NCBI RefSeq assembly: GCF_004331345.1
Contig: NZ_SJJZ01000002.1
Span: 186,001 to 250,000 of the forward strand
Source of the DNA: Kribbella soli
GTDB taxonomy: Bacteria > Actinomycetota > Actinomycetes > Propionibacteriales > Kribbellaceae
Direction of reading: 5' to 3'
DNA: 64,000 nt
The notes beneath the pieces are model-generated. The model saw only the letters and a program-made list of their open reading frames with translations, was not told where the DNA came from and searched no databases. This document shows, one piece after another, positions 1 to 64,000 of the stretch. The position numbers were made by a program, and so were the translations under genes. How positions within the stretch are numbered: the stretch's first letter is position 1; each line of letters starts with the position of its first letter.

Positions 1-1996
1 CGGTCTTGAGCAGTACGTCGGAGTCGCTGGTCGCGGTCGCCCGGAGTTTCGCGACCCACTTCGCCGGCTCGACGAAGAACACCCGGGTGTCGTTCAGGCT
101 GGTGATCGCCAGGATGCGCGGATAGTGCTGCGCGGTGACGTTTTCGTACGGCGAGTAGGACTTCATGTACTCGTAGACCGCGGGGTCTTCGAGCGGATTG
201 CCCCATTCCTCCCACTCGATCACGGTGAGCGGCAGCGACGGGTCCAGAATCGTCGTCAACGCGTCGACGAACGGGACTTCCGCGACGATTCCGCCGAATG
301 CCTGCGGGGCCAGGTTCGCGACCGCGCCCATCAGCAGTCCGCCGGCGCTGCCGCCCTGGGCGACGATCCGTTCCGGCCTGGTCCAGCCGGCCTGCACGAG
401 GTGTTCGGCGGCCGCCACGAAGTCGGTGAACGTGTTCCGCTTGGTGAGCATCTTGCCGTCGTCGTACCAGTGCCGGCCGAGCTCGCCGCCGCCGCGGATG
501 TGCGCGATCGCGAACACGACGCCGCGGTCGAGCAGCGACAGCCGCGGGATCGAGAACCACGGGTCGACCGAGGTCTCGTACGAGCCGTACCCGTAGAGCA
601 CGACCGGAGCGTTCCCGTCCTTCGCGACGTCCTTGCGCGCGACCATCGAGATCGGCACCTTCGTGCCGTCCGGCGCGGTCGCCCATTCGCGGTACTGCGT
701 GTAATCGCTCGTGTCGACGCCGCCGAGCACGGGCTGCTGCTTGAGCAGTCGCCGCTCACCGGTCGCGACATCCACGTCGTACGTCGAACCCGGGGTGACG
801 AGGGAGGTGTAGCCGAAGCGGTAGCGGGTGTCGTGCCACTCGTCGTTGCGGCCGGGGGACACGGTGTAGATCGGCTCGTCGAACTCCAGCACCTCGGGAT
901 CGCCGAAACCGTCTTGGCTACGCCGCATGATCGCGAGCTCGGTGAGCGCGTTGCGGCGCCGGTACAGGATGACGTGGTCGGCGAACGCGTCCGCGCCGAG
1001 CAGGCGGCTGGTCTCGTCGCCCGCGATCAGCGTCGTCCAGTCGCCGGGGGCGTCGAGCGGCGCGGAGGTCAGCGAGAAGTTGGCCGCGTCGGCGTTGTGC
1101 GTGATCAGCAGTTGATCGCCGGCGTGCTCGACGTCGTACTCCACGCCTTCGCGGCGGGCCGCGACCACGACCGGGTCACCCGTCGGGTTCTGGGCGTCGA
1201 GGAGCCAGACCTCGCTGGTGAGCTTGCTGCCGAGGGCGATCATGATCGCCTGCTCGTTGCGGGTCAGGTCGACGCCGATCCAGAACCGCTCGTCCGACTC
1301 CTCCATCACGAGCACGTCGCCAGAGTCAGTTGCCGTGGCGCCGAGCGTGTGCCGCCAGACCTGGTACGGGCGCCAGGCGTCGTCGACCTTGGTGTAGAAG
1401 ATCGTCGAGCCGTCGGCGGACCAGGCGGAGCCGTAGTGCACCTCTGGCAGCTCGTCCGGCAGCAGTTCACCGGTGTCGAGGTCCTTGATCCGCAGCGTGA
1501 ACCGCTCGTCGCCCTTGAGGTCGACCGAGTACGCCAGCAGGCGGCCGTCGGGGGAGACATCGACGGTGCCGAGCGAGAAGAACTCGGAGTCGCCGGCCAC
1601 CTCGTTGCCGTCCAGCATGACCTCTTCGCCCGCGATCTCGCCGTCGGTGGCCGGCGGCTGATCGCCGTCCACCTTGACCCGGCAGTGCAGTGAATACTGC
1701 TGGCCCTCGATCGTGCGCGAGTAGTACCAGTAGCCGCCGCGACGGGCCGGCACGCTCAGGTCGGTCTGCAGCGTCCGGTCCGAGATCTCCTTGAAGATTG
1801 CCTCACGCAACGATTCCAGGTGCTCCGTGCGCGCCTCGGTGTACGCGTTCTCGGCCCGCAGGTACCCCAGCACCTCGTCGTCGCTCTTGTCCCGCAACCA
1901 CTCGTACTCGTCGACGAACACGTCACCGTGATGCACCCGCTCAACCGGCTTCCGCGCAGCAACCGGCGGCGTCACAGAAGAAGAAATCTCAGACAT
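1..1996 (-). CDS. ptrB: Oligopeptidase B (S9 family), 3' end cut by window
   Basis: Serine oligopeptidase that cleaves short peptides after basic residues, probably in the cytoplasm. Translated from the ATG at 1996 the protein begins MSEISSSVTPPVAARKPVER and runs about 665 residues without a stop to the window edge; the family is usually about 690-720 long, so only the extreme C-terminus is missing. Residues about 1-400 form the beta-propeller region (WYYSRTIEGQQY, SPDGRLLAYSVD, VSPGRNDEWHD). The catalytic domain has YGYGSYE, HIRGGGELGR and the nucleophile motif QGGSAGG (Ser about 550). The acid and His of the triad should lie near or beyond the cut. The opposite strand is also open for 522 codons, but that is a high-GC shadow. 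It is transcribed away from its neighbours and no operon is evident. Confidence 0.92.
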   Translation of the reverse strand, partial: MSEISSSVTPPVAARKPVERVHHGDVFVDEYEWLRDKSDDEVLGYLRAENAYTEARTEHLESLREAIFKEISDRTLQTDLSVPARRGGYWYYSRTIEGQQYSLHCRVKVDGDQPPATDGEIAGEEVMLDGNEVAGDSEFFSLGTVDVSPDGRLLAYSVDLKGDERFTLRIKDLDTGELLPDELPEVHYGSAWSADGSTIFYTKVDDAWRPYQVWRHTLGATATDSGDVLVMEESDERFWIGVDLTRNEQAIMIALGSKLTSEVWLLDAQNPTGDPVVVAARREGVEYDVEHAGDQLLITHNADAANFSLTSAPLDAPGDWTTLIAGDETSRLLGADAFADHVILYRRRNALTELAIMRRSQDGFGDPEVLEFDEPIYTVSPGRNDEWHDTRYRFGYTSLVTPGSTYDVDVATGERRLLKQQPVLGGVDTSDYTQYREWATAPDGTKVPISMVARKDVAKDGNAPVVLYGYGSYETSVDPWFSIPRLSLLDRGVVFAIAHIRGGGELGRHWYDDGKMLTKRNTFTDFVAAAEHLVQAGWTRPERIVAQGGSAGGLLMGAVANLAPQAFGGIVAEVPFVDALTTILDPSLPLTVIEWEEWGNPLEDPAVYEYMKSYSPYENVTAQHYPRILAITSLNDTRVFFVEPAKWVAKLRATATSDSDVLLKT

Positions 1997-2028
1997 GCCG
2001 CGAGACTACCTGCGCCCCCGGACAAGGG

Positions 2029-2739
2029 CTAAGCGCGCACGCGTTCCGTCACCGCGGACACCGCGGCTGCCACCGCCTGGCGCGACTCTTCGGTGTGGTC
2101 GAGTACGTCGAACCCGTGCCGGCCATCCGGTACTTCGATCAGCTCGAGGTCGACGCCAGCCACCCGGGCAGCGTCGATGAACGGCGGCTGCGTGAGCGCC
2201 ACGTCGGGCAGCTCACGACCGACCACGGTCATCACGAGCGGCAGCCCCCGCGCACCCCTGACGGCGTCCACCGGATGCACGCCGCGGATCGTGACGAGTT
2301 CGGAGTCGCCGACGACCGGGTAGGTCAGCGCGACGCATTTGAGCCAGTCCGGGGGACTCTGCAGGAAGCCGACGGACAGCGGCGCGCCACCGGAGAAGAA
2401 CCACAATGCGACCCGGCTACCGTCAACACGCGGGTGCGCCCGGACGGCCGCGATCGCCTTCGACAGCGCGGTCATGGAGCGATCCTCGTCGGGAAGCCCG
2501 TCGGGACTGTGGTCGACGACCGCTGCCACGGAGCCGTGCGCGGCGAGTTGAGCGGCGTACCCCTGATAGATGTGCCACGCACTCGGCAACGGCCTGCCCT
2601 CGGCGCGGTAGGGCACGCCGTGGATCAACAGAACGGCCGGCGCGGGTTCCGAGGTATCCGGGAGGTTGAGTTGCAGTCCCTCGTGCGTCGTCCGGGCGAC
2701 GTCGGGCGTCGGCAGGACGAAGGCAGGATCATCAGGCAT
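2029..2739 (-). CDS. Alpha/beta hydrolase (dienelactone-hydrolase-like)
   Basis: A 236-residue protein beginning MPDDPAFVLPTPDV. It has an alpha/beta-hydrolase core: strand-turn LLIHGVPY (about 37-44) for the oxyanion hole, the nucleophile elbow WFFSGGAP (Ser about 116), and a late His in DGRHGFDV (about 208). The elbow lacks the first Gly of the usual GxSxG, as in dienelactone-hydrolase-type proteins. The substrate cannot be told from sequence. The ATG at 2739 is chosen because the reading frame above it is antisense-type sequence over exonuclease III. It sits 20 bp downstream of exonuclease III on the same strand and could be co-transcribed. Confidence 0.82.
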   Translation of the reverse strand: MPDDPAFVLPTPDVARTTHEGLQLNLPDTSEPAPAVLLIHGVPYRAEGRPLPSAWHIYQGYAAQLAAHGSVAAVVDHSPDGLPDEDRSMTALSKAIAAVRAHPRVDGSRVALWFFSGGAPLSVGFLQSPPDWLKCVALTYPVVGDSELVTIRGVHPVDAVRGARGLPLVMTVVGRELPDVALTQPPFIDAARVAGVDLELIEVPDGRHGFDVLDHTEESRQAVAAAVSAVTERVRA

Positions 2740-2759
2740 GGCCCAACCGTAGGTCAGGG

Positions 2760-3563
2760 CTAGATCTTGTACGTCGCGACGACTGGGGCGTGGTCGCTCC
2801 AGCGTTCGGCGTACGTCGGCGCTCGGTGGATGACGCAATCGGTGGCGGCGGCTGCAAGCTCGGGGGAGGCGATCTGGTAGTCGATGCGCCAGCCGGCGTC
2901 GTTGTCGAAGGCCTTGCCGCGCCAGGACCACCACGAGTACGGGCCGGGGCCGTCGCCGCCGAACCGGCGGCCCAGGTCTACCCAGCCGGCCTCGAACAGG
3001 CGGTCCAGCCAGGCGCGTTCCTCGGGCAGGAAGCCGCTCTTCTTGCGGTTCGCCTTCCAGGCCTTCAGGTCTTCCTCGCGGTGCGCGATGTTGAGGTCGC
3101 CGCACATCAGCACGTGCCGCCCGTCGGCCCGCAGCTCGGCCAGCCGCGCGGTGATCGCGTCGAGGAACGCGTACTTCTCCTCCTGCCGCGGCGGGGTCTC
3201 GAACTCGCCCGTGAACACGTACGTGCTGACCGCGGTCAACGTCGTACCGTCGTCCAGCACCACGTCCGCCTCGACCCAGCGCCCGGTCCCGGCGAACCGC
3301 TCGGGACCGATCTCGCCGCGCTCGTCCTTGATCGGCCGCCGGCTCGCGACCGCGACGCCCGCGCGTCCCTTGTGCCCGTCGATCGCGGGCTCGGCGTGCG
3401 CGATGTTCCAGTCGCCGCCGAGGAGTTCCCGCAGTACGTCGTCGGACGCGCGGACCTCCTGCATCAGCAACAGGTCCGGGTCCGTGCTCTCCAGCCACGG
3501 CGTCATCCCGCGCCGGAAGGCGGCCCTGATCCCGTTCACATTCACCGTGGCAACCGTCAGCAC
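2760..3563 (-). CDS. xth: Exodeoxyribonuclease III (AP endonuclease)
   Basis: Base-excision-repair nuclease that cuts 5' of abasic sites and removes 3' blocking groups. The 267 residues match the usual family length. The endonuclease/exonuclease/phosphatase motifs are intact: VNVNGIRAA (Asn 8/10), LLMQEVR (metal ligand Glu 36), MCGDLNIAH (Asp 156, Asn 158), WRIDYQ, and the C-terminal WSDHAPV (Asp 257, His 258). It is cytosolic, with no signal peptide. Upstream (3574-4038) lies a small membrane protein gene 10 bp away on the same strand. Confidence 0.95.
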   Translation of the reverse strand: MLTVATVNVNGIRAAFRRGMTPWLESTDPDLLLMQEVRASDDVLRELLGGDWNIAHAEPAIDGHKGRAGVAVASRRPIKDERGEIGPERFAGTGRWVEADVVLDDGTTLTAVSTYVFTGEFETPPRQEEKYAFLDAITARLAELRADGRHVLMCGDLNIAHREEDLKAWKANRKKSGFLPEERAWLDRLFEAGWVDLGRRFGGDGPGPYSWWSWRGKAFDNDAGWRIDYQIASPELAAAATDCVIHRAPTYAERWSDHAPVVATYKI

Positions 3564-3573
3564 GGCGGAAACC

Positions 3574-4038
3574 CTACCCCTTGGTGTGCCCCGGCTTGAC
3601 CACCATCAGCACCAGGACGACCACCCAGAGCAGACTGAAGATCCCGCTCGTCATCGACAACAGTTTCGCCTTCGAAAGCACCCCGCTCCGCGCCTCGGCC
3701 GACTGGTCGGCGACCGCGAGTACGGCGGACTGTGCCGGCACGACCAGGAACGCGAGCACGAGTGCGGCGGCCAGCGTCAGGACGATCGAGGTGATCAGCC
3801 AGGCCTCGTCCATCACCTGCATGCCACCCGCGACCGCGAACCCGAAGACCGGTACGGCGAGGCCTGCCCACGCGTACACCCGGGTGATCCGGTGCAGCAC
3901 CTGGAGACCGCCCGCGTCCGGAGTTTCGGCGCCGAGCACGCGCCGCGCGATCGGCGGGAACATGCTGGCCGCGACGGTGACCGGACCGACGCAGAGGATC
4001 GCGGCAAGAACATGAACCGTCAGGAAGAACTTGTTCAT
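3574..4038 (-). CDS. Small integral membrane protein (DUF2269-like)
   Basis: A 154-residue hydrophobic protein beginning MNKFFLTVHVLAAILCVGPV. Four transmembrane helices are visible at roughly 4-24, 53-75, 80-103 and 129-150, with a conserved-looking His in the first and short basic loops. This arrangement resembles the DUF2269 family, whose function is unknown. It lies 6 bp downstream of the TetR gene on the same strand, so it may be controlled by that repressor. The family call rests on topology and length, not on a search. Confidence 0.75.
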   Translation of the reverse strand: MNKFFLTVHVLAAILCVGPVTVAASMFPPIARRVLGAETPDAGGLQVLHRITRVYAWAGLAVPVFGFAVAGGMQVMDEAWLITSIVLTLAAALVLAFLVVPAQSAVLAVADQSAEARSGVLSKAKLLSMTSGIFSLLWVVVLVLMVVKPGHTKG

Positions 4039-4044
4039 TCACAC

Positions 4045-4653
4045 TCACTCGGAGGTCGTCGTGAGGCTGGTTGTCGACAGGATGGCGTCCAGGGACTGCT
4101 CGCACAGATGCTCGAGGGCTTCCGGCGAGACGGTCGGGTTGTCGATCCACAGCAGCAGGGTCTGTTCGACGTAACCCTGCCAGCCGTGACAGGCGAGCTC
4201 GACAACGGGGGTGATCTCGATGCCACGCTCGGCGACCGCCCTGATCACCCACTCGCTGAAGACGCGCCGCAGATCGGAGTGCAGTGCTCTGACATCGGGG
4301 TCTCCGGCGGCCGACATCAGCAGGGTCGCCCGGTAGAGCTGGGGAGCCTCGAGTACGGCGCGGACGAACGCGCGAATGCCGGCACGCAGTTGTTCGTCGG
4401 GAGGCAGCGACGGGTCCGGGGCGGTGCGCAGCATGACCTCGGCGGCGGCTTCCTCGATGACGGCGTACTGGAACTTCTTCTTCGAGCCGAAGTAGTGGAA
4501 CAGCAGAGCGGGGGAGACGCCGGCTTCGGCCGCGACGAGTTCGACCGTGAGCTCGCGGTGCGGGTCCGCGAGCAGCACCCGGCGCGCGGCCGCGAGGATC
4601 TGCGCGCGTCGCTGGTCGGGCCGCAACCTGGCGCCGGAAGAGGTCTGACTCAT
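4045..4653 (-). CDS. TetR/AcrR family transcriptional repressor
   Basis: A 202-residue regulator. The N-terminal helix-turn-helix reads RAQILAAARRVLLADPHREL then AGVSPALLFHYFGSKKKF (about 17-63), the classic TetR DNA-binding segment. The C-terminal ligand domain (about 80-195) is unassigned. It is divergent from the SDR-led operon at 4728, and two similar palindromes lie in the 75-bp gap, one close to each start codon. The simplest reading is a repressor of both its own gene and the divergent operon, relieved by a lipid-like or aromatic ligand, but the ligand is not visible in the sequence. Confidence 0.92.
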   Translation of the reverse strand: MSQTSSGARLRPDQRRAQILAAARRVLLADPHRELTVELVAAEAGVSPALLFHYFGSKKKFQYAVIEEAAAEVMLRTAPDPSLPPDEQLRAGIRAFVRAVLEAPQLYRATLLMSAAGDPDVRALHSDLRRVFSEWVIRAVAERGIEITPVVELACHGWQGYVEQTLLLWIDNPTVSPEALEHLCEQSLDAILSTTSLTTTSE

Positions 4654-4665
4654 CCAGGCAGTCTA

Positions 4666-4712
4666 TTGAGTATTCGGTCAACAAGCACTTACTGTTGAGT
4701 ATCCACTCAACA
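4666..4712. promoter_or_regulatory. Tandem TetR-type operators between tetR and the SDR operon
   Basis: Two related palindromes 29 bp apart: TTGAGT-ATTC-GGTCAA at 4666-4681 (imperfect right arm) and TTGAGT-ATCC-ACTCAA at 4695-4710 (perfect; the arms extend to TGTTGAGT/ACTCAACA at 4693-4712). Both are followed by CAAGC. The first is about 12 bp from the TetR start and the second ends 5 bp before the GGAGG ribosome site of the SDR gene, so each could block one of the divergent promoters. Confidence 0.6.
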
Positions 4713-4727
4713 AGCTGGAGGTCCCAG

Positions 4728-5618
4728 ATGCGTCCGTTGCCCGGTCAAGTCGTGCTCATCACCGGCGCCTCCCGGGGGATCGGCGCCGCGGTCGCCCGGA
4801 AGCTGGCGCAGGACGGCGCGAAGCTCGCGCTGGTCGGCCTGGAGCCTGACGAGCTGAAGAAGGTCGCAGAGGACTGCGGCCCGGATTCCAGCTGGTGGGA
4901 GGCCGACGTCACCGACACCGACTCGCTCCGGACCGCGGTCGAGGCGATCGCCGAGCGCTACGGCCGGATCGATGTCGTGATGGCGAACGCCGGGATCGCC
5001 GCGCCGGGCTTCAGCCGGAGCATGGACCCGAAGGTCTGGGAGCGCGTTCTGGACGTCGACCTGGTCGGTGTCTGGCGCACTGTGCACCTCACACTGCCGT
5101 ACTTGCTGGAGAGCAAGGGCTACCTGCTGCTCGTCTCGTCCCTCGCCGCGATCGTGCACATCCCGGGCCTCGCGTCGTACAACGTGTCCAAGGCCGGAGT
5201 CGAGGCGATGGGGGACACGCTGCGGCCGGAGCTGAAGCACCTCGGTGTCCGGGTCGGTGTCGCGCACATGACGTTCGTCGACACCGACATGGTGCGCGGG
5301 GTCGACGCGCACCCTGTGTTCGGCAAGGTCCGGACCGGGATCCCGGGAGTGGGCAAGACGTACTCGCTGGAGTTCGCGGTGGACAAGTTCGTCGAGGGCA
5401 TCAGAAAGCGCTCACGCACCGTTCACGTGCCTGGTTGGATCGGGGCGCTGAAGGTGTTCCGCTGGGTGATCCCGCATGTCATCGAGGCCGGTTCTCGGTT
5501 CAGTGTGCCGAAGGCCGACGCGGCAGCGCTGGCCGACGTCCAAGCGCGGGGCGCCGAGGCATCCTCGCGACCGAGCGGTGCCGGTGGGCTCGCGGACGCC
5601 GAGGCTGCCCAGAAATGA
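4728..5618 (+). CDS. Short-chain dehydrogenase/reductase
   Basis: NAD(P)-dependent oxidoreductase, 296 residues. It shows the cofactor motif TGASRGIG (about 12-19), NAG in MANAGIA, the catalytic Ser in VSSLAAI, and the Tyr/Lys pair in SYNVSKAG. ATG 4728 is chosen over an earlier in-frame start at 4695 because GGAGG lies 7 bp upstream of it and the earlier start falls inside the operator. The stop overlaps the next start (ATGA at 5615-5618). It is the first gene of a five-gene coupled operon; with the later hydrolase it recalls the two halves of mycobacterial EphD (hydrolase plus SDR). The substrate is unknown. Confidence 0.93.
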   Translation: MRPLPGQVVLITGASRGIGAAVARKLAQDGAKLALVGLEPDELKKVAEDCGPDSSWWEADVTDTDSLRTAVEAIAERYGRIDVVMANAGIAAPGFSRSMDPKVWERVLDVDLVGVWRTVHLTLPYLLESKGYLLLVSSLAAIVHIPGLASYNVSKAGVEAMGDTLRPELKHLGVRVGVAHMTFVDTDMVRGVDAHPVFGKVRTGIPGVGKTYSLEFAVDKFVEGIRKRSRTVHVPGWIGALKVFRWVIPHVIEAGSRFSVPKADAAALADVQARGAEASSRPSGAGGLADAEAAQK

Positions 5619-6763
5619 GTGCAGACGTGAACCGGGAGTACGACGTCGTCCTGCTGGGTGCGAGCGGGTTCACGGGAGCGCTCACCGCGGAGTACCTGGA
5701 GAAGAACGCGCCGGACGGGCTGCGCTGGGCCGTTGCCGGACGCAACAAACAGAAGCTCGAGCGGTTCGGCCGGGACATCCTGGTCGCGGACGTCACCGAC
5801 CCGGGCTCGCTGCGCGAACTCGCCGAATCCACCAAGGTCGTCGCCACCACGGTCGGTCCGTACGTCGAGTACGGCGAGCCGCTCGTCGCCGCGTGTGCCG
5901 AGGCCGGGACCGGGTACCTCGATATCACCGGTGAGCAGGAGTTCATGGACCGGATGTTCGTGCGCTACCACGAGCGCGCGACGCAGACCGGTGCCCGGAT
6001 CATCCACGCGTGCGGCTTCGACTCGATCCCGTACGACCTGGGTGTGCAGTACACGGTCGAGCAGCTGCCACAGAGCGTGCCCATCCAGGTGGACGGATTG
6101 CTCCGCGCCGGTGGCCGCCCGTCCGGCGGCACGTTCCACACCGCGATCACCGCGTTCTCACGGCCGAAGCAGCACCTGGACGCGCACCGCGCCCGGCGCG
6201 AGTCCGAGACCCGGCCGGCGGACCGGAGGGCGCGAGCCGTTGCTGGGAGGATCCACCGCCAGCAAGGGTTCTGGGCGGTTCCGTTGCCGACGATCGATCC
6301 CCAGATCGTCGGGTACTCGGGCCGGCTGCTCGATCGCTACGGGCCGGACTTCCGCTACTCGCACTACGCCGCGGTGAAGCATCTCCCGACTGTTGCCGCA
6401 GGCATCGGTGGGGTCAGCCTGCTGATCGCCGGCGCGCAGGTTCCGCCGGTCCGGAACGCGCTGCTGAAGCGGCTCCAGCCCGGTGACGGACCGAGCGCGG
6501 AGCGCCGGGCGCAGTCGTGGTTCAACGTCCGGTTCGTCGGTCGCGGCGGCGGCAAGCAGGTGATCACCGAGGTCGCGGGCCGGGACCCGGGGTACGACGA
6601 GACCGCCAAGATGCTCGGGGAGAGCGCTCTCTGTCTGGCGCTCGACGATCTGCCGGAGACCGCCGGCCAGACCACGACGGCCGCGGCCATGGGACCCGCT
6701 CTGCGCGAGCGGCTGGTGAAAGCGGGGATGACCTTTGCCACCCTCGAAGTCGACAGCTACTAG
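5615..6763 (+). CDS. Saccharopine-dehydrogenase-like oxidoreductase (trans-acting enoyl reductase type)
   Basis: A 382-residue protein with an N-terminal Rossmann motif, LLGASGFTGALTAEYL (about 13-28), AGRNKQKLERF, then ATTVGPYVEYGEPLV, typical of saccharopine-dehydrogenase-like proteins such as the mycobacterial trans-acting enoyl reductases that work with polyketide synthases. No polyketide synthase lies in this window, so the partner is unknown. A lysine-pathway role is unlikely in this context. Start ATG 5615 overlaps the SDR stop (ATGA), which implies translational coupling. Its 3' end overlaps the next gene by 29 bp. Confidence 0.85.
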   Translation: MSADVNREYDVVLLGASGFTGALTAEYLEKNAPDGLRWAVAGRNKQKLERFGRDILVADVTDPGSLRELAESTKVVATTVGPYVEYGEPLVAACAEAGTGYLDITGEQEFMDRMFVRYHERATQTGARIIHACGFDSIPYDLGVQYTVEQLPQSVPIQVDGLLRAGGRPSGGTFHTAITAFSRPKQHLDAHRARRESETRPADRRARAVAGRIHRQQGFWAVPLPTIDPQIVGYSGRLLDRYGPDFRYSHYAAVKHLPTVAAGIGGVSLLIAGAQVPPVRNALLKRLQPGDGPSAERRAQSWFNVRFVGRGGGKQVITEVAGRDPGYDETAKMLGESALCLALDDLPETAGQTTTAAAMGPALRERLVKAGMTFATLEVDSY

Positions 6764-7589
6764 CCGAGACGGCACCACCCTCGCCGTCTACACCTACAAC
6801 AACGCCGCTGCCCCGGTGCTGGTCTGTGTGCATGGGTATCCGGACAATGCGTCGCTCTGGGAGCCGGTGGCCGAGTTGCTTGCCGACGACTTCCAGGTGG
6901 TCACGTACGACGTCCGAGGCGCCGGCGACTCCGACCACCCGACCAGCACCGCGGCGTACGCCCTGGACCGCCTGCAGGAGGACTTCCGGGCGGTCATCGA
7001 CCAGGTGTCACCCGACCGGCCTGTGCACGTGCTGGCTCACGACTGGGGCTCCATCCAAGCCTGGCACTTCGTCACCGCCCCGGACCTGCAACCCCGCATC
7101 GCCTCCTTCACCTCCATCTCCGGCCCGTCACTCGATCACGCCGGGTACTTCCTCAGAAAGCGCTCTCTCGCGGCGCTCTGGCAGTTGCTCCACTCCTGGT
7201 ACATCTTCTACTTCCACCTCCCATGGCTCCCGGAGCTCGGCTGGCGCAAAGGCTGGGCGCACCGCGCGTTCAACCGCCTCGAGAAGCAGCAGCCCGACGA
7301 CAACCGCTCTCTCGGCGACTACGTGAACGGCATCAAGCTGTACCGCGCGAACGTCATCCCACGACTCCTCCGGCCGGCCCAACGGCGTACCGACGTACCC
7401 GTGCTCGCGGTGTCACCGGATGCCGACCCGTTCGTCACCACCCCGCTGCAGACCGACATCGCACGCTGGGCCCCGAACCTCACGGTCAAGGTGATCAGGG
7501 GTGGCCACTGGATGCCCCGGAACGATCCCGGACTTGTCGCCCAGTTGGTCCTGCAACACACCCGCCAGGTGGCACGCTGGGGTACATGA
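6735..7589 (+). CDS. Alpha/beta hydrolase with Asp nucleophile (epoxide hydrolase/dehalogenase type)
   Basis: A 284-residue hydrolase. CVHGYPDNAS (about 31-40) gives the HGxP oxyanion motif, the nucleophile elbow is AHDWGSIQ (Asp about 103 rather than Ser), and the C-terminal His sits in RGGHWMPRNDP. An Asp nucleophile marks epoxide hydrolases and haloalkane dehalogenases rather than esterases. The start is TTG 6735, 29 bp inside the previous gene, with GGGGA about 6 bp upstream; no good ATG/GTG lies nearby. The stop overlaps the next ATG (ATGA). An SDR in the same operon suggests stepwise modification of a lipid or epoxide. Confidence 0.85.
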   Translation: MPPSKSTATSRDGTTLAVYTYNNAAAPVLVCVHGYPDNASLWEPVAELLADDFQVVTYDVRGAGDSDHPTSTAAYALDRLQEDFRAVIDQVSPDRPVHVLAHDWGSIQAWHFVTAPDLQPRIASFTSISGPSLDHAGYFLRKRSLAALWQLLHSWYIFYFHLPWLPELGWRKGWAHRAFNRLEKQQPDDNRSLGDYVNGIKLYRANVIPRLLRPAQRRTDVPVLAVSPDADPFVTTPLQTDIARWAPNLTVKVIRGGHWMPRNDPGLVAQLVLQHTRQVARWGT

Positions 7590-7972
7590 AGACGCTCCTC
7601 AACCTGATCTGGCTGGTCCTCGCCGGGTTCTGGCTCGCGGTCGGGTACGCGGTCGCCGGGATCATCTGTTGCGTGCTGATCGTCACGATCCCGTTCGGGA
7701 TCGCGTCGTTCCGGATCGCGGCGTACACCCTGTGGCCGTTCGGGCGGACCATCGTGGACAAGCGCAGCGCCGGGGCGGGTGCGCTGATCGGCAACCTGAT
7801 CTGGATCGTCGTCGCGGGCTGGTGGCTGGCGCTCGGCCATCTGACCACCGGCATCGCGCTGTGCCTGACAGTGATCGGCATCCCGCTCGGTGTCGCGAAC
7901 TTCAAGCTGATCCCGGTCTCGCTGGTGCCGCTCGGCAAGGACATCGTGCCGTCGAATCAACCGTTCGCGTGA
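7586..7972 (+). CDS. YccF domain membrane protein
   Basis: A 128-residue membrane protein with two similar halves, each a hydrophobic hairpin ending in a proline/phenylalanine turn: LIWLVLAGFWLAVGYAVAG...IPFGIASFRIAAYTLWPFG and LIWIVVAGWWLALGHLTTG...IPLGVANFKLIPVSLVPLG. This internal duplication is the YccF signature. The function of the family is unsettled. The start overlaps the hydrolase stop and its own stop overlaps the next GTG, so it is embedded in the operon. Confidence 0.88.
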   Translation: MKTLLNLIWLVLAGFWLAVGYAVAGIICCVLIVTIPFGIASFRIAAYTLWPFGRTIVDKRSAGAGALIGNLIWIVVAGWWLALGHLTTGIALCLTVIGIPLGVANFKLIPVSLVPLGKDIVPSNQPFA

Positions 7973-8700
7973 GGTCCCTGACCGTCCTGGGTTCCTGCGG
8001 CGCCTGGCCGGAGGCCGGTCGCGCCTGCGCGGGCTTCCTACTGGAGTACGACGGATTCCGGGTCGTCCTCGATCTCGGGTACGCCGCCCTGCCGCGACTG
8101 CTCGAACATTGTCCGAAGGGGGCGGTCGATGCGGTCGTCGTGACCCACCAACACCCGGACCACTGCGTCGACGTGAGCGGCCTCGCCCGGGTGCGGTACT
8201 ACGAGGCGCCGGACGCACCGCCGATCCCGCTGCACTGTGCACCCGGTGTCCTCGACGTACTGCGAGCACTCGAGCCACACCCGGATCCGGCAGACGTCTT
8301 CGCCGTCCATGACTTGGCGTCGACAAAACGGATCGGGCCGTTCGACGTCCTGACGGTAGAACTCCCGCATTACAAGACGAATCTCGGCGTACGGCTGAGT
8401 GCTCCCGGAGTTTCGGTCGCGTACACGGGGGACAGCGGCCCATCGCCCGACCTCGCGAGATTGGCTGCCGGAACTGATCTCTTCGTCTCAGATGCCACGC
8501 TTCAAGGCCCGGTACCGCAGACCCAGCCCCGCTACGTGATGACTGCCACGGAAGCAGCCGAGGGTGCGCGGGGAGCGTCGCGGTTGCTGCTCACGCACTT
8601 CTGGCCGGGGTCCGATCGATCCGTTTCCGTGGCAGAGGCCAAGCGGGCCTTCGCGGGAGAAGTGATCGCGGCCGAAGAGGGCCTCACCCTCCAGCTCTGA
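7969..8700 (+). CDS. MBL-fold metallohydrolase (RNase Z/ElaC-like)
   Basis: A 243-residue metallo-beta-lactamase-fold hydrolase. The metal motif is VVTHQHPDHCVD (H60, H62, D64, H65), followed by VAYTGDSGP and LLLTHFWPG for the remaining ligands. The GTG start at 7969 overlaps the YccF stop (GTGA). It lacks an obvious tRNA-processing exosite, so RNase Z activity should not be assumed. It is the last gene of the coupled operon 4728-8700. Confidence 0.85.
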   Translation: MRSLTVLGSCGAWPEAGRACAGFLLEYDGFRVVLDLGYAALPRLLEHCPKGAVDAVVVTHQHPDHCVDVSGLARVRYYEAPDAPPIPLHCAPGVLDVLRALEPHPDPADVFAVHDLASTKRIGPFDVLTVELPHYKTNLGVRLSAPGVSVAYTGDSGPSPDLARLAAGTDLFVSDATLQGPVPQTQPRYVMTATEAAEGARGASRLLLTHFWPGSDRSVSVAEAKRAFAGEVIAAEEGLTLQL

Positions 8701-8712
8701 TCCAGCTCTGAT

Positions 8713-9156
8713 CTAGCTCGGACGGTTGGCGGCGTACTCGGTGAACCGGCCGAGCGCGTACGGCCAGACCTGCTCGAAGTTCCCCCGGTACTCGGCGCCG
8801 GCCTCGCCGTGCCGCTCCCAGCCGCGATGAGCGACGGTCACCGTCGACCCTTCGAAGGTGACCTCCACCTCGGTCGCGTCCTCGGCACGGGGGACCGGCA
8901 CCCTGTCCGGACCGATCTGCCAGCTGAACACGAGCCGGCGACCCGGCTCCCACCTCAGCACCCGACCCCAGTCCCATTGCATGCCGTGCGGCCCGAGCTC
9001 GTACAAGACGCCGTCGAGGAGGCCCATGTCGGTCAGCAGTTCGGCTCCCGACCACGAGAACTCCGGCGGCCACCACCGACCGAACTCGTCGGTGAAGATC
9101 TCGAAGGCCACAGCAGGTGGGACCGGCAGGTCGGCCACGGCGGTGAGTTCGCGCAC
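8713..9156 (-). CDS. SRPBCC (AHSA1-like) domain protein
   Basis: A 147-residue single-domain protein of the START/SRPBCC helix-grip fold: PPAVAFEIFTDEFGRWWPPE near the N-terminus, then alternating strands (RVLRWEPGRRLVFSW, TEVEVTFEGSTVTVAHRGW) and a C-terminal helix with FEQVWPYALGRFTEYAA. Such proteins bind hydrophobic ligands; no specific role can be assigned. It converges with the MBL gene and lies 9 bp from the hemerythrin gene on its upstream side, so the two minus-strand genes may be co-transcribed. Confidence 0.8.
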   Translation of the reverse strand: MRELTAVADLPVPPAVAFEIFTDEFGRWWPPEFSWSGAELLTDMGLLDGVLYELGPHGMQWDWGRVLRWEPGRRLVFSWQIGPDRVPVPRAEDATEVEVTFEGSTVTVAHRGWERHGEAGAEYRGNFEQVWPYALGRFTEYAANRPS

Positions 9157-9165
9157 GGACGCAGC

Positions 9166-9684
9166 CTAGTTCTGCTGTTCGGCCGCCACGACCTTCCGGA
9201 CGTTCGCGAGGTCGCCGCAGCCGGACTCGATCAGCCGGGCGCGCTCCTCGGCGAACACGTCACCGAGCCTCCGGCGGACGTCCTCGGCGACGTCCGTCCG
9301 TGCCGGGTTCAGGACGTCTCGCTCCTCCTCATCGAGGTGGTGCGTGAGTGCCTCGGACAGTTCGTGCAGCTTCTCGCTGAACTCCTCGCTGCCGGTGTCG
9401 TCGACCTCCATCAGCGCGAGCAGCGCGTCGTTGCCCTCGGCGTGCTCGTGTTCGGAGTGTTCGACCTCCTCGGCGTCGATCGCGTCCTTGTTCCGCAGCG
9501 CCGGGTAGACCTTCGACTCCTCCGCTTCGGCGTGCGCGATCAGGACGGTGGCGAGGTCGGCGAGCACCGCAGAACGGTCGCTGCGCACATCACGCAGCTC
9601 GCGCAATGCCTCCTCGAACCACCTGTGGTCGGCAAGGATGATCTCGACCACGTCACCACCTGCTGCCGGAAGGATCTTCGGCAT
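9166..9684 (-). CDS. Hemerythrin HHE-domain protein
   Basis: A 172-residue helical protein with spaced His/Glu metal ligands: ADHRWFEEAL (about 20), AHAEAEESKVYPAL (about 50), HSEHEHAEGND (about 79) and THHLDEEERDVL (about 115). This four-helix di-iron pattern is typical of HHE proteins linked to oxygen, nitric oxide or stress responses. ATG 9684 is preferred to an upstream in-frame start because a GGAG lies 8 bp before it. It is divergent from the DDAH gene, with a 50-bp shared promoter gap. Confidence 0.87.
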   Translation of the reverse strand: MPKILPAAGGDVVEIILADHRWFEEALRELRDVRSDRSAVLADLATVLIAHAEAEESKVYPALRNKDAIDAEEVEHSEHEHAEGNDALLALMEVDDTGSEEFSEKLHELSEALTHHLDEEERDVLNPARTDVAEDVRRRLGDVFAEERARLIESGCGDLANVRKVVAAEQQN

Positions 9685-9734
9685 CCGTTGTCTCCTTTCT
9701 CGGATGCCTGCCGGTACCCGGATACTCTGCGTCC

Positions 9735-10508
9735 ATGCCGCCAACCATGCCGACAGCGCTGATCCGCCGCCCGAGTTCGCGCCTTGCCGAAGGTCTGGTC
9801 ACGCACATCGAGCGCCGGCCGGTGGACCTCGGCCTGGCGTTCGAACAATGGCAGCGGTACGTCGACGCGCTGCACGACACCGGCTGGCGCACAGTCGAAG
9901 TACCGGCGATCGACGAGTGCCCGGACAGCGTGTTTATCGAGGACACGATGGTCGTGTACGGCGACCTCGCGATGATCGCCCGGGCCGGCGCGGATGAGCG
10001 ACGCGCGGAGGCGGAGGCGGCCGAGGCGACCGTCCTGGAGCAGGGGTACCGGATCGCACGGATCAACGAGCCCGGGACGCTGGACGGCGGCGACGTACTG
10101 AAGATCGGCTCGACGATCTACGTCGGGCAGGGCGGCCGGACGAACGCGGCCGGGATTCAGCAACTGCGCGACGCGTTCGCACCGCTCGGTGCTGAGGTGC
10201 GCGCGGTCCCGGTGCAGAAGGTGCTGCATCTGAAGTCGGCCGTGACCGCGCTGCCCGACGGGACGGTCGTCGGGTACGAGCCGCTCGTCGACGACCCGGC
10301 CGCCTTTGACGCGTTCCGTGCGGTCCCCGAGGAAGCGGGCGCGCACGTCGTACTGCTGGATGACGACCGGCTACTGATGGCGGCGTCGGCGCCGAAGTCG
10401 GCGCAGCTGTTCGAGGGCCTGGGCTATCGGCCGGTCGTGGTCGACATCAGCGAGTTCGAGAAGCTCGAGGGCTGTGTCACGTGCTTGTCGGTGCGTCTGC
10501 GCCGCTGA
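9735..10508 (+). CDS. ddaH: Dimethylarginine dimethylaminohydrolase family protein
   Basis: A 257-residue amidinotransferase-fold hydrolase that releases citrulline and dimethylamine from methylarginines, or acts on a related guanidino compound. Visible motifs are VFIEDTMVVYGD, EPGTLDGGDVLKIG, VLHLKSAVTALPDG (catalytic His) and the C-terminal EGCVTCLSVR (catalytic Cys about 250). The length fits bacterial DDAH. Its 3' end overlaps the convergent gene at 10477 by 32 bp. Confidence 0.92.
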   Translation: MPPTMPTALIRRPSSRLAEGLVTHIERRPVDLGLAFEQWQRYVDALHDTGWRTVEVPAIDECPDSVFIEDTMVVYGDLAMIARAGADERRAEAEAAEATVLEQGYRIARINEPGTLDGGDVLKIGSTIYVGQGGRTNAAGIQQLRDAFAPLGAEVRAVPVQKVLHLKSAVTALPDGTVVGYEPLVDDPAAFDAFRAVPEEAGAHVVLLDDDRLLMAASAPKSAQLFEGLGYRPVVVDISEFEKLEGCVTCLSVRLRR

Positions 10509-11409
10509 GCAACCGCCGCGCGGCTCCGGCGAGCTGCACGTCGCGCCTCTTCCCGCGCGCCTCGGCGACCCCGCACGCCTCCACCAGTGCCGTGCGGTAG
10601 ATCGCCGTATCCGGATGACCGGGCGCGGCGTCCCGGACGACCTGGATCAGCGCCTCGACCGCCTCCGCGATGTCGCCGCACGCGAGCAGCGCCTTCCCGA
10701 GTGCGGCCCGATCACGCAACAACTGCGCGTCGTCGTCCACTTGACCGTCGGCCGCGACGATGTCCGCGAGCAACTGCGCCTCCGACCGCGGACCACCGAC
10801 CATCAACCGCGCACCGGTGATCGCCTCGGTCGCCGCCCGGGTCAGCTCGTGATGCGGCCCGAACACCTCGATCAATTGCGGCGTCACCAGCTCGAACCAG
10901 GCGATCGCGCGCCCGTAGTTCGCGGTCGCCAACAAGCCCTGAGCCACTCGCAACCGGACCCGCAACGTCGCCGGGTCGTCGGCCGCCAGCACCATCTCCC
11001 GCTCGGCCAGCGCCGATTGGTAGAACGGCAACGCCTGCCCGGGCTCGCTCTCGTCCCAGTACGCCTCGGCCTGCTTGTACGCCGGGGCGCCCTCGAGCTC
11101 CGGGTGGTTCACGATCGCCGACACCGGTTCCCGCCGTACGACGGCCGGCGCCAGGACGTCGACCACCTTGCGGCTGACGTACGTGCGCCCGCCGGTCGGG
11201 ATGATCCGGAACCGTCCGACCTTCGACACCGGGACCCACAGCACGGTGTTGTAGAGCGTCCGCACCGACGACCCGCAGTTCTCGCACACGTCGCGGTGCC
11301 CGTAGAACCGGCCACCCACCGGCCCCGCTGCCTCGGCCGCGCGCCACGCCTCTGACGTCGCCGTGCACGGCGCGCAGAACGGGTACACCCCCCGCCGTTC
11401 CTCATTCAT
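10477..11409 (-). CDS. Hypothetical protein with zinc-ribbon and TPR-like region
   Basis: A 310-residue protein from ATG 11409 (MNEERRGVYPFCAPCTATSE). The N-terminus has two Cys pairs, CAPC and CENC, about 28 residues apart, fitting a zinc ribbon. Residues about 110-290 are helical repeats of TPR type (AEAYWDESEPGQALPFYQSA, RVAQGLLATANYGRAIAWFE, RAALGKALLACGDIAEAVEA). I do not recognise the family. The start lies 8 bp inside the end of dinB on the same strand; in-frame starts also exist at 11418 and 11454, so the N-terminus is uncertain. The coupling suggests it may be expressed with DNA polymerase IV. Confidence 0.75.
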   Translation of the reverse strand: MNEERRGVYPFCAPCTATSEAWRAAEAAGPVGGRFYGHRDVCENCGSSVRTLYNTVLWVPVSKVGRFRIIPTGGRTYVSRKVVDVLAPAVVRREPVSAIVNHPELEGAPAYKQAEAYWDESEPGQALPFYQSALAEREMVLAADDPATLRVRLRVAQGLLATANYGRAIAWFELVTPQLIEVFGPHHELTRAATEAITGARLMVGGPRSEAQLLADIVAADGQVDDDAQLLRDRAALGKALLACGDIAEAVEALIQVVRDAAPGHPDTAIYRTALVEACGVAEARGKRRDVQLAGAARRLLSGADAPTST

Positions 11410-12739
11410 TCGAGACATTGTGGTCAGTTTCGGGTTCTTCGTCTGCATCCGCACCGGTGTGCTGCACTTTTGTCAGTGCCGGATCGTCGACGGAGAACGT
11501 CCGGACCGGGCCTGGCGGGGTGTCCGCGGTCTCGAAGCGGACCGTGACGCGGCCACGTCCCGAGCCCCAGACCCAGCCGCGGCCATAGTCCGGGTGCGCG
11601 ACGTCCTGACCGGGATGGAATCCGATCTGGTCGCGCGGCCTCGCCGGCAGCTCGACCACCTCGACCGGGTTCTCGGCGTGCTCGCCTTCGGTGAACAGGT
11701 CGTCCTGGATCCAGTCGGCGAGTGACGAGACACCTACACCGAGCAACCGGATGCCGCCGCCGATGTCGCTCTCCTCGAGCAGCCGGCGCGCGACCCGCGC
11801 GATCACCCGTGCGTCGTCGGTGGGTCCGGCCAGTGTCGACGAGCGGGTGTGCGTGGTGAAGTCGTGCATCCGCGTCTTGACCGTCACGGTCCGGCCGGAC
11901 AGCTGCGCCTTCTGCAGGCGCTCGGCGACGCGGTGCGCCATCCGGTCGCTGATCGCGGTCAGCAGCGCGCGGTCGATGATGTCGGTCTCGAAGGTGTCCT
12001 CGACGCTGACCGACTTGGTCTCCCGGTCGCTCACGACGGGCCGGTCGTCGGCCGCCACCGCGAGCCGGTGCAGGCTGCTGCCGTGCGCGGACCCGACCTG
12101 GCGGATCAACTCGTCCTCGTCCAGTTGCTGCAGGTCCGCGACGGTGCGGACGCCGGCCATGCTCAGCCGCTGCGCGGTCGCCGGACCGACTCCCGGGATC
12201 ACCGTGACCTGCATCGGCGCAAGGAACTCGGCCTCGGTCCCGGCCGGTACGACGACCACGCCGTTCGGCTTGTCGAGGTCGCTGGCGATCTTCGCGATCA
12301 ACTTCGACGTACCCGCACCAACCGACGCGGTCAGTCCGCCGGACACCTTGTGGATCGCCGCCTTCAGGTCGTCGGCGATCGCCTGCACGTCCTCGACCGT
12401 CAGCCCGGTCAGCCCACTCGCCGCCAGATCGATGAACGCCTCGTCCAGCGACAGCGGCTCGACCAGCGGCGACAGCGCCCGCATCTCCGCCATCACGGCC
12501 CGGCTGCTCTGCCGGTAGACCTCGAAGCGCGGACCCAGGTACGCCGCGTGCGGGCAACGGGATCGCGCCTCGGCCGTGGACATCGCCGAGCGCACGCCGT
12601 ACTTGCGCGCCTCGTACGACGCGGTGGACACGACTCCGCGCACGCCGATGCCGCCGACGACCACGGGCTTGCCCCGCAGTGACGGCTTGTCCCGCTGCTC
12701 GACCGCCGCGAAGAACGCGTCCAGATCGACATGCAGCAC
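11402..12739 (-). CDS. dinB: DNA polymerase IV (Y family) with C-terminal extension
   Basis: Translesion DNA polymerase, 445 residues. Catalytic carboxylates lie in HVDLDAFFAAVEQ (about 3-15) and LSLDEAFIDL (about 105). HhH-type segments follow (PGVGPATAQRLSMAGV), then the little-finger domain with TRMHDFTTHTRS. The last 75 residues (GQDVAHPDYGRGWVWGSGRG, FSVDDPALTKV) look like a small beta-barrel (Tudor/SH3-like) of the kind at the C-terminus of UvrD/PcrA helicases. The GTG start at 12739 has GAGGGG 8 bp upstream and puts HVDLDAFF at the very N-terminus, as usual. It is divergent from the MBL gene at 12794. Confidence 0.93.
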   Translation of the reverse strand: MLHVDLDAFFAAVEQRDKPSLRGKPVVVGGIGVRGVVSTASYEARKYGVRSAMSTAEARSRCPHAAYLGPRFEVYRQSSRAVMAEMRALSPLVEPLSLDEAFIDLAASGLTGLTVEDVQAIADDLKAAIHKVSGGLTASVGAGTSKLIAKIASDLDKPNGVVVVPAGTEAEFLAPMQVTVIPGVGPATAQRLSMAGVRTVADLQQLDEDELIRQVGSAHGSSLHRLAVAADDRPVVSDRETKSVSVEDTFETDIIDRALLTAISDRMAHRVAERLQKAQLSGRTVTVKTRMHDFTTHTRSSTLAGPTDDARVIARVARRLLEESDIGGGIRLLGVGVSSLADWIQDDLFTEGEHAENPVEVVELPARPRDQIGFHPGQDVAHPDYGRGWVWGSGRGRVTVRFETADTPPGPVRTFSVDDPALTKVQHTGADADEEPETDHNVSNE

Positions 12740-12793
12740 CGACGGATCCCCTCGCACCACCCCAGTCTCCCTGCCATCACCGACAATTTCGGC

Positions 12794-13555
12794 ATGACCT
12801 TCCCGGACCACTGGGACGACGGCACCGACCCGTCCACTCCCGACCATCAGATCCATTGGTACGACGAGCGCACGGCGATCATCCGCCAATCGCTCCGAAC
12901 CAACTTCGAGGGCCCGTTCCTGTACCTGCTGCTCGGTGACGAACGCGCCCTCCTGCTCGACACCGGCACCGGGCATGTGCCGCTCCGCCCGCTGATCGAG
13001 GAGCTGGCGGGGGAGCGGGAGCTGGTCGTCGCCCACACCCACGGCCACGGCGACCACGTCGGCGGCGACGGCGAGTTCGACCAGCCCGTCGGCAGGTCCG
13101 CCGAGGAGGTCGCGGCGTACTTCGGGCTCGCCGACTGGCCGAACGGTGTAGTGCAGTTCGACCTCGGCGGACGGCTGCTCGACGTCGTGCCGATCCCGGG
13201 ACACCACGTGTCGCACATCGCGGCGTACGACCGGAGCACCCGGATCCTGTTCAGCGGCGACTCGCTCTATCCAGGGCGGCTGTACGTCTTCGACTGGCCC
13301 GCGTTCCGCGCGAGTGTGGCGCGGCTGGCCGCGTTTGTTGCTGACGGCAATCCGGTGGAGTGGGTCCTGGGCGCGCACATCGAGCTGACGAGTCAGCCAG
13401 GGCAGGACTACGAGATGGGAGCCGACAAGCACCCCGGCGAGCACGTGCTCCAGCTGCGTCCCGACGTACTGTCCGAGCTCGCCGACGTACTGGCCGGGGC
13501 GGGGGAGGAGCCGGTGCGGATCGAGCGGGACCACTTCATCGTCTACCCGGTGTGA
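12794..13555 (+). CDS. MBL-fold metallohydrolase
   Basis: A 253-residue metallo-beta-lactamase-fold protein. The metal motif VAHTHGHGDHVGG (H83, H85, D87, H88) is followed by PGHHVSHIAAYD, FSGDSLYPGR and GAHIELT, a complete set of ligands for a glyoxalase-II-like site. ATG 12794 is chosen over an upstream in-frame ATG (12731) that lies inside dinB. The substrate is unknown. It ends 78 bp before the GCS2 gene. Confidence 0.86.
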   Translation: MTFPDHWDDGTDPSTPDHQIHWYDERTAIIRQSLRTNFEGPFLYLLLGDERALLLDTGTGHVPLRPLIEELAGERELVVAHTHGHGDHVGGDGEFDQPVGRSAEEVAAYFGLADWPNGVVQFDLGGRLLDVVPIPGHHVSHIAAYDRSTRILFSGDSLYPGRLYVFDWPAFRASVARLAAFVADGNPVEWVLGAHIELTSQPGQDYEMGADKHPGEHVLQLRPDVLSELADVLAGAGEEPVRIERDHFIVYPV

Positions 13556-13633
13556 GTCCACCACGCGATTGAACCGCCCATCAACGGGCACCTTCGTGCA
13601 CACTGAGCGGAGGAGCCACCAGGGGAGGCGCTG

Positions 13634-15112
13634 ATGGGTGAGGAAGTCGACCGGGTCGAGTTCACCCGAGCGGACCGGACCGCGTTCCGCGAACAGGTGC
13701 ACCGCAATCTGGACGCCTTCGCGCGGATGCTGCGCGAGAACCGGTTCGCGCCCGAACGGCCGATGACCGGGATCGAGATCGAGCTGAACCTGGTCGACGA
13801 GAAGTGCGACCCGGCGATGAAGAACGCCGAGGTGCTGAGCGCGATCGAGGACGACGCGTTCCAGACCGAGCTCGGGCAGTTCAACATCGAGATCAACGTG
13901 CCGCCCGGCCAGATCGACGGACTCGGTCTGGACAACATGGAGTCGAGCATCCGGGAGAGCCTGAACGCCGCCGAGGACAAGGCCGCCCGGACCGGCTCGT
14001 CGATGGTGGTGATCGGCATCTTGCCGACGCTCCTCACCGAGCACATCCGCCGCGACGCGCTCAGCACCAACCCGCGGTACGCACTGCTCAACGACCAGAT
14101 CTTCGCCGCCCGCGGCGAGGACGTGCAGATCTCCATCGACGGCGTCGAACGGCTGCAGGTCACCGCGGACAGCATCGTCCCCGAGGCCGCCTGTACGTCG
14201 ACGCAGTTCCATCTCCAGGTGACACCGGAGGCGTTCCCGCGGTACTGGAACGCCGCGCAGGCGATCTCCGGCGTGCAACTCGCGGTCGGGGCCAACTCGC
14301 CGTTCCTGTTCGGCAAGGAGCTGCTCCGCGAGACGCGCATCGCGTTGTTCGAACAAGCCGCCGACACGCGCACCCACGAGCTGAAGACGCAGGGCGTCCG
14401 GCCGCGGGTTTGGTTCGGTGAACGATGGATCACCTCGATCTTCGACCTCTTCGAGGAGAACTCGCGGTACTACCCGGCGCTGCTGCCGGTCACCTCGGAC
14501 GAGGATCCGATCGCCGTCCTGGACCGCGGTGACACGCCGGCCCTTTCGGAGTTGCGGCTGCACAACGGGACGATCTATCGCTGGAACCGGCCGGTGTACG
14601 ACGTTGTCCGGGAGAAGCCGCATCTGCGCGTGGAGAATCGTGTCCTGCCGGCCGGCCCGACCGTCGTCGACACGATTGCCAACGGCGCCTTCTACTTCGG
14701 TCTGGTGCGTGCGCTGGCCGACGACGAACGGCCGATCTGGTCGCAGATGTCGTTCAGCGCCGCCGAGGAGAACTTCCACGCCGCGGCCCGCAACGGCATC
14801 GATGCGGAGGTGTTCTGGCCCGGCGTCGGTACGGCGCGCGCGACCGAGCTGGTGCTCAGACGCCTTCTGCCGTTGGCGGTTCGCGGCCTCGACGCCTGGG
14901 GGGCGGACGTCGCCGTACGGGACCGGTTGCTCGGGATCATCGAGCAGCGCTGCCTGACCGGCCGCAACGGCGCGTCGTGGCAGGCCGACGAGTTCCACCG
15001 CCTGTATACAAAGGGATCGCACGGCCGCAAGGACGCGTTGCGCGGGATGCTCCGCCGGTACCGCGACCACATGCACGACAACACGCCGGTGCACGAATGG
15101 CCGGTGGACTGA
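13634..15112 (+). CDS. Glutamate-cysteine ligase family protein (GCS2-type)
   Basis: A 492-residue ATP-dependent carboxylate-amine ligase-like protein. Recognisable parts are TGIEIELNLVDEKCDP (nucleotide/metal-binding Glu residues), FQTELGQFNIEINVPPG, and later GANSPFLFGKELLRETR and LRVENRVLPAGPTVVD. It resembles the GCS2 superfamily proteins of actinobacteria, many of which are not true glutathione enzymes; the actual substrate is uncertain, since these bacteria normally use mycothiol. The C-terminus is Arg/His rich (RRYRDHMHD). It stands alone on the + strand with a weak ribosome site (GGAGGCGCTG) before ATG 13634. Confidence 0.8.
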   Translation: MGEEVDRVEFTRADRTAFREQVHRNLDAFARMLRENRFAPERPMTGIEIELNLVDEKCDPAMKNAEVLSAIEDDAFQTELGQFNIEINVPPGQIDGLGLDNMESSIRESLNAAEDKAARTGSSMVVIGILPTLLTEHIRRDALSTNPRYALLNDQIFAARGEDVQISIDGVERLQVTADSIVPEAACTSTQFHLQVTPEAFPRYWNAAQAISGVQLAVGANSPFLFGKELLRETRIALFEQAADTRTHELKTQGVRPRVWFGERWITSIFDLFEENSRYYPALLPVTSDEDPIAVLDRGDTPALSELRLHNGTIYRWNRPVYDVVREKPHLRVENRVLPAGPTVVDTIANGAFYFGLVRALADDERPIWSQMSFSAAEENFHAAARNGIDAEVFWPGVGTARATELVLRRLLPLAVRGLDAWGADVAVRDRLLGIIEQRCLTGRNGASWQADEFHRLYTKGSHGRKDALRGMLRRYRDHMHDNTPVHEWPVD

Positions 15113-15455
15113 ACCGGTTCGTACGCCGGCTGTACGTAGGACAACGTAGGACAGCGGTCGCGGAACCCCGGTCCTTCTGGCGGAACCCGTTCGATCTTGC
15201 CCAAGGCAACGGGATCGACGGTTTCCGGGCGAGTTCGATAACGACCCGGACTACAGGGGTGGCGCATTTGGTGACAGCCCTGCAAAGGTGTGGCCACCGG
15301 AAGGTTAGGCGGGCCCGCCGCGGGTAGGACCCGGGCACCGGCAGCCCTCCGTCACCGGTGCGACACAACAGGTGCAAATGCAGCGGATGCCGACTGCGGT
15401 CGGGAGCAGTATCGTTCGAGACGGGTCGACACACACCCGGAGGTGAGGCAGGGCG
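15113..15455. other. 343-bp intergenic region upstream of the usp operon
   Basis: No convincing gene. It holds a perfect 12-bp palindrome GGCGGGCCCGCC at 15308-15319 and a 7-bp inverted repeat GCACCGG/CCGGTGC at 15335-15341 and 15355-15361 with a 13-nt loop. These could end the upstream transcript or form the leader of the universal stress protein gene. I could not match it to a known riboswitch. Confidence 0.4.
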
Positions 15456-15869
15456 ATGACGACCATCGTCGTGGGTTATGTGCCGAAGGCGGAAGGCCGT
15501 GCGGCCCTTCGGCGCGCAGCGGAGGAGGCAACGCTGCGGGACGCCAAGCTGGTGGTGGTGAACTCGCACCGAGGTGGGCGCAGCTTCGACAGCGACGAGG
15601 CTGCGGCGAGTGACGCCGCGTTGACGGAAGTACGGGAGCAGCTCGACTCGACCGGTGTGCCGTACGAGGTACGGCAGCTGGTGCGTGGCCTGGACCCGGC
15701 GGAGGACCTGGTGGCCGTCGCCGAGCAGGTGCATGCGGAGTTCATCGTGATCGGCCTGCGGCGCCGTTCCCCGGTCGGCAAGCTCATCCTCGGCAGCAAC
15801 GCGCAGCGGGTGCTGCTCGATGCTCCGTGTCCGGTGCTGGCCGTGAAGGCCGAGGAAGGGGAGGACTGA
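15456..15869 (+). CDS. Universal stress protein (UspA family)
   Basis: A 137-residue single-domain protein beginning MTTIVVGYVPKAEGRAALRR. The ATP-binding motif is present near the C-terminus: IGLRRRSPVGKLILGSNAQR, fitting G-2x-G-9x-G-S/N, followed by APCPVLAVK. GGAGGTGAGG precedes the ATG. It is followed after 1 bp by the HhH-GPD gene, so the two form a pair. Confidence 0.92.
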   Translation: MTTIVVGYVPKAEGRAALRRAAEEATLRDAKLVVVNSHRGGRSFDSDEAAASDAALTEVREQLDSTGVPYEVRQLVRGLDPAEDLVAVAEQVHAEFIVIGLRRRSPVGKLILGSNAQRVLLDAPCPVLAVKAEEGED

Positions 15870-15870
15870 G

Positions 15871-16491
15871 GTGACTTCGACACGCAGCAGGAAGCTGTGC
15901 CTGGCGCAGCAGCCCGACGCCGACGAGATGCTGAGCAGAGATCCGTTCGCCTTGCTGGTCGGCATGCTGCTCGACCAGCAGATTCCGATGGAGCGGGCGT
16001 TCGCCGGCCCGGTCGCGATCTCGAAGCGGATGATCGGTCCCTTCGACCCGGCCACGGTCGCGCACTACGACCCGGACGCGTTCGTCGAGGTGGTGGCCGG
16101 TCCGCCGGCCGTGCACCGGTTCCCGACCGCGATGGCGGCCCGGATCCAGACACTGGCCAAGCACCTGGACGACCAGTACGCAGGGAACGCGTCGGGCCTG
16201 TGGTCCGACGTGAAGTCGGGGGACGACCTGCTGGCCAGGCTGTCGGCACTGCCGGGGTTCGGTGCGCAGAAGGCGAAGATCTTCGTCGCGCTGCTCGGCA
16301 AGCAGCTGAAGGTCCGGCCGCGCGGCTGGCGCGAGGCCTCCGAGCCGTACGGCGAGGACGGCGCGTTCAAGTCGGTCGCGGACGTGATCGACGTGGCGTC
16401 GCTGGTCAAGGTGCGGCAGTTCAAGCAGGAGCAGCAGGTGGTTCGGCAGCGGGTGGTGGCGCGTCCACTGCGGCAGACCCGCAACGGGTGA
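15871..16491 (+). CDS. HhH-GPD family DNA-repair-like protein without canonical catalytic residues
   Basis: A 206-residue protein with the helix-hairpin-helix LPGFGAQKAKIFVALLGKQ (about 137-155) and an upstream helical region containing LLVGMLLDQQIPMERAF, as in HhH-GPD glycosylases. In endonuclease III a Lys sits two residues after LPGVG and an Asp about 18 further on; here the matching positions are Gln and no Asp in the following stretch (KVRPRGWREASEPYG). A binding or regulatory role, or an atypical active site, is therefore possible. GTG start 15871 has a GGGGAGG site. It follows the stress-protein gene after 1 bp. Confidence 0.82.
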   Translation: MTSTRSRKLCLAQQPDADEMLSRDPFALLVGMLLDQQIPMERAFAGPVAISKRMIGPFDPATVAHYDPDAFVEVVAGPPAVHRFPTAMAARIQTLAKHLDDQYAGNASGLWSDVKSGDDLLARLSALPGFGAQKAKIFVALLGKQLKVRPRGWREASEPYGEDGAFKSVADVIDVASLVKVRQFKQEQQVVRQRVVARPLRQTRNG

Positions 16492-16565
16492 GACGATCGA
16501 CGGCGGCGGCCCCCTGAAATGACGTCCTCGGGGGGTCGCGCGACGCCTGGGCTTGGTTCGCGGAT

Positions 16566-16682
16566 TACAATGGACTGTTGCCGCCGCCTGACCAGCGAGC
16601 AGCCGCGAACCGCAGTACCCCAAGACTCAGCAACACAACGTCGTACCGTCGTACAAACCCTGCGTCAGACGAGAGGTAATTC
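16566..16682 (+). promoter_or_regulatory. Putative promoter/leader of sigA
   Basis: A TACAAT box at 16566-16571 lies about 110 bp before the sigA start; I see no convincing -35 box. The leader ends in CGAGAGGTAATTC before the GTG. Upstream, a C-run/G-run pair at about 16510-16543 could end the preceding operon. Confidence 0.3.
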
Positions 16683-17999
16683 GTGTCGTCCAGCTCGTCC
16701 GAGAATCTTCCCGCCGAGCCGGCCCGCGCCGTGGCCGCCACGGCCCGGAGCACGGCTCCGAGGACCAGCGCCCGAGTGACCGATCCCGCTGCCAAGAAGG
16801 CGGCCGCGAAGAAGGCGGCGGTGAAGCCCGCCGGCACCAAGGAGGACGGTATCCCCGCGAAGAAGGCCGCTGCCAAGAAGGCTACGGCGAAGAAGGCAGT
16901 GTCCGAGGCGGGTCTGTCGATCGACCCGAAGACCGGGAAGCCGCGCGCGCTCGACGAGGTGGACGAGTCCGACTTCAGCCCGGAAGCAGTGAAGCCGCTG
17001 GAGAAGGAGCTCACCGAGGACCAGGGCTTCATCGTCTCCGAGGCCGACGAGACCGACGAGCCCGAGCAGCAGGTCATGGTCGCCGGCGCCACGGCGGACC
17101 CGGTCAAGGACTACCTGAAGCAGATCGGCAAGGTCCCGCTGCTGAACGCCGAGCAGGAGGTCGAGCTCGCCAAGCGGATCGAGGCCGGCCTGTTCGCGGA
17201 GGAGCAGATCGCCGACGAGGCCGCCAAGCTCAAGGAGAAGGTCCGCGACGAGTACGAGTGGATCTCCGAGGACGGCCGGCGCGCCAAGAACCACCTGCTC
17301 GAGGCCAACCTGCGCCTGGTGGTGTCGTTGGCCAAGCGCTACACCGGTCGCGGCATGCTGTTCCTGGACCTGATCCAGGAGGGCAACCTCGGTCTGATCC
17401 GCGCGGTGGAGAAGTTCGACTACACCAAGGGCTACAAGTTCTCGACGTACGCGACCTGGTGGATCCGGCAGGCGATCACCCGTGCGATGGCCGACCAGGC
17501 CCGCACGATCCGCATCCCGGTGCACATGGTCGAGGTCATCAACAAGCTGGCCCGTGTGCAGCGGCAGATGCTGCAGGACCTCGGTCGCGAACCCACTCCG
17601 GAAGAGCTCGCCAAGGAGCTCGACATGACCCCGGAGAAGGTCATCGAGGTGCAGAAGTACGGCCGCGAGCCGATCTCGCTGCACACGCCGCTCGGTGAGG
17701 ACGGCGACTCCGAGTTCGGTGACCTGATCGAGGACTCCGAGGCGATCGTGCCGGCCGAGGCGGTCTCGTTCACGCTGCTCCAGGAGCAGCTGCACGCGGT
17801 CCTCGACACGCTGTCCGAGCGTGAGGCCGGCGTGGTCTCGATGCGGTTCGGTCTGACCGACGGCCAGCCGAAGACGCTCGACGAGATCGGCAAGGTGTAC
17901 GGCGTGACCCGCGAGCGGATCCGCCAGATCGAGTCCAAGACCATGTCGAAGCTGCGCCACCCGTCGCGCTCGCAGGTCCTCCGGGATTACCTGGACTGA
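16683..17999 (+). CDS. sigA: Principal RNA polymerase sigma factor (SigA/HrdB)
   Basis: Group 1 sigma-70 factor directing housekeeping transcription, 438 residues. Residues about 1-95 are an Ala/Lys-rich, poorly structured extension ([14 protein letters not shown]) common in actinobacterial HrdB/SigA. Then come region 1.2 ([20 protein letters not shown]), region 2 ([39 protein letters not shown]), region 3 ([29 protein letters not shown]) and region 4 ([20 protein letters not shown], ending LRDYLD). The GTG start at 16683 follows AGAGG. It is followed 4 bp later by the DUF6412 gene. Confidence 0.97.
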
Positions 18000-18003
18000 T
18001 GTC

Positions 18004-18270
18004 ATGACGCAGTGGATCGCCGGCGTGGTCGCGTCGGTGATCCCTGTGTTCGACACGGCTTCACTGGCCGCCGCCGTGCTCACGGCGGCGGCCTTGCTGT
18101 TGGCGCTGGTCGTGGTCGCGCGGACGTCCGCACGCTGGTCCGTGCACACCGCCGCGCCGCTGCTCGCCCGGGCCACCTCGGTCCGGGATCGCGCCGAGCA
18201 GACTGTTTTCCTCCGGCTGCGCGATCCCGACGCGGCCGGTCGGCCACGCCCACGAGCACCGGGACAGTAG
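18004..18270 (+). CDS. Small membrane protein (DUF6412-like)
   Basis: An 88-residue protein with one clear membrane segment (about 21-42, LAAAVLTAAALLLALVVVAR) and a basic, proline-rich cytoplasmic tail (RDPDAAGRPRPRAPGQ). Small proteins of this kind sit directly before a short YidC/Oxa1 gene in several actinobacteria and are classed as DUF6412; the function is unknown. Here the insertase gene starts 46 bp downstream, and sigA ends 4 bp upstream. Confidence 0.72.
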   Translation: MTQWIAGVVASVIPVFDTASLAAAVLTAAALLLALVVVARTSARWSVHTAAPLLARATSVRDRAEQTVFLRLRDPDAAGRPRPRAPGQ

Positions 18271-18315
18271 CGCTCCACCTCGCTACCTGTTCCTACACAC
18301 TCGTGGAGTTTTGCT

Positions 18316-18993
18316 GTGCCTTCCTTTCTGGAGGCACCGGTCGCCGGTGCCTATCATTTGCTCACGTCCCTCGTCGCCACTCTCGAACCGTTCGCCGGTG
18401 CGTACGCCGCGGTCATCGCGATCGTGTTGTGCACCCTCGCCGTACGGCTGTCCCTGGTCCCGCTGAGCGTGCGCGCGCATCGCGGGTTGAAGGCCCGCGC
18501 GGAGTTGATGCCGCGGCTGAAGCAGTTGACCGAGCGGCATCGCGACAACCCGGAGCGCCTGCAGCGTGAGGTGGCGAAGCTGCAGACGGAGTCCGGTACG
18601 TCGTTGTTCGCCGGCTTCCTGCCGACGCTCGCGCAGCTGCCGTTCTTCTGGCTGATGTACACGCTGTTCTCCCGGACCATGGTGGCGGGGGAGTCGAACC
18701 AGCTCATCAGCGGCAACCTGCTCGGCGCCCCGCTCGGCGTGCACTGGCCGATCCTCACCGGCACCCCGGCGTACGTCGTGATCGCGGTGCTACTCGCTGT
18801 GGTCGCCTGGTTCTCGGCACGACTCCAGCTAAGGCAGCTGGACTCATCGGCGACCACGTTGTCACGACGGGTCGCCCAACTGTTGCCGTTCGGAACGCTG
18901 CTGACAGCCGCCTTCGTACCGCTGGCGGCCGGGCTCTATCTCCTGACCACCACCACCTGGACAGTCGCCGAACGCACGATCCTGCAGCGCTAG
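18316..18993 (+). CDS. YidC/Oxa1-family membrane insertase (short paralogue)
   Basis: A 225-residue polytopic membrane protein. After an N-terminal helix it carries TLAVRLSLVPLSVRAHRGLKARAELMPRL, with the groove Arg of Oxa1/YidC proteins and the coiled basic loop, then GFLPTLAQLPFFWLMYTLFS and three more helices to about 215. It lacks the cleavable lipoprotein signal and basic tail of the main actinobacterial YidC, so it is probably a second, specialised insertase. The GTG start follows GTTTTGCT rather than a strong ribosome site, so translation may be coupled to the small gene upstream. Confidence 0.86.
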   Translation: MPSFLEAPVAGAYHLLTSLVATLEPFAGAYAAVIAIVLCTLAVRLSLVPLSVRAHRGLKARAELMPRLKQLTERHRDNPERLQREVAKLQTESGTSLFAGFLPTLAQLPFFWLMYTLFSRTMVAGESNQLISGNLLGAPLGVHWPILTGTPAYVVIAVLLAVVAWFSARLQLRQLDSSATTLSRRVAQLLPFGTLLTAAFVPLAAGLYLLTTTTWTVAERTILQR

Positions 18994-18996
18994 GCG

Positions 18997-19081
18997 ACCG
19001 CCAGGCCATCACAGTCCCGGGCCGGCGGCGCTCGTCGCGCTGGGACCCCTCGCGCTGCGGCAATTGTGATGGGCTGGCGGT
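18997..19081. repeat. 85-bp imperfect palindrome, copy A
   Basis: Arms ACCGCCAGGCCATCACAGT (18997-19015) and the complement of ACCGCCAGCCCATCACAAT (19063-19081) match at 17 of 19 positions around a GC-rich 47-bp centre. A second 85-bp copy lies at 39386-39470 in the opposite orientation. It starts 4 bp after the yidC-like stop and could act as a terminator, but the long loop and the second copy suggest a dispersed repeat. Confidence 0.7.
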
Positions 19082-19127
19082 TGGTTCCGGAGGTTCGTTG
19101 CTCTGCGGTCGTGCGTTCTGCTACCGT

Positions 19128-19151
19128 CTTTATTAAAGCCGGTTCCATAAT
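19128..19151 (+). promoter_or_regulatory. Palindrome and -10-like box upstream of the ROK regulator
   Basis: CTTTA-T-TAAAG at 19128-19138 is a perfect 11-bp palindrome in otherwise GC-rich DNA, and CATAAT at 19146-19151 resembles a -10 box. AT-rich palindromes are typical of ROK repressor sites, so autoregulation is plausible. The short distance to the start codon would give a very short or no leader. Confidence 0.4.
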
Positions 19152-19163
19152 GGGTTGGGGTCG

Positions 19164-20327
19164 ATGGACACTGCACGCGGCGCCGCCCAGGCGGAGCGAT
19201 CTGCGAACCAGGTCGCGTGCCTGCGTTTCCTCGCCGACGCCGACGAGGCGCGCACGGTCGGGGCGATCAGCGAGGGCACCGGCCTGTCGCGACCGACTGT
19301 GCACGCCGTCCTGGACGACCTTCTCGAGATCGGGCTGGTCGAGGCGGCCAGCCCGGCGACGGTCGGCCCGGGCAGGCCTGCCCGGGCCTTCCGGTTCGCC
19401 CGCGAGACCGGACTGGTCGCCGGCGTCGACCTCGGTCCCCGTGGAGCACGCGCGATCATCTGCGACCTGTCCGGTCGCCGGATGGGGTACGCCGAACTGG
19501 AGCCCGAGCGGAAGGCGGATCTCTCGCTGATCCCACGCGCACTCGAGGCCGCAGCCGACGCGGGCCGGTCGATCGATCTGGGACGTCTCCGTGCGGTCGG
19601 TGTGGGCCTGCCCGGCGTGGTCGAGGCCGACGGTCGCCTGCGCGCCAGCCTTGCGATGCCGGACCTGGTCGGCCTGCCCGTCGCGGAGTTGCTGGCGAAG
19701 GATCTCGGACAGTCGATCGTCGTGGACAACGACATCAAGCTAGCGGCGCTGGCGGAGCAACGCGGCGGCGCCGGCCGTGGGTACTCCGATGTCGTCTATC
19801 TCCAGATCGGTCATCGGCTGTCCGTGTCGATCGTCCTGAACGGAGTCATTCGGCAAGGCCGCCACCGGCTCGCGGGCGAGCTCGGCGCGCAACGCGGCAT
19901 GCGCTGGACGCGCAATGCGCAGCGGGGCCAGCTGGTGTGGTCCGTGCGGCCGACCAGTGCGGAGGTGCTGAGCGCGGCCGCCGCCGGCGACGTCGATGCG
20001 CAGGCGGAGGTCGAGGACTTCTGCGCGCAGATCGCCGGGCGGATCGCGACCGTGCTGCTGGTCGTCGATCCCGAGGTCGTGGTCGTGCGGGGCGGGGCCT
20101 TGCAGGACAGCGGCGCTCTGCTTCGTCCGCTCGCGGCAGCGGTCGAGCAGGAATTGGTCTTCCCCGAGCGCCCACCCTTCGTCGCCTCGGCGCTGGGGCG
20201 CGAGGCAGTGGTGCTCGGGGCGGTCGGCAATGCGTTCGACCGGTGCAGCTCAGGTATCTACGGTGTCCACGACTACCCCAGTCCGTGGGCAGACATCACT
20301 CACGAACTCGAGAGGACCACGCAGTGA
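19164..20327 (+). CDS. ROK-family transcriptional regulator
   Basis: A 387-residue repressor-type ROK protein: winged helix about 15-75 (VGAISEGTGLSRPTVHAVLD), then the sugar-kinase fold (VAGVDLGPRGARAIICDL, VGVGLPGVVEADGRL, VVDNDIKLAALAEQRGGAG). Where active ROK kinases and Mlc/NagC have GTG and a zinc site (GEIGH and CxCGxxGC), this protein has GHR and GELGAQ, with no Cys cluster. So it is a regulator, with altered ligand sensing. A TTG nine bases earlier (19155) is an alternative start. Its stop overlaps the isomerase start (GTGA), so it probably controls its own operon. Confidence 0.88.
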   Translation: MDTARGAAQAERSANQVACLRFLADADEARTVGAISEGTGLSRPTVHAVLDDLLEIGLVEAASPATVGPGRPARAFRFARETGLVAGVDLGPRGARAIICDLSGRRMGYAELEPERKADLSLIPRALEAAADAGRSIDLGRLRAVGVGLPGVVEADGRLRASLAMPDLVGLPVAELLAKDLGQSIVVDNDIKLAALAEQRGGAGRGYSDVVYLQIGHRLSVSIVLNGVIRQGRHRLAGELGAQRGMRWTRNAQRGQLVWSVRPTSAEVLSAAAAGDVDAQAEVEDFCAQIAGRIATVLLVVDPEVVVVRGGALQDSGALLRPLAAAVEQELVFPERPPFVASALGREAVVLGAVGNAFDRCSSGIYGVHDYPSPWADITHELERTTQ

Positions 20328-21169
20328 AGCTAGGAGTCAGCTCGTATTGCTTCCGCCAGCTCATGACGAGCGGCGAGATGGACCTGATCGCGGTCCTGGA
20401 CTGGGTCGCGGCCTCTTCGGCCGGGCACATCGAGGTCGCCGCGATGGACGGCGAGTACTACCTGGAGAACGAGAACGTCGTCCGCGACACGGCGAAGCAC
20501 GCCGAGGAGATCGGCGTACCGATCGTGAACTACCTGGTCAGCGGCGATCTGCGGACCGCCGACGGCGCGGAGATCGACCGCCTGCGCCGGCAGCTCGACG
20601 TCGCGCACCGGTTCGGTGCCCGGATCTTCCGGCACGACGTCGCGCCGTGGGCGTGGCGTGAGCAGGACCCGGGCGAGTTCGAGTCGACGTTCGAGAAGGT
20701 CGTCGAGGGCTGCCGTGCGGTCGCCGACCACGCCGCGGACCTGGGCATCGTGTCGACGATCGAGAACCACGGCTTCTTCATGAACGGCAGCGACCGGTTG
20801 GCCCGGCTCGTGTACGCCGTGGACCGCCCGAACTTCCGGGTCACGCTCGACCTCGGCAACGGCCTGTGCGTCGGCGAGGTGCCCGGCAAGACCGCCGCCG
20901 GACTGATCGACGTCGCGGCGTCGATCGGCGTGAAGGACTTCCACATCCGCCGTTCGGCGGGAGACGGCTGGCTGAAGACGCTGGCCGGCGACTACCTGCT
21001 CGGCACGGTGTCGGGGCACGGCGACGTGGACCTCCCGGGCCTGCTCGCACTGGCCGCCACCAAGCCCGACGTACCGGTGAGCCTGGAGTTCGAGGGCATG
21101 GAGGCACCGCTGCCGGCCATCGAGCGCTCGCTCGCGAACATCATCCGACTGACCGAAAGCGTGGCGTGA
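20324..21169 (+). CDS. Sugar phosphate isomerase/epimerase (xylose-isomerase-like TIM barrel)
   Basis: A 281-residue TIM-barrel protein of the AP endonuclease 2/xylose isomerase-like superfamily: MKLGVSSYCFRQLM at the N-terminus, then STIENHGFFMNGSDRL, FRVTLDLGNG, VKDFHIRRS and VSLEFEG, which supply the metal-binding Glu, Asp and His. The substrate is probably a sugar, inositol or keto-sugar intermediate shared with the dehydrogenase that follows. GTG 20324 overlaps the ROK stop. The next gene begins 1 bp after its stop. Confidence 0.88.
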   Translation: MKLGVSSYCFRQLMTSGEMDLIAVLDWVAASSAGHIEVAAMDGEYYLENENVVRDTAKHAEEIGVPIVNYLVSGDLRTADGAEIDRLRRQLDVAHRFGARIFRHDVAPWAWREQDPGEFESTFEKVVEGCRAVADHAADLGIVSTIENHGFFMNGSDRLARLVYAVDRPNFRVTLDLGNGLCVGEVPGKTAAGLIDVAASIGVKDFHIRRSAGDGWLKTLAGDYLLGTVSGHGDVDLPGLLALAATKPDVPVSLEFEGMEAPLPAIERSLANIIRLTESVA

Positions 21170-21170
21170 C

Positions 21171-22226
21171 ATGACGACGCGGATTGCAGTGATCGGGCTC
21201 GGCTCGATCGCTGTCGAGCATCTGAAGGCGTACCAGCAGAACCCCCAGGCCGAACTCGTCGCCGTGTGCGACGTCGACCTCGAGCGGGCGAAGGCCCGTG
21301 CTGAGCAGTTCGGCGTGGAGCGGGTGACCGGCGACGCCGCAGAGATCTTCTCGGACCCGGGCATCGACGCGGTGAGCGTGTGTGTACCGAACACGCTGCA
21401 CGCCCCGATCGCCGAGGCGGCACTGCGGGCCGGCAAGGACGTTCTGGTCGAGAAGCCGATGACCGTCACGGTGCCCGAGGCCGAGTCGCTGGTGAAGGCG
21501 GTCGAGGAGACCGGGAAGGCGCTGCAGATCGGGTACGTACGGCGGTATGCGCCGAACGCGCTGGTGACCAAGCGGTTCCTGGACGCGGGCGAGTTCGGTG
21601 ACATCTACGCGGCCCGGGCCACGCTGCTGCGGACGGCCGGCAACCCCGGCGGCTGGTTCGGTGACGTGGAGCTGTCCGGCGGCGGTCCGCTGATCGACCT
21701 CGGCGTCCACATCATCGACCTGTGCTGGTATCTGATGGGGATGCCGAAGGCGGTGTCCGCGTCCGGTGCGACGTTCACGCTGCTGGGTGCCCGCGACAAC
21801 ATCCAGAACCTGACCCGCTACAAGGCTGCGTCGGCGGCGCGGCCGAACACGGTCGAGGACTTCGCGACCGCGCAGATCCGGTTCGAGGGCGGGGCGGTCC
21901 TCGACGTGGCAACGTCGTACTCGCTGCACGCGCGCAACGAGATCAGCGTCCGGATCCACGGTGACAAGGGCGGCGCGGAGATCGAGCCGGAGCTGCTGAT
22001 GATCACCGAGCGGCACGACACCCTGCTGCACGTCCAGCCGCAGATCGACTCGCTCGGGTTCGACTTCCGGGTCGGGTTCGCGAACCAGATCGACCACTTC
22101 CTGCAGATCTGCCGCGGGGAGATCCCGGCCGACGCGACCGCGGAGCAGGGCCTGGAGATGGCCCGCATGCTGTCGGCGATCTACGAGTCGGCGAAGAGCG
22201 GCGCCGAGGTGAAGATCACCCGCTGA
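21171..22226 (+). CDS. Gfo/Idh/MocA-family dehydrogenase
   Basis: A 351-residue NAD(P)-dependent sugar/inositol dehydrogenase. It has the Rossmann motif IGLGSIAVEHLKAY near residue 8, the EKP motif in VEKPMTVTVPEAE (about 97), and the catalytic-helix region GGGPLIDLGVHIIDLCWYL, which includes the Asp/His pair of the family. With the isomerase and ROK regulator it forms a three-gene operon for breakdown of one carbohydrate; the substrate is not evident. Confidence 0.9.
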   Translation: MTTRIAVIGLGSIAVEHLKAYQQNPQAELVAVCDVDLERAKARAEQFGVERVTGDAAEIFSDPGIDAVSVCVPNTLHAPIAEAALRAGKDVLVEKPMTVTVPEAESLVKAVEETGKALQIGYVRRYAPNALVTKRFLDAGEFGDIYAARATLLRTAGNPGGWFGDVELSGGGPLIDLGVHIIDLCWYLMGMPKAVSASGATFTLLGARDNIQNLTRYKAASAARPNTVEDFATAQIRFEGGAVLDVATSYSLHARNEISVRIHGDKGGAEIEPELLMITERHDTLLHVQPQIDSLGFDFRVGFANQIDHFLQICRGEIPADATAEQGLEMARMLSAIYESAKSGAEVKITR

Positions 22227-22233
22227 CCTGGTC

Positions 22234-22266
22234 GGTTGCCCGGGGTGGTGATGACCCCGGGCAACC
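22234..22266. terminator. Bidirectional terminator hairpin
   Basis: Perfect 13-bp stem GGTTGCCCGGGGT / ACCCCGGGCAACC with a 7-nt loop (GGTGATG), lying 8 bp after the dehydrogenase stop and 8 bp before the end of the convergent TetR gene. No T-run follows, as is common in high-GC actinobacteria. Confidence 0.8.
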
Positions 22267-22274
22267 CGCCCGCG

Positions 22275-22997
22275 TCACAGGCGAGCTTCGAGGCCGTCCA
22301 GGATCCTGGCGAGGCCGTAGCTGAAGTTGTCCTCGCCGCCTGCTTCGAGGTCGGTGTTGCTGTTGGCGGCGTACAGCGCCCGCATGTGCGGGTACGGCTC
22401 GGCGGCCTTGACCGCGGCGGGCCAGACCTCGGCCTGCCACGCGGCCATGTCCTTGCCGGTGCGCTTGAGCTTGCTGACGGTCGCGGCCTCGACGGACGCG
22501 ACGCCGATCACGTAGCCGAGCACGGTGTTGGCGGCCTGGTCCGCCTCGATCAGCTCGAAGCCGGCGGCCAGGTAGGTGCCGAGCAGGTCGTCGGAGATCC
22601 GCATCAGGTTCGGCCCGAGGTAGTTCATGCCCACGTCGGCGAGCGTGGGCGCCACCCACGGGTGCCGAACGATCATCGCGCGCACACTGCGCGCCGCGGC
22701 TTCTGCCGCCGGTCGCCACGCCGACGGATCGGCCACTGTCGGCACCTCGACCTCGCCGTACACCTCGTCGACGACGAGCTCGAGCAGCTCGTCCTTGTTC
22801 GCGACGTGCCAGTAGACCGCGGTCGCCACCGCGCCGAGCGCCGCGCCGAGCTTGCGCATCGTGAGCGCCTCCAGCCCGTCGGCGTCCAGCAGCTTGATCG
22901 CCTCCGCGACGATCTGCTGCTGGGTCAGCGCGGGCTGTTCACGGCGCCGGCCACGCTTCGGCCGGGTCCAGACCGACGTGTACTCCTCGCTCGCCAT
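22275..22997 (-). CDS. TetR-family repressor (tetracycline-repressor-type C-terminus)
   Basis: A 240-residue repressor. The DNA-binding helices are about 23-70 (LTQQQIVAEAIKLLDADGLE, MRKLGAALGAVATAVYWHVA), and the C-terminal domain (about 90-230) resembles the TetR_C class. It is divergent from the MFS exporter at 23133, with four similar palindromes in the gap, so it most likely represses the pump and itself until a drug-like ligand binds. Confidence 0.9.
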   Translation of the reverse strand: MASEEYTSVWTRPKRGRRREQPALTQQQIVAEAIKLLDADGLEALTMRKLGAALGAVATAVYWHVANKDELLELVVDEVYGEVEVPTVADPSAWRPAAEAAARSVRAMIVRHPWVAPTLADVGMNYLGPNLMRISDDLLGTYLAAGFELIEADQAANTVLGYVIGVASVEAATVSKLKRTGKDMAAWQAEVWPAAVKAAEPYPHMRALYAANSNTDLEAGGEDNFSYGLARILDGLEARL

Positions 22998-23036
22998 CGT
23001 CGTACCTCCTCGTCGGCAACCACCCTAGCCGATCAC

Positions 23037-23108
23037 TGAACACTGTGCAGGACTTGACCAGCGTTCAATTCTAATTGCACACTGTTCAGGCAAACTGAAC
23101 ACTGTTCA
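23037..23108. promoter_or_regulatory. Four-site operator array between tetR and the MFS exporter
   Basis: Four 13-bp quasi-palindromes: TGAACACTGTGCA (23037-23049), TGACCAGCGTTCA (23055-23067), TGCACACTGTTCA (23076-23088) and TGAACACTGTTCA (23096-23108, perfect apart from its centre). Their starts are 18, 21 and 20 bp apart, near two helical turns. The last one lies 24 bp before the MFS start. Confidence 0.72.
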
Positions 23109-23132
23109 AGTAACGACCCGAGGAGGTGCGCG

Positions 23133-24611
23133 ATGACCGCTCGGCATCCGCGCAGATGGCTGATTCTGATCGTGCTCTGCCTGAGCACGATGGTCCTGGT
23201 GCTGGACAACGGCGTCCTGAACGTCGCGATCCCGGTGCTGACCGAGGACCTCGGTGCGAGCGCGCAGGAGATCCAGTGGATCGTCGCGAGCTACATCCTG
23301 GTGTTCGCCGGCCTGCTGCTGACGGCCGGCAGTCTGTCCGACCGGTACGGGCGTAAGAAGGTGATGATCGCCGGCCTGGCGATCTTCGGCGCCGCGTCCC
23401 TGCTGGCGACGTACGCCGGGACTCCGGAGATGCTGATCGCAGGACGGGTGCTGATGGGCGTCGGCGGGGCGGTCGTGATGCCCAGCACGCTGTCGGTGCT
23501 GATCACGGTCTTCGACGACGACGAACGCCGGAAGGCGATGTCGATCTGGAGTTCGGTGCTGATGGTCGGGCTGATCGGCGGGCCGGTGCTCGGCGGTGCG
23601 TTGATCGCGAAGTTCTGGTGGGGATCGGTGTTCCTGATCAACGTGCCGGTGGCGGTGCTGGCGATTGCGGCGGCAGTGATCCTGATGCCGGAGTCGAAGG
23701 GGCCGTGGCGCAAGCCGGACCCGATCGGCGCGCTGTTGTCGATGGTCGGACTGGTGGCGCTGGTGTGGGTGATCATCGACCTGCCGGAGCACGGTCTGTC
23801 CTGGCCGATGCTGGCGGTCGCCGTTGCTGGGCTGACGTTGTTCGTGGTGTGGGAGCTGCGGACGCCGGTACCGATGGTGCCGTTGGCGCTCTTCCGCGAC
23901 CGGAACTTCAGCGGTGGCAGCCTGTCGCTGGTGCTGCTGCAGATCGCCAACGGCGGGTTGATTCTGGCGCTGACGCAGTACCTGCAGTTCGTGCTCGGGT
24001 TCTCGCCGACGAAGGCCGGTCTGGCGATGGCGCCGATGGCGGTGGCGGTCATCCTGGTGAACGGTGTCGGGGCGACGCTCGGTCAGAAGATCGGGAACCG
24101 GCCGATGACTGTTGCCGGGTTGGTCGTGCTGGCAGGCGGCTTCTGGGTGATGTCGACGCTGTCTGCGGATGACGGGTTCGGGATGGTCGCTCTGGCGCTC
24201 GGTGTGTTCGGCGTGGGCGCCGGACTGGCTCAGCCGGCGGCGACAGCGGCGCTGATGGGTGCGGTGCCGCACGAGTATGCCGGTGTCGGGTCGGCGTTGA
24301 ACGACACCGTCCAGCAGGCCGGCGCGGCGTTGGGGATCGCGATCCTGGGGTCGACGCTGGCGAACAACTTCACCGCCAAGATGCCGGACTCGGTCCCCGC
24401 CGCGGCGCGGCGGTCGATCGGTGAGGCGCTCGCTGTAGGTGATGCGGGGTTGGCTGACATCGCCCGGAAGGCCTTTGCGGAGGCGATGTCAGGCACCTTC
24501 GTGGTGAGCGCGGTGGCAGTCCTCGGGTCGGCGGTGCTGGCGCTCGTCCTCATGCGGGACCGGAAGACGTCGGTTCCGGAACAGGTCAAGGACGAGGTTG
24601 CCGTCAGCTGA
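23133..24611 (+). CDS. MFS drug exporter (DHA2, 14-TM, EmrB/QacA type)
   Basis: A 492-residue major facilitator transporter. It opens with LIVLCLSTMVLVLDNGVLNVAIPVL, has motif A-like GSLSDRYGRKKVMIAG after helix 2, and about 14 hydrophobic helices, the DHA2 pattern of proton-driven multidrug exporters. The ribosome site AGGAGG lies 8 bp before ATG 23133. Its divergent TetR neighbour and the operator array support ligand-induced efflux. The stop overlaps the end of the convergent phosphotransferase gene by 8 bp. Confidence 0.92.
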   Translation: MTARHPRRWLILIVLCLSTMVLVLDNGVLNVAIPVLTEDLGASAQEIQWIVASYILVFAGLLLTAGSLSDRYGRKKVMIAGLAIFGAASLLATYAGTPEMLIAGRVLMGVGGAVVMPSTLSVLITVFDDDERRKAMSIWSSVLMVGLIGGPVLGGALIAKFWWGSVFLINVPVAVLAIAAAVILMPESKGPWRKPDPIGALLSMVGLVALVWVIIDLPEHGLSWPMLAVAVAGLTLFVVWELRTPVPMVPLALFRDRNFSGGSLSLVLLQIANGGLILALTQYLQFVLGFSPTKAGLAMAPMAVAVILVNGVGATLGQKIGNRPMTVAGLVVLAGGFWVMSTLSADDGFGMVALALGVFGVGAGLAQPAATAALMGAVPHEYAGVGSALNDTVQQAGAALGIAILGSTLANNFTAKMPDSVPAAARRSIGEALAVGDAGLADIARKAFAEAMSGTFVVSAVAVLGSAVLALVLMRDRKTSVPEQVKDEVAVS

Positions 24612-25413
24612 CTAGTGCGGTGGTGAGGGAGTCGGAGTTCTCCTCGAGCCAGGTCTGCCGTGCGCGGATCTTGTCGCCGACTCCCTCGCTCCACATCCGT
24701 TGCCAGCCGCCGCCCAGGGTGTCGGCGCGGTACTTCATCGTGTGCCAGGCGCGCTCGTTCAAACCGATCGTGAGCTCCAGTGCGCGGGCGCGGTCGGCGG
24801 GGGAGAGGCCGTAGGCGTCGGCGAGGAGCCGGCAGCGGCGGGGACGGTCGAGGCCGCGGAACTCGGGGTCGAGATCGGCCTCGGCACCGAGCGGGGCCCA
24901 CCACAGCATCAGGTTCACGAACTCACGGGCCCGGCTCACCGGGCGGGCGAGATCGAAGTCGATCAGGGCGTACGCGCGGCCCTCGCGGAAGACCACGTTC
25001 TCCGGCGTGACGTCCTGATGGCCGACCAGCTCCGGCGGATCGTTCAGGTCCGGCAGACCGGGCGGCTCGATCGGCGCGGGCAGGTTCTCCGGGATGCCGA
25101 ATCCCTCGACCGCGTCGTCGTACGCACGCAGCAGCCGCGCGACCGAGACCATCCGCTCCTCGTCCGCGATCCACGGCGGCCGCGGGCGGCCCGCGACCTC
25201 GCCCTCGACGTACGTGAGCGCCTGGCGGCCGGCCGAGTCGATGCCGAGGAAACGCGGTGCGCCGTCGAACCCGACCTTCTCCAGGTGCAGCAGGACGTCC
25301 TGAACGAGTTCGGCGCGTTCGCCGGGCGGGCGCCGTACCGTGTCGCCGACGCGCACCAGGCCCTCGGTCACGTCGCCGCCGAGCAGCGGAATCTCTTCGC
25401 CGTCCTCGATCAC
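24604..25413 (-). CDS. Phosphotransferase (APH/choline-kinase-like)
   Basis: A 269-residue aminoglycoside-phosphotransferase-fold protein: VGHQDVTPENVVF carries the catalytic loop (HxDxxxxN) and ALIDFDLARP the metal-binding DFD. The N-terminal lobe is short, and Trp-rich LMLWWAPLG follows. Such genes are often of unknown substrate; resistance should not be assumed. The GTG start at 25413 has GAGG 5 bp upstream. It is divergent from the second MFS gene. Confidence 0.8.
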   Translation of the reverse strand: MIEDGEEIPLLGGDVTEGLVRVGDTVRRPPGERAELVQDVLLHLEKVGFDGAPRFLGIDSAGRQALTYVEGEVAGRPRPPWIADEERMVSVARLLRAYDDAVEGFGIPENLPAPIEPPGLPDLNDPPELVGHQDVTPENVVFREGRAYALIDFDLARPVSRAREFVNLMLWWAPLGAEADLDPEFRGLDRPRRCRLLADAYGLSPADRARALELTIGLNERAWHTMKYRADTLGGGWQRMWSEGVGDKIRARQTWLEENSDSLTTALVS

Positions 25414-25505
25414 TGAAGCCTCATTCCGCTGGATGAAACGTTTGTCTGCACAAAGAAGACGCGCACGGTAGCGTGCCACGATCCGCACCCGATCGGAGGC
25501 ACACA

Positions 25506-26819
25506 GTGACCGTCACCTCTGTGAAAGCTCCACCAGGAGCCAGCCGTACGAGGTACCTGATCCTAGGGCTCGCGTTCGTCGGGCTCTCACTGAATTACCT
25601 GGATCGCGCGAACCTCAGCGTCGCGCTGCCGTTCATCGAGGACGATCTGCACCTCGACCTGAGCAACGCCGAGAAGGGCTTGATCCTCGGTGCGTTCTTC
25701 TGGGCGTACGACGGGGCGATGCTCGCGGCGGGCTGGTTCGCCGACAAGGTGGGCTCGCGGAAGGCGTTCACGTTCGCCGCGCTGTGGTGGAGCGTCGTCA
25801 CCGCGCTGACGCCGCTGGCGCGTGGGTTCTGGTCGTTGTTCGCGTTCCGGTTCGCGCTCGGCGCGGGGGAGGCGCCGGCCTACCCGAGTGCGACCAAGGC
25901 CGCGTCGCGGTGGTTCCCGGCGCACGAGCGGGCGTTCGCGAGCGCGGTGATCGACTCGGGTTCGCGGGTCGGGACGGTGCTGTCGCTGCCGGTCGTGACC
26001 GGGCTGATCGCGTTGGTCAGCTGGCACTTCTCGTTCGTCGTCCTCGGCGTGCTCGGGATCATGCTCGCGGCGGTCTGGTACTGGTACTACCGCGATCCGA
26101 TGGAGCACAAGCACGCGAACGCCGAGGAGCGCGAGTACATCGCTTCGAACGGCGCGCGGCTCGACGAGAACGACTCCGAGGCCGCGGCGCAGGTGCGCTG
26201 GCGGGACCTGTTCCGCTACCGGACGATCCGCGGGATGATGCTCGGCTTCTTCTGCCTGAACTTCGTCATCTACTTCTTCCTCACCTGGTTCCCGTCGTAC
26301 CTGAAGGACGCCCGCGGGCTCAACCTGGCCGAGCTCGGGACGCTCGGCACACTGCCCGGTATCACCGCGATCGCCGGCGGATGGATCGCCGGCATCGTCG
26401 CCGACCGGCGGATCCGGGCCGGCACGGACGTGACGCGGGTACGGAAGACCGTGATGGTCGGCGGGCTGCTCGGCGGTGCGGCGATCGTGTTCGCGGCGCC
26501 GGCGAAGTCGGTGTACGTCGCGTTGCTGTTCCTGGCGATCTCGTACGCGAGCCTGGCGATCGCGGCGACGGGAATCTGGTCGTTGCCGGGTGACGTGGCG
26601 CCGTCGTCGCGGCATGTGGCGTCGATCGGGGGCATCCAGAACTTCGCGTCGAACATCGCGGGGATCATCAGCCCGTACGTCTTCGGCCTGCTGCTCGACA
26701 TCTACCACGGGTCGTACCTGCCGTCGTTCGCGCTCGCGGGAGTGGTGGCGGTGATCGGCGCGCTGACCTACGCGTTCGTGGTCGGGAAGGCCGAACCGCT
26801 GCCGGTCCGCGACAGCTAG
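25506..26819 (+). CDS. MFS transporter (anion:cation symporter/glucarate-type)
   Basis: A 437-residue 12-helix transporter: LILGLAFVGLSLNYLDRANLSVALPF, then GWFADKVGSRKAFTF (motif A) and RFALGAGEAPAYPSATKAAS, a pattern of the ACS subfamily importing sugar acids, phthalate-like or other organic anions. GTG 25506 is favoured because GGAGG lies 7 bp upstream. An inverted repeat TTTGT-CTGC-ACAAA at 25441-25454 in the divergent promoter gap could be an operator. No catabolic genes adjoin to name the substrate. Confidence 0.88.
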   Translation: MTVTSVKAPPGASRTRYLILGLAFVGLSLNYLDRANLSVALPFIEDDLHLDLSNAEKGLILGAFFWAYDGAMLAAGWFADKVGSRKAFTFAALWWSVVTALTPLARGFWSLFAFRFALGAGEAPAYPSATKAASRWFPAHERAFASAVIDSGSRVGTVLSLPVVTGLIALVSWHFSFVVLGVLGIMLAAVWYWYYRDPMEHKHANAEEREYIASNGARLDENDSEAAAQVRWRDLFRYRTIRGMMLGFFCLNFVIYFFLTWFPSYLKDARGLNLAELGTLGTLPGITAIAGGWIAGIVADRRIRAGTDVTRVRKTVMVGGLLGGAAIVFAAPAKSVYVALLFLAISYASLAIAATGIWSLPGDVAPSSRHVASIGGIQNFASNIAGIISPYVFGLLLDIYHGSYLPSFALAGVVAVIGALTYAFVVGKAEPLPVRDS

Positions 26820-26879
26820 GGTTTGCCAACCCGGCAACATTGTTTGCCGCATCGTGCCGGGTTCGCGCACCATCGGTTC

Positions 26880-27506
26880 ATGACCACCGAACAGCTCCCT
26901 GACGAGCACTGGAACGCGTTCTACACCGAGCACGAGCAGATCTGGAGCGGCAAGCCGAACGCCGCCTTCGTCGACGAGGTGTCCGGCCTGACGCCGGGCC
27001 GGGCGCTCGATCTCGGCTGCGGCGAAGGGGCCGACGCGATCTGGCTCGCGCGGAAGGGCTGGACGGTCACTGCGGTCGATATCTCGACGGTCGCGCTGGG
27101 TCGCGCAGTCGAGCATGCGAAAGCGGCCGGAGTCGGCGATCGGATCGATTGGCAGCAGCACGAGCTGGGGAAGTCGTTCCCGGACGGAGAGTTCGACCTG
27201 GTGTCCGCGCAGTTCCTGCACTCCAAGACCGAACTGCCGCGCGACGGGATCCTGCGTAGTGCAGCGGCGGCTGTCGCGCCAGGCGGCGTACTGCTGATCG
27301 AGGGCCACCTGGGCTTTCCGCCCGGCGAGCACAATCCGCATCCCGACATCCACTTCCCGGAGCCTGACGAGGTGATCGAGAGCCTGGGGTTGGCTGACGG
27401 TGAGTGGGAGACGCTGGTCAGCCGCGTGCACGACCGGGCGCAGGTGCTGCGCGACGGCGTACCGATCAACCGCCGCGACTGCACGGTCAAGCTGCGACGT
27501 CACTGA
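26880..27506 (+). CDS. Class I SAM-dependent methyltransferase
   Basis: A 208-residue methyltransferase. Motif I is RALDLGCGEGADAIWLARKG (about 41-60), motif II VTAVDISTVALGRA, followed by FDLVSAQFLH and APGGVLLIEGHLG. Homologous stand-alone enzymes are often annotated as thiol or tellurite-resistance type methyltransferases; the acceptor is unknown. The gene stands between the MFS transporter and PPK2 on the same strand. Confidence 0.88.
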   Translation: MTTEQLPDEHWNAFYTEHEQIWSGKPNAAFVDEVSGLTPGRALDLGCGEGADAIWLARKGWTVTAVDISTVALGRAVEHAKAAGVGDRIDWQQHELGKSFPDGEFDLVSAQFLHSKTELPRDGILRSAAAAVAPGGVLLIEGHLGFPPGEHNPHPDIHFPEPDEVIESLGLADGEWETLVSRVHDRAQVLRDGVPINRRDCTVKLRRH

Positions 27507-27550
27507 GCCTTGTTCACCTGGACGTCATCCTCGGGGTCGAGCCTGTGCAT

Positions 27551-28459
27551 ATGAACACGCCTGATCTGGTGCAAGAGCTCGGTTTCCGGGTGCTGGACGA
27601 GGAGGACGACGACCCGGTGCTGCTGCGGGCCGACGGTACGCCGGTGGATACCTGGCGCGAGGGCTATCCGTACGGCGAACGGCTCGCGCGGGAGATCTAC
27701 GACCGGGACAAGCGCCTGTTGCAGATCGAGCTGCTGAAACTGCAGTACTGGGTGAAGCGGTCGAAGCAGCGGCTGGTGATCGTGTTCGAGGGTCGTGACG
27801 CCGCCGGCAAGGGCGGGACGATCAAGCGGTTCATGGAGCATCTCAACCCGCGCGGGGCGCGCATCGTCGCGCTCGAGAAGCCGACGGACCGCGAGCAGAC
27901 CCAGTGGTACTTCCAGCGGTACGTCGCGCATCTGCCGGCGGCTGGTGAGATGGCGTTGTTCGACCGCTCCTGGTACAACCGCGCGTGCGTCGAGCACGTG
28001 ATGGGGTACTGCGACCAGGAGCAGTATGAGGAGTTCATGCGGCAGGCGCCGGAGTTCGAGCGGATGCTGGTGCGGTCCGGGATCCTGCTGGTGAAGCTGT
28101 GGTTCTCGGTGTCGCAGGCTGAACAGCAGACGCGGTTCACGATCCGGCAGATCGACCCGGTGCGGCAGTGGAAACTCTCACCGACCGACCTCGCGTCGCT
28201 CGACAAGTGGCAGGCGTACACCGAGGCCAAGGAGGCGATGTTCCACTACACGGACACACCCCACGCCCCCTGGACCGTTGTCAAAAGCAACGACAAGAAA
28301 CGCGCCCGCCTGGAAGCCATGCGCCACGTGCTCTCCCTCTACAACTACACCGACAAGGACGAGGATCTGGTAGGCCACCCAGATCCCAAGATCCTCGGCC
28401 CCGCGGCCCTTGTCCTGGAACACGGCGAGTCCGCTACTCGGACCTTTCCGGTTTTGTGA
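27551..28459 (+). CDS. ppk2: Polyphosphate kinase 2
   Basis: A 302-residue enzyme transferring phosphate between polyphosphate and nucleotides. Walker A is FEGRDAAGKGGTIKRF (about 79-94), Walker B LFDRSWYNRACVEHVMGYC (about 136-154), and the lid is RQIDPVRQWKLSPTD. One PPK2 domain is present, as in class I/II enzymes that make NDP or NTP. ATG 27551 fits the family N-terminus (MNTPDLVQELGFRVLDEEDD), although the ribosome site is weak. Confidence 0.93.
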   Translation: MNTPDLVQELGFRVLDEEDDDPVLLRADGTPVDTWREGYPYGERLAREIYDRDKRLLQIELLKLQYWVKRSKQRLVIVFEGRDAAGKGGTIKRFMEHLNPRGARIVALEKPTDREQTQWYFQRYVAHLPAAGEMALFDRSWYNRACVEHVMGYCDQEQYEEFMRQAPEFERMLVRSGILLVKLWFSVSQAEQQTRFTIRQIDPVRQWKLSPTDLASLDKWQAYTEAKEAMFHYTDTPHAPWTVVKSNDKKRARLEAMRHVLSLYNYTDKDEDLVGHPDPKILGPAALVLEHGESATRTFPVL

Positions 28460-28467
28460 ACCTCCAC

Positions 28468-28525
28468 GCAGGCAGAACCCAGGATCTAGCCGGTTAGACC
28501 GCCTCCCGGAGCGACTTCTGCCTGC
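28468..28525. terminator. Possible bidirectional terminator (long-loop hairpin)
   Basis: Ten-bp perfect arms GCAGGCAGAA (28468-28477) and TTCTGCCTGC (28516-28525) flank a 38-nt interior, between the convergent ends of ppk2 and the histidine kinase gene. Confidence 0.5.
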
Positions 28526-28537
28526 CTGGACGTCCAG

Positions 28538-30034
28538 CTATCCGCTCAGCGGGAGGTGGACGGTGAAGGTGGCGCCGTGGGGGTGGGTGTCCGTGGTGGT
28601 TACGTGGCCGTGGTGGGCGGCTACGAGGGCGGCGACTATGGAGAGGCCTAGGCCGGAGCCGCCGGTGGAGCGGGTTCGGGCGGTGTCCACTCGGTAGAAG
28701 CGTTCGAAGATGCGGGCCTTCTGTTCGTCGGTGAGGCCGGGGCCGGTGTCGCTGACTTCGAGGATGGCTTCGGAGCCGCGGGTGCCGACCGAAACGGTGA
28801 CGGGCGCGTCGACGGGGGTGTAGTGGAGGGCGTTGCTGACCAGGTTCCCGAGTACCTGCCGCAGACGTGCCTCGTCACCCGAGACGACTGGCGCCTCCGA
28901 ATCGGGCAGGATCGTCAGCGAGATATGGCGGTCGGGCTGCACGGCTTGCGCGTTGTGCAGTGCGTCGGCCGCGATCGGGAGCAGGTCGACGGACTCCGAG
29001 CGCAACGGACGCTGCTGGTCCAGTCGCGCGAGCAGCAACAGGTCGTCGACGAGCAGCCCCATCCGCTTGGCCTCGTCCTCGATCCGCCGCATCGTGTCGG
29101 CGTCGGTCACGTCACCCCGGTGCCGGGCCAGCTCCGCGAACCCCCGGATCGACGTCAACGGCGTACGCAGCTCGTGCGACGCGTCCGCCACGAAGCGCCG
29201 CATCCGGTCCTCGGACTGCCGAGCAGCCTCCTCCGACTGCTTCGCCGCATCCTCACTCCGCCGTGCCGCGAACTCCGACGCGGTGCGCTGCGCGAACGCG
29301 GTCTCGATCTGCCCGAGCATCTGGTTCAGCGCCAGCGACAACCGCCCGACCTCGGTCCGCGGGTCCCGCTGCGGTACCCGTCGACTCAGATCCCCACCGG
29401 CGATCGCGACCGCGGTGTGCTCGACATCCTCGAGCCCGCGCAGACTCCGCCGTACGACATAAGTCCCGAGGCCTGCCAGCAGCACCAGCAGGATCACCCC
29501 GGCCGCGGCCTGGATCCCGACGAGCCGCTGGATCGTGTGGTCCATGTCCTTGAGACTCTGCGCCACCATGACCGATCCGTCACCGTTGGCGTTCTCGACC
29601 GCAAGCACCCGCCACCGAGCACCACCGGAGACTGCATCCACCACGAACGGCCGCCCGTCGCGCGCACGGACCTGGTTGAGGTTCAGAACGGGCAGCTTCG
29701 GCAGCGGATCGGGATCGGCCAGCCGCGCACCGTACGCACCGTCGGCGCTACTCCCGTCCGCCTCGTTGAACTGCACGACGAAAGCACTCGGTAGCGGTCG
29801 GCGGTCCCCGAAGCCTCCCGGAGGCGGCGGACGCCGGTCCTTCCCGACGTGGGCGAGTTGCGAGGCCGTCTGCTGCAGCTGGTCGTCGACGCGGTCGATG
29901 AGGTAGCCGCGCATAATCGTGGTCGCCAGCACACCGGACGCGGCCAGCGCGAGCGCGACCAGCGCCAGCAGGACCACGACGATGGTGACGCGCAGCGGGT
30001 ACCGATCGGCGAACCGCCGGTGGTTCAGTTGCAT
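28538..30034 (-). CDS. Membrane sensor histidine kinase
   Basis: A 498-residue two-component sensor. TM1 is about 14-42, an extracytoplasmic region about 45-170 contains a Pro/Gly-rich stretch (DRRPPPPGGFGDRRPLP), TM2 is about 177-198, then HAMP. The linker before the H-box has a repeated RRSEDAAKQSEEAARQSED segment. The H-box is DASHELRTPLTSIRG (His about 287), and the ATPase boxes are LVSNALHYTP, EVSDTGPGL and GGSGLGLSIV. It shares one base with the regulator stop (TGATG at 30032-30036), so the pair is translationally coupled. Confidence 0.94.
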   Translation of the reverse strand: MQLNHRRFADRYPLRVTIVVVLLALVALALAASGVLATTIMRGYLIDRVDDQLQQTASQLAHVGKDRRPPPPGGFGDRRPLPSAFVVQFNEADGSSADGAYGARLADPDPLPKLPVLNLNQVRARDGRPFVVDAVSGGARWRVLAVENANGDGSVMVAQSLKDMDHTIQRLVGIQAAAGVILLVLLAGLGTYVVRRSLRGLEDVEHTAVAIAGGDLSRRVPQRDPRTEVGRLSLALNQMLGQIETAFAQRTASEFAARRSEDAAKQSEEAARQSEDRMRRFVADASHELRTPLTSIRGFAELARHRGDVTDADTMRRIEDEAKRMGLLVDDLLLLARLDQQRPLRSESVDLLPIAADALHNAQAVQPDRHISLTILPDSEAPVVSGDEARLRQVLGNLVSNALHYTPVDAPVTVSVGTRGSEAILEVSDTGPGLTDEQKARIFERFYRVDTARTRSTGGSGLGLSIVAALVAAHHGHVTTTDTHPHGATFTVHLPLSG

Positions 30035-30735
30035 CAGTTGGGGCCTCGCGGAGTACGCAGGACGTAGCCGACCCCGCGGACGGTGTGGAGCAGCTTCTGG
30101 TCGCCGGTGTCGACCTTACGGCGCAGGTAGGACATGTACGACTCGACCACGCCGGCGTCTCCGGCGAAGTCGTAGTTCCAGACCGCCGACAGGATCTGGC
30201 CCTTCGACATCACCCGCTCTGCGTTCTCCAGCAGGCACCGCAGCAGCTTGAATTCGGTCAGCGACAGCTGCACCGCCTGACCGGACTTGAAGACCTCGTA
30301 GCTGTCCTCGTTGAGTTCCAGGTCCGCATAGCGCAGTACGGCGGCCTCGGTCGTGGTCTGTTCGCGGTGACCGGAGCGGCGCAGCAGCGCGCGGACGCGG
30401 GCGACCAGCTCGTCGAGGCTGAACGGCTTGGTGACGTAGTCGTCGCCGCCGGTCTGCAGGCCGAGCACCTTGTCCTCGACCGCGTCCCGGGCGGTGAGGA
30501 ACAGCACCGGCACGTGCCGGTCCTCACCGCGCAACCGGCGTACGACCTCGAAACCGTCCAGTCCGGGCATCATCACGTCGAGCACGACCAGGTCCGGCTC
30601 CACGTCCCGCGCCTTGCGCAGCGCCTCGGCGCCGTGGGTCGCCGTGGTCACGTCGTACCCGGCGAAACGCAGACTCGCGGACAGGAGCTCGACGATGTTC
30701 GGCTCGTCGTCGACAACCAGCAGATGCGGACTCAT
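30034..30735 (-). CDS. OmpR-family response regulator
   Basis: A 233-residue regulator: receiver domain about 3-118 with VVDDEPN, phospho-acceptor Asp 53 in VVLDVMMPG, and Lys in VTKPFSLDELV; winged helix about 135-228 with LSLTEFKLLRCLLENAERVM and ESYMSYLRRKVD. ATG 30735 matches the family N-terminus (MSPHLLVVDDE). A 15-bp motif (CCTGGCAATCGCCTG at 30779-30793) upstream resembles motifs upstream of the DUF5666-like gene, suggesting autoregulation and a shared target. Confidence 0.95.
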   Translation of the reverse strand: MSPHLLVVDDEPNIVELLSASLRFAGYDVTTATHGAEALRKARDVEPDLVVLDVMMPGLDGFEVVRRLRGEDRHVPVLFLTARDAVEDKVLGLQTGGDDYVTKPFSLDELVARVRALLRRSGHREQTTTEAAVLRYADLELNEDSYEVFKSGQAVQLSLTEFKLLRCLLENAERVMSKGQILSAVWNYDFAGDAGVVESYMSYLRRKVDTGDQKLLHTVRGVGYVLRTPRGPN

Positions 30736-30778
30736 GGTCTCAGTGTGCAGGTGATTCCCATGTGAACCCTGGAAGGTT

Positions 30779-30793
30779 CCTGGCAATCGCCTG
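30779..30793 (-). promoter_or_regulatory. Shared motif upstream of the response regulator
   Basis: On the coding strand this reads CAGGCGATTGCCAGG, 44 bp before the regulator start. A near copy, CAGGTGATTGCCGGG, lies at 31466-31480 before the DUF5666-like gene, and ATTGCCAGG at 31732-31740 before the 18-codon ORF. It is a candidate binding site for the response regulator or part of a shared promoter. Confidence 0.45.
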
Positions 30794-30819
30794 TGAGTCG
30801 TCCGCGATCCCGAGCAGGC

Positions 30820-31362
30820 TCAGCGTGGACCGTGCTTGAACCCCCACTTCTGGCCGGCCGCGTCGCGGACGGTTCCGTCGTTCACCGAGCTGGCGGTCGC
30901 CTTGCCGTCGGTGACCACGGCCGTCACGGTCACGGTGTTCCCGGTTTTCACGTCGTCGATGCCGTCGCGGGCCGCGTTCACCAACGTGTCCTCGGTCAGC
31001 GTGTAGGTCCGGCTGTATCCGTCCGCGCTCTTCACGGTGATCGATTCCTTGCTGACCGCGGTGACCTCGCCGCGCTGGGTCGCGACGGTCTGGTACCCGC
31101 CGCCGTCCTTCGGTACGACGAATTCGCCGTGCAGCGCCCCGCCGAGCCCGAACTCGCCCCGCGGCCCGAATCCGCCCTTGCCCGGTCCACCAGGTTCCCC
31201 CGGCTTCTGCTGGCCCGGCGTCGACGGGCTCGAGGGGGAGGCCGACGGCGACGGCGTCGGGTCCGCGTTGCTCGTCGCCCAGGCGACCCCGCCGGCCGTG
31301 GTCGTCACGGCCACGGCGGCCACAGTGCCGAGCAGCCGCCATCGCTTCTGTGAGAGCTTCAT
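30820..31362 (-). CDS. Secreted DUF5666-like protein
   Basis: A 180-residue exported protein. The signal peptide is about 1-31 (KRWRLLGTVAAVAVTTTAGG). A Pro/Ser/Gly-rich linker follows (about 34-70), then a small beta domain (about 85-165: QRGEVTAVSKESITVKSADG, GNTVTVTAVVTDGKATA) like the DUF5666/OB-type domains of unknown role. A GGAAGG ribosome site stands 9 bp before ATG 31362. It lies 84 bp upstream of the two-component genes and shares a promoter motif with them, so it may be their target or an accessory sensor. Confidence 0.78.
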   Translation of the reverse strand: MKLSQKRWRLLGTVAAVAVTTTAGGVAWATSNADPTPSPSASPSSPSTPGQQKPGEPGGPGKGGFGPRGEFGLGGALHGEFVVPKDGGGYQTVATQRGEVTAVSKESITVKSADGYSRTYTLTEDTLVNAARDGIDDVKTGNTVTVTAVVTDGKATASSVNDGTVRDAAGQKWGFKHGPR

Positions 31363-31480
31363 CCTGCTGTGCCTTCCGTACTGCGTGCCGGGACGTCACC
31401 CGGCACTGTTCCCTCTCACGGTGGCGTGCAGAGCTTGGACGAACCTCCGCTGCGGATAAGAACAGCCCGGCAATCACCTG
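31363..31480 (-). promoter_or_regulatory. Duplicated leader, copy 1 (DUF5666-like gene)
   Basis: Counted from the gene outward: GGAAGG ribosome site, a perfect 8-bp hairpin GTGCCGGG/CCCGGCAC (31385-31392 and 31399-31406, 6-nt loop), a conserved block containing CGTCCAAG and GCGGAGG, and the ATTGCC motif at 31466-31480. The same order recurs at 31633-31740. Confidence 0.6.
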
Positions 31481-31520
31481 AGAAACGGTGGCGGGCGACG
31501 ATCCGTCCCGCCGCCTGACC

Positions 31521-31563
31521 TCTGAGGGGTCAACCCCCTACTCTCCGGGGTCGACCCCTCAGA
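31521..31563. terminator. Strong hairpin downstream of the 18-codon ORF
   Basis: Arms of 17 nt, TCTGAGGGGTCAACCCC (31521-31537) and GGGGTCGACCCCTCAGA (31547-31563), pair with one mismatch around a 9-nt loop. It lies 12 bp after the stop of the 18-codon ORF on the minus strand and before the promoter of the DUF5666-like gene, so it can act as a terminator or attenuator. Confidence 0.65.
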
Positions 31564-31575
31564 AGTTGCCGTCGA

Positions 31576-31632
31576 CTACTTCGTCGGCGTGGTGCTCGGC
31601 TGCTGGCCGTTGGGCTTCTGATGCAACGCCAT
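31576..31632 (-). CDS. 18-codon ORF behind a duplicated leader
   Basis: Encodes MALHQKPNGQQPSTTPTK, then TAG. Its ATG is preceded by the same GGAAGG site and hairpin leader as the DUF5666-like gene, at the same spacing. The Pro/Thr/Gln composition recalls the linker of that protein, so it may be a decayed copy, a leader peptide, or a translated stub of a small RNA. Expression is not shown by sequence alone. Confidence 0.35.
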   Translation of the reverse strand: MALHQKPNGQQPSTTPTK

Positions 31633-31740
31633 ACTGCAGTGCCTTCCGTTGCGTGCCGGGAGATGCCCGGCACTGGTCATTCCACCGTTCGTGGCAGACC
31701 TTGGACGGCCCTCCGCCGGGACTGGAAAGTCCCTGGCAAT
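31633..31740 (-). promoter_or_regulatory. Duplicated leader, copy 2
   Basis: Paralogue of the leader at 31363-31480. It has the hairpin GTGCCGGG/CCCGGCAC (31653-31660 and 31666-31673, 5-nt loop), the GTGCCTTCCG block at 31639-31648, the CTTGGACG block, and ATTGCCAGGGACTTTCCAG, which matches the response-regulator upstream region at 17 of 19 positions. Confidence 0.55.
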
Positions 31741-31759
31741 TCAGACAGCTTCAGACAGC

Positions 31760-32245
31760 TCAGACGATGAACAGCACTGCAGAGAGCCAGACGGCGGCGG
31801 CGAGCGAGGTGCCGACGAGCTCGATCAGGATGGAGACGCCGGTCTGGCGCAGCGCGTGCTTGGTCGAGGTCCACGCCGCGGCGTGGTCGCGCTGGCGCTG
31901 CAACTCGGACAGGTAGACGCCGATCGGGAAACCGACGAACATCCCGACCACCGGGATGACGAAGAACCCGACGATGCCGAGCAGGACCCCGACGATCATC
32001 GACCGCCGCGGTACGCCGGCCTCACGGAGCCGCCGCTCCGGTACGACGTACTTCACCACCTGACTCGCACCGATCAGGACCACCGCGATCGCGAACACCA
32101 CCCACCCGATCGCGCTGCGCTCGACGATCGCCCAGACCAGGATCGCGGCCAGACTGAGGATCGCCCCGGGCAGGATCGGTACGACGATGCCCACGATCCC
32201 GACGAAGATCGCGATCCCGACCAGTACGGTCACCCCTGTCTCCAT
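31760..32245 (-). CDS. DUF456-family membrane protein
   Basis: A 161-residue hydrophobic protein beginning METGVTVLVGIAIFVGIVGI. It has four to five membrane helices (about 5-45, 48-70, 88-115, 135-160), Gly-rich turns (PILPGAILSLAAIL), and a basic loop VPERRLREAGVPRRS, as in the DUF456 family of unknown function. ATG 32245 is chosen since the frame above it is antisense to the debranching enzyme. It is divergent from that gene, with a 42-bp gap. Confidence 0.82.
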   Translation of the reverse strand: METGVTVLVGIAIFVGIVGIVVPILPGAILSLAAILVWAIVERSAIGWVVFAIAVVLIGASQVVKYVVPERRLREAGVPRRSMIVGVLLGIVGFFVIPVVGMFVGFPIGVYLSELQRQRDHAAAWTSTKHALRQTGVSILIELVGTSLAAAVWLSAVLFIV

Positions 32246-32287
32246 ACCCACACTCTCTCGCACCGACCGACCTTTTAGGGTGGAGAC

Positions 32288-34300
32288 ATGTCCCCTTTGC
32301 ACGAACTCGTCACCGCCCTTGCCGCTCCCTGGGTGGTCCTGTCGCCTCGGTCCGGTCAGCTGACCGGTTCCGGCGCCGAGGGCGTGTACGCCCGGGACCG
32401 CCGGATCCTGTCCCGGCTGAGCGTGACGGTCGACGGACGCGAACCGTTCCCGGTGCATGTCGACGAGCCGGACGCGGCCACCCATCAGTACGTCGCGATG
32501 GTCGAGGGACTCGGCGACACCCGGCACGACCCCACCGTCATGCTGTACCGGACCCGGACCGTCGACTCCGAAGGCCTCACCGAGCGGATCACCCTCGTGA
32601 ACCGTTCCCGGTCGGCAATCGAATGCCGGCTGGATGTTGCCCTCGGCACCGACCTCGCCGGCACGGCCGCGGTCCGCAGTGGCGCCGCCGCCAGTCTGCC
32701 GGAGCTCGCGCCGCTGCCGGACGGTCCCGGTCGCACACGCTGGGAGAGGGACGACACCCGCGTCGTCGTCACCGCCGACCCCGGCGTCTCGGCCACGCCG
32801 CGTGTCGAGCCGGGGGAGGAGTTCACCGTCACCGTGCGGGTGACGGCTGAGTTCCCGAAGTCGAACACCGGCTTCTCGATCGAGCCGCCGGCCGAGCGCA
32901 CGCCGTACGACGTCACTGTTCGCTGTGACGACAAACGCGTCGAACGCTGGCTGAACCGTTCGCTCGAGGACGTCCGCGCGCTCCAGCTCGCCGCGGACGA
33001 CGACCGCTATCTCGGCGCCGGTCCGCCGTGGTACCTCACGCTCTTCGGCCGCGACTCGCTGATCTCGTCGGGCATGCTGATCCCCGTCGACCCCACGCTC
33101 GCCGCCGGCACGCTGCGGGCGCTGGCCGCCCGGCAGGGCACGAAGGTCGACGCCGGGTCGGCCGAACAGCCGGGCAAGATCCCGCACGAGCTACGCGCCG
33201 AGGTCGCCGATCACGGCGGCGGCCTGGTCCTCCCGGCCGTGTACTACGGCACCCACGACGCGACCCAGCTGTGGATCGTCACGCTGCACAAGGCGTGGCG
33301 CTGGGGCATGCCGGCCGACGAGGTCCGCGACCTGCTTCCGAACCTGAAGCGCGCCCTCACCTGGATGAAGGAGTACGCCGACCCGGACGGCGACGGCTTC
33401 CTCGAGTACGTCGACGAGTCGGGCCACGGACTGGCGAACCAGGGCTGGAAGGACTCCAACGACGCGGTGCAGTGGCCGGACGGGACGCTGGCGACGGCGC
33501 CGATCGCGCTGTGCGAGGTGCAGGGATACGCGTACGCCGCTGCCGTGAAGGGCGCCGAACTGCTCGAGGCGTACGGCGAGTCCGGCGACGAGTGGCGTGC
33601 CTGGGCGGCCGCGCTGCAGGAACGCTTCCGCGCCGCGTTCTGGGTCGACGGCTACCCGGCGATCGCGCTCGACGGCGCGAAGAACCCGGTCGCCGGCCGT
33701 GCCTCGAACATGGGCCATCTGCTCGGCACGGGGCTGCTCGACGCGGACGAGGAGCAGACGGTCGCCGACGTGCTCGCCGGCGAGGACCTGAACAGTGGCT
33801 TCGGGCTGCGAACGATGTCCACCGCGATGACCCGCTTCAACCCCCTCGGTTACCACACCGGCAGCGTCTGGCCGCACGACACCGCGATGACGGTCCAAGG
33901 CCTGTTCGCGAGCGGTCAGTCCGACGTCGCGTCGTCGTACGTCGAGGGCCTGGTCCGCGCGGCGGAGGCCTTCGACTACCGCCTGCCGGAGTTGTACGGC
34001 GGCCGCGGGACGAGCGCGGAGAGTACGCCGACGCCGTACCCGCTCTCGTGCCGCCCGCAGGCGTGGGCAGCGGCCTCGGCGGTCGCCGTTCTGGTCGCCG
34101 CGTTCGGCATCGAGCCCGACGTACCCGGCGGCACGCTGACGATCCATCCCGCTGACTCGGTGCCCTGGCAGGTGCTCGAACTCGACGGGGTGCGGGTCGG
34201 CGGCGAGACGTTGTCGCTGCGGTTCGAGAACGGCTCAGTAGTGATCGTGGAAGCCCCTCAAAGTGCTGTGATCAGCGCGAACGCGGACAGTCCGAGGTAG
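32288..34300 (+). CDS. Glycogen-debranching-type protein (six-hairpin glycosidase)
   Basis: A 670-residue protein with an N-terminal beta domain (about 10-215, glycogen debranching enzyme N-terminal type, starting GQLTGSGAEGVYARDRR) and an alpha/alpha six-hairpin domain (about 225-600) with LFGRDSLISSGML, GKIPHELR, NQGWKDSNDA and GYHTGSVWPHDTAM. Related proteins act as amylo-alpha-1,6-glucosidases or on other alpha-glucans or trehalose-like substrates. There is no signal peptide, so it is cytosolic. The 3' end overlaps the convergent LysE gene by 43 bp. Confidence 0.88.
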   Translation: MSPLHELVTALAAPWVVLSPRSGQLTGSGAEGVYARDRRILSRLSVTVDGREPFPVHVDEPDAATHQYVAMVEGLGDTRHDPTVMLYRTRTVDSEGLTERITLVNRSRSAIECRLDVALGTDLAGTAAVRSGAAASLPELAPLPDGPGRTRWERDDTRVVVTADPGVSATPRVEPGEEFTVTVRVTAEFPKSNTGFSIEPPAERTPYDVTVRCDDKRVERWLNRSLEDVRALQLAADDDRYLGAGPPWYLTLFGRDSLISSGMLIPVDPTLAAGTLRALAARQGTKVDAGSAEQPGKIPHELRAEVADHGGGLVLPAVYYGTHDATQLWIVTLHKAWRWGMPADEVRDLLPNLKRALTWMKEYADPDGDGFLEYVDESGHGLANQGWKDSNDAVQWPDGTLATAPIALCEVQGYAYAAAVKGAELLEAYGESGDEWRAWAAALQERFRAAFWVDGYPAIALDGAKNPVAGRASNMGHLLGTGLLDADEEQTVADVLAGEDLNSGFGLRTMSTAMTRFNPLGYHTGSVWPHDTAMTVQGLFASGQSDVASSYVEGLVRAAEAFDYRLPELYGGRGTSAESTPTPYPLSCRPQAWAAASAVAVLVAAFGIEPDVPGGTLTIHPADSVPWQVLELDGVRVGGETLSLRFENGSVVIVEAPQSAVISANADSPR

Positions 34301-34884
34301 ATCGCCGCGACGATCAGGTTGCGCCGCCGGCTCGTCGTACGGACCGAGCGGAAGCGGCGGCCGACGGCGTCCGCGCCGACCGCGTAGCAGAGGTCGAAGG
34401 TGAGGCCGATCAGCAAGGCACCGACGCCGAGCAGCAGGAGTTCGGTGCGGAGCTGAGCGGGATCCGCGCCGCGGGTCGCGAACTGCGGCAGGAACGCGAG
34501 GAAGAACAGCGCGGCCTTCGGGTTGAGCAGGTTCACCACGACGCCGTCGCGGAACACGCGGCCGAGCGGGGCGGCCTGGACATCGGCAGGGTGGTCGGTC
34601 GCTGGGGCCTTGAGCAGCTTGAGACCGAGGTACGCGAGGTAGAGCGCCCCCGCGACGGTGATCGCGGTGAAGAGCGTGGGCGACGCCTGCACGAGGGTGG
34701 CGAGTCCGAGCGCGGTCACGACGATGTAGACGAGCGTCCCGGTCTCGATGGCCAGCGCCGAGACGACGCCCGCGCGGCGGCCCTGGGTGAGGCTGCGGAG
34801 CGAGATGTACAGGTTGTTCGGCCCCGGCATCCCGACCAGCACCACCGTCGCGCCGGTGAACCCCAGCAGCTGACCGATCATCAT
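34258..34884 (-). CDS. LysE/RhtB-family amino-acid exporter
   Basis: A 208-residue, six-helix exporter. It opens MMIGQLLGFTGATVVLVGMPGPNNLY, with the family GPN motif, and has NLLNPKAALFFLAFLPQF (about 117-134) typical of RhtB proteins. It exports amino acids or related metabolites. It is divergent from a MocR regulator, a frequent pairing in which the PLP-dependent regulator controls the transporter. Confidence 0.92.
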   Translation of the reverse strand: MMIGQLLGFTGATVVLVGMPGPNNLYISLRSLTQGRRAGVVSALAIETGTLVYIVVTALGLATLVQASPTLFTAITVAGALYLAYLGLKLLKAPATDHPADVQAAPLGRVFRDGVVVNLLNPKAALFFLAFLPQFATRGADPAQLRTELLLLGVGALLIGLTFDLCYAVGADAVGRRFRSVRTTSRRRNLIVAAIYLGLSAFALITAL

Positions 34885-34908
34885 GTCTTCTCACTCCTGC
34901 TCTCGAAC

Positions 34909-34953
34909 TGGACTGCTTGCTGGTACTAGCCTGGCGGCGCGAGAAGCAGTCCA
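34909..34953. promoter_or_regulatory. Inverted repeat between lysE and mocR
   Basis: TGGACTGCTT at 34909-34918 and AAGCAGTCCA at 34944-34953 are perfect 10-bp complements with centres 35 bp apart. MocR regulators usually bind two separated half-sites, so this is a strong candidate operator for both divergent genes. Confidence 0.6.
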
Positions 34954-34974
34954 CCCGAGCCAATATGAGGAGAA

Positions 34975-36450
34975 GTGGACCGTTCTGGAGACCCGTCGGC
35001 GCTGGCCGACCTGATCGGGCACCGGCTGAGCACCCGCAGCGGCGGCTTGTACCGGCGGCTGGCCGACGAGATCGCCGCCCTGATCGGCTCCGCCGAGCTC
35101 CCGGTCGGCTCCCGCCTCCCGGCCGAACGACGGCTGGCCGACTCGTTGGCGATCAGTCGCTCGACGGTCGTCGCGGCGTACGACGAACTCCGCGCCCGCG
35201 GCCTGGTCGAGAGCAGACGCGGCAGCGGTACGACGGTCGCGCGCGCCGCCGGACGTGGTCGTTCACGATCGGACAAGCAGATGCCGGCCGGGTACGGCGA
35301 GTCGCTGTTCCACCGGATCACCGTCGGACCAGGCGAGGTCATCTCGCTCACGTACGCCGTGGATCCCGGGCTGCCCGAACTGTCGTCGGAGCTGATCGAG
35401 CTGGCCTCCGACGAGCTGCCCGCACTGCTCGGCGACGTCGGGTATCACCCGCGCGGTCTGCCGGTGCTGCGCGAGCGGATCGCGGAACACTTCACCGAGG
35501 CCGGGCTGCCGACGTCGCCCGACGAGATCGTGGTGACGACCGGCGCGCACCAGGCGATCGCGCTGGCGACGCAGATGTACCTGCGCAACGGTGCCGCGGT
35601 CGCCATCGAGCAGCCGAGCTGGCCGGGGTGCTTCGACCTGTTCGGCGCGGCCGGCGGGCGAGTGGTCGGTGTACCGCTGGACGACGCCGGGATCCGCCCC
35701 GACCTGCTCGAGGCCGCGTTCGCGGAGCATCAGCCGGCGATGCTGTTCGTGATGCCGACGTTCCACAACCCGACCGGCCGGCTGATGTCGGCGAACCGCC
35801 GCCGGCAGGTCGCGGAGCTGGCAGCGCGGCACCGGGTCGTCGTAGTCGAGGACAACGCGTACTCGGCGTGGGATCCGGCCGGTCCGGAGATCCCGCCGCC
35901 ACTGGCGGCGTACGCGCCGGACGATGCCGAAGTGCTGACGATCGGGTCGGTGTCGAAGGCCGTGTGGGGTGGACTGCGGATCGGATGGATCCGGACGTCG
36001 CGGCCGCTCGCCGAGCGGCTGGCGCGGCACAAGGCGCTGGCCGACCTCGGGAGTCCGCTCATCGACCAGGCACTGACTGCTCGGCTGCTGCCGCGGCTCA
36101 CCGAGCTGACGTCGGCGCGGGCGCGACTGGCGACCGTACGGAAGAAGCTGATGGGGGAGTTGCTGACCGAACGACTACCGGACTGGGAATGGTCGCCGCC
36201 GACCGGCGGGTCTGCCTTGTGGGTCCGGTTGCCGGACACCGACGCGCGGGTGTTCGCCCAGGTGGCGTTGCGGCACGGCGTCGAGGTGGTGGCCGGCCAG
36301 GCGATGGACCCATCGGGTGCGCACAACGACTACCTGCGGGTGCCGTTCGCCTACTCCGAGCAAGTGCTTGATGATGCGGTCACGCGGCTGTCGCGGGCCT
36401 GGCAGGAACTGCGGCGGCACGGGCCCGGTCCCGGCGTACCTGTCGTGTGA
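34975..36450 (+). CDS. MocR-type (GntR/aminotransferase) regulator
   Basis: A 491-residue fusion of a GntR winged helix (about 22-90; ELPVGSRLPAERRLADSLAI, SRSTVVAAYDELRARGLVES) with a class I aminotransferase-like domain (about 120-480). The PLP lysine is in SVSKAVWGGLRIGW (Lys 328), with PTFHNPTG and EDNAYSAWD also present. It probably senses PLP, vitamin B6 or an amino-acid adduct. The GTG start follows GAGGAGAA. It is divergent from the LysE exporter and probably regulates it. Confidence 0.93.
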   Translation: MDRSGDPSALADLIGHRLSTRSGGLYRRLADEIAALIGSAELPVGSRLPAERRLADSLAISRSTVVAAYDELRARGLVESRRGSGTTVARAAGRGRSRSDKQMPAGYGESLFHRITVGPGEVISLTYAVDPGLPELSSELIELASDELPALLGDVGYHPRGLPVLRERIAEHFTEAGLPTSPDEIVVTTGAHQAIALATQMYLRNGAAVAIEQPSWPGCFDLFGAAGGRVVGVPLDDAGIRPDLLEAAFAEHQPAMLFVMPTFHNPTGRLMSANRRRQVAELAARHRVVVVEDNAYSAWDPAGPEIPPPLAAYAPDDAEVLTIGSVSKAVWGGLRIGWIRTSRPLAERLARHKALADLGSPLIDQALTARLLPRLTELTSARARLATVRKKLMGELLTERLPDWEWSPPTGGSALWVRLPDTDARVFAQVALRHGVEVVAGQAMDPSGAHNDYLRVPFAYSEQVLDDAVTRLSRAWQELRRHGPGPGVPVV

Positions 36451-36495
36451 CCTGGCGTGTGAACCTGCCGCGTCAACTTGCCGGGTAAACAGAGG

Positions 36496-36529
36496 GATGG
36501 CGGTTCACCGTCTCGGGTGAACCGCCATC
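36496..36529. terminator. Bidirectional terminator hairpin
   Basis: Perfect 14-bp stem GATGGCGGTTCACC / GGTGAACCGCCATC with a 6-nt loop (GTCTCG), between the convergent mocR and DUF7455 genes. Confidence 0.82.
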
Positions 36530-36583
36530 GAAGCCTGTGATGACTTTGGCGCCGACGCTGGCGCGTTTAGAACAGCGTGTGGG

Positions 36584-36817
36584 TCACCGCTCGTCGTCTA
36601 CGGCGACCGTGGAGGGGGTGGCTTCGAGCCGACCGGTCTCGTCGTGGATGGTGATCGCGATGTCGCGCAGCTTCTCCGAGTGCTCGCGGCCGTGGTGGGC
36701 GCAGAAAAGTAGCTCCCCACCGCTGGTCAGAGTGACTCGGACGTAGGCCTGCGCACCGCAGCGGTCACAACGATCCGCGGCCGACAGGGCCGAACTCGGG
36801 GCGAGTGCTGTAGTCAT
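36584..36817 (-). CDS. DUF7455-like zinc-binding small protein
   Basis: A 77-residue protein. ADRCDRCGAQAYVRV and LLFCAHHGREH give a CxxC plus CxxH zinc site (about residues 17-20 and 39-44), followed by an acidic tail. Small proteins of this type sit between the principal sigma factor and parE in many actinobacteria and are classed as DUF7455; the function is unknown. Here it keeps its place next to parE (divergent), but sigA is about 18 kb away. Confidence 0.82.
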   Translation of the reverse strand: MTTALAPSSALSAADRCDRCGAQAYVRVTLTSGGELLFCAHHGREHSEKLRDIAITIHDETGRLEATPSTVAVDDER

Positions 36818-37209
36818 TGAGGCCTCATCTCATCTAGTTCCGTACTCACCAGATTGCAACATCCTGACATGCGGATCGCTTCCCGGTGGGGAGAACGTGT
36901 CCGTATGTGAGACGAACCACCTGTCTTCGTATGACGCTTGCTGACGCGGAATCGTTTCGTCGGCGGGCGATTTTCTGGTGAGCCACGGAGGCGGGTCCTA
37001 CTTCTCTCACTGTGAGCCATGAAGCCGTTACCGTCTGCTCGGGATCGGAGTGTCGTACGCCACTCTTAATCGAGTCCGGATCGATACCTGTCGCGACACG
37101 TATCTCCCATACCCAGCCGCAGGCCTCCGCAGGCCCCGCCTGCCGCGTTTTGGGGGTGCGGCCGCATAAGCTGCGGTGTGTAAGTGTGGCAAACCAGTGA
37201 AGGAGCCCT
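36818..37209. other. 392-bp intergenic region between DUF7455 and parE
   Basis: No convincing gene on either strand. It carries divergent promoters for the DUF7455 gene and parE, a perfect 10-bp palindrome TGTCGCGACA at 37089-37098, and a good ribosome site (AAGGAG) before the parE GTG. It is less GC-rich than its surroundings, as expected of a promoter region. Confidence 0.5.
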
Positions 37210-39294
37210 GTGGCCGCCCCGACGCCTCGCAGTACCGAGATCGACCCGGCGTACAACGCCCGCCATCTGCTCGTCCTCGAAGGACTCGAGGCGGTCCGGA
37301 AGCGGCCCGGGATGTACATCGGGTCCACCGACAGCCGCGGCCTGATGCACTGCCTGTGGGAGATCATCGACAACGCCGTCGACGAGGCCCTGGCCGGCCA
37401 CGGCGAGCGGATCGACGTCGTGCTCTACAAGGACGGCTCGGTCGAGGTGGTCGACCGTGCGCGCGGGATCCCGGTCGACATCGAGCCGAAGACCAAGCTC
37501 AGCGGTGTCGAGGTCGTGTTCACCAAGCTGCACGCCGGCGGCAAGTTCGGCGGCGGGTCGTACAACGCGTCCGGTGGTCTGCACGGTGTCGGCGCGTCGG
37601 TGGTGAACGCGCTGTCCGCGCGGCTGGACGTCGAGGTCGACCGTGGCGGCGTGATCTGGACGACGTCGTTCCGGCGCGGTGTGGCCGGTGAGTTCGACGG
37701 CGAGGGCGCCAACGCGAGCTTCAGCCCGGCGAAGGGGCTGCGCAAGGCCGGCCGGGCGAAGAAGGGTGTCACCGGCACCCGGATTCGGTACTGGGCGGAC
37801 CGGCAGATCTTCACCAAGGACGCGGCCTTCAACTACGACGAGCTGGTCACCCGGGCGCGGCAGACGTCGTTCCTGGTGCCGGGGCTCGAGCTGGTGATCC
37901 GCGACGAGCGCGGCGACGAGATCACCGAGGAGACCTTCAAGCACGACGGCGGGATCAGCGAGTTCTGCGAGTTCCTGGCGACGGACCAGAAGGTGACCGA
38001 GGTCGTCCGGCTGGCCGGGACCGGTCACTTCACCGAGACCGTGCCGATGCTCGATGACGCCGGCCACATGACGCCGACCGACGTCGAGCGGGACCTGGAA
38101 GTCGACATCGCGGTCCGCTGGGGCGACGGGTACGAGACCGAGCTGCGCTCGTTCGTGAACATCGTCGCGACGCCGAAGGGCGGCACTCACGTCGCCGGGT
38201 TCGAGCGGGCACTGTCGAAGAGTTTCACGAACGCGCTTGACGGCACCCGGCTGCTGAAGAGCGGCGAGGAGATCATCAAGGACGACGTACTCGAGGGTCT
38301 GACCGCGGTCGTGACGGTGCGGCTGGCCGAGCCGCAATTCGACGGGCAGACGAAGGAAGTGCTGGGTACACCGGCGGCGTCGCGGATCGTCGCGAAGGTC
38401 GTGCAGTCCGAGCTCGAGTCGTTCCTGACGTCGACGAAACGTGAGTTCAAGGCGCAGGCACGCGCCGTACTGGAGAAGATCGTCGCGGCGTCCCGGACCC
38501 GCGTTGCCGCGCGTCAGCACCGGGAGCTGCAGCGGCGGAAGACCGCGCTGGAGTCGTCGGCGCTGCCGGCGAAGCTCGCGGACTGCCGGAGCAACGACGT
38601 CGACCGGTCCGAGCTGTTCATCGTCGAGGGTGATTCGGCGCTCGGTACGGCGAAGCTCGCGCGGAGCTCGGAGTTCCAGGCGCTGCTGCCGATCCGCGGC
38701 AAGATCCTGAACGTGCAGAAGGCGTCCGTCAGCGACGTCCTGAAGAACGTCGAGTGCGCGTCGATCATCCAGGTGGTCGGAGCCGGCTCGGGCCGCACGT
38801 TCGACCTCGAGCAGGCGCGCTACGGCAAGATCATCTTCATGGCGGACGCCGACTCCGACGGCGCCCACATCCGGACGCTGCTCGCGACGCTCTTCTTCCG
38901 GTACATGCGGCCGCTGGTGGAGGCGGGGCGGGTCTACACCGCCGTACCGCCGCTGCACAGGTTCGAGCTGACGAACCCGAAGAAGGGGCAGGACAAGTAC
39001 CTGTACACGTACAGCGACTCGGAGTACCAGCGGAAGACGGCCGAACTGATGAAGAAGGGCGTCCGCTGGAAGGAGCCACCGCAGCGCTACAAGGGTCTCG
39101 GTGAAATGGACGCCGACCAGCTGGCCGAAACCACCATGGACCCTCGGCACCGCACCCTCCGCCGCATCACGGTGGACGACGCCGAGGCTGCCGCCCAGGT
39201 CTTCGACCTCCTGATGGGCAACGACGTAGCCCCCCGCAAGGAGTTCCTCGTCCAAGGCGCGTACGAACTAGACGAAAACCGCATCGACGTCTGA
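37210..39294 (+). CDS. parE: DNA topoisomerase IV subunit B (second gyrase-B-type subunit)
   Basis: A 694-residue type IIA topoisomerase ATPase subunit. The GHKL ATPase has EIIDNAVDEALAG (about 55-67) and ASGGLHGVGASVVNAL. The TOPRIM domain has IVEGDSALGTAKLARSSEF and IIFMADADSDGAHIRTLL, and the C-terminus contains PPQRYKGLGEMDADQL. EGDSALG in place of EGDSAGG is seen in actinobacterial ParE-type proteins. The partner subunit ParC is encoded at 58416-60863 on the other strand. The GTG start follows AAGGAG. Confidence 0.94.
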   Translation: MAAPTPRSTEIDPAYNARHLLVLEGLEAVRKRPGMYIGSTDSRGLMHCLWEIIDNAVDEALAGHGERIDVVLYKDGSVEVVDRARGIPVDIEPKTKLSGVEVVFTKLHAGGKFGGGSYNASGGLHGVGASVVNALSARLDVEVDRGGVIWTTSFRRGVAGEFDGEGANASFSPAKGLRKAGRAKKGVTGTRIRYWADRQIFTKDAAFNYDELVTRARQTSFLVPGLELVIRDERGDEITEETFKHDGGISEFCEFLATDQKVTEVVRLAGTGHFTETVPMLDDAGHMTPTDVERDLEVDIAVRWGDGYETELRSFVNIVATPKGGTHVAGFERALSKSFTNALDGTRLLKSGEEIIKDDVLEGLTAVVTVRLAEPQFDGQTKEVLGTPAASRIVAKVVQSELESFLTSTKREFKAQARAVLEKIVAASRTRVAARQHRELQRRKTALESSALPAKLADCRSNDVDRSELFIVEGDSALGTAKLARSSEFQALLPIRGKILNVQKASVSDVLKNVECASIIQVVGAGSGRTFDLEQARYGKIIFMADADSDGAHIRTLLATLFFRYMRPLVEAGRVYTAVPPLHRFELTNPKKGQDKYLYTYSDSEYQRKTAELMKKGVRWKEPPQRYKGLGEMDADQLAETTMDPRHRTLRRITVDDAEAAAQVFDLLMGNDVAPRKEFLVQGAYELDENRIDV

Positions 39295-39335
39295 GTTGGT
39301 GCGGAGTACTGCGCAGGAGCTGAAAGGACACCGCT

Positions 39336-39349
39336 TCGCGGCGCCGCGA
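39336..39349. other. 14-bp perfect palindrome after parE
   Basis: TCGCGGCGCCGCGA reads the same on both strands, 41 bp after the parE stop. It may contribute to termination together with the long palindrome that follows. Confidence 0.35.
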
Positions 39350-39385
39350 CTGTGGTGATGGGTAGGACTAGCGCACGCACAACGA

Positions 39386-39470
39386 ACGTCCAGCCCATCA
39401 CAATTGCCAACAGCTCGGGGCGCGCACGCCTGTGCGCGCCGACTGCGGTCGATTGTGATGGCCTGGACGT
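39386..39470. repeat. 85-bp imperfect palindrome, copy B
   Basis: Left arm begins ACGTCCAGCCCATCACAAT (39386-39404); the right arm, read on the other strand, begins ACGTCCAGGCCATCACAAT (39452-39470). The outer 21 positions match at 19. Inside is a second perfect hairpin, GGCGCGCAC/GTGCGCGCC (39419-39427 and 39432-39440, 4-nt loop). It is the same length as copy A (18997-19081), with similar ends in opposite orientation. It lies between the convergent parE and PH-domain genes. Confidence 0.72.
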
Positions 39471-39501
39471 CCGCTCGCTCTGCGGCGGGAACGGTTGTCG
39501 G

Positions 39502-39867
39502 CTACCGCATGATGTTCCACAGCACGATGTTGTGCGCGTGGGCGGCCTTCTCGTCCCCACGGAACTGGACCTCGTACGTCGTGCCGCTCACGTGCACCGC
39601 GATTGTGCTCGTGGACGCGAACTTCCCGAACATGGACTTGTCCGATACGTAGGACACCGACTGGATCTTGCTGTACGGAATGCTCGTCAATGCGGTCTTC
39701 TTGCCGACGAACGAGTTGTCCTGCACGATCACCCGGAGGTTGGTGAGACCGATGAACCCGGTGCCGACACCGAGTCCGTCGTACACGGCGACGATGCTCT
39801 CGCCGGTGAGCAAGCCGGCAGCGATCTTGTCGAACTGCTCCTGCTTGTCGAACACAGGCTGATTCAT
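39502..39867 (-). CDS. PH-domain protein (bacterial PH type)
   Basis: A 121-residue cytosolic protein. After an N-terminal helix (EQFDKIAAGLLTGESIVAVYD) it forms a beta-rich domain: GTGFIGLTNLRVIVQDNSFV, SIPYSKIQSVSYVSDKSM and IAVHVSGTTYEVQFRGDEK, ending in a helix. This fits a short bacterial pleckstrin-homology-like protein; the role is unknown. ATG 39867 is preferred because the frame upstream is low-complexity and overlaps the HAD promoter. Confidence 0.78.
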   Translation of the reverse strand: MNQPVFDKQEQFDKIAAGLLTGESIVAVYDGLGVGTGFIGLTNLRVIVQDNSFVGKKTALTSIPYSKIQSVSYVSDKSMFGKFASTSTIAVHVSGTTYEVQFRGDEKAAHAHNIVLWNIMR

Positions 39868-39955
39868 GGAGGCCTCTCTTGGAAGATGCGCACCCCTACG
39901 CAACGTGACGAGGGTAGTTGATGGCGGAGCGGGTGGCGTGTGTGAGGGTGGGGGC

Positions 39956-40606
39956 GTGGAGCGGAGACCTCGGCTGGCTTGTTTTGATCTGGATAACACG
40001 CTGATCGATCGGGACGGGGCGTTTCTGAAGTGGGGTCGGTGGTGGGCGGACTCGAATGGGCTGGGGGAGTCCGCGGTCGAGTGGTTGGTTGCTCATGACA
40101 ACGGTGGGTTCAGGCCGCGGGCGGAGCTGTTCGAGCTGGCCCGGGCGCGGTTCGGGCTCGCTGCTTCGGTGGATGAGCTGGTGGCGTCGTACGACGAGGA
40201 GCATCCGTTGTTCGCCTGGGTCGAGCAGCCTGTGCTCGACGGACTGGTCGACCTGCGCGCGGCCGGCTGGCGCATCGCGGTGGTGACGAACGGCCGCACC
40301 GTCCAGCAGAACCTGAAACTCGAGTACACCCAGATCGCCGACGCCATCGACTACGCCTGTGTCTCCGAGACAGTCGGCGTCCGCAAACCCGACCGACGAA
40401 TCTTCGAACTAGCCGCATCCCAAACCGGCACAACCCTCGACGACGGCTGGATGGTGGGCGATCACCCCTCCCACGACATCGCCGGCGGCATCGCAGCAGG
40501 CCTCCACACGATCCAGATCGGAAGCCGCCACGTGCCCGACGCCCCAGTCGCGGACCATCAGTTCGACTCGGTAGTGAAGGCGTTCCCGGTCATCTTGGCG
40601 GGATGA
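39956..40606 (+). CDS. HAD-superfamily hydrolase
   Basis: A 216-residue phosphatase-like protein with all four HAD motifs: CFDLDNTLID (nucleophile Asp, about 8-17), VVTNG, RKPDRRIF (Lys), and VGDHPSHDIAGG (acidic loop). An alpha-helical cap follows motif I, as in small phosphatases such as phosphoglycolate phosphatase-like enzymes. The substrate is unknown. GTG 39956 is the likely start, after GAGGGTGGGG; an earlier frame-open stretch overlaps the PH-domain gene. It overlaps the convergent glycosidase end by 17 bp. Confidence 0.88.
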   Translation: MERRPRLACFDLDNTLIDRDGAFLKWGRWWADSNGLGESAVEWLVAHDNGGFRPRAELFELARARFGLAASVDELVASYDEEHPLFAWVEQPVLDGLVDLRAAGWRIAVVTNGRTVQQNLKLEYTQIADAIDYACVSETVGVRKPDRRIFELAASQTGTTLDDGWMVGDHPSHDIAGGIAAGLHTIQIGSRHVPDAPVADHQFDSVVKAFPVILAG

Positions 40607-42521
40607 CCTGGCCCGGTGCGACCTCGCGGCCGTCGACGGTGATCGTCGTACGACGGGACTCGATGGCCACCTCGATCGCGTGGCCGCGGTAGCTGAGGTT
40701 GCTGAGCCTGACGTTGCCTGGGGCAACTGGGCTTGGGGTGATAGTCAGGGAGCCGTCGGGGTGGGGATGGATGCCGAGGAGGCCGGTGAGGAGAGATTCT
40801 GCTCCCGTTAGACCGGCGATGATGTTGATGCGGCGGCCGGTGGCGGGTGCGCCGGGTTTGTCGGAGTAGTGGTCCTGAGGGAAGTACGGGTAGTGCTCGC
40901 CCATCCAGAGCAGGCGGCGTAGTACGTCCCAGGCGCGGTCGGGCTCGCCTTGTTCCCAGAGGGTGAGTGCGAGTTGCGGTGCCTCGCCGGTGTAGGCGCC
41001 GGCCCCGGACCAGTCGATGTCAGCCGTCTCGTAGTGCAGTGGATCCTCGGCGCTGACACTGCTGACGCCGTACTCGCCGAGGAACGCGCCCGGACGCAGG
41101 TGGCTGATCAGTGCTGCGGCGACGTCGAGTGGGCAGGCGCCGGCGCGAAGTACGTCGTACGCCTGGATCGAGTACGCGAGCTCCGTGTGGCCGTCCGGGT
41201 AGCGGCTGCGGAACCAACCAGCGTCGGCGTCCCACAGTTGCCGGATGACCTCGGTGCGGATCTGTTGTGCGGAATCCCGGAGCTCGGTGGTCGGCAGTGC
41301 GGCGCCGGAGAGGTCGGACAGGTCGGCGAGGGTGTCGAGGGCCCAGGCACGTTCGGCGTTGGGGCTCGCGACCACGTGCTCCCATCCGGTACTTCGCATC
41401 TCGAGCAGATTGCTCTGATCGCCATAGTCCCGCAGTACGCCGGTCTGGTCGTCCGGCTGGAATCGCTTGTCGAGCGCGATCACTACGTCGTACAGCCGTG
41501 ACACCAGCGTGGGATCGAGTGGACGTTCCGCGGCGGCGGCGCGGGCGAGGGAAACGAGAGACCAGCCGCTGTACGCGTAGGCGACGCCGAGGCCGGTGCC
41601 GTCTGGCGCGATCGCGTAGCGGTCGGTGAGGTCGGCGTCGAGGAACGACTCGATGGTGTCGACCAAGCTGTCGCCGAGCATCAGGCTGAGGAGGTTGGGT
41701 GCGTAGCCGCCGGTGTCCCACGCGTACGCGCAGAGCGCGCCACCGTCGAGGCCGGAGGTCGCGATGAACGGTTGGGTGACGAAGTCCGGGTGATCCCAGA
41801 AGCAGACCAGACCGCTGGCCAGCGAACGCCGGTAGTACTGCTCGAGGCCTGGGATGTCAGAGGTGAGCACCGGGAGCCGCCCGAGCACATCGGCCAAGGG
41901 GCCTGTCTGGGTGTCGGGTGGTGGCGTTTGTCCGCTGGGGCCTACTGTCAGGGTGAAGGTGATCTTGCCGTGGGGTGGGAGGGTGGCGGTCAGATCGCTG
42001 TGGTGGAAGGGGATTTCGTCGTCCGTGCCGGGGCCGGGTGGGACCCAGCCCCATTCGGAGAGCGGTACCCGGTGGGTCTTGGTGGGGGCGAGGTCGGGCT
42101 GGATCGACACCTCGTGCGTGTTGTTGGAGCGATTGGTCAGTGTCAGCGTGAGCTCGTAGCCGGCCGCGCCCGGAACGACCGTGGACTCGACGGCGAGCGA
42201 CGTCAGCCGACCGTCGGCGTACTGGTGGTACGTGCCGTGGCGGACCAGGCGGTCCGGCCGCCACGTGCCGCAGGCCGGAAGCAGTCCGCGATCCCCGGCA
42301 CCGGGTCGCGCTGCGTCGACGACCCGGCGGCCGTCGACCTCGAACGAGATCGTCAGCCGGCTGTCGGGCGCGGCCAGTGGGGGAGCGAACCAGGCGCCCA
42401 CGCCGCACACGGTGTTCGCGAGCTGCGTGACGGTTCCGGTCGCGCTGCGCACCCAGAGCTCGGCGGGCGGCGCCGCGCGGCGGAGGTCGAAGGAGAAGTC
42501 GTCGAGCGAGTACGGCGGCAT
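40590..42521 (-). CDS. Six-hairpin glycosidase-like protein
   Basis: A 643-residue protein beginning MPPYSLDDFSFDLRRAAPPA. The N-terminal beta-sandwich (about 1-210) is followed by an alpha/alpha-barrel (about 225-590) with WDHPDFVTQPFIATSGLDGG, AYAWDTGGYAPNLLS, RSRYPDGHTELAYSIQAYD and GEYGVSSVSAEDPLHY, then a C-terminal beta domain. This is a glycoside hydrolase of the six-hairpin superfamily; the family number and substrate are not clear. There is no signal peptide, so it would act on imported oligosaccharides. AGGAAGG lies 7 bp before ATG 42521. It is divergent from the LacI regulator. Confidence 0.8.
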   Translation of the reverse strand: MPPYSLDDFSFDLRRAAPPAELWVRSATGTVTQLANTVCGVGAWFAPPLAAPDSRLTISFEVDGRRVVDAARPGAGDRGLLPACGTWRPDRLVRHGTYHQYADGRLTSLAVESTVVPGAAGYELTLTLTNRSNNTHEVSIQPDLAPTKTHRVPLSEWGWVPPGPGTDDEIPFHHSDLTATLPPHGKITFTLTVGPSGQTPPPDTQTGPLADVLGRLPVLTSDIPGLEQYYRRSLASGLVCFWDHPDFVTQPFIATSGLDGGALCAYAWDTGGYAPNLLSLMLGDSLVDTIESFLDADLTDRYAIAPDGTGLGVAYAYSGWSLVSLARAAAAERPLDPTLVSRLYDVVIALDKRFQPDDQTGVLRDYGDQSNLLEMRSTGWEHVVASPNAERAWALDTLADLSDLSGAALPTTELRDSAQQIRTEVIRQLWDADAGWFRSRYPDGHTELAYSIQAYDVLRAGACPLDVAAALISHLRPGAFLGEYGVSSVSAEDPLHYETADIDWSGAGAYTGEAPQLALTLWEQGEPDRAWDVLRRLLWMGEHYPYFPQDHYSDKPGAPATGRRINIIAGLTGAESLLTGLLGIHPHPDGSLTITPSPVAPGNVRLSNLSYRGHAIEVAIESRRTTITVDGREVAPGQVIPPR

Positions 42522-42588
42522 GGGCGGCCTTCCTGATCTGCCGACAGCACGAGCCGCCCGCAGCCGAGTGCGCCGGGGCGGGCGTGGT

Positions 42589-42632
42589 GGACCGGTCCGG
42601 GCAGGTGATCCCGGCCTGCGTAGGACCGGTCC
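42589..42632. promoter_or_regulatory. Two GGACCGGTCC palindromes
   Basis: The 10-bp palindrome GGACCGGTCC occurs at 42589-42598 and again at 42623-42632, upstream of the glycosidase gene. Both share the GGACC/GGTCC core of the perfect site at 42754-42769 and are candidate LacI-type operators. Confidence 0.5.
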
Positions 42633-42753
42633 AACACGGTGAGGCGATCGTGGCACGAGGACGTCGTACGGCGCAATCCCCTGGCGGGAAACCGTTTTCG
42701 GGCGAGGTGTTGACGGGGTTGCGGGCCGCTGTTACGTTCCGGTGCACAAGCTC

Positions 42754-42769
42754 GTTGGACCAGTCCAAC
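42754..42769. promoter_or_regulatory. LacI-type operator upstream of the LacI gene
   Basis: GTTGGAC-CA-GTCCAAC: perfect 7-bp arms with a CA centre, 22 bp before the LacI start. The size and symmetry fit LacI-family sites and suggest autoregulation. Confidence 0.6.
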
Positions 42770-42791
42770 GGATCCTCAGGGAGGTGGCCGG

Positions 42792-43874
42792 ATGGCGAAG
42801 CTGACGATTCGTGACATCGCCGCGCTGTCCGGTGTCTCGAAGTCGACGGTCTCCTTGGTGCTGAACAACAGCCCGAAGGTGGACCCGGCGACGCGGCGGC
42901 ACGTGCTCGCGGTGATGCGCCGGAACCGGTACGTCCCGAGCTTCGCGGCGACCGCTCTGGCCAAGGGCAGCACGCGGCTGATCGGGATGGTCGTGCCGGG
43001 CCTGTCCTGGCACATGGTTGCCTCGATCAACATCGGCGTGGCCGCGGTGACCGAGCGCAGCGGGTTCGACATCATCCTGTACACCGCGACCAACGACCGG
43101 GACTACGGTTCACTGATCGACCGCATCCTCACGTCGAGCATGGTGTCCGGCCTACTCGTGGTCAGCCACGAGCAGCCGCTGGAACCGCTCGTCCAGCTGC
43201 ACTCCGACGGCCTGCCGGTCGTTCTCGTGAACACCATCGACGCCGATGTCGCGCTGCCGTCGGTCACCGCCGACAACTACGACGGCGCGCTGACGGCCAT
43301 GGACCACCTGCTCCAGCTGGGACACGAGCGCATCGCCTGTGTCCAGGGACGGATGGTCTACCGGTGCTGCCAGGACCGCTACCGCGGTTACCTGGACGCG
43401 CTCCGGTCGGCCGGCATCCAGCCCGATCCCGAGCTCACCAAACCCGGTGACTTCCTGCCCGAGCAGATCCGCGCCCGTTCGCGGGAGCTGTTCGCGCTGC
43501 CCCCGGACCAGCGGCCGACCGCCGTGTTCGCGCACTCGGACGTGACGGCGTACGCCGTGATGACCGCCGCGGCCGAGGCCGGACTGCGGGTCCCGGAGGA
43601 CGTCTCGGTGATCGGTTTCGACGACATCGAGTCGGCGGCCCAGATCCGGCCGCCGCTGACCACCATCCAGCAGCCGTTCGTCGACATGGGCAAGCGCGCC
43701 GCCGAGATGCTGCTCGAGGCGATCGGCCCTGCAGACGACGTACCCGAAGAAGAGCCGGCAGACGAGCGGCCACGGCTCGTGATGCCGACCAGCTTGATCG
43801 TCCGGGCGAGTTGCGGGCCGGTGCCCGTGACCCGATCCCCGCGCGGACGTTCGCAGACGACCTCCAAGGCCTGA
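42792..43874 (+). CDS. LacI-family transcriptional regulator
   Basis: A 360-residue repressor. The N-terminal helix-turn-helix is TIRDIAALSGVSKSTVSLVL (about 5-24) with hinge ATALAKGSTRLIGMVVP; the periplasmic-binding-like domain follows (DGALTAMDHLLQLGHERIAC, DVSVIGFDDIESAAQIRPPL). The C-terminus is extended by about 30 basic residues. It is divergent from the six-hairpin glycosidase and upstream of the xylanase/transporter genes, with operator-like palindromes on its upstream side, so it is probably the local regulator of xylan use. Confidence 0.92.
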   Translation: MAKLTIRDIAALSGVSKSTVSLVLNNSPKVDPATRRHVLAVMRRNRYVPSFAATALAKGSTRLIGMVVPGLSWHMVASINIGVAAVTERSGFDIILYTATNDRDYGSLIDRILTSSMVSGLLVVSHEQPLEPLVQLHSDGLPVVLVNTIDADVALPSVTADNYDGALTAMDHLLQLGHERIACVQGRMVYRCCQDRYRGYLDALRSAGIQPDPELTKPGDFLPEQIRARSRELFALPPDQRPTAVFAHSDVTAYAVMTAAAEAGLRVPEDVSVIGFDDIESAAQIRPPLTTIQQPFVDMGKRAAEMLLEAIGPADDVPEEEPADERPRLVMPTSLIVRASCGPVPVTRSPRGRSQTTSKA

Positions 43875-43988
43875 TCCGTACCGGATCGAGGTCCCGCCCG
43901 ACCGCCCGATCGCAGCAGTCCCCGTTCAGGACCCCGGCGTACCGCCGGTGGGTCCGCGCTGCTGTGCGCCCTCTGGAAGGAACGTCCA

Positions 43989-46900
43989 GTGATCAGAAAA
44001 CTGGCCACCGGGGTGACCGTCGCTCTGGTCGCGGCCGTCGCAGTGGTCGCGGTCCAGCCCGCTGCGCGCGCCGACGCCGCCCCCGTCGAAGTCCTCCCGA
44101 CCGATGCCGTCGCCAACTTCACCGAGTTCAAGAGCCTCCCGGCCGACGCGACCCAGCAGGTCCCGATCACCGGCAACCCCAACTTCACCAAGGCCCTCCA
44201 GATCGCCGTTCCGAACGGGCCGCAGAGTCCCGGTCTCGACGGCGAGTACGAGATCACGCTCGGCGTACCGGCCGCAGCGACCGTGACCGAAGGCGATGCG
44301 CTCGTCGCCACGCTCTGGGCACGGTCGATCTCGCCGTCGGCCGGCAACGCCCACGTGGTGTTCGAGACCGACGGGTCGCCGTACAAGAAGTCGCTCAACG
44401 CCGCGCTGCGGTACGGCACCGAATGGCAGAAGTTCCAGTTCCCGTTCCGCGCCACCACGACGTACACGGCCGGGACCACGACCGCGGCGCATCTGAACCT
44501 CTGGCTCGGGTACGGCGCGCAGACGTTCCAGATCGCCGGCGTCTCCGTGCAGAACTGGGGCCCCGGTACGCCGGCCGGCTACCCGCAGGTGACGTACGAC
44601 GGCCGGGACGCGAACGCGGCCTGGCGTACGGCGGCCAACGCGCGGATCGACCAGTACCGGAAGGGGAATCTCGCGGTCTCGGTCGTCGACCCGGCCGGCA
44701 ACCCGGTCAGCGGGGCGACTGTTTCCGCCGTGCAGCAGACCAGCGCTTTCAAGTTCGGCGCTGCGTCGGACGGGTCGCGGCTGATCGGTGATCCGTCCAG
44801 CGGGATCAGTGCGGCAGACCTCGCGCAGTACCAGAGCAAGGCCTCGACGATCTTCAATCAAGGGGCCCTGGGCAACAACCTGAAGTGGAACCACTGGGAG
44901 AACCCGACCGAACGCGACACGATCACGCTCCCCGCGATGCAGTGGATGCGCGAACGCGGGCTCCGGATCCGCGGTCACAACCTGGTGTGGCCGTCGTGGG
45001 GATACCTGCCACCCGACCTGAGTACGCTGCAGAACGACCCGGCCGCGTTGCGGACCCGTGTCAACAACCACGTCCTGGACGAGGCCGGCGCGCTGGCCGG
45101 GATCGTCGACGAGTGGGACGTGGTGAACGAGCCGTACTCGGAGCACAGCCTGCAGGACATCCTCGGGCCGAACGAGATCGCGTCCTGGTTCCAGCTCGCG
45201 CACCAGGCGGACCCGAACGCGAAGCTCGCCCTCAACGACTACGGCCTGGTCGAGAACAACGGCTGGGAGACACGTCACCGCGACCACGTGTACGGCATCG
45301 TGCAGTCGCTCAAGGCCGCCGGCGCACCGATCGACCTCGTCGGCTTCGAGAGCCACTTCAACGGGGTGCAGCTGACATCACCCGACGACCTGCTGTCGAT
45401 CGTGGACCAGTTCGCCGGGCTCGGTGTGAAGGTCGCGATCACGGAGTTCGACGTGGACACCGACGACCTGCAGCTGCAGGCGGACTACACCCGCGACTTC
45501 ATGACCGCGATGTTCTCGAACCCGAACGTGAACCAGATCAGCAACTTCGGCCTCTGGACGAAGAACATCTACAACCCCCGGGTCGCGCTCTACAACGACG
45601 ATTGGTCGCCCAAGCCGAACGCACTCGTGTGGGAGGACCTGATCACTCGCCAGTGGCACACGAGCGCGAGCGGTCAGACGAGCGCGGCCGGAACGTACGG
45701 AACGCGCGGTTTCCTCGGTGACTACCTGGTGACAGTCACCGTGAACGGCGTGTCCAAACAGGTCAAGGTCGCGATGCCGACCACGGCCGGAGCGTCGGTC
45801 AAGGTGACCGCCGACGGCATCGCCACCACCGTGCGCACGGATCAGCCGAACCCGATCGGCGACGGCGACTTCGAGAGTGGCACCCGCGGCTGGACGCCAC
45901 TCGGCACCGGCCCTGCGACCGCGACGAACGCACACAGCGGTCACACCGCCTTGTCGCTGAGCCCGGGCTCCGGCGTCACACAGAACCTGACTGGCATCAC
46001 CCCGGGCACGAGCTACCTGCTGTCGGGCTGGGGGAGGCTGAACGGCGGCGGCACCCAGTGCTACGTCGGCGTGCGTGGGGGTGCGACCGCAGGTACGCCG
46101 ACCTTCCAATACGTCCTGTCGTATGCCGACGAGCGCGCCTACACACAGAAGCTGGCCGCCTTCACGCCACCGACAGGGACGAAGTGGGTCCAGGCGTTCG
46201 CCTGGTCGAACCCCGGTACGACCTCGACCGAGTGCACCCTCGACGACCTCGCCATCACACCCACGGACGGCACGCCACCTCCGGCCCAGGGTCCGCCGAC
46301 GACAGCGCCTTACCTGCCGACGCCTTCGGTGCTCGCCAACGGGTCGTTGGAGAACCAGTCGAACACCACGGGCTGGTACTGCCTGGGGACGTGCACGTTG
46401 AAGAACGCGTCGACGACTCCACAGGCCGGCAGTGGTGATCTCTCGGTGACTGCCAGGGCGGCCGCGTGGGCCGGTCCGGCGCAGGGTGTGTCGGTGGTGA
46501 ACGGCGGTCTGTACGACTCGTCGGCATGGGTGCGCCTGGCCAGTGGTTCGGACACCGCGATGGTGAGTCTGAAGCTCACTACCTCGACCGGGTCGACCAC
46601 GGTCCGCCTCGGCACGGCTCCAGTCACAAGCACCGGGTGGACCCAACTGTCGGCCGCCAACGCCCAGGTGAGCTGGACCGGCACGCTGACCAAGGCCGAG
46701 TGGTGGGTCAGTACGACGACCGGTGCCGGCGACCTGCTCGTGGACGATGCGTCCTTCGCTCCGATGGCGAAGACCGTCACCGATCCGGGCACCGGCCCTG
46801 CGGAGACCACGTTCAACCCGGTGCAGCCGACCGCGGCCTGCATCGTCCACAACACCGGCGGCAACACGTATACGGCGTACTTCGGGTACTCCAACGCGAA

Positions 46901-47096
46901 CAACTACTACATCCCGGTCCCCGTCGGCGCGGACAACGCGTTCAGCCCCGGACCGTCCGATCGCGGCCAGACGGTCTCGTTTCTGCCCTTTCAGCGACCG
47001 CGGCGCGTGGCGGTCACCTGGGACGGCAGCCCACTCACCTGGCGGCTCGGCGCACTGACCCAGACCGCGTCGTCGACCACGCCGGTCTGCAGCTAA
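43989..47096 (+). CDS. Secreted multidomain GH10 endo-1,4-beta-xylanase
   Basis: A 1035-residue exported enzyme that cuts xylan. The signal peptide is about 1-28. A carbohydrate-binding-like beta domain covers about 35-205; the GH10 catalytic domain is about 250-555 with the acid/base Glu in DEWDVVNEPY (Glu 381) and the nucleophile in AITEFDVDT (Glu 486). Two further beta-sandwich modules of CBM4/9 type start near 620 (DGDFESGTRGWTPLG) and 780 (LANGSLENQSNTTGWYCLG). The last 85 residues (about 950-1035, HNTGGNTYTAYFGYSNANNY) form a short repeat-type domain found in actinobacterial secreted proteins. It is followed 18 bp later by the transporter genes. Confidence 0.93.
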   Translation: MIRKLATGVTVALVAAVAVVAVQPAARADAAPVEVLPTDAVANFTEFKSLPADATQQVPITGNPNFTKALQIAVPNGPQSPGLDGEYEITLGVPAAATVTEGDALVATLWARSISPSAGNAHVVFETDGSPYKKSLNAALRYGTEWQKFQFPFRATTTYTAGTTTAAHLNLWLGYGAQTFQIAGVSVQNWGPGTPAGYPQVTYDGRDANAAWRTAANARIDQYRKGNLAVSVVDPAGNPVSGATVSAVQQTSAFKFGAASDGSRLIGDPSSGISAADLAQYQSKASTIFNQGALGNNLKWNHWENPTERDTITLPAMQWMRERGLRIRGHNLVWPSWGYLPPDLSTLQNDPAALRTRVNNHVLDEAGALAGIVDEWDVVNEPYSEHSLQDILGPNEIASWFQLAHQADPNAKLALNDYGLVENNGWETRHRDHVYGIVQSLKAAGAPIDLVGFESHFNGVQLTSPDDLLSIVDQFAGLGVKVAITEFDVDTDDLQLQADYTRDFMTAMFSNPNVNQISNFGLWTKNIYNPRVALYNDDWSPKPNALVWEDLITRQWHTSASGQTSAAGTYGTRGFLGDYLVTVTVNGVSKQVKVAMPTTAGASVKVTADGIATTVRTDQPNPIGDGDFESGTRGWTPLGTGPATATNAHSGHTALSLSPGSGVTQNLTGITPGTSYLLSGWGRLNGGGTQCYVGVRGGATAGTPTFQYVLSYADERAYTQKLAAFTPPTGTKWVQAFAWSNPGTTSTECTLDDLAITPTDGTPPPAQGPPTTAPYLPTPSVLANGSLENQSNTTGWYCLGTCTLKNASTTPQAGSGDLSVTARAAAWAGPAQGVSVVNGGLYDSSAWVRLASGSDTAMVSLKLTTSTGSTTVRLGTAPVTSTGWTQLSAANAQVSWTGTLTKAEWWVSTTTGAGDLLVDDASFAPMAKTVTDPGTGPAETTFNPVQPTAACIVHNTGGNTYTAYFGYSNANNYYIPVPVGADNAFSPGPSDRGQTVSFLPFQRPRRVAVTWDGSPLTWRLGALTQTASSTTPVCS

Positions 47097-47114
47097 GTCA
47101 CTGGAGGAACACTC

Positions 47115-48581
47115 ATGTCATCACGCATCTCACGACGGACACTGCTCCGCGGGGCGGCCGGCCTGGCCGGCGCCGGGGCACTGGCCGGCTGCTCGTCGGA
47201 CGGCGACGCCAAGGGATCGAAGGCTGCGACGACCATCACGTACTGGGACTGGTACGCCAGCCAGGCCGGCTGGGTCGACAAGGAGATCAAGCTGTTCCAG
47301 GAGGCCAATCCCGGGATCGCGGTCAAGAAGACCACACAGGTCAGCGACAAGTACGCCGACCTGGTGTCGCTGGCGTACCGGAGCAGCAACGCGCCGGACA
47401 TCCTGATGGTGCCGAAGAGCCCGCAGCTCAGCCAGCAGATCTCGCAGAGCTGGCTCATGCCGCTCGACAAGTGGGCGACCGACTCCTGGCAGGGACGGTT
47501 CCCGGAGAACAGTTTCGTCGAGGGCGTGGATGTCTTCAGCGGGAAGGTCTACACGGCGCCGTTCGCCGCGCCGGCTCCGTCGCTGCAGCTGTACGTCCAC
47601 CACGGTGTGTTCAAGGACGCGGGGCTGACGAACGCCGACGGCAGCGTGAAGCTCCCGAAGACCTGGGACGACGTCACCAGCGCTGCGGAGGCGATCGCGT
47701 CGAAGAGCGGCGGCAAGGTTGCGCCGTTCGGATTCGGCAACTCGACGAACACGACCCTGGCCTGGTGGCTGGATCTGTTCGTCCGCGGCGCCGGTACCCC
47801 GGGTGGCGCGGCGGTCGGCGGGATCGACGGGATGGACTACCGGGTCGGCAAGTGGACGTTCGGCACGGACCGGAACTACCTGGACGTCATCAACCTGCTG
47901 CTCGAGTGGAAGAACAAGAACTGGTTCTACCCGAACTCGATGAGCATCTCCGACGAGCAGGCACGCGCCTTCTTCGAACGCGGCCGGTTCGGGATGACCG
48001 TCGGCGGTGTCTGGAACCAGCCGGAGTGGACCAAGCACAAGTTCACCGACTACAGCCTGGTCACGCTGCCGACGCCGTCGGCCGGTGATCCGAAGGCGCT
48101 GTTCTACGGCCCGCCCGGCGGGAAGTTCGTCGCGGTCAACGCGAAGACGCCGCATGCCGACGAGGCATGGGCGTGGTTCGACTGGCTGTACAGCCCCGAC
48201 GCGGGGAGGCGGTGGGTCGAGCAGGGGCAGGGGCTTTCGGTGTACGCGAAGAACAACGATCCGAAGAGCGTGACCTTCGCGCCGTTCGCGCAGTACGTCG
48301 CGATGTCCGGCGCGGCCGTCGTCGGGCCGCAGCCGACGATCCGGAACCCGAAGGTGTCGGCCGTTCAGCTGCCCGGGGTGAAGCCGGACATCAACGACGT
48401 ACTCGCCGGCGTCTACACCGGCCAGCTGAAGGATCCGCAGGCCGCGCTGAACGAGCTGACGGACAAGATGAACCAGGCGCTCGGCGACGCGATCACGAAG
48501 GCGCCCGGAGTCAGCGCGAAGGACTTCACGTTCGCCGACTGGGACCTGACCAAGCCCTACACCACCAAGCCGGGCGCCTGA
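47115..48581 (+). CDS. Sugar ABC transporter substrate-binding lipoprotein (CUT1)
   Basis: A 488-residue extracellular solute-binding protein. The N-terminus combines a twin-arginine motif (SRRTLLRG) and a lipobox (LAGC, Cys 26), so it is probably Tat-exported and lipid-anchored. The mature part opens TTITYWDWYASQAGWVDKEI and later has GGVWNQPEW and WAWFDWLYSPDAGRRWVEQG, family-1-type features for oligosaccharides. The context (xylanase upstream) suggests xylo-oligosaccharides. Its stop overlaps the next start (TGATG). Confidence 0.93.
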   Translation: MSSRISRRTLLRGAAGLAGAGALAGCSSDGDAKGSKAATTITYWDWYASQAGWVDKEIKLFQEANPGIAVKKTTQVSDKYADLVSLAYRSSNAPDILMVPKSPQLSQQISQSWLMPLDKWATDSWQGRFPENSFVEGVDVFSGKVYTAPFAAPAPSLQLYVHHGVFKDAGLTNADGSVKLPKTWDDVTSAAEAIASKSGGKVAPFGFGNSTNTTLAWWLDLFVRGAGTPGGAAVGGIDGMDYRVGKWTFGTDRNYLDVINLLLEWKNKNWFYPNSMSISDEQARAFFERGRFGMTVGGVWNQPEWTKHKFTDYSLVTLPTPSAGDPKALFYGPPGGKFVAVNAKTPHADEAWAWFDWLYSPDAGRRWVEQGQGLSVYAKNNDPKSVTFAPFAQYVAMSGAAVVGPQPTIRNPKVSAVQLPGVKPDINDVLAGVYTGQLKDPQAALNELTDKMNQALGDAITKAPGVSAKDFTFADWDLTKPYTTKPGA

Positions 48582-49573
48582 TGGTGATGACCGCCACGGT
48601 CCGCGAGGACGTCGCCCGCTCCGAGCCACCGCGCTCGGCCGGGCGGCGTCGCGCGCGCCGCCGGACCTACCTGTGGTCGTACGTGTACCTGGCACCGATG
48701 ATGGTGCTCTTGCTGGTGTTCGTGGTGTACCCGATCATCGCCTCGCTCGGGTACACCTTCTACAAGTGGGACGGCATCGGCGATCCGTCCGACTTCGTGG
48801 GGCTGGACAACTTCCGCCAGATCGTCCACGACAGCATCTTCTGGCGGTCGCTCGGACACACCTTCGTGTACGCCGCGTTCGTCGTACCGATCCAGCTGGT
48901 ACTGGCGTTGGCGCTGGCGCTCGTGCTGAACAACAAGAAGTTGCGGTTCGCGTCGTTCTACCGCACGTTGTTCTTCCTGCCGGTCGTCACGTCCGCCGCG
49001 GTGATCGGTGTCGTGATCCAGCTGCTCGTGTCGAACTTCGGTGACTCGATCAACTCGGTTCTGCTGAAGTTGCACATCATCCACCAGCACGTCGACTGGC
49101 TGGGGGATCCGCACTTCGCGCTCGGGATCATCATCCTGGTCGGGATCTGGCACACGTTCGGCTACAACCTCGTGTACTTCCTCGCGGGCCTGCAGACCAT
49201 CCCGGAGGAGCTGTACGAAGCCGCCCGGTTGGACGGTGCGGGGCGGTTCGCGACGTTCCGGTACATCACGATCCCGATGCTGCGCGCGGTTGGCGTGGTG
49301 ATCGTGATCCTCGCGGTGATCGGGACGTTTCAGATCTTCGACCTCGTCCAGGTGCTGACCAGCGGCGGGCCGTTCTTCGCCACCGAGGTCGTGAACACGT
49401 ACATCTACCACCTGGCGTTCGGCGGGAGTAACGCGAACGCAGTACAACCGGACATCGGCCTCGCCTCGGCGGCGTCCTTCGTGTACGGCGTACTGCTCAT
49501 CGCGTTCTCGGTCGTGCAGGTCGTCGTACTGCGCTCGCTCGCAAAGCGCCGCGGGACCGGAGGTCTGGCATGA
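48581..49573 (+). CDS. Sugar ABC transporter permease (MalF-type)
   Basis: A 330-residue permease. A basic N-terminal tail (GRRRARRRTYLW) precedes six membrane helices. The coupling (EAA) loop is EELYEAARLDGAGRFATFRY, followed by ITIPML. ATG 48581 overlaps the binding-protein stop. It pairs with the next permease; no ATPase gene is present in the cluster, so a shared MsiK-type ATPase elsewhere is expected. Confidence 0.93.
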   Translation: MVMTATVREDVARSEPPRSAGRRRARRRTYLWSYVYLAPMMVLLLVFVVYPIIASLGYTFYKWDGIGDPSDFVGLDNFRQIVHDSIFWRSLGHTFVYAAFVVPIQLVLALALALVLNNKKLRFASFYRTLFFLPVVTSAAVIGVVIQLLVSNFGDSINSVLLKLHIIHQHVDWLGDPHFALGIIILVGIWHTFGYNLVYFLAGLQTIPEELYEAARLDGAGRFATFRYITIPMLRAVGVVIVILAVIGTFQIFDLVQVLTSGGPFFATEVVNTYIYHLAFGGSNANAVQPDIGLASAASFVYGVLLIAFSVVQVVVLRSLAKRRGTGGLA

Positions 49574-50400
49574 CGCGCCGCCGGGCGGTGACCGCGATGA
49601 CGCATGTCGCGCTGCTGGTCAGTGGGCTCGCGTGGCTGTATCCGTTGTTCTGGGCGCTCGGGAGCTCGCTGAAGAGCGACGACGACTTCTTCACCGACGG
49701 GCTGAATCCGATGCCGTCGCACTTCCTCTGGGCGAACTACCTGAACGCCTGGCGGGAGGCCTCGTTCGGCCGGTACTTCATGAACACAATTCTGATCACC
49801 TTAGGCACGGTAGTGATCACGTTAGTAGTCACTTCCTGCGCGGGATACGTACTTGCCCGCACCCGGTTCCCGGGGCGTGGGTTCTGTCTGGGGCTGGTGT
49901 CCGCGACGCTGTTCCTGCCGCACGGGTACACGATCATCCCGGTGTTCGACCTGATGCAACGGCTGCATCTGCTGAACAGCCTGTGGTCGGTGATCATCGT
50001 CCAGGCGTCCGGGGGAGTGGTCTTCGGAACGTTCCTGTTCATGGGGTACTTCATGGCCGTCGACCGCGAGCTCGAGGACGCCGCCCAGGTCGACGGCGCA
50101 AACTTCCACCAGACGTTCGCGCGGATCATGCTGCCGCTGTCCGGCCCGATGCTGGCCACGGTCGGGCTGTTCACCGCGATCACCGCGTGGAACAGCTTCT
50201 TCATCCCGCTGGTGTTCACGCTCGGCCGGCCCGAGCTGCGCACGCTGGCGATCGGTATGTACGCGTTCATCGGCGAGAACTCGACCGAGTGGACGCTGCT
50301 CTGCGCGGGGACCGTCATCACGCTCGCGCCGATCATCCTGCTCTTCGTTCTCCTGCAGCGCTTCTTCGTCAACGGCCTGGCCGGCGCGGTCAAGCAATAG
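49570..50400 (+). CDS. Sugar ABC transporter permease (MalG-type)
   Basis: A 276-residue permease with six helices. The EAA loop is ELEDAAQVDGANFHQTFARI, then MLPLSGPML. ATG 49570 overlaps the previous stop (ATGA). Homologous MalG-type subunits end in a short basic tail, here QRFFVNGLAGAVKQ. It is followed after 9 bp by the Gfo/Idh/MocA gene. Confidence 0.93.
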   Translation: MTRRRAVTAMTHVALLVSGLAWLYPLFWALGSSLKSDDDFFTDGLNPMPSHFLWANYLNAWREASFGRYFMNTILITLGTVVITLVVTSCAGYVLARTRFPGRGFCLGLVSATLFLPHGYTIIPVFDLMQRLHLLNSLWSVIIVQASGGVVFGTFLFMGYFMAVDRELEDAAQVDGANFHQTFARIMLPLSGPMLATVGLFTAITAWNSFFIPLVFTLGRPELRTLAIGMYAFIGENSTEWTLLCAGTVITLAPIILLFVLLQRFFVNGLAGAVKQ

Positions 50401-50409
50401 GGGGTTCAC

Positions 50410-51636
50410 ATGCCACAAGCAGTGCGAACTGCGATCGTCGGCACCGGTCACCGGGCGCAGCTCTTCACCGAGGGCCTGGCCAAGCGGGACGGGTACGACG
50501 TGGTCGCGTTGTGCGACCCGAACTCGGTGCGGATGGCGTTCCACAACCGCATGCTGCTCGCGGCAGGCCGCCGTACGGCTCACCTGTGGCCGCCGGCGCG
50601 GTACGACGAGATGTTGCGGGTGGAGCGGGTCGAGCTCGTGGTGGTGACGAGCGTCGACGCGACCCACGACCGGTACATCGAGGCCGCGCTGCGGGCTGGT
50701 GTGCGGGTGATCTGCGAGAAGCCGATCACGACCGACGCGGTGAAGGCGCAGAGCATCCTGGACACGGTCCGCGAGACGGGCGGCTCGTTGTCGGTCGCGT
50801 ACAACTACCGGTTCAACCCGGTGCATCGGCGGGTGCGTCAACTGCTGGCCGACGGCGCGATCGGCACGGTGCATTCGGTGCATTTCGAGTGGATGCTCGA
50901 TGTCTCGCACGGCGCGGACTACTTCCGGCGCTGGCATCGCGACAAGTCGAACTCGGGCGGTCTGATGGTGCACAAGGCCAGTCACCACTTCGATCTCGTG
51001 AACTGGTGGCTCGGTGCCGAACCGCACACGGTCTACGCGCGCGGACAGTTGGCGTTCTACGGGCCCGGCCCCGAGCACGGGTACGCGCGGGACTACGTAC
51101 GAGCACACGGATCCAGCGCCGCGGACGACGATCCGTTCGCCCTGCAACTGGCCGACAACGCGACGATGCGCGACCTCTACCTGGATGCCGAGGGGGAGGA
51201 CGGCTACTACCGGGACCGGAACGTGTTCGCCCCCGGGGTGTCGATCGAGGACGACATGGCGGTGCTGGTCTCGTACGACACGGGCGCCACGATGACCTAC
51301 CACCTGACGGCGTACTCACCGGCCGAGGGCTACCGGGTGATGTTCAACGGATCGGGCGGACGACTCGAACTCAATGTCGAAGAGTCGACATTTACCAGCA
51401 TTACCCTGCGGCCTTTGTGGTCGGAGCCGGTCGACCACACCGTCGACCATGAGCACGAGGGACACGGCGGTGCGGATCCACGGGTGCTGGCCGCCTTGCT
51501 GGACGGCGAACAGACCGAGGGTGCTGAGGTTGCCGATGCGCGGCAGGCGGCGCTCGCCTTGGTGACCGGGCTGGCCGCGAACCGTTCCTTCGAGACCGGG
51601 CTGCCGGTCCGGACGGCCGACATCCTCAAGCTGTGA
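50410..51636 (+). CDS. Gfo/Idh/MocA-family dehydrogenase
   Basis: A 408-residue NAD(P)-dependent oxidoreductase: Rossmann segment AIVGTGHRAQLF near residue 9, EKP in VICEKPITTDAVKAQ, and the catalytic segment NSGGLMVHKASHHFDLVNWW with Lys and His in the usual places. It is the last gene of the xylan locus, so it probably oxidises a sugar released from imported oligosaccharides. Its stop lies inside the left arm of the terminator. Confidence 0.88.
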   Translation: MPQAVRTAIVGTGHRAQLFTEGLAKRDGYDVVALCDPNSVRMAFHNRMLLAAGRRTAHLWPPARYDEMLRVERVELVVVTSVDATHDRYIEAALRAGVRVICEKPITTDAVKAQSILDTVRETGGSLSVAYNYRFNPVHRRVRQLLADGAIGTVHSVHFEWMLDVSHGADYFRRWHRDKSNSGGLMVHKASHHFDLVNWWLGAEPHTVYARGQLAFYGPGPEHGYARDYVRAHGSSAADDDPFALQLADNATMRDLYLDAEGEDGYYRDRNVFAPGVSIEDDMAVLVSYDTGATMTYHLTAYSPAEGYRVMFNGSGGRLELNVEESTFTSITLRPLWSEPVDHTVDHEHEGHGGADPRVLAALLDGEQTEGAEVADARQAALALVTGLAANRSFETGLPVRTADILKL

Positions 51637-51672
51637 TCAGAATAGTGATCACATGGCCACTATTCTGATCAC
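51633..51672. terminator. Bidirectional terminator spanning two stop codons
   Basis: Perfect 15-bp stem GTGATCAGAATAGTG (51633-51647) / CACTATTCTGATCAC (51658-51672) with a 10-nt loop. Unusually AT-rich for this genome. The left arm contains the TGA of the dehydrogenase and the right arm covers the stop of the convergent exported protein. Confidence 0.82.
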
Positions 51673-52991
51673 GAGAGGGCCGACCGCAGGATCGCATGCG
51701 CGCCGGTGACGATTGCGTCTCGGTTGGCCTCGTAGGTCGGGTCGGTGATCGCGGTCTTGTTCGCAAGGTCGAACGACAGCACCGGGACGTGCAGGTGGCC
51801 GGCCGGCATCGACGGGTCGAGCAGGTCGCGCTGCAGAGTGTTGCGGTAGGCAACTTCATTGGAGAGGTAGCCGCCCCCGGTGCCTTCGGAGGCGATCGAG
51901 CCGGCTGTAGGTCCGTCTGGCCGGCGGACCGGTGTGGTCTCGCCGGCGGGGATCTCCAGCACAGACGTGTTGACGCGGGTCCGGAACGGCGGGACCTCGG
52001 TCTGCGCCATCCGTGCGAGCGGCAGACTCGAGGTCAGCCACTCCGGGCCCGCAGGCATGCTGGGGGAGACGACCGGGGCGCTGATCGTGCCGCCGCCCCA
52101 GAGGTTGTTGTTGTCGCCGATCGAACTGACCGAACGCCGACGCCCGTTGAAGACCTCGAGATCGAAGATGCCTACGCGGCCCTGGCTCGCGGTCATCACC
52201 AGGTCCGCGTGCTGCGGCCCTGGGCGGTAGTGCGGTGCGAGAGCGTTCTCGACCATGCTCTCGTCGAAGTCGGTGTACCGGACCGGGAACATCACCGTCT
52301 GGATCTCGTACGTCGTACCGTTCACCCGCCAGCGCTGACCGTCGAGCGTCAGCGCGTTGGCGCCGGACGGGTTGCCGATCCGGATGTCCGCGTCGAGCGT
52401 GAACGGGTCGAAGCCGGTGACGAGGATCTTGCGGACGCCCGGGGTGAAGCGGGTGCTGGTGATGCCGCGGGAGGCGTACTCGAAGGCGCGGATCAGGTTG
52501 GCGCGTTCCGTCGTACCGAGGCCGAAGGCTGGTTGCCATTGGCGCAGGGCGAGGGCCATCGAGATGCGCGCCCAGTACAGGCCGCGGTCGTCTGTTGCGG
52601 GCAGGGCGTCGGTGCCGTGCGGCGCACGTTGAGCGCGTTGGGTCGCCGTACGCCAGAGGGCCTCGCCTTGTGTGCGTACGAGGGTTGCTGCGGCCTGACG
52701 GCTGGGAACCCGGCACAGGAGCTGCGTGAACAGGTCGACCTGGCGGTCGAAGCCTGAGCGGCGCAGGATCTCCGCGGGCACCGACGGGCCGCCGTTGACG
52801 CCCCGGCTGAGCCGCTGCTCCTCGACTGTGCCGACGATCGACTGGTCCAGGCAGCCGGTGACCGGTCCACCGCGGAAGGCGGGCGCGGTGGCAGGGATAG
52901 CCTGAGCGATCGGTGCGCCGGAGAGCACGGCGGTCAGCGCCAGGGCGCCGGCGACCAGGGAGCGGTGGAATGAGCTGGGGCGGAGTCTCAT
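51669..52991 (-). CDS. Exported pyroglutamyl-peptidase-like protein with Ser at the Cys position
   Basis: A 440-residue secreted protein. The signal peptide is about 1-31 (LVAGALALTAVLSGAPIAQA). Residues about 185-425 match pyroglutamyl peptidase I: RKILVTGFDPF, NPSGANAL, QGRVGIFDLEVFNG (Glu 279), GGGYLSNEVAYRN and HLHVPVLSF (His 401). The catalytic Cys of the family (FVCN) is replaced by Ser 377 (YLSN), exactly 24 residues before the His, as in the true enzymes. An N-terminal region of about 150 residues is unrelated to the family. It could be a Ser hydrolase, an inactive binding protein, or a secreted peptidase variant. Confidence 0.8.
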   Translation of the reverse strand: MRLRPSSFHRSLVAGALALTAVLSGAPIAQAIPATAPAFRGGPVTGCLDQSIVGTVEEQRLSRGVNGGPSVPAEILRRSGFDRQVDLFTQLLCRVPSRQAAATLVRTQGEALWRTATQRAQRAPHGTDALPATDDRGLYWARISMALALRQWQPAFGLGTTERANLIRAFEYASRGITSTRFTPGVRKILVTGFDPFTLDADIRIGNPSGANALTLDGQRWRVNGTTYEIQTVMFPVRYTDFDESMVENALAPHYRPGPQHADLVMTASQGRVGIFDLEVFNGRRRSVSSIGDNNNLWGGGTISAPVVSPSMPAGPEWLTSSLPLARMAQTEVPPFRTRVNTSVLEIPAGETTPVRRPDGPTAGSIASEGTGGGYLSNEVAYRNTLQRDLLDPSMPAGHLHVPVLSFDLANKTAITDPTYEANRDAIVTGAHAILRSALS

Positions 52992-53051
52992 AAGGGGTGT
53001 CTATCAGATTTCGGGGCGGGATCCGAGAGATGCTCAGTGTTCGTGGGTACT

Positions 53052-53071
53052 GCAGACTGTATGCAATCTGC
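53052..53071. promoter_or_regulatory. Short inverted repeat upstream of the carbonic anhydrase gene
   Basis: GCAGA (53052-53056) and TCTGC (53067-53071) are 5-bp complements around TATGCA, about 55 bp before the lipoprotein carbonic anhydrase. It may be a regulator site; support is weak. Confidence 0.25.
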
Positions 53072-53124
53072 TACGGTCGATGAGACGGCACCGCCCCGCC
53101 GTCCGTGCGTGAGGAGACCCGCCG

Positions 53125-53829
53125 ATGAACACCCCGTCCCGTCGTAGCATCCTCACCGCCACTCTGGCAGCAGGACTGGTCGGATGTGGGAGTCAACGGT
53201 CTGAGGAGCCGGTGGTGGGAACAGTCCCGCCGACCGGAGGTTCGGTTGCTGATGGCAAGCAGGCGCTCGAGCGGCTGCTGGCGGGTAACGCGCGGTTCGT
53301 CGTCGCGCAGGAGCAGGATCTCGACGAGGGCATCGCCCGGCGGATCGCGGTGAGCAAGGGACAGCACCCGTTCGCGACGATTCTCGGCTGCGTCGACTCC
53401 CGCGTACCGATCGAGCTCGTCTTCGACCAGGGCCTCGGCGACCTGGTCGTCGTACGCAGCGCCGGCGGAGCGCTCGACCAGTCGGTGATCGGCAGCCTGG
53501 AGTTCGGAGTCGCCGAACTCCACACCCCACTCCTGCTCGTCCTGGGCCACCAACGCTGCGGCGCCCTGGACGCCACCCTCAAGGCCCTGGACAAGCCCAC
53601 CGACCACCCCGGAAAGCTCGGCTACCTCGTGGACACTCTCGCTCCAGCAGTCCGCCAGATCGCTGGCAAATCCGGCGACCGCCTGACCAACGCCGTGCAC
53701 GCGAACGTCACCCACGTCCTCGCCGAACTCCGCCGGTCACCCGTCATCGCCCCACTGGAGAAGTCCGGAAACCTCCAACTCGCCGGCGCCTACTACGAAC
53801 TCGACACCGGCAAGGTGACCGTCACCTGA
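53125..53829 (+). CDS. Lipoprotein beta-carbonic anhydrase
   Basis: A 234-residue zinc enzyme interconverting CO2 and bicarbonate outside the membrane. The N-terminus combines a twin-arginine pattern (SRRSILTA) with a lipobox ending at Cys 21 (LVGC), so it is probably an exported lipoprotein. The catalytic core has ATILGCVDSRVP (Cys 89, Asp 91, Arg 93) and VLGHQRCGALD (His 142, Cys 145), a complete beta-class zinc site. ATG 53125 follows GAGGAG. Confidence 0.92.
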   Translation: MNTPSRRSILTATLAAGLVGCGSQRSEEPVVGTVPPTGGSVADGKQALERLLAGNARFVVAQEQDLDEGIARRIAVSKGQHPFATILGCVDSRVPIELVFDQGLGDLVVVRSAGGALDQSVIGSLEFGVAELHTPLLLVLGHQRCGALDATLKALDKPTDHPGKLGYLVDTLAPAVRQIAGKSGDRLTNAVHANVTHVLAELRRSPVIAPLEKSGNLQLAGAYYELDTGKVTVT

Positions 53830-53876
53830 CGATAGGTTCTGGAGCTGCCTGTTCTCCCGCTCCGAAAGGCTTGTTC

Positions 53877-54509
53877 GTGGCCGACCTCTACCAACATCAC
53901 CGGATGGTCCTGCGTGACACCGACACCGGGCCGGTGACCATCGGCGGCATGATCCACCGCGAGCCGACGGACGGCACGCTGCGCGGACGCGCCGAGCTGA
54001 TCGCGACCGCCGGGCACTGGCCGCTGGTGGAGAGCAACGCCGGCGAAGCGGACGAGAGCTATCGCTGCTATCTCCTGTGGGGCGTCACGCCAGCGCTCTG
54101 GATGATGTATCTGGAGGACCGCACCACTCAGACAGCCGCCATCGAGTTCTTCGGCACCGACGGGTCGGAGGTCGCGGAGATCGTCCGGCGGGTGACCCTG
54201 ATGTTCGAGCTCCGTCCGTACCAGCGGCACGAGCTGCTGGCCGATGCCGCCGGGCTCAGCGGACGCGAGAAGGGCCGGGCGGTCCTCCGCGTCGCGTTGG
54301 CGATGGGTTCCGACGACGACCCGGAGTACTTCGGCGCCATCCAGCGCGCCTCCCACGACCCCGATCCCGACATCCGGAACGCCGCTGCCTGGTCCACGCT
54401 CTACCTGTCGAACGCGGAGTCACTCGCGATGCTGGCCCGGATGGCCGCGGAGGATCCGGACCCGAACGTGCGCAAGGCAAGCGCGGAACTGCTGTCCGAG
54501 ATCGGCTGA
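53877..54509 (+). CDS. HEAT-repeat-like hypothetical protein
   Basis: A 210-residue protein that I do not recognise by family. Residues about 1-105 hold mixed strands and helices (HRMVLRDTDTGPVTIGGMIH, GHWPLVESNAGEADESYRCY), and about 105-205 form HEAT-type repeats: SHDPDPDIRNAAAWSTLYLS and AAEDPDPNVRKASAELL share the PDPxxRxAA pattern. GTG 53877 is favoured because AAAGG lies 7 bp upstream. It converges with the second carbonic anhydrase gene. Confidence 0.72.
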   Translation: MADLYQHHRMVLRDTDTGPVTIGGMIHREPTDGTLRGRAELIATAGHWPLVESNAGEADESYRCYLLWGVTPALWMMYLEDRTTQTAAIEFFGTDGSEVAEIVRRVTLMFELRPYQRHELLADAAGLSGREKGRAVLRVALAMGSDDDPEYFGAIQRASHDPDPDIRNAAAWSTLYLSNAESLAMLARMAAEDPDPNVRKASAELLSEIG

Positions 54510-54559
54510 CGCACGGGTCAGCCGATCTGGATCAGTCGGTGTGGGCCAGGCGAGGTGGG

Positions 54560-55057
54560 TCAGTCGACCTGGGTGAGGCGGCCGTTGTCCACGTCGTACA
54601 TGAAGCCGCCGACGAGGATGTCGTCGCCGATCAGCGGGTGTTCGCGGACGGCGGCGACGTCGCGGCGGAGGGCTTCGAGCTGGTCGGGAATGACCGAGAT
54701 CGGCAGGTAACCGGCCGGTTTCCCGGCGGCCAGTTCAACCTTCTGGCGGAGGTCGTCCTCGGACATCGCGGCCATCGCGCAGCGGGTGTGCGGGATGATC
54801 ATGATCCGCCGGACGCCGAGCAGCTGGACGCCGAGGACGAGGCCGGTGAGTGTGATCTCGGTGACCCGTCCACCGGCGGAACGCAGGACCTTCGCGTCGC
54901 CGGGCTTGAGACCGAGCATCTCCAGCGGCGGGATCCGCGAGTCCATGCAGGTGACCACGCCGATCCCGGCATGGGCGATCCCGTCGAACCCGCCGTAGTG
55001 GAAGTCGGCGGCGTAGTCAGCGTTGGCGGCCAGCAGGTCGTCGAACCCGCCGCTCAT
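54560..55057 (-). CDS. Short cytosolic beta-carbonic anhydrase
   Basis: A 165-residue compact enzyme without a signal peptide: VVTCMDSRI (Cys 37, Asp 39, Arg 41) and IIPHTRCAMA (His 90, Cys 93) form the zinc site. It resembles the short mycobacterial-type carbonic anhydrases. ATG 55057 overlaps the stop of the sucrase/ferredoxin-like gene, so the two are co-transcribed. Confidence 0.93.
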   Translation of the reverse strand: MSGGFDDLLAANADYAADFHYGGFDGIAHAGIGVVTCMDSRIPPLEMLGLKPGDAKVLRSAGGRVTEITLTGLVLGVQLLGVRRIMIIPHTRCAMAAMSEDDLRQKVELAAGKPAGYLPISVIPDQLEALRRDVAAVREHPLIGDDILVGGFMYDVDNGRLTQVD

Positions 55058-55992
55058 CGCACTGGACCTGACACTGGGGTACCGGCTTGCAGAATCGACA
55101 TGGCGAACGGTTCCTTTCCGCAGGAGTCCGGACGGGGTGGATCGGCTGGTGCGCTGGTCACCGGCACGATCCAGGACCGCCCGTCGACATGCTGGACAGT
55201 GACAGTGTCAGCGCCTTCGCTGACGACCAGCAACGAATCCAGTGACAGATCTCCGATCAATGAGCGTACGGCGACCTCGGCGGCCTGACCGCGCTTGGTC
55301 CAGGTGGAACGGCCGCGCAGCCCGGTCAGTACTGTTTCGCCCCGGTCGGCCGCGGCGAGTACGTCGACAGCGGTGTCGACCGTGAGATGCCCGTGCATGG
55401 TGCCGGCCGGCAGGTACGTCGCGGTCGGGGCGAACCGGTGTCCGCCGAGGTGATTGGCCTCCCACACCCGACCCGGGACCCGCTCTGCGAGCCCGGACAC
55501 CAGCGGCCGTCCGAGTACGGCGCAGCACTCGTCGCGCTTCCCGTTGGTACAGACCAGCACGATCGGCTCGTCGAGAGGCGTCAACGCTGGCAGCGACGTA
55601 ATGGCAGCCGCGCGGTCGCCGCGGGCCACAGCGCCGAGATCGAGAGTGTTCAGCTCGGAAGGATCCACGACCCGGCCGCCGAGCAGCCACGAATTGCCCG
55701 GCCGCGTCGAGGCCACGAAAACCTGATGCGACCGCTCGACCGTGTCCGCGTGCCGTCCGGGGGAGCGGATCAGGCCGAACCGTACGTCGACCTTCTTGCA
55801 CTCGTCGTCGAAAAACCCACCGAATCCGGGGTCGAGATGACTCTGTGTCGGTGCCTTGGCACCCCACGGACCGGGCTGCTCGACCACGACCCATCCGGTC
55901 GCAACCACCGCCGTACCGGGCAACGGCTCCTGCAGCACCCGACAGAACGTCGAGCACAGGCCGGCGGCAGGAGCAGGGGTCCCAGGTGTCAC
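55054..55992 (-). CDS. Sucrase/ferredoxin-like protein
   Basis: A 312-residue protein of the sucrase/ferredoxin-like family, whose C-terminal half has a thioredoxin-like fold with Cys residues as in [2Fe-2S] ferredoxins: IVLVCTNGKRDECCAVLGRP (about 156-175), preceded by LCSTFCRVLQ near the N-terminus and followed by VWEANHLGGHRFAPTATYLP. A redox role is probable; sucrase activity should not be assumed. GTG 55992 is chosen because the frame upstream overlaps the MFS gene. It overlaps the carbonic anhydrase start (ATGA). Confidence 0.82.
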   Translation of the reverse strand: MTPGTPAPAAGLCSTFCRVLQEPLPGTAVVATGWVVVEQPGPWGAKAPTQSHLDPGFGGFFDDECKKVDVRFGLIRSPGRHADTVERSHQVFVASTRPGNSWLLGGRVVDPSELNTLDLGAVARGDRAAAITSLPALTPLDEPIVLVCTNGKRDECCAVLGRPLVSGLAERVPGRVWEANHLGGHRFAPTATYLPAGTMHGHLTVDTAVDVLAAADRGETVLTGLRGRSTWTKRGQAAEVAVRSLIGDLSLDSLLVVSEGADTVTVQHVDGRSWIVPVTSAPADPPRPDSCGKEPFAMSILQAGTPVSGPVR

Positions 55993-56038
55993 AGCATCAC
56001 GGTACGCGACCTGAGACGGCTGTCCCTCATGATGATCA

Positions 56039-57709
56039 TCATGTGTGCGGTGCGCCACGCCGGCCGAGCAGCAGGACGCCCAGGACCGCGGCCAGGAACG
56101 CGCACACCGCGGCCCCGGCGAAGATTGCGTGAACTTGTGAAACGGCCGCGTCGCGGAGCGCGTCCACGAACGGGCGGCAGTTGCCGGGGGAGGTCGGGCA
56201 GAGCTCGTTGGGCGATTTGATGCCGTCGGCAATCGCGTAGTACCGGCGGAGGCCGATCGCGGTCAGTGCCGAGACGCCGACGAGCATGCCGACCATCCGC
56301 GCGACCACGACGAGCGCGCTCACCAGGCCGTGGCTGTCGGCGGGTGTCGCGCCGAGCATCGCGGTGTTCAACGGCGCCAGCGCCAGTCCGAATCCGAAGC
56401 CGCAGACGAGCAGTACGACGGTCGCCGGCCAGTGGTCCAGCGCCGTACGGCTCCAGAACGCCATCACCACGAACATCGCTCCGGACAACCCGAGCCCGGC
56501 GCCGGTGATCAACCCGAGCCCGTGCCGCCGCGTCAGCCATCCGCCGACGACCGCACCGACCGGCAGAGCGATCAGGAACCGCAGCAGCACCAACGCTGCT
56601 GCTAGCTGCCCACCGCCCTGCGTCGTGCGAGCAAACACCGGTACGTCGACCAGGGCTGCGATCAGCGCGCATCCGATCAGAAAACTGACCACCAACGAAC
56701 CCCACGCCGGGCGACCACCCAACAGACCACGAGGCACGATCGCGGCCGCCGTACGACGCTGCCACAGCGCGAATGCGACGGCGAAGACAGCGGCCGCGAC
56801 GAGCAGCCACGGCCCGGCCGGCGACATCAGTTCGCGCTCGGGATCTGCCGTCGCGAAAGCGAGCACGACGCCAGCCAGTGCGAGCGCGAGCAGCAGCGCG
56901 CCGACGAGGTCTACTCGTGAGAGCACCGCCGCCAGGTGGCCGCGAGTCTGCCGGAGCACGAGGCCGAGCCACGCAAGCGCCAGTACGAGCGTGACGAGCC
57001 CGATCGGCGTGAGCAGCCGGGACGTTCCGGTGATGGGCACGAAGGGCAGTCCGAGTGTCACCCCGGACGCGAGTCGATCCGGTGCTGTCAGCGTCAGGCC
57101 TAGAGCGATGCAGGCGAGCAGTCCGACGGCGTCCGAGATCCGTGGCCGCCGGCGACCGCGGAGCAGCAGCGCGAGGACGACGGCGACGACCAGGTTGAGC
57201 CAGAAGATGTACCGCCAGTCAGCCACCGCGAGTACGGCGGCACCCAGCAGCGGACCCAGTACGGAGCCCAGTTCCTGCACCGCCCCGACCACACCCAACG
57301 GCAACCCACGCCGCTCCGACGGCCACAGGTCCGCGACCAACGCCAGGGTCGCGGGCACCAGCCCACCGCCGCCAACCCCTTGAAGAAACCGACCGGTTAC
57401 CACCAGCGGCAGGTCGTAGGCGCCGGCCGTGATCAGCGACCCGACCGCGAACAGCAACAGCGCCCCGACAAGTACCGGCGTACGCCCGACAACATCCGCG
57501 ATCCGCCCGATCAACGGCAGTACGGCGATGTATCCGAGCAGGAACCCGGAGATGATCGGCGCCGCCCGCTGCAGCTCGTCCGCAGACAGCCCGACCCCGG
57601 CCATCATGTCCGGCAACGCCAGCACCACGACGTACGTATCCGCCGCCGCAAACGCAACAGCGATCGAGGCCAGCGTCAGCTGGGTCCTCGGGTTGTTCAC
57701 CGAGCTCAC
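56039..57709 (-). CDS. MFS exporter, P55-like (14-TM)
   Basis: A 556-residue transporter with about 14 helices: LASIAVAFAAADTYVVVLAL opens TM1, IGRIADVVGRTPVLVGA is motif A, and GRFLQGVGGGGLVPATLALV is typical of DHA2. The GTG start overlaps the stop of the LprG-like lipoprotein gene (GTGA at 57706-57709). In mycobacteria the lprG-P55 pair moves triacylglycerides and exports drugs; the same gene order here supports that assignment. Confidence 0.9.
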   Translation of the reverse strand: MSSVNNPRTQLTLASIAVAFAAADTYVVVLALPDMMAGVGLSADELQRAAPIISGFLLGYIAVLPLIGRIADVVGRTPVLVGALLLFAVGSLITAGAYDLPLVVTGRFLQGVGGGGLVPATLALVADLWPSERRGLPLGVVGAVQELGSVLGPLLGAAVLAVADWRYIFWLNLVVAVVLALLLRGRRRPRISDAVGLLACIALGLTLTAPDRLASGVTLGLPFVPITGTSRLLTPIGLVTLVLALAWLGLVLRQTRGHLAAVLSRVDLVGALLLALALAGVVLAFATADPERELMSPAGPWLLVAAAVFAVAFALWQRRTAAAIVPRGLLGGRPAWGSLVVSFLIGCALIAALVDVPVFARTTQGGGQLAAALVLLRFLIALPVGAVVGGWLTRRHGLGLITGAGLGLSGAMFVVMAFWSRTALDHWPATVVLLVCGFGFGLALAPLNTAMLGATPADSHGLVSALVVVARMVGMLVGVSALTAIGLRRYYAIADGIKSPNELCPTSPGNCRPFVDALRDAAVSQVHAIFAGAAVCAFLAAVLGVLLLGRRGAPHT

Positions 57710-58410
57710 GGCTTCGTGATTTCGATCTTCTCGCCGTATTTGTCCAGGGTGACGTCGTAGCTGCTGGTGGCGCCGGCGTAGAACGGGCCGGTGATGGTCG
57801 CCGAGATCAGCTGTTTGCTGCTCTTGTCGATCTTGAAGGTGCTCGGGAAGTCCTGGTCGGCCGGGGCCTTCGGGAAGATGCCCTGGAGCGTCTTGCCCTC
57901 GACGGAGCCGGTGACCTCGGTGAGGACCTTGGCGCCCTCGCGGGTCTCGCCCTTCACCTTGGCGTCCTTGAGCGTCGGCAGGACGGCGGTCAGGCCCTTC
58001 GCCGGATCGAGCAGGATCGCCGGGTCGGGGGCGCCGAGCCCGGCCAGTTGCGTTGGCGTGAGCTCGATGTAGCTGGGGGAGAACGACACCTTGGCGTAGA
58101 CCTTGCTCCCGACCGCCACCACGTCGGCGTCGATCGGCGAACCGGACGACCGCACGGTCAGCTTGCCCTTGAACGCGGGCGCGTGTGTCGCGACGCCGTC
58201 ACCGCTGGCGAGCGTCTGCGCGTTGTCCGGCAGGTCACGCCCGGTCAGCACGATGTGCACGCTGGCGGCCTCGTCGATGGTCTTCTTGACGTCGGTCAGC
58301 AGCGCGACCGCGTCGCCACCGGACTGACCTCCGCCGCCGGACTCCTTCTTGTCGCTGCAGCCCGCCACCGCAAATACCACGACCGCGCACAGCGCGAGCA
58401 CTCTCTTCAC
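57706..58410 (-). CDS. LprG/LppX-family lipoprotein
   Basis: A 234-residue lipoprotein: signal with lipobox AVAGC (Cys 18), a Gly/Ser-rich spacer, then the LppX/LprAFG fold (ALLTDVKKTIDEAASVHIVL, VDITVKGSG-like strands here LTVRSSGSPIDADVVAVG, PAILLDPAKGLTAVL). Such proteins carry lipids or lipoglycans across the envelope. Its GTG start at 58410 lies 5 bp after the parC stop; an ATG at 58440 inside parC is an alternative. It overlaps the MFS gene. Confidence 0.85.
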   Translation of the reverse strand: MKRVLALCAVVVFAVAGCSDKKESGGGGQSGGDAVALLTDVKKTIDEAASVHIVLTGRDLPDNAQTLASGDGVATHAPAFKGKLTVRSSGSPIDADVVAVGSKVYAKVSFSPSYIELTPTQLAGLGAPDPAILLDPAKGLTAVLPTLKDAKVKGETREGAKVLTEVTGSVEGKTLQGIFPKAPADQDFPSTFKIDKSSKQLISATITGPFYAGATSSYDVTLDKYGEKIEITKP

Positions 58411-58415
58411 AGAGG

Positions 58416-60863
58416 TCAGCCTGCCAGATCGGGAGCGCATGCAGCGATGGGCTGAGCAACCGGTACGCCGGAGCCGTCGCGCCGCACGTCGACAGGCGGA
58501 AGCTCGACCGGTGCGCCGCTGTTCGCGCTGGCCTTCACCGGCGCCGTGCCGATGTACCCGAGCAGCAGGCCGTCCTCGCCCTTCAGCAGCCGCTGGCAAC
58601 GCACACCGCCGGTCCCGCGGCCCTTGCCCGGGTACTCGCTGAACGGCGTCACCTTCACCGCACCGACCTCGGTCCCCGGCAGCGCGGACGACGAGCCCGC
58701 GATGGTCACGACCTGCGACTCGCGTCCGGTGTCCACGGCGCCGAAGAAGACCGCCTTGGCCTTCGCAGCGAGCCGTACGCCGGCCATACCGCCCGCGGTC
58801 CGCCCCTGCGGCCGCACGGCCGACGCGGGGAAGTGCAGCAGTTGCGCGTCGGACGTGATGAAGCACAACTCCTCGTCACCCGTGGTCAGCTCGACCGCGC
58901 CGATGACCTCGTCGCCCTCCTTCAGGCCGATGATCTCCCACGAGTCCCGGTTGCTGAGGTGATCCGGTACGACGCGCTTCACGACGCCACCCGTCGTACC
59001 GAGGGCGACACCGACCGAGTCCGGATCCATCGTGGTCAGCGCAAGCGCCTTCTCACCCGAGTCCAGCGACACGAACTCCGCGATCGGCGCGCCACCCTGC
59101 AGGTTCGGCGCGCTCGCGGTGGTCGGTACGGCGGGAAGGTCGAGCGACTCGAGCCGGATCAACCGGCCCGCGCTGGTGATCAGGCCGTACTGCCCGCGGG
59201 CGGTGCTCTTCACCGCGGACACGATCGCGTCGTGCTTCGCGCGCGAGTCGCTGGGACCGAACGGCTCCACACCGTTCGTCCGCGCGAGCAGCCCCGTCGA
59301 GCTCATCAGGATCCAGCACGGGTCGTCGCTGACCTCGAGCGGCACGGCGGCCGTCTTGGTCGCGCCGGACGACTCCAGCAGCACGGTCCGCCGCGGCGTC
59401 CCGTACGTCTTCGCGACCTCGGCGAGCTCGTCGGACACCGTCTTGCGGAGCAGTGCGGTGTCCTCGATGATCGCGGTCAGCGCCTCGATCTCGCGCTCCA
59501 GCTCGCCCTTCTCGGTCTCCAGCTCGAGCTTCGAGTACTTCGTCAGCCGGCGCAGCGGCATGTCCAGGATGTAGTTCGCCTGGATCTCGGACAGGTCGTA
59601 GATCTCGATCAGCCGGCCCCGCGCCTCGGCCGAGTCGTCGCTGCTCCGGATCACCTGGATGACCTCGTCGATGTCCAGGATCGCGATCAGCAGGCCGTCG
59701 ACGATGTGCAGCCGGTCCTGGGCCTTCTTCCGGCGGAACTCGCTGCGCCGGCGCGTCACGTCGTACCGGTGGGCGAGGTAGACCTCGAGCAGTTCCTTCA
59801 GGCCGAGGGTGCGCGGCTGTCCCTCGACCAGGCAGACGTTGTTGACGTGGAACGCGTCCTCGAGCGGGGTCATCTTGTAGAGCTGCTCGAGCAGCGCCTC
59901 GGGGACGAAGCCGTTCTTGACCTCGATGACCAGCTGCGTGCCGTGGGCGCGGTCGGTGAGGTCCTTGACGTCCGCGATGCCCTGGAGCTTCTTGCTCTGC
60001 ACCAGGGTCTTGATCTTCTCGATCACCTTCTCCGGGCCGACGGAGTACGGCAGTTCGGTGACCACGATGCCCTTGCGGCGCGGGGTGACGTTCTCGACGC
60101 GGGCGGTGGCGCGCATCTTGAAGCTGCCGCGGCCGGTCGCGTACGCGTCCTTGATGCCTTCCAGGCCGACGATCTTGCCACCGGTCGGCAGGTCCGGTCC
60201 GGGGATGAACCGCATCAGGTCGTCGAGGTCCGCGCCCGGCGTCTTGATCAGGTGCCGGAGCGCCTGGATCACCTCGACCAGGTTGTGCGGGGCCATGTTG
60301 GTGGCCATGCCGACCGCGATGCCGGCGGCGCCGTTGACCAGCAGGTTCGGGAAGGCGGCCGGCAGGACGTACGGCTCGGTCTCCCGGCCGTCGTAGTTCG
60401 GCTTGAAGTCGACGACGTTCTCGTCCAGGCCGGTCGTCATCGCCATCGACGGCGGCGCCATCCGGCACTCGGTGTAGCGCATGGCCGCCGGACCATCGTC
60501 CAGAGATCCGAAGTTTCCGTGGCCGTCGATCAGCGGCACCCGCATCGACCACGGCTGCGCGGTCCGGACCAGGGCGTCGTAGATCGCGCCGTCGCCGTGC
60601 GGGTGGTACTTACCCATGACCTCACCGACGACGCGGGCCGACTTCACATGGCCGCGGTCGGGGCGGATGTTGTTCTCCGCCATCGAGAACAGGATCCGCC
60701 GCTGGACCGGTTTCAGCCCGTCCCGGGCGTCGGGCAGCGCCCGGGCGTAGATCACCGAGTAGGCGTACTCCAGGTAGCTGGTACGCATCTCGTCGGAGAC
60801 GTCGACGTCGAGGATGCGCTCCTCGAAGTCCTCGGGTTCGGCGGTGCTGGTACGGCGTGCCAT
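58416..60863 (-). CDS. parC: DNA topoisomerase IV subunit A
   Basis: An 815-residue type IIA topoisomerase DNA-cleaving subunit. The catalytic Tyr is in PAAMRYTECRM (Tyr 130); GEVMGKYHPHGDGAIYDALV is the quinolone-determining region. The C-terminal beta-pinwheel (about 510-780) includes VGVALGTTGGVVKRV, QGRTAGGMAGVRL and GKGRGTGGVRCQRLL. At the position of GyrA Ser83 it has Gly (HGDGA). It pairs with ParE at 37210-39294. It is followed closely by the LprG-like gene. Confidence 0.95.
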   Translation of the reverse strand: MARRTSTAEPEDFEERILDVDVSDEMRTSYLEYAYSVIYARALPDARDGLKPVQRRILFSMAENNIRPDRGHVKSARVVGEVMGKYHPHGDGAIYDALVRTAQPWSMRVPLIDGHGNFGSLDDGPAAMRYTECRMAPPSMAMTTGLDENVVDFKPNYDGRETEPYVLPAAFPNLLVNGAAGIAVGMATNMAPHNLVEVIQALRHLIKTPGADLDDLMRFIPGPDLPTGGKIVGLEGIKDAYATGRGSFKMRATARVENVTPRRKGIVVTELPYSVGPEKVIEKIKTLVQSKKLQGIADVKDLTDRAHGTQLVIEVKNGFVPEALLEQLYKMTPLEDAFHVNNVCLVEGQPRTLGLKELLEVYLAHRYDVTRRRSEFRRKKAQDRLHIVDGLLIAILDIDEVIQVIRSSDDSAEARGRLIEIYDLSEIQANYILDMPLRRLTKYSKLELETEKGELEREIEALTAIIEDTALLRKTVSDELAEVAKTYGTPRRTVLLESSGATKTAAVPLEVSDDPCWILMSSTGLLARTNGVEPFGPSDSRAKHDAIVSAVKSTARGQYGLITSAGRLIRLESLDLPAVPTTASAPNLQGGAPIAEFVSLDSGEKALALTTMDPDSVGVALGTTGGVVKRVVPDHLSNRDSWEIIGLKEGDEVIGAVELTTGDEELCFITSDAQLLHFPASAVRPQGRTAGGMAGVRLAAKAKAVFFGAVDTGRESQVVTIAGSSSALPGTEVGAVKVTPFSEYPGKGRGTGGVRCQRLLKGEDGLLLGYIGTAPVKASANSGAPVELPPVDVRRDGSGVPVAQPIAACAPDLAG

Positions 60864-60995
60864 GCGGGTCTACGAACTCCTCGATCAAGCGGTACGCGCG
60901 CCGCGACGGTCCGGCGCCGCACCCATTGTCCCTGGTGAACGGCGATTCTCCCGGCCGCGACCCACCCTGTCGCCGATCTCCTCCCCAGTTGCGGA

Positions 60996-62930
60996 CTAGT
61001 CCACCGCTGCGGAGGGCTGCGACCGGCGCAGGAGGTACGTCGTCGGGGCCAGAGCGGACCCTACCGCCAGGATCAGACACAGCGCGCCGATGCCCAGCAG
61101 GATGCCCCACGGCACGGTCATCGGTACGTCGGCAACACCCGAGGTCATCGCGTGCCGGATCAGCACCCCGACCGTCACCGTGATGACGGTCCCGAGACTG
61201 AGCGCGATCGTTCCGACCAGCGACGACTCCCAGAGGACCATGCGTCGCAGCTGCGCCGGCGTCGCACCGAGCAACCGCGACGTGACGAACTCGTGGCGGC
61301 GCTGCAGGCTGCCCATCAGGAGCGTGTTGGCGATCGCGATGGCGCTGTACAGCGCGGCCGGTCCGAGCAGCATGACCAGCCCGAGCCGGTTTCCCTTCCG
61401 CACGCCGTCCGCCTGGTCGGCCTCCCAGTCGGTGGCCAGTTGCGCACCGGGAACCTGCTTCACGAGGTCGGCCGGAGCAACCCCGTCGGCGGGCAGCACG
61501 AAGCTCCGCTCGGTCTGGGCCTCCGGTGCATGCTTGCGCGCCAGGTCGAGCGGGATCAGGAACGACGGGTTCACGCCGAACGCGTCCTTCACGATCGCGA
61601 CCACCCGCAGCTTCACCGGTGTCCGGTCGGGGAACACCACCGGGATCTCGTCGCCGACGTGATAGCTCTCGAACCCCGCCATTTCCTTGCTGACAGCAAC
61701 CGTATTGCCGGTCAGCCCGGCGAGAGATCCGGACCGCACGGTCAGATCCCGGGTCTGCGCCGCGATGGCCGGATCGATCCCCTCGGCGTCCTCCAGTTCG
61801 GCGTAGTCGGCCGCGACCCGCACCACTCGAAGCGGCAGTCCCGCATCAACCGCCTTTACCTGAGCGCTGTCAACCGGCGCGGCTCCGGTGACGACGATCG
61901 GTGCCCGAACCGCGTCGCGGATGGTCGCCGCCGCACTGTCCGCGGCGAAGCTGAGGCTCAGCACCATGGACCCCGCGATGGCGGAGATGGCGAGGATCGG
62001 CGCCGCGAGGGACGCACTGCGCCGCGGCGCGGCGAGCACGTTGCTCCGGGCCAGCCGCCCCGACACCTGCGTCCACGCGACCAGCGGAACCGCCCACAGC
62101 CGTCCGACCAGCGGTACGACGAGGGGCGCGAGCAAGGTCAGCGCGATCACCATCACCATCGGCGTGAACATCGCGAGCGGTACGGCGCCCTCGCCGCTGG
62201 ACGGCCGGATCAGCGTCAGCATCACGATCGCGCCGGCCAGGAACAGCAGCCCGAACACGACCCGCACCGGCCCGATCCGTGGCGGCTCCAGAGCGGCCTC
62301 CCGCAACGCGTCGATGGCCCCGACCCGGCCCGCCCGCCGCGCCGCCGAACGGGCACCGAGCATCGCGACCAGCAACCCGGCCGCGACCGCGATCGCGAGC
62401 GGAACCCACGGCGACGCCGGCTCCAGCTTGACCGGCGCCAACTCGGTGTACGACGCCCTGCGCAGCAACAGCGGTGTCGCGAGCTGAGCCGCGAGCGCCC
62501 CGGTCAGCGATGCGGCGAGCGCGACAGCGAGCGCCTCGCCGAGCACCATCCGGCGGATCTGCCGCGGCGTCGCGCCGATCAGCCGCAGCAGCCCGAACTC
62601 CCGGCGCCGCGACGCGACGGCGAACGCGAACGTGCTGGCGATCACGAAGATCGTGATGAACCCGCTGATCGTCCCGACCAAGCTGAGCACGGTCTGCAGA
62701 CCCGACACGTCGGCGTCCGACAACGGCACCTTCACGTTCTGAGGCGCCGTACCGTCGCCGCCGAGGGTGGTGACGCTGATGCTCGCGGAGGTCGGTCCGT
62801 GGTAGGCGATCGTGGCGGCTGTCGCGGTCGCGGCCAGCCCGAGCAGGAACACCCCTACCGCGAGCGCCACGAACGAACCGGCGTACAGCGAGCGGTGCCG
62901 GCCGACCGTTTGCCGGCTGAGGAAGAACAT
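60996..62930 (-). CDS. FtsX/MacB-type ABC transporter permease
   Basis: A 644-residue permease. N-terminal helix about 15-38, then a FtsX domain (about 85-190, SRRREFGLLRLIGATPRQIR), a central set of helices, a large extracytoplasmic domain (about 330-500), and a second FtsX domain (about 520-640, RRHEFVTSRLLGATPAQLRR). This is the duplicated layout of MacB-like or antimicrobial-peptide exporters. ATG 62930 overlaps the stop of the ATPase gene (TGATG), so the two are coupled. Confidence 0.9.
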   Translation of the reverse strand: MFFLSRQTVGRHRSLYAGSFVALAVGVFLLGLAATATAATIAYHGPTSASISVTTLGGDGTAPQNVKVPLSDADVSGLQTVLSLVGTISGFITIFVIASTFAFAVASRRREFGLLRLIGATPRQIRRMVLGEALAVALAASLTGALAAQLATPLLLRRASYTELAPVKLEPASPWVPLAIAVAAGLLVAMLGARSAARRAGRVGAIDALREAALEPPRIGPVRVVFGLLFLAGAIVMLTLIRPSSGEGAVPLAMFTPMVMVIALTLLAPLVVPLVGRLWAVPLVAWTQVSGRLARSNVLAAPRRSASLAAPILAISAIAGSMVLSLSFAADSAAATIRDAVRAPIVVTGAAPVDSAQVKAVDAGLPLRVVRVAADYAELEDAEGIDPAIAAQTRDLTVRSGSLAGLTGNTVAVSKEMAGFESYHVGDEIPVVFPDRTPVKLRVVAIVKDAFGVNPSFLIPLDLARKHAPEAQTERSFVLPADGVAPADLVKQVPGAQLATDWEADQADGVRKGNRLGLVMLLGPAALYSAIAIANTLLMGSLQRRHEFVTSRLLGATPAQLRRMVLWESSLVGTIALSLGTVITVTVGVLIRHAMTSGVADVPMTVPWGILLGIGALCLILAVGSALAPTTYLLRRSQPSAAVD

Positions 62931-63697
62931 CACCCCTCCAGGTCGCTCATCGCCGCCGCGATCTGCGCGGGCGTGGCGCGATCGAGGTGGCCGGCGAGCA
63001 GCCCGTCGGACAGGAACAGCACGCGCTCGGCGTACGCGGCCGCCACCGGGTCGTGCGTCACCATCACGACGGTCTGCCCGGCACGGTCGGTTGCCTCGCG
63101 CAACAGTCCGAGGATCTGCCGGCTGGTGCCGCTGTCCAGCGCGCCGGTCGGCTCGTCGGCGAAGAACACCGACGGCCGGGTGATCAGCGCCCGCGCGATC
63201 GCGACCCGCTGCTGCTGACCGCCGGACAACTCGGCAGGCCGCCGCTTCGCCTTTCCCTCCAGACCGACCTGTTCCAGCACTCGCTGTACGTCGTTCCGTG
63301 CCGGGCGGCGACCGGTGAGACGCAGCGGCAGCGCCACGTTGTCGTACACGGTCAGCGACGGCAGCAGGTTGTACGCCTGGAACACGAAACCCATCTCGGC
63401 CCGGCGCAGTTTCGTGAGCTCTACCTCGTTCAGTCCGAGGAGAGTGACTCCGTTGAGTACCACGGTCCCGGTCGTCGGATGGTCCAGCCCGGCAGCACAC
63501 TGCAGCAGCGTCGACTTACCGGAGCCGGACGGGCCCATCACGGCGGTGAACGAGCCGCGCGCGAAGTGGTACGTCACCCCGCGCAGCGCGTCGACCGCCC
63601 CGGCCTTGGAACGGTACGTCTTGGTGATGCTGTCCAGCAGCAGCGCAGGCGGCCCGGCCGGTGCGGTGGACGGATAGGTTGGCGCGGTAGCGGTCAT
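62930..63697 (-). CDS. ABC transporter ATP-binding protein (MacB/LolD type)
   Basis: A 255-residue ATPase: Walker A GPSGSGKST (55-63), Q-loop GFVFQAYNLLPSL, signature ELSGGQQQRVAIARAL, Walker B VFFADEPTGALD and the His switch VTHDPVAAA. This class partners with FtsX-type permeases. It is coupled to the permease gene and divergent from the sensor gene at 63806, a common arrangement for antimicrobial-peptide-sensing exporters. Confidence 0.95.
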   Translation of the reverse strand: MTATAPTYPSTAPAGPPALLLDSITKTYRSKAGAVDALRGVTYHFARGSFTAVMGPSGSGKSTLLQCAAGLDHPTTGTVVLNGVTLLGLNEVELTKLRRAEMGFVFQAYNLLPSLTVYDNVALPLRLTGRRPARNDVQRVLEQVGLEGKAKRRPAELSGGQQQRVAIARALITRPSVFFADEPTGALDSGTSRQILGLLREATDRAGQTVVMVTHDPVAAAYAERVLFLSDGLLAGHLDRATPAQIAAAMSDLEG

Positions 63698-63805
63698 GGT
63701 TCCAGCAAACCGTCGTACGGCGATCTGGACCCTGGTCCACGGGGGAGACCTGCAGTAGCGCGCACGCTACCGCCCAGAGACCAGAGCCCCGCCTAGGGTT
63801 GGGCC

Positions 63806-64000
63806 ATGACCGTGTGGGCTGCGTTGGCGTCGCCGCGCTACGTGATCTCGTCGTGGCCGTGGCGGAGCTATGCGTACCTCTTCACGTCCGTGCCGATGGG
63901 TGCGGTGTCGATCGTGGTGCTCGTCGGGTCGGCCGCACTGAGCGCGGTGCTGAGCCCGATCCTGATCGGGATCCTGATGCTGACGGCGTTCCCGCTGATC
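63806..64000 (+). CDS. Probable sensor histidine kinase, 5' part only
   Basis: Sixty-five codons from ATG 63806 to the window end, without a stop. The visible part, with RYVISSWPWRSYAYLFTSVP followed by two hydrophobic stretches (VSIVVLVGSAALSAVLSPIL), resembles the membrane-sensor N-terminus of actinobacterial NarL-type histidine kinases, which often lie beside FtsX-type ABC exporters. The kinase domains are outside the window, so this is an inference. Confidence 0.5.
   Translation, partial: MTVWAALASPRYVISSWPWRSYAYLFTSVPMGAVSIVVLVGSAALSAVLSPILIGILMLTAFPLI

Follow-up and report, generated by a model that had tools for sequence, protein, structure and literature searches.

Within the 64,000-nucleotide stretch of Kribbella soli DNA analyzed here (the window), a group of minus-strand genes encodes a secreted protein and a PhoP-like two-component system downstream of a DUF456 membrane protein (31760–32245), which provides a syntenic anchor. 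The secreted DUF5666-like protein (180 amino acids; 30820–31362, ATG at 31362) is preceded by a leader (copy 1; 31363–31475) that contains an array of short boxes, the −10-like hexamer CACCGT, an 8-bp hairpin, and GGAAGG. Farther upstream lies a second leader (copy 2; 31633–31740), in which boxes including ATTGCCAGG and CTTTCCAG are followed by the −10-like hexamer AACGGT, an 8-bp hairpin, GGAAGG, and an ATG. This ATG opens an ORF of 18 codons (31576–31632; translation MALHQKPNGQQPSTTPTK, ending at a TAG stop), and a 20-bp stem-loop (31518–31566) follows on its 3′ side.

Downstream of the secreted-protein gene is a response regulator gene (30034–30735), followed by a sensor histidine kinase gene (28538–30034; HAMP, HisKA, and HATPase domains). 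The regulator contains receiver and winged-helix output domains (Response_reg and Trans_reg_C), and its best solved match is Mycobacterium tuberculosis PhoP (300 bits). In a comparison with NCBI curated families, none reached the cut-off among the best 25 of 103 matches for the regulator or the best 25 of 86 for the kinase. The ORF list gave a TTG at 30786 as the regulator's start codon. The regulator promoter region (30736–30796) contains the box array TCACAGG-N4-TGCCAGG-N4-TTCCAGG and the −10-like hexamer CACACT, 6 nt before the ATG at 30735; because the array and hexamer cross the interval 30736–30786, this TTG is unlikely to be the start and the ATG probably is. In two other Kribbella genomes (G001 and G040), roughly 80 nt similar to GAGCGAGCGAAGCGAG have been inserted just upstream of the regulator ATG, ahead of the ATGAGCCCGCAT start; the insertion resembles a short dispersed repeat.

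A sequence-only reading of the window had claimed that a leader with a set of named sequence blocks occurs twice, and this is borne out by alignment. The copies are 108 nt (copy 2) and 113 nt (copy 1) long, both on the minus strand, and can be aligned from an ATTGCC motif to the ATG with the named blocks in place. Their description as tandem is right in that two copies are present, but they are not directly adjacent, with about 270 bp from start to start. When the copy-2 leader was searched by BLAST against its own 8.8-Mb genome, copy 1 was recovered at E 2.7e-10 (80% identity over query letters 30–112 of 113) and the next match reached only E 0.01; the pair is therefore not a chance resemblance. 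This whole-genome search brought up no third copy of similar quality. The same reading had correctly placed copy 1 before the secreted-protein gene and copy 2 before the 18-codon ORF and a hairpin, although this hairpin, described there as 17 bp, has 20 pairs when G-U pairs are included.

We compared the locus across 38 Kribbella genomes, that of the window (G000) included. In all 38, the DUF456 gene is followed downstream by a secreted-protein gene, and the order DUF456 gene, DUF5666-like gene, response regulator, and histidine kinase is observed in 37; the 38th locus (G015) stops at a contig edge, with its DUF5666-like gene split over contigs. In one further genome (G047), the single DUF5666-like gene is read in two frames (query residues 1–27 and 28–171), owing to a frameshift or to an error in sequencing. 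Upstream of the first DUF5666-like gene, the window has a gap of 400 bp, compared with 65–182 bp in the other 37 genomes. An intact second gene was identified in one genome, the close relative G012, and a joined remnant in one, that of the window. The remaining 36 genomes are single-copy and lack the copy-2 unit, one of them (G048) carrying part of leader 2.

Comparison with G012 accounts for the short ORF. This relative encodes, in the same order as the window, leader 2, a full 189-codon paralogue, the hairpin, leader 1, and the copy-1 gene. The paralogue, which shares 59% identity with the copy-1 type of protein, begins with MALHQK and ends with PNGQQPSATPSTK, and the product of the 18-codon ORF reads MALHQK-PNGQQPSTTPTK. 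When the ORF is aligned to the two ends of the G012 gene, 54 of 57 aligned letters are equal; of the two gaps, one falls at the junction and the other spans 3 letters. The net loss in the window relative to G012 is 513 nt, a multiple of three. Judged from this alignment, the 18-codon ORF of the G000 assembly consists of the first six and last twelve codons of a secreted-protein gene, joined by an in-frame deletion of the middle. The short run AAGC is common to both ends at the junction, making a deletion between short repeats plausible. One option raised by the sequence-only reading, that copy 2 is the relic of a duplicated gene together with its control region, is thus supported by the intact homologue that G012 carries in the same syntenic position.

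Its other options fared less well. A regulated small peptide is argued against by the long gap peculiar to the window and by the ORF itself, the letters of which are the ends of a lost gene. The joined 18-codon ORF was not found in any other Kribbella genome among the 38 searched, while a homologue of the copy-1 protein is present in all 38. A leader peptide with an attenuator controlling the copy-1 gene would be consistent with the arrangement of a short ORF and then a strong hairpin ahead of a gene. The same hairpin, however, stands 3′ of a complete gene in G012, the ORF lacks a run of any one kind of codon, copy 1 comes with a box array and −10-like hexamer of its own, and the unit is missing from the 36 single-copy genomes, part of leader 2 in G048 aside. 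We consider this attenuator scarcely credible.

The hairpin downstream of the relic ORF instead seems to belong to the lost gene. It folds at −41.5 kcal/mol, compared with −22.3 kcal/mol for shuffled sequences (z −7.0), and the corresponding region differs between the window and G012 at 12 of 102 sites, plus gaps. Its stem is strong but lacks a T-run, and a terminator scan of 31350–31770 called no intrinsic terminator. We also considered that the hairpin might be a genome repeat and rejected this, as a near-exact pattern of it occurs only once in its own genome. Looser DNA matches are present in several Kribbella genomes. Given its location, the hairpin is probably the transcript end of the lost gene.

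Sequence divergence between the window and G012 bears on whether copy 2 is still under selection. Leader 2 shows 2 differences in 108 sites (106 identical) and leader 1 shows 8 in 113 (105 identical), while the neighboring genes have a dS of 0.12–0.32. Two or fewer changes in 108 sites have a probability of 0.0002 at an assumed neutral change of 11.5% and of 0.007 at 8%. Constraint on leader 2 presumably acted in both lineages up to the loss of the gene, and has acted in G012 ever since, so the identity of leader 2 does not prove present selection and would fit recent gene loss and continued constraint equally well.

This divergence pattern is also an argument for copy 2 having been kept as a functional unit, whether as a regulator-driven small RNA, as an 18-residue peptide, or as boxes that titrate the response regulator or aid the copy-1 promoter. 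Leader 2 has indeed changed less than leader 1 or synonymous sites, and the leader 2 stub of G048 likewise leaves boxes beside the copy-1 promoter. Against this, recent loss of a gene whose leader had been under selection yields the same identity figure, an in-frame loss has a one in three chance of arising without selection, the joined ORF occurs in a single genome of 38, and G048 lacks the copy-2 −10-like hexamer, hairpin, and ORF. On balance, retained function is improbable. A more specific possibility is that the copy-2 unit, as a promoter with a hairpin at the 5′ end and another at the 3′ end, yields a short stable RNA that is controlled by the PhoP-like regulator, derives from the collapsed gene, and titrates the regulator or feeds back on the cluster; this strikes us as somewhat more doubtful still. 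We continue to favor the relic, for which no special function of the ORF or the 3′ hairpin has to be assumed.

The distribution of second-copy sequences provides a view of how the relic might have arisen. In a species tree of 37 of the 38 genomes (G015 was left out, the regulator being absent from its piece), G000, G048, G012, G005, and G017 group together in a supported clade. At the single-copy locus of G048, the opening 59 nt of leader 2, at 85% identity, run straight into the copy-1 region, and the copy-2 −10-like hexamer, leader hairpin, ATG, ORF, and 3′ hairpin are all missing, an arrangement that suggests a separate deletion. The simplest account would be a single duplicate in this clade of five followed by at least two separate losses, with the ancestral two-copy state resting on the intact second gene of G012 (one genome of 38) and the G048 stub. 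Conversely, G048 could have gained only a piece of leader instead of losing the gene.

A TGCCAGG/TTCCAGG stub before the copy-1 boxes of G005 was considered as a third loss and set aside because it resembles the regulator promoter as much as leader 2. In protein trees, from which G015 (contig edge) and G047 (two frames) were left out, the G012 paralogue forms a long branch, and none of three placements is rejected: with the clade of five (AU p 0.26), with 16 MKLS-starting copy-1 proteins (AU p 0.42), or as an outgroup to all the other Kribbella copies (AU p 0.46). A scan of genome contigs with the paralogue returned five loci, namely single copies in Kribbella pratensis and K. antiqua and three weaker matches in other bacteria.

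We found the leaders to share an architecture that extends across the genus. Within the 38 upstream gaps, a T[GTC][CT][CTA]AG box motif recurs at spacings of 11, 22, and 33 bp (41, 33, and 33 pairs, respectively), compared with at most 0.09 pairs at each spacing in shuffled gaps; the motif was picked after viewing the sequences, the rows are related, and the G000 gap includes both leaders while the G012 gap includes only leader 2. The same motif accounts for 32 pairs at 11-bp spacing in the regulator promoters, where TCACAGS-N4-TGCCAGG-N4-TTCCAGG is exact in 21 of 37 and present as variants in some others. We also asked whether a corrected two-box pattern would point to a wider regulon, but its 2 sites in the window's genome (the regulator promoter and one elsewhere) versus 4 in the reversed control make this search uninformative.

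On the 3′ side of the boxes, both leaders of the window contain a −10-like hexamer with an A at position 2 and a T at position 6; a consensus scan of 31350–31770 called no sigma-70-like promoter. In most species, the segment between hexamer and ATG contains the 8-bp hairpin and GGAAGG or GGGAGG. Taken as a whole, the leader looks like a promoter plus a 5′ UTR.

Several observations address the 8-bp leader hairpin. Standard pairs occupy 237 of 248 cells in an alignment of 32 of the 40 leaders (31 distinct rows), which leaves out six genomes without the hairpin (G003, G015, G019, G022, G045, and G049), one with a shorter form (G013), and one with a different hairpin (G051). Double changes are observed between UA and CG and, at two further pairs, between GC and AU, each in several rows, as well as between GC and UG in one row. 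The alifold score is −14.6, versus −1.1 (sd 1.2) for shuffled columns, though whole-column shuffling makes for a weak control and the rows are related to one another. This score and the maintenance of pairing through double changes argue that the hairpin is probably a real structure near the mRNA 5′ end. By energy alone, the two leader hairpins of the window are unexceptional (z −2.2 and −1.8), and none of the 12 Rfam matches obtained up to E 10 for 30700–32300 reached its gathering score.

The six genomes without the hairpin lack the whole segment and place the −10-like hexamer 6–7 nt before the ATG. In three of these (G049, G019, and G045), the distance is 6 nt, as at the regulator gene of the window. 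A −10-like hexamer this close to the start codon suggests that the message of this gene is leaderless in these species, where that of their relatives would have a structured 5′ UTR. Five of the six could be placed on the species tree, where they fall at three places. Beyond Kribbella, CAG-containing boxes lie upstream of DUF5666-like homologues at three loci (L161, L162, and L165) in other genera of the order. At L162, a hairpin-like segment precedes the ribosome-binding site, and at another locus (L173) a DUF5666-like homologue adjoins a response regulator/histidine kinase pair.

The explanation that best unites these findings, and which we hold with high confidence as a whole, is a second gene collapsed to a relic beside a cluster with putative regulator-bound boxes and probable autoregulation. 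The ancestor of a small Kribbella clade would have possessed a second secreted DUF5666-like gene upstream of the copy-1 gene, as G012 and the G048 stub indicate, with its own promoter, 5′ UTR, and 3′ hairpin, beside the PhoP-type two-component cluster. The comparison with G012 shows that the species of the window lost the middle of this gene in frame through a deletion of roughly 0.5 kb, which left the promoter and leader, both gene ends, and the 3′ hairpin. The 11-bp-phased boxes, those of the two leaders as well as those preceding the regulator's own gene, are most likely binding sites of the response regulator, and binding ahead of its own gene would render the cluster autoregulated. Transcription probably starts just 3′ of the −10-like hexamer, which would place the 8-bp hairpin near the mRNA 5′ end; in this position, the hairpin may protect the message or modulate translation. 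Copy 2 may still yield a short transcript that ends at the 3′ hairpin, without a function of its own.

A practical consequence is that the 18-codon ORF should not be annotated as a small protein. Beyond annotation, the relic carries little weight and represents ordinary gene-loss biology. The comparison that identified it additionally pictures a PhoP-like, probably autoregulated Kribbella cluster with box arrays, a covarying 5′ hairpin, and a secreted product. The genus-wide leader is a modest extra, and the contrast between species that have the hairpin leader and those in which the same gene is seemingly leaderless could be used to study the role of a 5′-end hairpin.

How these elements compare to known systems differs from one to the next. 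The DUF5666-like label, which originates with the sequence-only reading, applies loosely: residues 94–155 of the G012 paralogue resemble DUF5666 (Pfam accession PF18914) at E 8.7e-6, but their 26.4 bits fall below the cut-off of 27, and for the copy-1 protein, no Pfam family passes its cut-off and DUF5666 is not matched at E 1. Neither DUF5666-like protein has a match up to E 0.001 among NCBI curated families. The literature consulted on DUF5666 (including the portion of PMC12455991 covered) and on two-component or PhoP systems in Kribbella contained nothing on this cluster.

For the regulator, the point of comparison is M. tuberculosis PhoP, which, according to the portion of the source consulted, binds 7-bp direct repeats of TCACAGC and requires a 4-bp spacer between them (PMC4832192). 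The Kribbella boxes conform to this PhoP-type rule (PMC4832192): they are direct repeats of 7 bp set 4 bp apart, and they recur at 11, 22, and 33 bp. They differ in that most leader boxes read TGCCAGS, TTCCAGG, or TCTYAGC rather than TCACAGC, with binding being a prediction from sequence. The resemblance extends to the 11-bp motif period in the window's cluster, to the TCACAGS box found in most Kribbella regulator promoters, and to the regulator itself, whose closest solved relative is PhoP.

The copy-2 unit can be compared to a general class of gene remnants, those that deletions leave behind once a gene has been duplicated. The remnant in the window differs in remaining in frame with a start codon, a ribosome-binding site, and a stop codon. 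In other respects the likeness is close, as the flanks, promoter, both gene ends, and 3′ hairpin are still in order and an intact copy is present in a close relative.
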